A stretch of DNA of 23,677 nucleotides from a virus: positions 1 through 23,677 of IMG/VR virus record IMGVR_UViG_3300048918_000005; one strand, given 5' to 3'. Position 1 is the stretch's first letter, and each line of letters begins with the position of its first letter. A model generated the notes under the pieces. It was not told where the DNA came from, made no database searches, and was given only the letters and a program-made list of their open reading frames with translations. Positions 1 through 23,677 of the stretch are shown here, in pieces. The translations under genes were made by a program, and so were the position numbers.

Positions 1-135
1 AAGAGTACCGTGATTTGTTTGGGCAAGATGCCTCATCCCTAGCTCCTTGGCACGAACCATATACTCTGCTGCGGTATTGGTTCCATCCATGGATGAGTAG
101 TCATCGTGAAGGTGAAGTTCAACAGGCTGATTCAT
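1..135 (-). CDS. DNA polymerase III alpha subunit (DnaE-type), N-terminal PHP domain, partial
   Basis: Only the first 45 codons are in the window; the gene runs off the left edge. The visible N-terminus has the hallmark start of the PHP domain of C-family (DnaE) replicative polymerases: an early HLHDDYSSMDG motif (His-x-His followed by a Ser/Asp-Gly turn), then a helix ending KELGMRHLAQT and the second metal-ligand motif NHGT. In the family the PHP domain precedes the polymerase core and binds metals; the core would do DNA synthesis at the phage replication fork. The ATG at 135 has a good Shine-Dalgarno sequence, GGAAGGT, a few bases upstream. The gene follows a terminator and a candidate promoter, so it appears to be separately transcribed. 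The family call is strong for so short a fragment; whether the full polymerase is intact cannot be seen. Confidence 0.85.
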   Translation of the reverse strand, partial: MNQPVELHLHDDYSSMDGTNTAAEYMVRAKELGMRHLAQTNHGTL

Positions 136-163
136 TGATTACCTTCCTTGTTGTTGTAGCTCT

Positions 164-192
164 AGCCTAGCAGACCATGGCCTGACATGCAA
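164..192 (-). promoter_or_regulatory. Candidate promoter for the polymerase gene
   Basis: On the minus strand, TTGCAT (192-187), a 17-base spacer and TAGGCT (169-164) form a sigma70-type arrangement, with TGC directly before the -10 as an extended -10. The predicted start, near 157, gives a leader of about 20 bases containing the GGAAGGT ribosome site. It lies directly downstream of the terminator at 196-213, so a new transcription unit is needed here. The -10 is a weak match; the call rests on position and similarity to the other TGC-TATACT promoters. Confidence 0.5.
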
Positions 193-195
193 GAA

Positions 196-213
196 GCCCC
201 TCCGAAGAGGGGC
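196..213 (-). terminator. Intrinsic terminator with UUCG tetraloop
   Basis: Read on the minus strand, GCCCCTC-TTCG-GAGGGGC is a perfect 7-bp GC-rich stem closed by the very stable C(UUCG)G tetraloop, followed by a short pyrimidine-rich run (TTCTTGC). It begins about 15 bases after the stop codon of the ssDNA-binding protein gene and precedes the polymerase promoter. It probably ends the transcript carrying the SSB gene. The U-tract is poor, which is common in terminators of high-GC Gram-positive hosts. Confidence 0.8.
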
Positions 214-227
214 CCTTGTCTGTTTTG

Positions 228-1022
228 TTACCAACCAGCATTCATGTCGTAGCCAGCTCCACCAGACTTCTGAGTAGAAGCCTGAGCAGGTGCTGAATCA
301 GACTGTGAATTGTCGGACTTGGTGTCGTTGTAGGTCTCACCGTTGAAATACTGCTCCTGAGAAGCCTTCTCATCAGTTGCTTCGTAAGGGAAGTTCTTGA
401 TGATTCCGTTCTTCTCGTCATCGATGTTGTGAACTACAGCCTCACTGTCATCCAGAGGGGCATCCTTTGGAAGAGCCTTCAGAAGCCACTTGGTGTCAGT
501 ACCGGAACCCTTTCGGGTAATCTTGTAGTTCAGCTCAGTCAGGGAATTAGGCTGACCGTCAGGAACGTCAGGCTCTACTTCCTCGATAAGCTGCGCGAAG
601 AAGGTTGAACCCATTCCTCGTGAAACAATCATCGTACGAGGCTCTTCGCCATCCATGAAATCAACGAGAGCATTGATGTAGTAGTTACGCTTCTGGCCGA
701 ATTCCTTGTCACCAGCACGAGCACGCTCACAGCCATAGCAACGGCCTTCGTCCTCAATGGTACAAGAAGCACGGTACATACGTCGCAGAGACTTGACATA
801 GACGACGTGCTCAACGGCAAGAGTGCCGGTTCCACGAGCCTTGTCATAGCCCTCTGATTCTGGGTCGACTTCCTGAAGGAATCGAACCCTAACGCTCTGA
901 CCATCATTCAGGTTCAGGTACTCAACCTTCGGTGCGTTTAGACGGTCTTCACGTTCCTTTGCAGCCTGCGCCTGCTTTTCGCCAAAAGCACGGATAGCTG
1001 CTAGACCCTTTAGAGTTGACAT
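228..1022 (-). CDS. Single-stranded DNA-binding protein, T4 gp32-like with zinc motif
   Basis: This 264-aa protein would coat single-stranded DNA at the replication fork. Residues 41-50 (GQSVRVRFLQ) match the first beta strand of gp32-type OB folds. His72, Cys87, Cys95 and Cys98 form an H-x14-C-x7-C-x2-C arrangement, close to the zinc-binding set of T4 gp32 (H-x12-C-x9-C-x2-C). The N-terminus is a charged helix. The last 45 residues are low-complexity, rich in Ser, Asp, Gln and Gly, and end GYDMNAGW; SSB tails commonly recruit partners, but this one lacks a strongly acidic tip. The ATG at 1022 has an AGGAGAT ribosome site. Its own promoter lies upstream and a strong terminator downstream, so it can be expressed apart from the primase and helicase operon, as suits a protein needed in stoichiometric amounts. 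Function is inferred from motifs and position between primase and polymerase. Confidence 0.82.
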   Translation of the reverse strand: MSTLKGLAAIRAFGEKQAQAAKEREDRLNAPKVEYLNLNDGQSVRVRFLQEVDPESEGYDKARGTGTLAVEHVVYVKSLRRMYRASCTIEDEGRCYGCERARAGDKEFGQKRNYYINALVDFMDGEEPRTMIVSRGMGSTFFAQLIEEVEPDVPDGQPNSLTELNYKITRKGSGTDTKWLLKALPKDAPLDDSEAVVHNIDDEKNGIIKNFPYEATDEKASQEQYFNGETYNDTKSDNSQSDSAPAQASTQKSGGAGYDMNAGW

Positions 1023-1065
1023 TTAGTTTATAATCTCCTGTATTTATTCGAGGCTACCTAGAACC

Positions 1066-1105
1066 TACTAATGTTTAGTATAGCAGAATGGGACTCTTAG
1101 TACAA
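1066..1105 (-). promoter_or_regulatory. Candidate promoter and dyad upstream of the SSB gene
   Basis: Minus-strand TTGTAC (1105-1100), 17 bases, then TGC-TATACT (extended -10; TATACT at 1082-1077). The -35 overlaps the end of the primase gene. An inverted repeat, TACTAA-ACA-TTAGTA (1066-1080), overlaps the -10 and the predicted start point and could be an operator. The predicted leader is about 48 bases and includes the AGGAGAT ribosome site of the SSB gene. Confidence 0.65.
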
Positions 1106-2161
1106 GCCCCACCTGCGATACTCAAAGTTTGATACTGAATTCTGAATGCATGCCTTAATTTCACTGTCATGCATACCTCCAGCATCCTTTACTCCATTGG
1201 GATAAACCTCTTTGAAGCCATGTGAAGCCCACTTGATTCTCTTACGAGGAAGGGCATCTGCAATAGCCTTTCCGAGGTCACGACCTGGATTATGACCTGT
1301 ACATTTACCACGACACTTCTTACACACCGGGGAAATGTGGTCTTCTTTTCTGTCGAAGTCGGTCATGATGATGACGGTATCGAAGTATCGATTGAAGAAC
1401 TCAATGTGAATTGTACTGAGGTGTCCACCAAGCAATGCTACCGTACAAGGGTAACCAGCCTGATGTACTCTCATTGAGTCGAATGATGCTTCTGTAACCA
1501 CCACTGCATTACCGGCCGCCCTTGCTCTGTTCAGATTCCACATCGTTCGTGAAACTGGCAGGCCAGGTGAATTCTTGAATCTCTTTCCCTCGATACTACG
1601 ACCGATGAGGCCCACATGCTTTCCATCAGGAGAATGCATGGGAACAATAACCATTTCGTTACGTGCAGAGTAGCCAATTCTGAAGTGTTCTAGAGTTTCC
1701 TCTTCGAATCCCCTGTCTTCGACCATGTACCTTACAGCCTCTGGATATGCCCAGAAGTCATTGTACATACGGTCGAATGGCTCATCAGGAAAGATATTGA
1801 AGTCTCCTGGACTTGCCAACCTCTTCTGCCTACGCTCTGCAAGGCTAACGCGTCGAGTATCCTTGTGCTTCAGGATGAATCTAAGGGCTTCCATGAGATT
1901 GCACTTTCTCATCCTCATGACGAGCCCAGTAAGATTTCCTGATTCGGCACAGGCAGCGTTGAAGCAGATGTAGGTGCCATTGCGCTTGGATACGGAGAAG
2001 CTTGGGGTATCCGTGTTTCCATGAAATGGGCAGTAGCACAAAAAGTCGTTTCCCGTCTCGCCTTCTACATCCACGCCAATGCCCTGAATGACTACTGAGA
2101 TTTGTTCTTCTGTGTAGTCATTGACACTGGACGCCCATTCACTATCCCATGAATTTCCCAA
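1097..2161 (-). CDS. DnaG-like DNA primase (CHC2 zinc finger plus TOPRIM)
   Basis: This 354-aa protein should make RNA primers for phage DNA synthesis. The N-terminal CHC2-type zinc finger is Cys44-Pro-Phe-His47 with Cys66 and Cys71 in the usual PSFSV...YICF context. The TOPRIM catalytic fold follows, with Glu224 (VVVTEASFDS) and the Asp268-x-Asp270 pair (IIMTDFD). It is compact and lacks a recognisable C-terminal helicase-binding domain or fused helicase, so it probably works with the separate DnaB-like helicase encoded just upstream. Between the DxD pair and the following GRDLGKAIA helix is an unusual Cys280-x2-Cys283-x3-Cys287-x2-His290 cluster. The start is TTG at 2161, backed by a strong GGGAGGAG six bases upstream; no ATG lies nearby. 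Its first 70 bases overlap the preceding 98-aa gene in another frame. Confidence 0.9.
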   Translation of the reverse strand: MGNSWDSEWASSVNDYTEEQISVVIQGIGVDVEGETGNDFLCYCPFHGNTDTPSFSVSKRNGTYICFNAACAESGNLTGLVMRMRKCNLMEALRFILKHKDTRRVSLAERRQKRLASPGDFNIFPDEPFDRMYNDFWAYPEAVRYMVEDRGFEEETLEHFRIGYSARNEMVIVPMHSPDGKHVGLIGRSIEGKRFKNSPGLPVSRTMWNLNRARAAGNAVVVTEASFDSMRVHQAGYPCTVALLGGHLSTIHIEFFNRYFDTVIIMTDFDRKEDHISPVCKKCRGKCTGHNPGRDLGKAIADALPRKRIKWASHGFKEVYPNGVKDAGGMHDSEIKACIQNSVSNFEYRRWGLY

Positions 2162-2388
2162 GATTTTCTCCTCCCAACGTATATTCCATAGGCTGTTATG
2201 GTAAAGTCGTAATTGCTGTCTTGTCTATATTCAGTTGAGAAGTATGGTCCCAAGTCTAGCACTGGGACATATCCACCACCGCGCATTTCCTTTACCAGCA
2301 TGTCTTCAAATTGTGCTCTCAGCCGTGGAAAATCGGCATCATCAAGAATGACGCCCTCCACCTGAAACCTTTTGACATTGCTGTGCAT
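2092..2388 (-). CDS. Hypothetical protein in the helicase-primase operon (98 aa)
   Basis: I do not recognise this 98-aa protein. Its ATG shares the sequence ATGA with the stop codon of the helicase gene, implying translational coupling, and its 3' end overlaps the primase start by 70 bases. The N-terminal half (FQVEGVILDDADFPRLRAQF) looks like a beta strand followed by a helix; the middle (GGYVPVLDLGPYFSTEY, then YDFTITAYGIYVG) looks like a small alpha-beta fold. The region overlapping the primase start is polar and probably disordered (MTTQKNKSQ at the end). Position between helicase and primase suggests a replication accessory role, but this is context only. The overlap constrains both reading frames and supports the gene being real. 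Confidence 0.75.
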   Translation of the reverse strand: MHSNVKRFQVEGVILDDADFPRLRAQFEDMLVKEMRGGGYVPVLDLGPYFSTEYRQDSNYDFTITAYGIYVGRRKSWEIHGIVNGRPVSMTTQKNKSQ

Positions 2389-3608
2389 CAGAAACCGCCG
2401 TAGGATTCCTTCCAGACACCCTTATCGAGGTCTGCATCAATCTCAAACTCAAAGTCTGAACCGTGACGGTTCTTACGACAAATGACCTGCATAAGACCAC
2501 TGTCAGGGTCACGGTGAACCGCAAACGCCATATCAGCATCGTACTCGATAGCCTTTGACCAGGCAACCTGGTTAAGCATCGGAGCAGTCTTGGTGCTGTT
2601 CGTGTCATCAGCAGTTGCAGCAGTAATGTCAATCAGAGGAATGTTATTCGTGATTGCAAGCTGCTTGAACTCTCGTGAAACACCCATTGCACGCTCTACA
2701 GGAGAGTTTGAACGGTTGTTGTTTGAGAATAGCTGGTGATAGTCACAGATTACCAGGTCTGGACGGTGCTGCTCAATCTTGGCCTGAACAGTGTTAGGAG
2801 TAACATCGCCAACACCCTCGTTAGAAACGATGATGAATTCAGGCTTGCCAGTCAACTTCTTCTGACCCCAAGCACGGAAATTGTCGATGTCAATCTGACC
2901 ACGAGCAAAATCGGTCGCTGAGAACAGACCAGAACCCATAAGAGTATAAATTCGGTCTCGCATGTTCTCAGGAGACATTTCGAGTGAGACAATCATAGGC
3001 TTGAATCCACGTTCCCAAGCCTTGCAAGCAAGGTAGGAAGTGAACCAAGTCTTTCCCTTACCAGGCCAGCCAATAGCCACGATGAGGTGACCAGGTGCCA
3101 TACCTGTAGGATAAGCAGCGTCAATGGCCTTGATACCTGTAGGAATACCAGGTGAACCATTTGCCGCCGCCCGTTCACGAACAGATTCAAAGTGACGCTC
3201 AGCGGATTCATAATCCATGAGGTCAAGGTCTCGTACGTTGTTAGTGAACTTATTCAGTTTACCAAGCTCGGCAGATAGCTTGGCCAGAACTCGTGCTGGA
3301 GCCTCTGTATCCAGAAAGCTGTCAGCCTTGCCCATAATTTCAGTCATTCGAGTACGAAGGTACTCATTCTTCAGTTCATCAAGGTAATACTCAGGTTCTC
3401 CCTTTACATCTACTGCCTCAAGAAGACCGAATCGCTCCTGGAGCACAGAGACATCTGGAATAGCCTTGAACTGCATGTAATACTTACGCAGTCCAAGCCA
3501 GACGTCCTTGTGCGCCACGAATAGGTCATCAACGTTGTCAGCGAGTAGGGATGCCACCTGCTTTGAACCACAGATGGCGTTAATGAGCTTTGCCTCAGTC
3601 GTCGCCAC
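2388..3608 (-). CDS. DnaB-like replicative helicase
   Basis: This 406-aa protein is the likely replicative DNA helicase. An N-terminal helical region (to about residue 120), as in DnaB N-terminal domains, precedes a RecA-like ATPase core: Walker A GWPGKGKT (180-187), a catalytic Glu210 in MIVSLEMS, Walker B DLVICDYHQL (284-293) and the late basic motif CRKNRHG (377-383) expected to hold the arginine finger. The segment that in DnaB usually reads like LSQLNR is LIDITAATAD here, so the canonical glutamine is absent. The start is GTG at 3608 with GAGGAGG upstream; it overlaps the preceding gene by 14 bases, and its stop overlaps the next start (ATGA). Adjacent primase and a possible loader fit a replisome operon. 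Confidence 0.9.
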   Translation of the reverse strand: MATTEAKLINAICGSKQVASLLADNVDDLFVAHKDVWLGLRKYYMQFKAIPDVSVLQERFGLLEAVDVKGEPEYYLDELKNEYLRTRMTEIMGKADSFLDTEAPARVLAKLSAELGKLNKFTNNVRDLDLMDYESAERHFESVRERAAANGSPGIPTGIKAIDAAYPTGMAPGHLIVAIGWPGKGKTWFTSYLACKAWERGFKPMIVSLEMSPENMRDRIYTLMGSGLFSATDFARGQIDIDNFRAWGQKKLTGKPEFIIVSNEGVGDVTPNTVQAKIEQHRPDLVICDYHQLFSNNNRSNSPVERAMGVSREFKQLAITNNIPLIDITAATADDTNSTKTAPMLNQVAWSKAIEYDADMAFAVHRDPDSGLMQVICRKNRHGSDFEFEIDADLDKGVWKESYGGF

Positions 3609-3960
3609 TTACTGCCTCCTCATTTTTCTTTTCCATAGCAGCTACGAGAGCTGCCGTCTTGCGCAGACGTTCTACTCGCTTCCGGGCGTCTTCGACTACC
3701 TTCAGCCTGTTCTCATGGAGCTTGTCATACTTGTTAAGAAAAATCTGAACATCGTGACCAGGAGAGTCGCAAGTGAAGAAGTATTCAAGAGCCTTCTTTG
3801 CGTTACCATACTCAAGGTCATCGATTGCAGCCATGAAACCCCACTGTAGAGCATTGCTGTTTACAATGGGAGCCCGGTTGTATCGCTCCTTAAAGAGCTT
3901 TTTGTAGACACCGATAAGCTCGAATGCCTTCGCCCTTGGACTCTTCTGCTTCCTGGCCAT
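3595..3960 (-). CDS. Hypothetical replication protein, possible helicase loader (121 aa)
   Basis: This 121-aa, basic and mostly helical protein has no motif I can assign firmly. The N-terminal 80 residues (ELIGVYKKLFKERYNRAP, then a helix with IDDLEYGNAKKALEYFF) resemble the small helical modules seen in phage helicase-loader or replisome-organiser proteins. The C-terminal 40 residues form a strongly charged predicted coiled coil (VVEDARKRVERLRKTAALV). It lies directly upstream of the DnaB-like helicase, overlapping it by 14 bases, the usual place for a loader; that role is inference from position and fold impression. The ATG at 3960 overlaps the previous stop codon (TAATG). An alternative is a DNA-binding accessory protein. 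Confidence 0.72.
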   Translation of the reverse strand: MARKQKSPRAKAFELIGVYKKLFKERYNRAPIVNSNALQWGFMAAIDDLEYGNAKKALEYFFTCDSPGHDVQIFLNKYDKLHENRLKVVEDARKRVERLRKTAALVAAMEKKNEEAVSGDD

Positions 3961-4175
3961 TAGAGTTCTGAAATCTCCTTACCAGTCAAGTCCTTGACTG
4001 CCTTGGCAATCTTATCAGCAAGCTTGTCTTCCACCTTTGCAAAGACTCGCTCATATGCCTGGTCGAAGGTCTCGCCATTCCTGACATAATCTTCAAGCCC
4101 AACAGTTACCTTGACACTCTCAAAATTGCCGAGATTCTTTGTTACACCAATCTCAGCACTCACTGACTGCGCCAT
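3960..4175 (-). CDS. Conserved-looking small protein (71 aa)
   Basis: This 71-aa protein starts at the ATG at 4175, chosen over a GTG at 4202 because AAGGAGG lies six bases before the ATG and nothing suitable precedes the GTG. The first half (SAEIGVTKNLGNFESVKVTVGLE) is a beta hairpin with a NLGNFESVKV-type motif of a kind I associate with small phage proteins of unknown function. The second half is a charged amphipathic helix (YERVFAKVEDKLADKIAKAVKDL). It overlaps the previous gene by 23 bases, and its TAA overlaps the next ATG. It probably belongs to the replication operon; I cannot name a function. Confidence 0.75.
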   Translation of the reverse strand: MAQSVSAEIGVTKNLGNFESVKVTVGLEDYVRNGETFDQAYERVFAKVEDKLADKIAKAVKDLTGKEISEL

Positions 4176-4446
4176 CTTCTTCCTCCTTGTCTTCGATATC
4201 ACTCACTACTGAGAAACCAAACGGACGACCGTCCTCCGTCTCTTCGGTGGCGTCGTCCTCCTCTTCGTCATCGTACCCCAGCCTGCCGCTGATTTCAACC
4301 CAGCTCCGAGCAATGTCTGTAAGTGCCCTAGAGTCTCGTGTTTCCATAGCAAACTTAGCCGCAACGTCCAGAGCATTCGCTGCCTGAATAATAGCAATTG
4401 CAGGATTCAGCTTGTCACCGAACGGAGTGTATTTAGCTGTAGCCAT
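4153..4446 (-). CDS. Hypothetical protein with acidic C-terminal tail (97 aa)
   Basis: This 97-aa protein has an alanine-rich helical N-terminal half (PAIAIIQAANALDVAAKFAME, then LTDIARSWVEISGRLG) and a very acidic tail with two Glu/Asp runs (DDEEEDDATEETEDG and DIEDKEEEDG). Acidic tails of this sort often mediate contacts with DNA-binding proteins or mimic DNA; nothing here decides between these. The start at ATG 4446 is preferred over TTG 4458 because a GGTAGGT element sits just before the ATG and the TTG has no ribosome site; the choice is moderate. It begins five bases after the MerR-like gene ends and overlaps the next gene by 23 bases. Confidence 0.7.
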   Translation of the reverse strand: MATAKYTPFGDKLNPAIAIIQAANALDVAAKFAMETRDSRALTDIARSWVEISGRLGYDDEEEDDATEETEDGRPFGFSVVSDIEDKEEEDGAVSEC

Positions 4447-4451
4447 CTGAC

Positions 4452-4970
4452 CTACCAATCATTTTCTCGCCAGACCGGCGTATAGTTGCCATCTCTGGTC
4501 TTTGTGTATAGAACCACATCGTTGCGCATCATGGCAAGTAGCTCGGTTCGTGAAGGAAGGTTGTACGTTGCAGATGGTAGCCCATCCTTACGTGGTGCGC
4601 CATATCCTGTATTAACCAAATACTCATGCAAATCCAGAATATCCTTCTCAGACCACAGATACGTTCCCGGTCTCTCTTCACCATCTAGGCTATAGAGTCG
4701 GAAAGGCTGTCTAATCTTTCCTTCTTTTCTGTAAAGAAGGAGACTGTTTCTGTGCCTGCCAAGCATCCTCTGAACGTCAGAACCCTTGTAGGCTCTTTGC
4801 ATGTTACGCCTTGCAACAGACAGTACATACATGACTGTCTTCTTGTCAATGTAGTTCCACGCCAGTAGCGTGTCGGCTCCACGATTTACCTGAAGCCTCT
4901 TATGAGGGATACCATCCAGGAAGAAATAATTTTCTACCAGCCTCTTCTTCGGCCGCTTTTCCTTTCCCAT
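4452..4970 (-). CDS. MerR-like helix-turn-helix DNA-binding protein (172 aa)
   Basis: The central segment (about residues 63-113), YKGSDVQRMLGRHRNSLLLYR followed by GKIRQPFRLYS and YLWSEKDILDLHEYL, has the layout of a MerR-type winged helix: helix-turn-helix, basic wing, then a helix opening with WSEKD. The N-terminus is lysine/arginine-rich. The C-terminal part (YGAPRKDGLPS, then LPSRTELLAMMRNDVVLYTK, ending TPVW) looks like a second small domain. The start is ATG 4970 with GGAG upstream; a reading frame open to 5057 would run through the promoter and hairpins and lacks a ribosome site. As first gene of the replication operon, behind a promoter with a dyad across the -10, it could regulate its own operon. 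The transcription-factor role is inferred. Confidence 0.75.
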   Translation of the reverse strand: MGKEKRPKKRLVENYFFLDGIPHKRLQVNRGADTLLAWNYIDKKTVMYVLSVARRNMQRAYKGSDVQRMLGRHRNSLLLYRKEGKIRQPFRLYSLDGEERPGTYLWSEKDILDLHEYLVNTGYGAPRKDGLPSATYNLPSRTELLAMMRNDVVLYTKTRDGNYTPVWRENDW

Positions 4971-4990
4971 AAGGTCTCCAAATGATAAAT

Positions 4991-5016
4991 CCCCTGCGCA
5001 CTTGCGTACGCAGGGG
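4991..5016 (-). promoter_or_regulatory. GC-rich leader hairpin before the MerR-like gene
   Basis: CCCCTGCG (4991-4998) and CGCAGGGG (5009-5016) form an 8-bp stem with a 10-base loop. It falls in the predicted 5' leader of the MerR-like gene, just after the predicted transcription start and about 10 bases before the ribosome site. There is no U-run after it on the minus strand, so a terminator is less likely than an mRNA-stabilising leader structure or an attenuator. Confidence 0.6.
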
Positions 5017-5017
5017 T

Positions 5018-5057
5018 GTGCTATGTCGAGTATAGCACTTGGTCTATCACCTAGCAA
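5018..5057 (-). promoter_or_regulatory. Promoter with overlapping dyad, replication operon
   Basis: Minus-strand TTGCTA (5057-5052), exactly 17 bases, then TGC-TATACT (extended -10; TATACT at 5034-5029) is the best-formed promoter in the window. A 7-bp inverted repeat, GTGCTAT-N7-ATAGCAC (5018-5038), spans the -10 and the predicted start near 5022, the classic place for a repressor or MerR-type operator. It would drive the MerR-like gene and the small replication genes through helicase and primase. The -35 overlaps the end of the zinc-ribbon gene. Confidence 0.7.
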
Positions 5058-5226
5058 ACGTTGCTGAGTGGCTTTTCTCTCTCGCCATCAGCCATTGAGC
5101 TAGCTTGTTCTTGGTCTTATCGAGCATCCATCGGGCTCCGCACTCAATGCAGGCAAGCTCCAAATGAGTCTTATCGGAAAAGACTCTATCGATGAATATT
5201 CTTCCGCCACACTTCTTATGGTTCAA
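5047..5226 (-). CDS. Small zinc-ribbon protein (59 aa)
   Basis: This 59-aa protein has a His-x2-Cys pair at the N-terminus (NHKKCGGRIF) and a Cys-x2-Cys pair (LACIECGARWML) about 20 residues later, the pattern of a short zinc ribbon found in small phage proteins. The start is taken as TTG 5226, within the 3' end of the holin gene: AAGGTG lies about eight bases upstream and this start places the metal pair at residues 3-6. A GTG at 5286 would add 20 residues without a ribosome site. It overlaps the holin by 11 bases. No function can be assigned; zinc ribbons of this type may bind nucleic acid or protein. Confidence 0.7.
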   Translation of the reverse strand: MNHKKCGGRIFIDRVFSDKTHLELACIECGARWMLDKTKNKLAQWLMAREKSHSATFAR

Positions 5227-5464
5227 TTGTTGGCACCTTGTCCTTTGTATCAACGACAAGGGATGCACTTTCGGAGCTGCCAACACCAGCAGAACCTACA
5301 GAAGTAAGCAGGGAAATGAGCGCTGCCAGACCTGCCGTAGAAAGACCCTGTGTCCAGCTCACGTCAAGAAGACCTGTAGCTAGAGCGAGAATTGCCACTC
5401 CGGACTGAGCAAATGTCTTCACTGCACGCTCAAATGCATCCTTCCAAAACTTACTTGTTCTCAA
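5216..5464 (-). CDS. Holin, r1t-like, two membrane segments
   Basis: This 82-aa protein has the typical opening of r1t-type phage holins, FWKDAFERAVKTFAQSG, a short amphipathic helix before two hydrophobic segments: about residues 20-34 (VAILALATGLL) and 41-60 (LSTAGLAALISLLTSVGSAG), separated by DVSW. Holins oligomerise in the cytoplasmic membrane and time lysis. A polar C-terminal tail follows. The start is TTG 5464, the only reasonable one, with GGGAGG eight bases upstream. A local promoter and an upstream complement of the ribosome site suggest special control. No endolysin gene is next to it: the neighbours are a metallophosphoesterase and a zinc-ribbon gene. Confidence 0.85.
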   Translation of the reverse strand: MRTSKFWKDAFERAVKTFAQSGVAILALATGLLDVSWTQGLSTAGLAALISLLTSVGSAGVGSSESASLVVDTKDKVPTIEP

Positions 5465-5471
5465 AGACTAA

Positions 5472-5510
5472 ACCTCCCTTGCCCTTTTTGTTTATTATAG
5501 CATGGGAGGT
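5472..5510 (-). promoter_or_regulatory. Holin promoter within an SD/anti-SD inverted repeat
   Basis: Minus strand: ACCTCCC (5510-5504), TGC-TATAAT (extended consensus -10; TATAAT at 5499-5494), then GGGAGGT (5478-5472), the holin ribosome site. The two arms are perfect 7-bp complements. No clear -35 is present, but an extended perfect -10 can suffice. A transcript starting here, near 5487, lacks the ACCTCCC arm, whereas readthrough from the phosphoesterase gene carries it and could hide the ribosome site. Confidence 0.6.
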
Positions 5511-5515
5511 CTTAT

Positions 5516-6271
5516 CTATCCGCTGAATACCTTTGTACCGATGTTACAACGGTAATTGATGACTGGCACAAGGTCAATGAATACTTCGTCGCCAGATACT
5601 ACGCCATAAGCGAACCCAGCTTGCCAGTCAGGTGACAGGTCATAATCCTGTCCTGTTGGTACGCACATGTGACCGATTTCCCAGCCACGTACTGTGCGGT
5701 CTTCCAGCGGAGCAGTATGGGCATAATAGCCCTGTCGGTGTGAATGGCCTCGAATCAGAGAGACTTCGAACTTCTTGACATCATTACGCACAGACTCAGC
5801 AGAGTATTGAGAAATACTTACTCCGTGATGAGCGTAAATCTTGCCATATCGTTCGGTTGGCCTCTCCAAATAATTATGCCATACGAATCCATTGGCAGCA
5901 ACACCATAGATGCTTTCTGGAGTATACAGTCCATCTTCAAGAGATTGTGGATTGTTCTTGTCCAGCCACTTTACATGTCGATGCCAACCGTGGTTACCAT
6001 CGAAAAAGTGTTTGTCAGCATCTGGAGCCTTTGCATGGATTTCCGCTAGGAAGTCTCGTGTGCCTGTGACACCAGGGTCATTCTGGGAGAATCCTTCTCG
6101 TGAAGTTCCTTCTGCCCACCGGCCCGTTCCGTCTGCGTCATCAATGTCTCCGAGCAGGTCAATAGCTCCTGGCTTCAGATAATCCATCACATCGAACCAC
6201 AAGTCTAGCATACGCCTGTCATGATTCGGGAAATGGACATCGGACACAAACAGCCATGTCATATCGGACAT
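5516..6271 (-). CDS. Metallophosphoesterase (calcineurin-like)
   Basis: This 251-aa protein carries all the blocks of the calcineurin-like metallophosphoesterase fold: Asp11-x-His13 (SDVHFPNHD), Gly41-Asp42-x2-Asp45 (LLGDIDD), Gly92-Asn93-His94 (FDGNHGWHRH), His148-His149 (YAHHG) and Gly175-His176-Ser-His178 (IRGHSHRQG). These bind a dinuclear metal centre that hydrolyses phosphomono- or diesters. The third block is GNHG rather than the usual GNHD/E. The substrate is unknown; nucleic-acid or nucleotide phosphate processing is plausible in a phage. There is no signal peptide, so it should act in the cytoplasm. The ATG at 6271 has AAAGGAAC close upstream. It sits between the HNH gene and the holin gene, 28 bases from the former. 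Confidence 0.9.
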   Translation of the reverse strand: MSDMTWLFVSDVHFPNHDRRMLDLWFDVMDYLKPGAIDLLGDIDDADGTGRWAEGTSREGFSQNDPGVTGTRDFLAEIHAKAPDADKHFFDGNHGWHRHVKWLDKNNPQSLEDGLYTPESIYGVAANGFVWHNYLERPTERYGKIYAHHGVSISQYSAESVRNDVKKFEVSLIRGHSHRQGYYAHTAPLEDRTVRGWEIGHMCVPTGQDYDLSPDWQAGFAYGVVSGDEVFIDLVPVINYRCNIGTKVFSG

Positions 6272-6299
6272 GTTCGTTCCTTTCGTTGTTTGGACCAGC

Positions 6300-6593
6300 C
6301 TAACACACGCGATGACTCTGTGTCAAGATATGCTCCTGACGGTTCAGTCGCTCGTGTTCAGCCCAACTACAGAGGAACAGGTTCCTTCTAGTATTGTCAG
6401 TCTTCACGCCAATGTGATGAACAGTTTCATCGCTGTTGAGTAGTCTGCCTAGTCGGGCTTCGTAGACCATCCGATGTTCATAGTACCAACCTCCATTGAA
6501 GCTCTTGGGGTGTTCTGGTGCGTAGACCAACACATATCCTTCGGATGAGAGCATTCGCTTTCGGTTATGCCAGTTTCGGATTGGTCTGTACAT
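6300..6593 (-). CDS. HNH endonuclease (HNH_3-like)
   Basis: This 97-aa protein has the core of the HNH_3 family: GYVLVYAPEHP, then EHRMVYEARLGR (39-50), VHHIGVKTDNTRRNL (58-72) with His59-His60 and Asn67/Asn71, and a closing His80 in SWAEHERLN. The fold cuts DNA using one metal ion. It carries only a short N-terminal extension and no obvious separate DNA-binding domain, so it could be a nicking homing endonuclease or a small accessory nuclease. Its ATG overlaps the stop of the previous gene (TAATG), so it depends on coupled translation rather than its own good ribosome site. Insertion between tail-type genes and the phosphoesterase gene is typical of mobile HNH genes, but there is no sign it interrupts a gene. 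Confidence 0.88.
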   Translation of the reverse strand: MYRPIRNWHNRKRMLSSEGYVLVYAPEHPKSFNGGWYYEHRMVYEARLGRLLNSDETVHHIGVKTDNTRRNLFLCSWAEHERLNRQEHILTQSHRVC

Positions 6594-7033
6594 TAGTACC
6601 CAACTGCGATGAATTGAACATTCACGCCATAATGAAAGTAGTTTGACTTTGCGCTAAGCTCATCTGAGTCTACCACAGCAGTGAACCCTCTGTGGTCCGG
6701 CCAGTATTCTCCTGTGAGTCCTCTAAGGATACAGTGAATTCGTGACTGCTTCTGGATGACTTGTCCTGTAACGACGACAGGCTTGCATCCTACTGAGAAG
6801 AAGTTACCAAAGTAAACAGCCTTCTCGTAGTGCTTTCCCTTGCCGCCCTTAATGTAGACATAGCCAGCCATAATTTTCAGACCAGTAGTCTTCTTGATTC
6901 CATGAGCATTGTAAAATGCATTAGGCTGATTCTCAAAGATATACTGGTCATTAGCTGTCATCTGATTCAGCTTCTCACGAGTAATCTGTTCTCCTACTGA
7001 CCAGCTCGTAGGCTTGTAGGGGGTAGTTGCCAA
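6593..7033 (-). CDS. Minor tail or fibre protein with lectin-like C-terminus (146 aa)
   Basis: The N-terminus (TSWSVGEQITREKLNQMTANDQYIFEN) is the short helical motif that often opens phage fibre proteins and upper-baseplate attachments. The C-terminal two thirds look like an all-beta sandwich: FFSVGCKPVVVTGQVI, GFTAVVDSDE and the end NVQFIAVGY resemble H-type lectin-like fibre tips, in which the final strand reads like xxWIAIG. A receptor-binding or virion-decorating role is inferred. The start is TTG 7033 with GGAAGGAG about ten bases upstream; the next ATG would remove the N-terminal motif. It overlaps the upstream gene by 40 bases and the HNH gene by one. Confidence 0.72.
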   Translation of the reverse strand: MATTPYKPTSWSVGEQITREKLNQMTANDQYIFENQPNAFYNAHGIKKTTGLKIMAGYVYIKGGKGKHYEKAVYFGNFFSVGCKPVVVTGQVIQKQSRIHCILRGLTGEYWPDHRGFTAVVDSDELSAKSNYFHYGVNVQFIAVGY

Positions 7034-7443
7034 GTTATATTCTCTCCTTCCTTGTGTAGGGCAATTTCCTCTGGAGAAGCTTCAATTACAGCTTCACGAG
7101 GAAATAGCAAGACATCAAAGAAGTCTGGCGAAACTACTTGTCGTCGTAGGTTCTCTGATATCAGATATATTTTACCATTGGATATATCCTTAACCAAAGT
7201 TCCTTGACGGAATCCTAGCTTACCACCTACTGAGTACCGGCCGCAAGCGGCCTCTGATGACCTGATAACAAAGGGGTAGTGCCAGCTTGACAGGATTCGT
7301 TCTGATGTTACTCGGAATCTGAACCTGCCCTTGATGAAGAATACACCCTTCTCAGTCTGTACACAAGTCCCTGTAGGATACTCTACAGGGACTGTGGGCA
7401 CATCTGGAAGTGGTGCTGGCTTACTTCTTTTCCACCAGACCAT
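6994..7443 (-). CDS. Hypothetical protein with two surface-layer-like repeat units (149 aa)
   Basis: After a short basic, proline-rich N-terminus (WWKRSKPAPLPDVP), the protein appears to contain two related units of about 50 residues. Each begins with a strand pair (TCVQTEKGVFFIKGRFRFRV; TLVKDISNGKIYLI then LRRQV), runs through an S-x-x-F segment, and ends with ARYS/EASPEE-like polar turns. The second unit (GKIYLISENLRRQVVSPDFF) resembles repeats in phage minor tail and bacterial surface proteins. A structural or host-surface role near the tail genes is plausible but unproven. The start is ATG 7443, preceded by GAGGG; a TTG at 7464 lacks a ribosome site. It overlaps the coiled-coil gene by 23 bases and the next gene by 40. 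Confidence 0.68.
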   Translation of the reverse strand: MVWWKRSKPAPLPDVPTVPVEYPTGTCVQTEKGVFFIKGRFRFRVTSERILSSWHYPFVIRSSEAACGRYSVGGKLGFRQGTLVKDISNGKIYLISENLRRQVVSPDFFDVLLFPREAVIEASPEEIALHKEGENITWQLPPTSLRAGQ

Positions 7444-7651
7444 CTTGACCCTCAAGCTTCTCAAGATATCCAGCGTTGATGTCCTTCAGAGTTTTGTTCT
7501 CATCTTCAAGCTTCTTCAACCTGCCTTCAAAGTCTTCTACGGCAAGGGTGAAGTCAGCACGGACATCTGCAATCTTGTCTTCATACCCGGCAGTCAGCTC
7601 TGCAATTCTTTGAGTAAGAGCCATAACTTTAAGAGTATCTTTATGATTCAT
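7421..7651 (-). CDS. Small coiled-coil protein (76 aa)
   Basis: This 76-aa protein is almost wholly a predicted helix, with heptad-like spacing of Leu/Ile/Ala (LTQRIAELTAGYEDKIADV, then FEGRLKKLEDENKTLKDI) and a highly charged surface; it ends in Lys-Lys. It probably forms a dimer or trimer. It is the first gene after the promoter-like region at 7680-7718 and has only a weak purine-rich ribosome site (GAAAGAG) before ATG 7651. Function is unknown; short coiled coils next to fibre genes can be trimerisation or chaperone factors, but that is a guess. Confidence 0.7.
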   Translation of the reverse strand: MNHKDTLKVMALTQRIAELTAGYEDKIADVRADFTLAVEDFEGRLKKLEDENKTLKDINAGYLEKLEGQDGLVEKK

Positions 7652-7679
7652 TTTAATATATTTCTCTTTCTTTTTTCTA

Positions 7680-7718
7680 GTGTAATTACACAGTAGCTCA
7701 CCAGAGCCAACCTGTCAA
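7680..7718 (-). promoter_or_regulatory. Candidate promoter with palindrome between the fibre and coiled-coil genes
   Basis: Minus-strand TTGACA (7718-7713), a perfect consensus -35, is followed after 17 bases by TACTGT (7695-7690), which keeps the TAxxxT core of a -10. A perfect 12-base palindrome, GTGTAATTACAC (7680-7691), overlaps the -10 edge and the predicted start near 7683 and could bind a repressor. It would give the accessory and lysis genes downstream their own transcript. The rest of the 75-base gap holds a purine-rich leader. Confidence 0.55.
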
Positions 7719-7726
7719 GTTCAAGG

Positions 7727-10700
7727 TCAGCCCTTGTGATAGAGCGTAATCTTTCCGTATGAAGAGCCTGAGCTGACTCCATACATTACTGCGTAGTCAC
7801 TTGTAGAGCTTCCATAAACACCGAATCCTTCCATTCGGTTCGCAGCAGTTGAGTCAACAATATTATTGTACCAGCTTGATGGAATTGTTACTGTTGCTGC
7901 TTCTCCTCTTGAGAGATAAACAATGTTGTCTCCATCAGAACCTTCGTTAGACATATTACCTACAGGGTCACCAGATGGCTTTGTCTGATAGATATGTCCT
8001 CTCAGATTAATTCCTACTCCAGTATTATTACCATGAGCTGTACTCAATCTCTTGAGATAGATGGTGGCCTTTGTAGGAGTTCTTACAACACCGCCCGCAT
8101 TCAGAGCATCGTAAATCTTCGTTCCATAGAAGTACAATCCTCTGTGGTTGTCGTTTCCAGTCCAGTCACCCTGGTAAACATCGTCACCGTCGTTTCTCCA
8201 CATACCGCCATATCCAAGTCGGTAAGAGTCTGAAGAGTTGGCTGTGACAACTACAGGTGAAGCTAGCAAGTATCTACTCAAAGAGACATATGTTGAGTGG
8301 TTTCCGCTTGTGTCGTATGAAACAACTCGGTAGTAGATGGTCTTGTTGACTGGCAGACCTGAGTGGTCATACTGCTTTGCAGCGCTTGCAGCACCGGTTA
8401 CAGTAATGATTTTTCCGTCTGTGGTAAGAGTCTTCACTCCACTTCCTGCAATCGTTACAGTAGGGTATCTGTCGCTTCTCCAGATAACCTTGACACCGGC
8501 CGTATCTGATGCAGATGGGTTGGTCCAGTTCAGTCTGTAAGTTCCAGTTGAAGTTCCAGATGACAATGCTGTAATCTTGAATGAAGACGGAGTTCCTGGT
8601 GCCGTCGTATCTCCCGTTGGAGGAGTAGCATAGGTGTCAGGAGATGTTGAGAATGACAATCCGTCGAAACCAACATTTGGTCGAACTGTTGAAGCCTGAT
8701 AAACCTGTACCGTTCCATCAGTATTAACACGAATGGTTGCAGGAGAAACGCTGGTTGAAGAAGCCGTGTCCCAAGTAGTTGTGGACAGATAGACTGGCGT
8801 AGCTGGTCTATATCCCGTAGGAAGAGTGAACAGCGTAGTTCTTGCAGCGTATGAACCGACAACACCACGAAGGAATACCGTTCCATTGTTCAAGTAATAT
8901 GAAATGTCGTAGGTGCTTGCTGGCTGAGTACCACTGGCAAGTGTTGCTGCTACCCAAGGTGGGTCACCAGATACGTCAAGATGTCCATAGACTCTCATAT
9001 TCCTTGCAGTCGTCATGTCTTCGCTGAGGTCAGTATTTGCATATGATGATGCAACGAACTGACCGCTTGCGTTGGTGATAGCAAATCGACCTGGGAATGA
9101 TGCGTCATTCATTCCGTATAGACGAAGTCCGATTTCTTCGGCTCCAGAAGGAGAGAATGATGTCATCTGAGTTGATGCTCGGTTACCCGCTGAGTCTGTG
9201 TAGTTGACATAACGGAATGCTCCAGTACCACTCTCAGTCTGCAAAACTACACCAGGATATCCTGGTACGTCCATTCGACCATTAGCAGCAATAACATTTG
9301 TAGGAAGGTCAAGCTCAGACTTTGAAATGATGATTGAGCCATTGCTTCGAACAACATCTGACTGCAAGAAGATTCTTGAAGCTGATGCAGTCCTCCAGTC
9401 ACTCTTTGTTCCCATTTCAAGCTGGACGTCATCGACATACACAATATCTCCAGTCGCACCATTGAACCATGAGAATGAGAATTCAACGGTGTAACATGTG
9501 TCAGGAACGACAATTGGAGAAATGAATGAATATGAGGTCCATGCCGTATTGGTGATATTCTTCTCTACGAAGTAACCATTAAGCATTGCTCCAGCTTCAT
9601 CAAGGAACTTGACAACGAGTCTTACTGCTCTACCGGTCGCTGTTCCCATGGTTGCATAACCGGAGACAGTTACCTGCTGACCGATTAGCTCCTGATTTGT
9701 AAGAGTGGATACCTGATACTTTGCATACAACTCAGTTGTTGCCGGGCTTGAAATTGTTCCAGTCGCAGTAATCTTCAGAGAATTTGTGTCTTCTCTACCA
9801 ATTGTCGTTTCCTGGGAAAGCGTAGTATTTGCCATTCCAGTCCATCCAGTGATGCTGTCTTCAAAAGTAGCATCGTAGATGTAGTTTGGATTGCGGTCGT
9901 AAAGACCAATGTACACGCTTCCGTAGTTAGACGTCTTGTTGATAAGTGGTGGAGCAATTCTCAAATGCGCAGCGTCATTCCAGTCACCGTCCATGACGTG
10001 ACCAATAAGACCTGGATAAATTTCATCTGCATCTCCAGTATAGAATCTTACTGAGTGGTCATAAATGTTTCCAGAGATATTTTCAATAGAAACATACTTC
10101 TCACCGATTGTCTCCTTTGTAGCAATCTTCTGAGGAGCACCGTTTTCATAAGCTTCAATAGAGAACTGGTCAAGCTGTGCTGTTGAGCCAGAAGCAATAT
10201 CCCATTCGACATATGGAACAAGATATCGGACAGACTGGTTCAGTGATGCTGGTGCATATGGGTCGTCTGCCTTGCCCTGCTGTCCAAGAACACCAGTTGT
10301 ACCAAAACCACCACGACCACGAACATATCCAGTTACGGTAATCCAGTCTGCGGTCGTCGTTGAGCTACCAGTAGCGATTTGAACTTCTTCATTGTTCATA
10401 ACCATCATGTACTGGTTTGCTGAGTATCCTGAAAGCAGGCTGTAGTCAGAAGGCATTGCGTGAATCTTCGTAGGCGTTGTTATATTGTCTACGTAGTCCC
10501 AGTCAATGATGTTGTTTGAGTTGTCGAATCCAAACAGACCGACCTTGATACGAGGTGGAGTAGTAATGGTTACATCGTCGTACCACGCAATCGTACCGGC
10601 CGTCGCAGTTCCTGCAATACCTGAATTGATTTCAAATGATGCATTGGTTGCGCCTACAGGACATGTGCCCTGAATATTTACGTCAACCCAAGTAGTTCCA

Positions 10701-13700
10701 TCAATAGGAATTGGAACACCAGAAGTGTCTACTGGTGGCGCGACGGTGTTTGTGTCAGTCTGAACAGTGCTTCCTCCACCATTCTTCCAGATGATATTGA
10801 CCGCAAGGTTGTCTCTTGCAACCGTAGAGTTTGGAAGGTACTTCATGCGGAAGGTGTAGGTGTATCCAGGCTTGGCTACAGCCAATGCGTAACGGAAGCC
10901 ATAGGTTCCGACGCTTGAACCGTTCTGAGCAATCTTCATTGAAGCTGCGCCAGTGAAATGCTTTGTCGTATCGCGAGTCATCAAGCTGGATGCGTATGCC
11001 GTATATCCACTGACATCAGTTTCGAATCCAGTATTGGAGTTCAGGGTAGCTACTGAGTATGCACGAATACGAGCAGAGATACGATACAGAATTGTTGGGT
11101 CATAAGCGACCTTCGTAACACCGGTTGAATTTCTCAGAACCAGGCCAGGTCCAGTGAATTCGAATAGAGATTCAGCGGAGTATGCACCAGGGTCAGTCTT
11201 CTGCAAAACAGAACCACTGGTGAGCCATAGAGTTCCGTCCTGCATGTAGTCAAACAGCTTTGCATAGGTGTTGTTCTGCATTGGAGCGTCCAGTGCAGTT
11301 ACCTTGATTGAGTTGACGGCAAGGTTACGGAATTCTGCATAACCGTCGTTACGGATAGTCCATCCAGTCGTACCGGCCACATAATTTGCTGAGTGAATAC
11401 GGCTGTTTACACCATCACCTGATGGGTTGGTTGGGTCACCGACAACAAGGCGTCCACGGACCGTGGCGTCACCAAACTGGGCTCCACCAGTTACATTGAT
11501 TGACCATGCTGGCTGGCCACCGAGACCATTTGCGGCAGCAGTAGAACGGATTTCTCCAGTACGGATAATTGCACCATCGATTGACGTAGAGCCAGGAGCC
11601 TTCCACTGAGATGGAGTCGTAGCACCAGTCATCTGTCGCTCTAGCTGCAAACCATCTACATAAACGTCTCCAGCAGTGTACAGAGAAACGAATGAAAGCA
11701 TGCTGGTGTTAGCGCCAGTATTGAATGTTCCAGAAATTCTGGTCCATGTTCCTGTCGCTGGGATTACATTAGAAGTTCCACCAGGCTGCTGGAAAGTACC
11801 GTCTGCAAGCTTGATTGCAAGACCGACTGTCTTTGCACCGGCTCCAGACTTCACATAGAAGTATCCAGAGAAGATGTAGTTGGTATTTGCTTCACAAGGG
11901 ATGTTGTAAACGCTGGAGCTTGAAGTCTGGTAAACACGTGAGAATGTTCCGCCACCAGTCCAGTTGTGCTTGAGGCACTGAGTATTGAATCTACCAACAA
12001 CGTCAGTTGAATCTGAAATAGAGCCAGTTGTAGTTCCACCATCGTTGAAGGTAAGCATCTTTCCTGTGTACCATGACTGGACATACTCAAAGTCAGCATA
12101 GGCAGGAATGTGAATGTTGGCACTGTCCTGAAGCTGCAATGCTGCTGCTCGAATCGTACCGCCATTGATTTCCAGGCTGTTATTGGTGAGCTGATATCCG
12201 CTTGTTCCTGCTACATAGTTAGTGCTCTGGATTACACCACCAGTATCTACAGTCAGGGATGACTTGATAAGCAGTGCATTGATAATTCCAGTACCGGCCG
12301 TAATCTTGTTAGCATCTAGATTGTTAATCTTCGCTGACGTAATGGTTGCGTCACCGATATTGGTATTTGAGATAAGACCAACAGTGACAGCAGCCACAGC
12401 GGATGCGGAAGACTTCAGTCCCAAACGGTCGACAGCAATGACTCTGACCCAACGAGCCTGAGTCGTGTCTGTGACGACGAATGAGAAAATCTCGGAAACG
12501 AACGTGCTGCCTGCCTCAACCTGCAATTGCCCAATCATTGTAGCGTCGCTTGCGGTGAATGTAGAGGTAGTTCCTACATGCACTTCAAGGTAGCTGACAT
12601 CAGCCTCAAGGCGTCCAGATGTAGCCTTCTGCAATGAGTGGTTTACCTGAATTTGCAAGGTATTGACAGCAGCCGTTGGGGCAGCAGGAGTAGACGGAGC
12701 CGTATTGGCTGCCGTCGCAGTTACCGCAGTTGAATAAGCACTTCGGTTTACACTTCTGTCGTATGACTGAATTGAGAATTCGTACTGAACGCCGACGACA
12801 AGACCACCGATTGTCGCATTGACGGCAGCAGCAGGCATGTCAATGTAGTTGTAGTTTGTTGAGCCAGTCTGCCTGTATCGCAGGTTATATCCTGCAAGGT
12901 CAGTAGCAGATACAGCCGTCCATGACACGGAAGCTACAGCGAATGCGGAGTCATTTGTATCAGTCGTCATAGTTGCTGCGAGACCGGTTGGAACACCTGG
13001 GGCAACCGTGTCCACATCAGTAGGTGAAATAGGCGTGGCTGATACCGTGACGTAGTTTGAAATGCTGTCGAATACGTCACGTGAGCGAATCTTGAAGTAA
13101 TGAACTACACCGAGAGAGCTTGAATCATAGAACAGAGTATTTCCAGTACCGCTGTAGACTCTGTTTGAAGTGGTTGGAGTGAATCCTGAACCTGATGTGC
13201 TCATGTATACGTCATAGGCTGCAAGGTCATCGATTACCTGTACATCCCACTTCATGTTTACTCCACCTACAATACCGGCCGCAACTACTCCAGTTGGGTC
13301 AGGTGGTGGAGGATTGGTAGCAGAAAGTGTAGAAGATGGCAGAGATACGTTTCCGGTCTGGTCCACAGCATAAACCGTGCATTCCAGTGTTGCCTGTGGA
13401 GTTCCGAAGAACGCCTTGTTTGTTTCAAAGGCAAGGTCGTAGAACGTATTGGTGGTCTTCACCTGAACATATGAGCCACCAGGAATAGCAATCTTTACGA
13501 TGTAATGGGAGAAATCTTCCAGAGGAGATGCGTCGGCATTCTGAGTAACCGCATTCCATTTAGCGGAAAATGCGGTTCGATTGACTGCCCAAGTCAATCC
13601 AGTAGGTGCTGCTGGTGGAAGACTGTCCTCAATTGTAGTGAGAGGGAAAATCCTGCTCCAGTCGGAAACATTTGTTCCGTCATTAGCACGTAGCTGAATG

Positions 13701-13744
13701 TTGTAGTCTGTTCCTGGTGTAAGGTCTCTTAGAAGAATTCTCAT
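7727..13744 (-). CDS. Large tail fibre/minor tail protein with FN3 and carbohydrate-binding-like domains (2005 aa)
   Basis: This very long protein probably forms the central fibre or tip of the tail and contacts the host surface. About four fibronectin type III-like units fill residues 1-455 (for example APTGLTW, PTGVVAAG, VPTGLAATM). A gpJ-like segment follows (DATITSAKINNLDANKITAG, 465-485). Three beta-sandwich modules resembling carbohydrate-binding CBM4/9-type domains lie near 550-700, 900-1060 and 1290-1450, ending in YVDGLQLE, WYDDVTI and YVDDVQLE. A fibre-tip motif (LFTLPTGYRP, near 1645), another FN3 unit (about 1715-1830) and a beta-rich C-terminal domain (1832-2005) complete it. Units containing NYVAGT are duplicated near 513 and 786. 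The ATG overlaps the previous stop (ATGA). The start lies inside what resembles half an FN3 domain, a form I have seen in similar phage proteins. Confidence 0.88.
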   Translation of the reverse strand: MRILLRDLTPGTDYNIQLRANDGTNVSDWSRIFPLTTIEDSLPPAAPTGLTWAVNRTAFSAKWNAVTQNADASPLEDFSHYIVKIAIPGGSYVQVKTTNTFYDLAFETNKAFFGTPQATLECTVYAVDQTGNVSLPSSTLSATNPPPPDPTGVVAAGIVGGVNMKWDVQVIDDLAAYDVYMSTSGSGFTPTTSNRVYSGTGNTLFYDSSSLGVVHYFKIRSRDVFDSISNYVTVSATPISPTDVDTVAPGVPTGLAATMTTDTNDSAFAVASVSWTAVSATDLAGYNLRYRQTGSTNYNYIDMPAAAVNATIGGLVVGVQYEFSIQSYDRSVNRSAYSTAVTATAANTAPSTPAAPTAAVNTLQIQVNHSLQKATSGRLEADVSYLEVHVGTTSTFTASDATMIGQLQVEAGSTFVSEIFSFVVTDTTQARWVRVIAVDRLGLKSSASAVAAVTVGLISNTNIGDATITSAKINNLDANKITAGTGIINALLIKSSLTVDTGGVIQSTNYVAGTSGYQLTNNSLEINGGTIRAAALQLQDSANIHIPAYADFEYVQSWYTGKMLTFNDGGTTTGSISDSTDVVGRFNTQCLKHNWTGGGTFSRVYQTSSSSVYNIPCEANTNYIFSGYFYVKSGAGAKTVGLAIKLADGTFQQPGGTSNVIPATGTWTRISGTFNTGANTSMLSFVSLYTAGDVYVDGLQLERQMTGATTPSQWKAPGSTSIDGAIIRTGEIRSTAAANGLGGQPAWSINVTGGAQFGDATVRGRLVVGDPTNPSGDGVNSRIHSANYVAGTTGWTIRNDGYAEFRNLAVNSIKVTALDAPMQNNTYAKLFDYMQDGTLWLTSGSVLQKTDPGAYSAESLFEFTGPGLVLRNSTGVTKVAYDPTILYRISARIRAYSVATLNSNTGFETDVSGYTAYASSLMTRDTTKHFTGAASMKIAQNGSSVGTYGFRYALAVAKPGYTYTFRMKYLPNSTVARDNLAVNIIWKNGGGSTVQTDTNTVAPPVDTSGVPIPIDGTTWVDVNIQGTCPVGATNASFEINSGIAGTATAGTIAWYDDVTITTPPRIKVGLFGFDNSNNIIDWDYVDNITTPTKIHAMPSDYSLLSGYSANQYMMVMNNEEVQIATGSSTTTADWITVTGYVRGRGGFGTTGVLGQQGKADDPYAPASLNQSVRYLVPYVEWDIASGSTAQLDQFSIEAYENGAPQKIATKETIGEKYVSIENISGNIYDHSVRFYTGDADEIYPGLIGHVMDGDWNDAAHLRIAPPLINKTSNYGSVYIGLYDRNPNYIYDATFEDSITGWTGMANTTLSQETTIGREDTNSLKITATGTISSPATTELYAKYQVSTLTNQELIGQQVTVSGYATMGTATGRAVRLVVKFLDEAGAMLNGYFVEKNITNTAWTSYSFISPIVVPDTCYTVEFSFSWFNGATGDIVYVDDVQLEMGTKSDWRTASASRIFLQSDVVRSNGSIIISKSELDLPTNVIAANGRMDVPGYPGVVLQTESGTGAFRYVNYTDSAGNRASTQMTSFSPSGAEEIGLRLYGMNDASFPGRFAITNASGQFVASSYANTDLSEDMTTARNMRVYGHLDVSGDPPWVAATLASGTQPASTYDISYYLNNGTVFLRGVVGSYAARTTLFTLPTGYRPATPVYLSTTTWDTASSTSVSPATIRVNTDGTVQVYQASTVRPNVGFDGLSFSTSPDTYATPPTGDTTAPGTPSSFKITALSSGTSTGTYRLNWTNPSASDTAGVKVIWRSDRYPTVTIAGSGVKTLTTDGKIITVTGAASAAKQYDHSGLPVNKTIYYRVVSYDTSGNHSTYVSLSRYLLASPVVVTANSSDSYRLGYGGMWRNDGDDVYQGDWTGNDNHRGLYFYGTKIYDALNAGGVVRTPTKATIYLKRLSTAHGNNTGVGINLRGHIYQTKPSGDPVGNMSNEGSDGDNIVYLSRGEAATVTIPSSWYNNIVDSTAANRMEGFGVYGSSTSDYAVMYGVSSGSSYGKITLYHKG

Positions 13745-14538
13745 ATAGTGATTTCCAATGCGTACTCGATGTCCATCTCAGTGTCTGAAGTCTTTACCTT
13801 CGGAGTCGGAAGGACTGACCTGGCTACAAGTGCATAGTCTGTACTGATGGTATCTGCGTCTTCTGCTCTAATACCATCGAATACTGCATTTCCTGTGCCG
13901 GTCGCTGAAACAGTGATTGAAGTGATATTGCTCCAGTCAGGTGCTCCAGTTGCCGTAAAAGCAGTCTTGCCCATTGACTTGACCTCATAGCCAGTCGCTG
14001 CTGCAAAACTGTACTCATAGTAATTTGAAACGTCAGTGCTGAATCGAATGGCTACGTTGTTGATTGCAGCATCTGCATTGTAGGCCAGTGACATGAAGTC
14101 TGCGTCTGAATACACAGACATGTCGATAGCAATATCAGACAGAGTAGAACTACTTCCTCCAGCTACCTGCAAGGCATCGACACCAATTCGTGCCAGCGCT
14201 GTATTCCATGTGGCTGGAGTCCATGCTTCTGTATCTGAATCAAAACTGACAATGACTGTGCTACCACCAGAAGTCTGTGGAGGAGTTCCGAACCATAGTC
14301 CGACTTCATAGATGGTGCCAACGTATTCCTGTGGAATCGTTCCCTTGAAAATAATCTTGTCGTTCAGAATGTCCGCAGACACCAAAGAGACAGGAACCCT
14401 GTCAACCTCGAACTTCAGAGCCGTATCGTTTACGTTTTCGGCCGTTGAGCCGATTCCGAGTGCGATTGATTCTGCAATGCGAGGGAGGTTTCCTGCCAGG
14501 TATCTGAAGATTACTGACTTTCCCTGAGTAGTTATCAT
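13741..14538 (-). CDS. Minor tail protein (265 aa)
   Basis: The N-terminal 95 residues (MITTQGKSVIFRYLAGNLP, AESIALGIGST, YEVGLWFG) and the last 30 (ARSVLPTPKVKTSDTEMDIEYALEI) make up a framework common in phage baseplate/fibre adaptor proteins, in which a beta strand reading like EYALEI closes the fold. Between them is an inserted jelly-roll-like region (TVIVSFDSDTEAW to VFDGIRAED, about residues 94-228) that resembles carbohydrate-binding modules. It probably links the tail hub to the large fibre. It is translationally coupled on both sides by ATGA overlaps (14535-14538 and 13741-13744). AGGATG lies upstream of ATG 14538. The structural role is inferred from context and motifs. Confidence 0.78.
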   Translation of the reverse strand: MITTQGKSVIFRYLAGNLPRIAESIALGIGSTAENVNDTALKFEVDRVPVSLVSADILNDKIIFKGTIPQEYVGTIYEVGLWFGTPPQTSGGSTVIVSFDSDTEAWTPATWNTALARIGVDALQVAGGSSSTLSDIAIDMSVYSDADFMSLAYNADAAINNVAIRFSTDVSNYYEYSFAAATGYEVKSMGKTAFTATGAPDWSNITSITVSATGTGNAVFDGIRAEDADTISTDYALVARSVLPTPKVKTSDTEMDIEYALEITI

Positions 14539-14903
14539 GTCTTTGTCATCCTAACGTCAACCTGAATTGAATCATCAACATCTGGTACTTCCAGAACAAC
14601 GTCAACGACCTGCTTTCCAGAGCCGTCGAACCTGATTGTCTGGCTGACTACAATAGCTGTGTCTGGTGGATAGAGAACAATTGGGTCATTGTCTTCACCG
14701 GTTTCCTCTGGCTCATCCAGAGTTACGTCACTGCTATCATCAACGTCAATAACGTCATCAGTATCGATGACGTCAGTTATCTCGTCTGTTGTGACTTCAA
14801 TCTCGTTTGGGTAACGAGCGTCAACGACCCCAGGTGGTAGAAAGAAATTGGGGTCGATGACGACATCAGGCTTCTTGATGATTTGATTGCTGTTTGTGCT
14901 CAT
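14535..14903 (-). CDS. Acidic tail-module protein (122 aa)
   Basis: I cannot name this 122-aa protein. Residues 33-75 are extremely acidic (VTTDEITDVIDTDDVIDVDD, then DEPEETGEDNDP), with almost no basic residues, and probably extended or disordered. The last 40 residues (VVSQTIRFDGSGKQVVDVVLEVPD) look like a beta-sandwich strand pair, as in small baseplate proteins. Its place between the hub and adaptor genes suggests a structural or assembly-chaperone part. The start, ATG 14903, has no ribosome site at normal distance: the only GGAG is over 20 bases away and is paired in a hairpin. A TATAAT is positioned so that transcription would begin at the A of the ATG. The stop overlaps the next ATG. 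Confidence 0.72.
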   Translation of the reverse strand: MSTNSNQIIKKPDVVIDPNFFLPPGVVDARYPNEIEVTTDEITDVIDTDDVIDVDDSSDVTLDEPEETGEDNDPIVLYPPDTAIVVSQTIRFDGSGKQVVDVVLEVPDVDDSIQVDVRMTKT

Positions 14904-14937
14904 GGAGTAATTATATCTGAGTGTTACTCCAAAGCAA
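14904..14937 (-). promoter_or_regulatory. Candidate leaderless promoter and hairpin before the acidic protein gene
   Basis: Minus-strand TTGCTT (14937-14932), 16 bases, then a perfect TATAAT (14915-14910). Six bases separate the -10 from the ATG at 14903, so the predicted +1 is the A of the start codon. The same stretch holds GGAGTAA-N13-TTACTCC (14904-14930), a 7-bp inverted repeat that would pair the only Shine-Dalgarno-like GGAG on readthrough mRNA and ends directly at the ATG. Confidence 0.55.
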
Positions 14938-14939
14938 AA

Positions 14940-17900
14940 TCAAATCTTGACTCTTCGTAGAGTCAGCTTCGTTGTCTCATAACCTTGGTCATAACCTCTG
15001 GTCATAGCGACAATGAAGTACCTATGGGTTACCGGGTCGAAATCCTTTTGTGGATAATTTACGGATACGATATCTCCAAGCTGTAGCAATGGATTACCAA
15101 AGATTTCAGCTTCTACCTCATCGCATCCATCTGCCCAGTGATGAGTAATCCAGTCAGCGAGTGCTTTGGCACCGCTTTCTGTTTGAATCCAGTCAGGCTG
15201 GACCTCTGTGTCTACTTCACCACGACGACGAATTGCATCATCGTTCTGAGAAACAATTGTCTTCTCGTCTTCCTTTGTGACAGTTCGGCCATAAATCATA
15301 AGCTTCTGCTCAACAGGATTGTCTGCACCAAAGGTCAGCGTGTCCTCACCATTGACAATTGCATTCTGTCGATAAGCATTGGTCAGAATGAACTTGGCTC
15401 CGAATGGGTCTGCTGAGTATTCAGGGCATACAATCTGTGTGGTGTTTGAGAAATACAGATTTGAATGAACCGCAGGGAACTTGTCGAACTTCACATCGAA
15501 TTCTCTTAGCTCATGGCAGATAGGGCCAAAGTCATCAAAGAACCTCTGTGTGTACCGGGTACGAAGGAATAGCTTTCTCTTCTTTACGATATGGCTCGTG
15601 AAGTGCCACTTGTAAATCCATTCCGTGTATGCCTGGCTGCTTACGATACCGCCTCTGATTCTGTCGAAGAAGTTGGTCGTATCGATATGCAGGTCTTCCG
15701 TCGTTCCATTTCCGTAAAGGTATTCAAAATCAGCGTGAGTGCTTCCACGGGTGAATACACCGAATCTACCAGTCAGAGGCTCCTTCTTCGCCACTGGAAT
15801 AGTAAATGTCATCTGGTGAACACCATTGATGGCTACTTCGATTACGTGACCGACGAATGCTCCTGGGTCTCCATAAACACCATTCTCCATTCGGATAGCG
15901 ATATCAATGTCGTACCAGGTGTTCTTGGAAATGACCATAGCCACTCCCTTGCCCTTGTCAGGACCGAATCGTTCCAGCTTTCCATTGCTTCTACGAATAT
16001 AGAAGTTGATTTCGTTCTGGTACTTTCGGCCACCAGGAAGTCTGTCTGTTCGACAAATCTCCATGTAGTAACCCTTGTCCTTGGTACCGAGATTGAAGGC
16101 GATGCCAGCCATGCCATGGTTGTATCCAGAGTCCCTGAAACGTAGCCTGGTGCCCACGTACCAAATGTTTTTATCAAGCTCGCTACCACGAGACGCCACA
16201 TAACATGTATTTACGTTGGTCTTCGTTGTGGCCTTCAAGCTGATGGTTGACTGGTCCTTGTTGTGAACGAATCCACCGGTCCAGGTCTTGTAATTACCCT
16301 GATAGTTTGCGACCTTTACTCCATATCCAGAAGCGTCATCCTTGTGGGCAGCAGGATATGTGTTCCAGAGACCTCGCTCAGTAATTCTGAACCATCCAGA
16401 GAAGTAGTTCTTGAATGCAAGCTCAGGGTCTGACAATTCCTCGTCAATGTTCTTCTTTTCATCGGAAGAGGTGATTGCCTTGAATGTAAGAACCTTGGAC
16501 TTGTTGTAGTACCAGTATCCCTTTGCGTCATATCGCATCAGCTCTCCTTCACACTCGATGATTCCTGTGTAAGGCCATACCGCTGCTTCCGCACCGGTCA
16601 TTCTGATGAACATCTGGCTGTCAGTCATTGATTCTCTGAGCTGGCTGCTTCGAAGAACAACATCTCCTTCTGGCTGCCAGACGATATCCATTACTGGAGT
16701 ACGGCCCTGCTGAGTCTCAGACATAGTAGTCTTGGCATAACGAACTGTTACCTTATTGGACTCGAAGTCATACTTCTGAGAAAGGTCAACAATGTCAGGC
16801 TGCTTCGTTCCATTGACAACACCATCAAGCTGCCAGGCAACAGGATTGCCCAGGTTGTAAGCCTTGTCTCTGGTGAGAATCTGCAAAATTCCGAACTCAT
16901 CGAAATAGATTGCGCTCTGAGTCGTGATAGCAAGACTGCTGAAGATTTCCCAAATGGTCTTCTCTCCGTCAGTCCAGAAGAAAGGAACAATGGTTGCCTT
17001 GTCATCGTCAATCTTGTCATACAGATAGTCTGTGAATCCGTGAATGTCGCAGAGTTGCCAGACGATACGTCCAAGAGTCATGTTCTCGAAGAACATCTTT
17101 GGAGGCTTGATTTCCTGCAAGAACTTGGAAGCGTCCTTCAGGCTGACTGTTGCAATCTCTTCTCCCTGACCTGACCAGCTATCTGCATACATTACATATT
17201 CATTGACATAAACCATGCCACTTCCGCCTACCGGCGTCGTGTCATAACCAATCTTGTAAGTAAACTTTACGTTCTTGTCAATGAGTCCATAGAACAATGA
17301 TGTATCGTTCGTATTGTTGTATCGACCGTCGATATTGGATAGCTGAATGCTTGCAGTATTTGATGATGCTGAACCAAGAGGGGTGACGAAGCTTGTCGTT
17401 CCCATATCAAACTCAGAAGTGCTTGTCATCAGCGTGTCGCTCAAATCCTGCTCAAGACGTGCAGACATCTCGATTAGCTCCAGGTACTTTCCTAGAGCTG
17501 AGATTGTTCTGACCTTCAGTCTGATGCCACGAATTTGCATAGGGTTGTTTCGATAAACAGTTGTTCCCCAGGTTCCATTCGCCTGTCGATAGATTGATAC
17601 GCGACCACTGGAATCAGGAGTAATGTCTCCTGAGACTGTCGTCCATGTCGTTCCATTGGTTGTGATATCGATATCGTAATCTACAGGTGAGGCTGCTGAT
17701 GTCTCGAACAGGAAATACAGCTTATTGGTCCAGGCACTTACCTTGTACACAATGTAAGGCTGCACTGTCTTTGAGAATCCATTCTGACCACTGATAAGCT
17801 TGCTTGCTACTGGAGATGTCCAATACTTATATGGGTCATCAAGGCCAGCAAGGTAATACCTAATGCCACCGGGCCTGTCTGTGTATTCGGAAACGATTCC

Positions 17901-18134
17901 CTCGACAGAGGCACGAGCCTTGACCAGTCCCTTCTTTGAGGGACGCAGTGGGTCAGCAATAGATTCAATTGGGTAGTATTCTGGGTCACCCTCATCATAT
18001 TCTGTTGGGGTGCTGTCTACCGTCTGGATTCCTGCATAACGATTCTGATTCCATTCAGCAATAAGCTGGGGTATCGCCTTTACAGCGAACCCCTCTTTCA
18101 ATAGCTTGTTTACTTCAAATGTCGTTGTCTGCAT
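14940..18134 (-). CDS. Tail hub / minor tail protein with lectin-like domain (1064 aa)
   Basis: This protein probably forms the hub at the tail tip, next to the distal tail ring. The N-terminal part includes a discoidin-like beta sandwich (about 105-230; KYWTSPVASK, IYRQANGTW, MQIRGIRLKVR). The middle region resembles phage hub folds: IQLSNIDGRYNNTND, DSWSGQGEEIATVSLKDASKF, then MTLGRIVWQLCDIHG and FDEFGILQILTRD. A concanavalin A/LamG-like jelly roll is likely at about 618-805 (RFRDSGYNHGMAGIAFNLG to ADFEYLYG). The C-terminus (LADWITHHWADG, LQLGDIVSVNYPQ, ETTKLTLRRVKI) is the characteristic end of hub proteins with an OB-like fold. The ATG overlaps the preceding TAA (TAATG). The family assignment is by motif resemblance. 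Confidence 0.82.
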   Translation of the reverse strand: MQTTTFEVNKLLKEGFAVKAIPQLIAEWNQNRYAGIQTVDSTPTEYDEGDPEYYPIESIADPLRPSKKGLVKARASVEGIVSEYTDRPGGIRYYLAGLDDPYKYWTSPVASKLISGQNGFSKTVQPYIVYKVSAWTNKLYFLFETSAASPVDYDIDITTNGTTWTTVSGDITPDSSGRVSIYRQANGTWGTTVYRNNPMQIRGIRLKVRTISALGKYLELIEMSARLEQDLSDTLMTSTSEFDMGTTSFVTPLGSASSNTASIQLSNIDGRYNNTNDTSLFYGLIDKNVKFTYKIGYDTTPVGGSGMVYVNEYVMYADSWSGQGEEIATVSLKDASKFLQEIKPPKMFFENMTLGRIVWQLCDIHGFTDYLYDKIDDDKATIVPFFWTDGEKTIWEIFSSLAITTQSAIYFDEFGILQILTRDKAYNLGNPVAWQLDGVVNGTKQPDIVDLSQKYDFESNKVTVRYAKTTMSETQQGRTPVMDIVWQPEGDVVLRSSQLRESMTDSQMFIRMTGAEAAVWPYTGIIECEGELMRYDAKGYWYYNKSKVLTFKAITSSDEKKNIDEELSDPELAFKNYFSGWFRITERGLWNTYPAAHKDDASGYGVKVANYQGNYKTWTGGFVHNKDQSTISLKATTKTNVNTCYVASRGSELDKNIWYVGTRLRFRDSGYNHGMAGIAFNLGTKDKGYYMEICRTDRLPGGRKYQNEINFYIRRSNGKLERFGPDKGKGVAMVISKNTWYDIDIAIRMENGVYGDPGAFVGHVIEVAINGVHQMTFTIPVAKKEPLTGRFGVFTRGSTHADFEYLYGNGTTEDLHIDTTNFFDRIRGGIVSSQAYTEWIYKWHFTSHIVKKRKLFLRTRYTQRFFDDFGPICHELREFDVKFDKFPAVHSNLYFSNTTQIVCPEYSADPFGAKFILTNAYRQNAIVNGEDTLTFGADNPVEQKLMIYGRTVTKEDEKTIVSQNDDAIRRRGEVDTEVQPDWIQTESGAKALADWITHHWADGCDEVEAEIFGNPLLQLGDIVSVNYPQKDFDPVTHRYFIVAMTRGYDQGYETTKLTLRRVKI

Positions 18135-18535
18135 TACACCTGTTCCAATGATACCGTGACTTCATGAAAATCAAAATAGCCTCTCTTAGACAGGTTCATG
18201 TTGAAGTCAGCAAACATGACCTGAAATGTTTCCACAGTTCCGTCTCCATACGTCAGTTCCAATGTAAAGGCCCCTGGGGTGGCGTCAAAGAAATCTTCCA
18301 TTTGACGCGCACCCCAGAAACCATCTACCGTATAGGAGGAAGAATGCGGTAGGTTTGTCCATTGCACACCGAAAGTACGCTTGTCTGCGACAATATACTT
18401 TCTCATGGTGCCATTTGCCATGCGCTGCTTCTTTTCGATTCTTTCGATATCGACAGAAAGCTCGCCACGATTGTGGTCTGTAATGGCATTGCCATTCCAG
18501 CGCATCAGGCGGGGCTTTAGAAATACCATGGCCAT
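18134..18535 (-). CDS. Distal tail-type protein (133 aa)
   Basis: This 133-aa protein directly follows the tape measure gene and precedes the hub gene, the standard position of the distal tail (Dit-like) protein that forms the ring on which hub and fibres assemble. The sequence is beta-rich (GELSVDIERIEKKQRMANG, RKYIVADKRTFGVQW) with a central FWGARQMEDFFDATPGAFTL segment and the strand pair ELTYGDGTVETFQVMF, resembling the short tail proteins of actinobacterial siphophages. It lacks the large C-terminal insertion seen in some Dit proteins. Start ATG 18535 is in a TAATG overlap with the tape measure stop and has GGTGG upstream; a second in-frame ATG two codons later is also possible. Confidence is high that this is tail structural, moderate for the exact class. 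Confidence 0.8.
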   Translation of the reverse strand: MAMVFLKPRLMRWNGNAITDHNRGELSVDIERIEKKQRMANGTMRKYIVADKRTFGVQWTNLPHSSSYTVDGFWGARQMEDFFDATPGAFTLELTYGDGTVETFQVMFADFNMNLSKRGYFDFHEVTVSLEQV

Positions 18536-21500
18536 TACTTAACCACCCTGCTCCTTCCCTTGTTGCCCTCAATCTTGTTAAGGGTTCTGGTAATCACCTT
18601 TTCAAAATCAATCTCAGTCTTAATTGCATCTGCATTGATAGTGAAATTGTACGTGTTACCGCTTCCTGAGTCAATCTTGTCAATTCCATTCTCCAGCTTT
18701 GCTGTCAATGGAGCTGTAAGGACTGCCTCATTTCTGTGAAGGTTTGCAATAGTGTTGTCATACTTGACCTTTCCACCAATAGCAAGTCCAGGAATTCCGA
18801 ACGTGCCTGGAGGAACATCCTTTCCACCGCGCCAGGTTTCAAAGTGCATGTGAGGGCCAGTTGAATTACCAGTGTTACCTGAGTAACCAATGAGCTGTCC
18901 TGCACGAACGGTCTGTCCAGTGCTTACGCCTCTCTGTGAAAGGTGAGCATAAAGCGTGCTGTCGAGTCCATTGCCAATGGTGATGTATCGACCATATGAA
19001 CGGTATCCACCATTACCAGACCCACGAAGGTCCTTAGAAGTGGTTACTCTACCATTCATTGCTGCCATGACTGGAGTTCCTACGCCTACACCAAAGTCAG
19101 TACCTCTTGGAAGGTTGCTGTGGTGAGCCCAGTCTCTGGAGACCGGCCCATTTACAGGTCGTCTGAAGCCACCGTTGCCCATGAGAGCATTGAATGTAGT
19201 AGCACCGACAACTGCCTTAGCCATTGCTTCCCATCTTGCGTATGCGCCTGGGAATCCGGAACGCTGAACTGCCTGAGCCTGCTCGGTCAAGCTGAGCTTG
19301 TTACGTCCCTTCATTGCAAGCAAGTGCTTGAAGAACTGTGCCGCTGCATAAGAAGGAGTAAGAATCTGCTCTGCTGTACCCCAGCCCTGGCTAGGACGCT
19401 GCTGGAATAGACCAAGAGAGTCACGGTCACCATAGTGAAGGTTGCGGATATTGGATTCCTGCATAGCCGTCATGATTGCTACGATAAGGTCATTGGTTGT
19501 TGCACCCATTCCCTTACCGACACCGATAATGGTTGCTGCATTTCCTAGCTGCTCAGCAGAAAGGTTAATACCTCCATAAATACCGGCCGCACCTGGAATT
19601 GCAGTTCCGAACATTCCAATACTCATTGCCTGCTCTGCTCCAAGCTGCATACCCTTCTGGATAAGCGCCTGCATCATACCGGCCATTCCAGCACCAAGAA
19701 GTCCGGGGAGTCCCATTCCGTCAGAACCACCGATTCCACCGGTTCCGAACTTTCCGGAATTGATGTTCTCCATGAAGTCAGTACCGTACTTCTGTACAGC
19801 CTTGTCCTTCATCATGAATTCTCCACGCTTAGCACGGATATCAACCTCGGAGTGAGCCCTTCCACCAGAATAACCAGTACGTCCAGAACCACCGTATCCA
19901 ATGAGGCCACCTTCGTGGTGAGCGTCAAGAGACTTGTTCTTTCCAGACTTCTCGTTCAGGCCAGACTTAGGAAGCTCTCCAGTGGAAACCCACTTTGAGA
20001 ACTGACCGATGGTAAGACCGAATGCACCCTGAGAAATTTCATTGGCGACATCCTTACCAAGCTTGTCCCAAGCAATCTTGCTCTTGAGCTGTTCTGCTGC
20101 AACCTTGACGTTACGGTTCAGACTGTCCTTGATGTACTTGGACCAGTCGTCTCCCTTATCCTTCAGATTGACACCGTACTTCTTGTATGCCGCCTCAATC
20201 TTCTTGATTTGCTCATCCAGCTCCTTCTTGTTTCTAGGAACAAATGCCTTCAGAGTTGCAAGCTCATTCTCAATAGCTGTCTTTGCTGCCTCGTACTTCT
20301 TGGTTACAGCCTTCTGCTTGTCCTGGGTCTCCTTCTGCAAAGCTTCACGCTGTGCCTGGATTCCCTTGTTGTAAGCGTCTCTCTCGATTTGCAGCTTCTT
20401 AGCAGCAGTCTCACGAGCGACCTGCAAAGCCTTATTGGCAGCATCGCGCTGGGCGTTGAGAGCTTCCTGCTCACGCTCCTTACGTGCTTCAAGCTGCTTC
20501 TTCTCGACCTCTTCCATCTGCTGGATAACCTTTAGACGACGGTCACGCTCTGCTTCAACAGTATCCTTCTGAGCCTCAAGTCCAGCAACCTTCTTTTCAG
20601 AGGTCGTCTGACTTGCTGCCGCAGCATCCTCAGTCTGCCAAGAACTGATATCGGCCTGCATGTTGTTACCAATCTTGGCAGCCTCATCGAGGTTACCAGA
20701 ATTGATTGCCATGTTGAAGTCGATGTTCTGATTGGCAAGAGAAGCCATTCTCTGAAGTCGGGTCTTTTCCTTCTCGAAGATTTCCTGACGCTTGTTCTCG
20801 GCATCCTCTTCAGCCTTGATTGCATCCTCAATCTTCTTGACCTTGGCGTCGTACATCTTGTTGATAGCATCAGTACGACCCTCCCACTTCTTGTCGTGCT
20901 GCTCCATGAGATTATCCCAGCGCTTGTCAAACGCCTTCTGCTTCTTCTCATACTTCTTGTCAAGAGCTTCCTGCTTTGCTTCGAATCTCTTTTCAGTTCT
21001 TTCCTGACGAGCATCGAAACGGTCGTCTGCCTTTTCCTGAGCAATGTCAAGACCCTTGGAGCGTGCCTCAGACCATGAATTGATGCTGTCGAGTTCTCCC
21101 TGCATCTGCTCATCGAGAAGCTTCCCTGCCTGCGCCATGTCATCATCACGTGCGCCTGAAAGGGCTGTCTTGTAGGTATCTACAAAGTCTCCGATATTAT
21201 CTGAGTTTGCTGACCATGCATCCATGTTCTCCTTGAGGGAGTCACTGGAATTGTCAATTGACTTCTGGAACATCTGCTCTGCTGAAGTGGCGTCTTCTAG
21301 ACCGGCCATTCTACGATAAATGTTCAGAGTGGCTAGCTTCTCATCTTCACTGATAGCCTTTCCAGTCTTTGAACGCTCACGCATAGCTGAGTAGTACATG
21401 TCTTCGGCATTCTTGACAGAGACAAGCTTCATCTGAACCTTTTGCAATTCAGGAATGTATTCCTTCAAGTCATCGAAGTTATAAGTTGTCTTGCCCTTTG

Positions 21501-23677
21501 GAATACCTTGGTAGTCTGCGAATTCCTTGTTGAATGCCTTTACGGCATCAGCAGAACGCATAACCTGATTCTGCTCAGACTCGTTAAGTCCAAGCTTTAC
21601 ACCAAGAGTAGTTCCCTCTGCGCCATGCTCACCAAGATTGATACTGTTGAGGTAATCGGTCCAGTCCTTGAAGGTCTCAATACCCATCTTCTTGAACTCG
21701 CCCTTGTACTTCTCCTTGTACTTCTTGAATACAGCAACCTGCTCAGAGTTGGCAGCTTCGGCAATCTTATCGAATACCTTCTTCTTTTCTGCTTCTTGAG
21801 TATTGTCAAAGATGTCCCAAAGGTCCTTAGCGTTCTGTCTTACTGCAACACCGGCCTTCTGCTGAATCGTATTCTCTCCAGCGAAGAATCTACCGAATGA
21901 CTCAGAACCAGTCTGGTCGAACTTCAGGTTGGTGGCGTCACGCATATCTGTGGCAGCATCCTTCAGGCGCTTCTCAATTACAGCAGAAACGTCATCGAAG
22001 TCAATCTGTGCCTTCAGCTTATAGGTGAATACAGCATTGTCATAACGCTGACCCATGATTGCAAGAGCGGTCTTTGTAGCTTCTTCTGCCGCGCTCTTTG
22101 TTCCACCGTGAAGACGAACCTTGACACCCTCTTCAATAGCACGTCCCCACTTCTCAGCCTCGGAAGAATCATAGAACTTCTGCATATCATTGTAAGCGTC
22201 CTTGTTGTTCTTCTTGAACTTGTTCATCTTGTCATTGAGAGAATCTACATTCTTTCCGCCCTGAGCAACAATCTTCTGCTGCTCAGTATATGCGAATCCA
22301 AGAGTCTTTGCCCATGCCTCAGAAGACTTCTCGATATTTTCTTGTTCCTTTCGAGAAGCCGCGACATTCTTATTGATGATGTACCAGGCTGCACCAATTG
22401 CAAGAGCTACTGCCAGCATGGTTCCCATAATTGCTGCTGCTCCACCAAGCTTGGTAACAAGACTTCCAACTGATGAGCTGACTGCACCAATTGCAGCCCT
22501 ACCCATTGTGGCTACTCTTCCGAAGATTGCTCCAGCGGCTCGTCCAAGCCCTGCGATTGCTGGCATGGCCAGAGTCTTGATAGCTACAGCAAACTTGGTT
22601 ACTGGTCCGACAAGCATAGGCCCAATAAGTGCCGCGCCAATTGCCATCTGAGAAATTGTGTACATCATGCTGTCAGCATCGGAAGCCATGACTCCCATGA
22701 ATCCAGCAGCAATTGCTACATTCTGGAAACTGCTTCCCATCTGCTGCCAGCTACGACGTGTACTTGCGGCATTGTTGTTAATGCTGGTGGAAGCGCCCTG
22801 AGCTGCCTGCCAATTTCTTACCTCTGCCTGGGTCATTACTCGACCAGTAGCGTCACGAGTAACACCACCTGCTGTAGTAACAGGACCGACGACAGGAGTA
22901 GTAATTGTTCCTGGACGACCAATTACAGGTGGAGCAGTAGCACCTGCTGATGCTCCTACTCTTGTTGCCTGAGTCAATCCAGTCTGAGCCGCAGTTGCAC
23001 GCGTCAAAGCTGCCGTCAATTCATTGACGACTGCGACAAGAGCTTGTGTCTGGCCAGCCTGAGTCTGCATTGCTGCACCAGCCTGCATTGTGGCAAGACG
23101 TGCTGCAACCTGCTCAGGAAGCAGTGCACGGAATCTGAATATGAGACCGAGCATGCTGGCACCAAGCTGCAATGCCTGTCCAGCAAGGTTAGCGAACAGA
23201 CCTACGAGCATGACAATTGGACCGGCAATGGCACCGGCAATAATTGCAATGGTTGAGAATGTCTTTACTGGACCAGGAAGACTATTGAATGCCTGGACAA
23301 TCTTGGTTACACCCATGACGATGAATCCAGCAATCTCAAGGAATGGCTTACCGGCTTCTGCCAGTTCAACCTTCAGAGTCTCAATTGCAATCTTCAGTCT
23401 TCCTGAAGCTGACTGCTGGAATTGACCAAGCTCTCGGCTGGCACTGTCTGCCCACTGTCCGGATTCCTGCTTAGCAATAGCGTAAGCCTTACCCACCTGA
23501 GTTGTTTCGTCATTGAGGTTACCCATCTCTTCAACGATTGCCTGCAAACGGGTTGTCTGCTGTGTACCGAATAGAGATGCGAATAGAGCCTGACGGTTCT
23601 TTCCTGTGACACCGGCCGTTGCCTTCTGCAATGCCTGGAAGGTAGGAATTACTTCACCATTTGTCTTGTCTGTAAGC
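18535..23677 (-). CDS. Tape measure protein with lysozyme-like and M23 peptidase modules, partial
   Basis: The 5' end is cut off; 1713 residues are visible. The first visible part (LTDKTNGEVIPTFQALQKA and ALFASLFG) is the PhageMin_Tail signature. Long hydrophobic segments lie at about 23182-23262 and 22378-22440. Two blocks of 11-residue repeats (20824-21021 and 20266-20496) form long charged helices. Near 19195-19570 is a lysozyme-like module with TAMQES and YGDRDSLGLFQQRP, and at about 18800-19175 an M23 metallopeptidase module with GTDFGV, YAHLS and HMHFE, the expected zinc-site motifs. The protein sets tail length; the hydrolase modules probably open peptidoglycan during DNA entry. A Gly/Met-rich linker separates the helices from the enzymes. 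The stop codon overlaps the next ATG (TAATG). Confidence 0.93.
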   Translation of the reverse strand, partial: LTDKTNGEVIPTFQALQKATAGVTGKNRQALFASLFGTQQTTRLQAIVEEMGNLNDETTQVGKAYAIAKQESGQWADSASRELGQFQQSASGRLKIAIETLKVELAEAGKPFLEIAGFIVMGVTKIVQAFNSLPGPVKTFSTIAIIAGAIAGPIVMLVGLFANLAGQALQLGASMLGLIFRFRALLPEQVAARLATMQAGAAMQTQAGQTQALVAVVNELTAALTRATAAQTGLTQATRVGASAGATAPPVIGRPGTITTPVVGPVTTAGGVTRDATGRVMTQAEVRNWQAAQGASTSINNNAASTRRSWQQMGSSFQNVAIAAGFMGVMASDADSMMYTISQMAIGAALIGPMLVGPVTKFAVAIKTLAMPAIAGLGRAAGAIFGRVATMGRAAIGAVSSSVGSLVTKLGGAAAIMGTMLAVALAIGAAWYIINKNVAASRKEQENIEKSSEAWAKTLGFAYTEQQKIVAQGGKNVDSLNDKMNKFKKNNKDAYNDMQKFYDSSEAEKWGRAIEEGVKVRLHGGTKSAAEEATKTALAIMGQRYDNAVFTYKLKAQIDFDDVSAVIEKRLKDAATDMRDATNLKFDQTGSESFGRFFAGENTIQQKAGVAVRQNAKDLWDIFDNTQEAEKKKVFDKIAEAANSEQVAVFKKYKEKYKGEFKKMGIETFKDWTDYLNSINLGEHGAEGTTLGVKLGLNESEQNQVMRSADAVKAFNKEFADYQGIPKGKTTYNFDDLKEYIPELQKVQMKLVSVKNAEDMYYSAMRERSKTGKAISEDEKLATLNIYRRMAGLEDATSAEQMFQKSIDNSSDSLKENMDAWSANSDNIGDFVDTYKTALSGARDDDMAQAGKLLDEQMQGELDSINSWSEARSKGLDIAQEKADDRFDARQERTEKRFEAKQEALDKKYEKKQKAFDKRWDNLMEQHDKKWEGRTDAINKMYDAKVKKIEDAIKAEEDAENKRQEIFEKEKTRLQRMASLANQNIDFNMAINSGNLDEAAKIGNNMQADISSWQTEDAAAASQTTSEKKVAGLEAQKDTVEAERDRRLKVIQQMEEVEKKQLEARKEREQEALNAQRDAANKALQVARETAAKKLQIERDAYNKGIQAQREALQKETQDKQKAVTKKYEAAKTAIENELATLKAFVPRNKKELDEQIKKIEAAYKKYGVNLKDKGDDWSKYIKDSLNRNVKVAAEQLKSKIAWDKLGKDVANEISQGAFGLTIGQFSKWVSTGELPKSGLNEKSGKNKSLDAHHEGGLIGYGGSGRTGYSGGRAHSEVDIRAKRGEFMMKDKAVQKYGTDFMENINSGKFGTGGIGGSDGMGLPGLLGAGMAGMMQALIQKGMQLGAEQAMSIGMFGTAIPGAAGIYGGINLSAEQLGNAATIIGVGKGMGATTNDLIVAIMTAMQESNIRNLHYGDRDSLGLFQQRPSQGWGTAEQILTPSYAAAQFFKHLLAMKGRNKLSLTEQAQAVQRSGFPGAYARWEAMAKAVVGATTFNALMGNGGFRRPVNGPVSRDWAHHSNLPRGTDFGVGVGTPVMAAMNGRVTTSKDLRGSGNGGYRSYGRYITIGNGLDSTLYAHLSQRGVSTGQTVRAGQLIGYSGNTGNSTGPHMHFETWRGGKDVPPGTFGIPGLAIGGKVKYDNTIANLHRNEAVLTAPLTAKLENGIDKIDSGSGNTYNFTINADAIKTEIDFEKVITRTLNKIEGNKGRSRVVK
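20266..20496 (-). repeat. Seven 11-residue (hendecad) repeats in the tape measure protein
   Basis: Reading from 20496 downward, consecutive 11-residue units include QLEARKEREQE, ALNAQRDAANK, ALQVARETAAK, KLQIERDAYNK, GIQAQREALQK, ETQDKQKAVTK and KYEAAKTAIEN. Most end in a small or polar residue plus Lys and share an [aliphatic]Q[x]-R pattern. The spacing continues upstream for at least one more unit. This gives a long, straight helix with 11/3 periodicity. Confidence 0.75.
20824..21021 (-). repeat. Six aromatic 11-residue repeats in the tape measure protein
   Basis: Six consecutive 11-residue units: RFDARQERTEK, RFEAKQEALDK, KYEKKQKAFDK, RWDNLMEQHDK, KWEGRTDAINK and MYDAKVKKIED. Position 2 is always aromatic (F, F, Y, W, W, Y), position 3 is Asp or Glu, and five of six end in Lys. 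Aromatic residues at fixed 11-residue spacing are a known trait of tape measure proteins. Confidence 0.8.

Follow-up and report, generated by a model that had tools for sequence, protein, structure and literature searches.

A promoter nested in a hairpin over the ribosome site of a Streptomyces phage holin gene: a probable start-site-dependent translational lock of the T4 gene e type

The holin gene in the window, by which we mean the whole 23,677-nucleotide stretch of viral DNA analysed, is preceded by a predicted RNA hairpin that buries the entire Shine–Dalgarno (SD) sequence in its 3' arm and carries an extended -10 promoter element that overlaps its 5' arm. On the evidence of sequence comparison and computed folding, we consider it probable that this leader is a start-site-dependent translational lock of the type known from T4 gene e, silencing read-through mRNA. 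Specifically, polymerase reading through from the tail and phosphoesterase genes would produce a holin mRNA with both arms, in which the 5' arm (AGACCTCCC-A-TGCT) would pair with the 3' arm holding the whole SD, and no holin would be made. Polymerase starting at the nested extended -10 would begin near position 5487, past the 5' arm; this mRNA would present an open ribosome site and be translated, and holin dose would track the activity of the nested promoter rather than that of the upstream operon. We infer use of the nested promoter, read-through transcription (from the gene order across the holin) and repression by the pairing in vivo; we also take the promoter to be late, given what holin and terminase do and by analogy with T4. 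The same device stands ahead of the terminase large subunit gene of related phages and is hence not specific to lysis. The core of the original prediction, that read-through hides the SD and a local start frees it, is supported by computed opening costs, by conservation across 15 leaders, by recurrence at other genes and by the match to T4 gene e.

Architecture and predicted fold of the holin leader

The window derives from a Streptomyces phage of the Stanwilliamsviridae, subfamily Boydwoodruffvirinae. Its holin region shares 80–90% DNA identity with 16 Streptomyces phage records, and a 99% identical holin is encoded on one IMG/VR contig. The surrounding genes share the minus strand and run from tail genes through HNH endonuclease, phosphoesterase, holin, a small gene and an HTH-like gene to helicase and primase. 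The identities first proposed for the two central genes from sequence inspection hold: the holin is of the r1t type by both PF16945 (Phage_r1t_holin, 81.2 bits against a curated cut-off of 26.9) and phrog_443, and its upstream neighbour matches the phosphoesterase family phrog_221 (Table 1). The phosphoesterase stop codon (5518–5516) lies 5 nt ahead of the hairpin 5' arm. A terminator scan limited to loops of 3–8 nt showed none between the two genes, and an Rfam search of the window gave no match.

The leader reads ACCTCCC-A-TGC-TATAAT-loop-GCA-A-GGGAGGT on the minus strand. Its three named elements, ACCTCCC (5510–5504), TGC-TATAAT (5502–5494) and GGGAGGT (5478–5472), are those of the original prediction, and each lies where it had been placed. 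The extended -10 is the only TGCTATAAT within the window. In the folded read-through RNA, AGACCTCCC forms 9 pairs with GGGAGGTTT, including one G.U; two of the nine, G5511.T5471 and A5512-T5470, lengthen the base of the stem, and GGGAGGT is wholly paired. Beyond a mismatch, an inner part adds 4 pairs, one of them G.U (T5502-A5480, G5501-C5481, C5500-G5482 and T5499.G5483). The TGC of the extended -10 is paired in the stem and therefore serves both promoter and stem. The seven outer arm pairs first proposed are thus retained, whereas the single 25-base loop that came with them is not, as the inner 4 pairs leave a loop of 15 nt. The element (CTCCCNTGNTATAAT) has 1 exact match in the window and 1 per relative genome, always at the holin locus; the idea that it belongs to a dispersed-repeat family was rejected because it is single-copy in each genome.

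Table 1 Features of the holin leader, its neighbours and related sites
Feature	Position	Strand	Description
Holin gene	5216..5464	-	TTG start at 5464, 82 aa, r1t type; PF16945 E 5.8e-23, phrog_443
Metallophosphoesterase gene (coding part), upstream of holin	5519..6271	-	Putative source of read-through mRNA; phrog_221 E 4.4e-67; same neighbour in all relatives
Hairpin 5' arm AGACCTCCC	5504..5512	-	ACCTCCC 5510-5504 complements ribosome site; MFE fold, pair counts
Extended -10 TGC-TATAAT	5494..5502	-	TGCT 5502-5499 is also the inner 5' arm; TATAAT invariant in 15 variants
Apical loop, 15 nt	5484..5498	-	Rest of -10 and predicted transcript start near 5487 (from the -10); fold
Inner 3' arm GGCA	5480..5483	-	Pairs with TGCT across A5503/A5479 mismatch; fold, pair counts
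Outer 3' arm GGGAGGTTT	5470..5478	-	Holds Shine–Dalgarno GGGAGGT 5478-5472
Terminase large subunit leader hairpin, 13-18 bp	Jay2Jay 69740-69790 (L122:19740-19790); orthologues L124-L138		Around invariant TGATATACT
gp139 and gp121 nested promoters	Jay2Jay L122:41418-41455; L123:378-434		Downstream of tRNA genes
Endolysin leader pairing with SD	Jay2Jay L121:22465-22507; L142, L144, L146-L148		Around TATACT; Jay2Jay, LilMartin, Bmoc, EGole, Tomas-type
Four-TM phrog_17055 protein, 114-115 aa, in place of holin	EGole L010:4338-4685; Samisti12 L115:2313-2660; Faust L120:2381-2725		Same promoter ahead

Folding of the RNA from both starts, a check proposed with the original prediction, gave sharply different results. 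Opening the seven SD bases of the holin is computed to cost 16.6 kcal/mol in RNA started upstream and 1.7 kcal/mol in RNA from the local promoter, started 7 nt past the -10. The predicted start near 5487 would give an mRNA leader of 15–16 nt with a computed open SD. When only the part upstream of the predicted start was shuffled with dinucleotides kept, the opening cost averaged 2.9 (sd 1.6, maximum 11.4), and none of 2000 trials reached 16.6.

A second promoter-like sequence, TGCTATACT, lies in the window upstream of the HTH-like gene (5037–4991, minus strand), within the inverted repeat GTGCTAT-ACTCGAC-ATAGCAC. A terminator-like hairpin (CCCCTGCG..CGCAGGGG) follows it directly, and the arrangement is kept in nearly all relatives compared. 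This element may end upstream transcription while giving the gene's own mRNA a 5' stem.

Conservation of the leader and exchange of the gene behind it

We aligned 15 distinct holin leaders from Samistivirus, Karimacvirus, Tomasvirus and Coruscantvirus with MAFFT, inserting an N for the base missing in the 5' arm of Coruscant and Mandalore. TATAAT is unchanged in all 15. A standard pair occupies 98.9% of stem cells, compared with 39–59% when the arms are slid by 1–3 columns, and only two cells in all are unpaired. RNAalifold, to which the pairs were not supplied, recovers the same 12 pairs. Eight of these 12 vary; the changes fall on both arms, touch a single side of each pair and nearly always give G.U (C to U, A to G). 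The expectation that the arms would covary in relatives is therefore borne out as far as pairing is kept, but not as double compensatory changes, of which the 15 holin leaders contain none. Such changes are not to be expected, and a column shuffle has no power here, because the 3' arm is fixed as the ribosome site. Taken alone, the holin covariation data are suggestive, not decisive.

Computed SD-opening costs separate the two RNA forms in all these relatives except Tomas (8–20 for the long RNA and 1–7 for the short). The leader of Tomas contains two G.U pairs and is marginal: 8.2 against 1.7 in one calculation frame and 5.0 against 4.8 in a second. Coruscant has a longer stem (AAAACCTCCC-TGCTAT / ATAGCA-A-GGGAGGTTTT). 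A good -35 is not conserved among the leaders compared. Relatives in Loccivirinae retain the promoter but, by computed cost, not the SD sequestration; one of them, Circinus (L119:2310-2385), has a hairpin (CTAACTACT/AGTAGTTTAG) that encloses the -10 of the holin gene and leaves the SD uncovered. Distant relatives (L104-L107) have no clear version of the leader, with an opening cost of 5.1 in L104. Outside this phage group, the pattern CTCCCNTGNTATAATN{8,35}GGGAGG was found on only four contigs, against one for a scrambled control; looser patterns gave many matches with no control alongside, and we hence make no claim of generality.

In EGole and Samisti12, the holin leader precedes a different gene. 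It encodes a phrog_17055 protein of 115 aa, which is predicted to span the membrane four times and gives no alignment with the r1t holin. Records of the NootNoot, Peebs and Daubenski types carry this leader too, and the coding sequence after it opens as in that protein, which is likely an alternative holin. Across these sequences, the holin leader outlasts the gene behind it, and the swapping of holins behind an unchanged leader suggests that selection acts on the control independently of the coding sequence.

Recurrence at terminase and other genes

Among 199 genes of Jay2Jay ranked by SD-opening cost (median 3.5), the terminase large subunit gene comes first (19.4) and the holin gene second (15.7). 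Among genes whose SD is good, the six with the highest cost include five in which the hairpin encloses a -10: those for terminase, holin, gp139 (91455), gp121 (100434) and endolysin (22507). Truncating the RNA at its predicted start brings the cost down to 1.3–4.9 at these five genes, and a good -10 is associated with high cost (Mann-Whitney p 0.003). At the sixth costly site (55129), the SD had been mis-assigned at the promoter-plus-hairpin that precedes the HTH-like gene; start annotation or the choice of SD accounts for the spuriously high costs at 55129 and 30582.

In an annotation-free scan for nested sites, covering five relatives and the window, Jay2Jay, Karimac and Tomas each had sequestered sites at the same four orthologous genes, those for holin, terminase, gp121 and gp139; Coruscant had them at two of these, holin and terminase. 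In Faust, of the sister subfamily, no site showed both features clearly. Ahead of the remaining genes with TGnTATAAT promoters, the scan found open ribosome sites.

The terminase hairpin has 18 pairs, five of them doubly changed between genera, and is 99.3% paired; none of 500 shuffles was as good. RNAalifold re-finds it, with the invariant TGATATACT at its top. In the gp139 leader of Jay2Jay, the hexamer of the -10 (TATCCT) is itself the pairing partner of the SD. Opening the endolysin SD of Jay2Jay is computed to cost 11.9 in the long RNA versus 3.2 in the short one. The endolysin hairpin is absent in Karimac-type phages, which have TAGACT and an open site. These results suggest that, at the holin gene and at least three others, probably only transcripts started at the buried promoters are translatable.

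Competing explanations, known counterparts and significance

The alternative that survives best, although we regard it as unlikely, is translational coupling, in which ribosomes finishing the phosphoesterase gene melt the 5' arm and the nested promoter plays only a minor part. In the window, the phosphoesterase stop lies just 5 nt from the holin arm, which terminating ribosomes could open; in relatives the arm begins about 4–7 nt past that stop, within the presumed reach of a terminating ribosome, and the terminase arm of Jay2Jay begins 0 nt past the upstream stop. Yet the same design occurs at gp139 and gp121 of Jay2Jay, where the nearest coding stops are 412 and 119 nt upstream with tRNA genes between, so that upstream ribosomes are not the shared key. 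In T4 gene e, moreover, the upstream stop is similarly close (a 37-nt nudE-e gap), and the long mRNA is strongly repressed all the same (PMC3014915).

Less probable still is an intrinsic terminator that halts read-through transcription and overlaps the SD only incidentally. T-rich stretches follow the stem in the holin leaders of the window and Coruscant, and T6 follows the terminase stem in Karimac and Tomas, where the T runs may point to an added terminator role and joint action with sequestration is conceivable. No T run is found, however, at the Karimac-type holin hairpin or at the gp121, gp139 and endolysin hairpins. With T runs confined to some of the sites, termination is not the shared function; common to all copies is an SD within the 3' arm, together with a promoter whose predicted start falls between the arms. 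At the holin, moreover, the 15-nt loop and the inconsistent T run among relatives depart from the short loop and direct T run of intrinsic terminators, and the scan, which allows only loops of 3–8 nt, did not report the site.

We give slightly less credence again to a DNA operator, an inverted repeat flanking the -10 and bound by a phage repressor or activator. An inverted repeat does straddle the holin -10, and the promoter ahead of the HTH-like gene overlaps a second one, TGCTA-N9-TAGCA. Holin variants nevertheless go to G.U-compatible letters, breaking DNA symmetry while keeping RNA pairing, and the terminase arms shift in sequence between genera with pairing kept, which a protein operator would not tolerate. 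On account of these two kinds of change we reject an operator as the main reading; the spacing of the TGC-type arms also varies, from 12 to 16 nt. The least credible explanation is chance or composition, given that any CCTCCC near a fixed SD will pair with it: against an accidental fold of a strong SD with a C-rich stretch stand the 2000 shuffles, retention across genera and across coding-gene replacement, terminase recurrence with compensatory changes, and the Jay2Jay gene ranking, which shows no equal frequency at control genes. As terminator, ribosome coupling and DNA operator each fail as a shared function, start-site-dependent translation is the best account of these leaders.

The closest known counterpart is T4 gene e, whose leader mechanism is experimentally proven (McPheeters et al. 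1986, as reviewed in PMC3014915; PMC2988022) and in which lysozyme synthesis from the structured long mRNA is cut about 100-fold (PMC3014915). In both systems, one of them by prediction, the SD of a lysis gene is masked by a hairpin in the long mRNA, and a promoter within the DNA encoding the 5' arm yields, or at the holin would yield, a local mRNA without that arm. By the same calculation, opening the SD of gene e costs 14.1 versus 4.1 kcal/mol, similar to 16.6 versus 1.7 at the holin. By contrast, gene e encodes an endolysin, transcribed in E. coli from a phage late promoter (TATAAATA) with sigma gp55, whereas the leader described here, known from sequence and computation, combines a host-type extended -10 with a holin in a Streptomyces phage and shares no sequence homology. 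Hairpin-regulated late genes also include T4 soc, 49 and I-TevI and Aeh1 mobE (PMC3014915, PMC2988022). As in that set, several unrelated genes per phage group share a hairpin with a nested promoter, here holin, terminase, gp121 and gp139; the genes, lineage and promoter type differ, and our set includes an essential packaging gene. Our system is apparently a convergent case of gene e-type control, not a homologous one. In phage lambda, the sdi hairpin of the holin gene S determines which of two starts is used, that of the holin or that of the antiholin; there too, RNA structure adjusts translation in a holin leader, but no nested promoter is known. The literature searched yielded neither a transcriptome nor a promoter map for these phages, and as far as it shows this is the first such control seen in them.

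A broader scheme can be put forward tentatively, and we hold it somewhat more doubtful than not. Across Boydwoodruffvirinae, dispersed late genes (holin, terminase large subunit, gp121, gp139 and, in some species, endolysin) might lie in same-strand operons read at another time, each locked by its own promoter-in-hairpin, with TGnTATAnT marking one temporal class as opposed to TGnTAGACT of the early region, and with the lock acting as a portable cassette that stays in place on gene exchange. In Jay2Jay, the promoters at 4578, 9539 and 109162, including one before rIIA, are TGnTAGACT rather than TGnTATAnT and lack hairpins, possibly representing a separate temporal class.

The transcription programmes of phages of high-GC Gram-positive bacteria are poorly known. 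If our reading is true, start-site-dependent silencing, a device familiar chiefly from T4-like phages, evolved independently in this group. Late promoters would then be findable from sequence, as an extended -10 within an SD-sequestering hairpin, and the lock would account for how genes such as those for holin and terminase stay silent on read-through mRNA despite lying within long operons.
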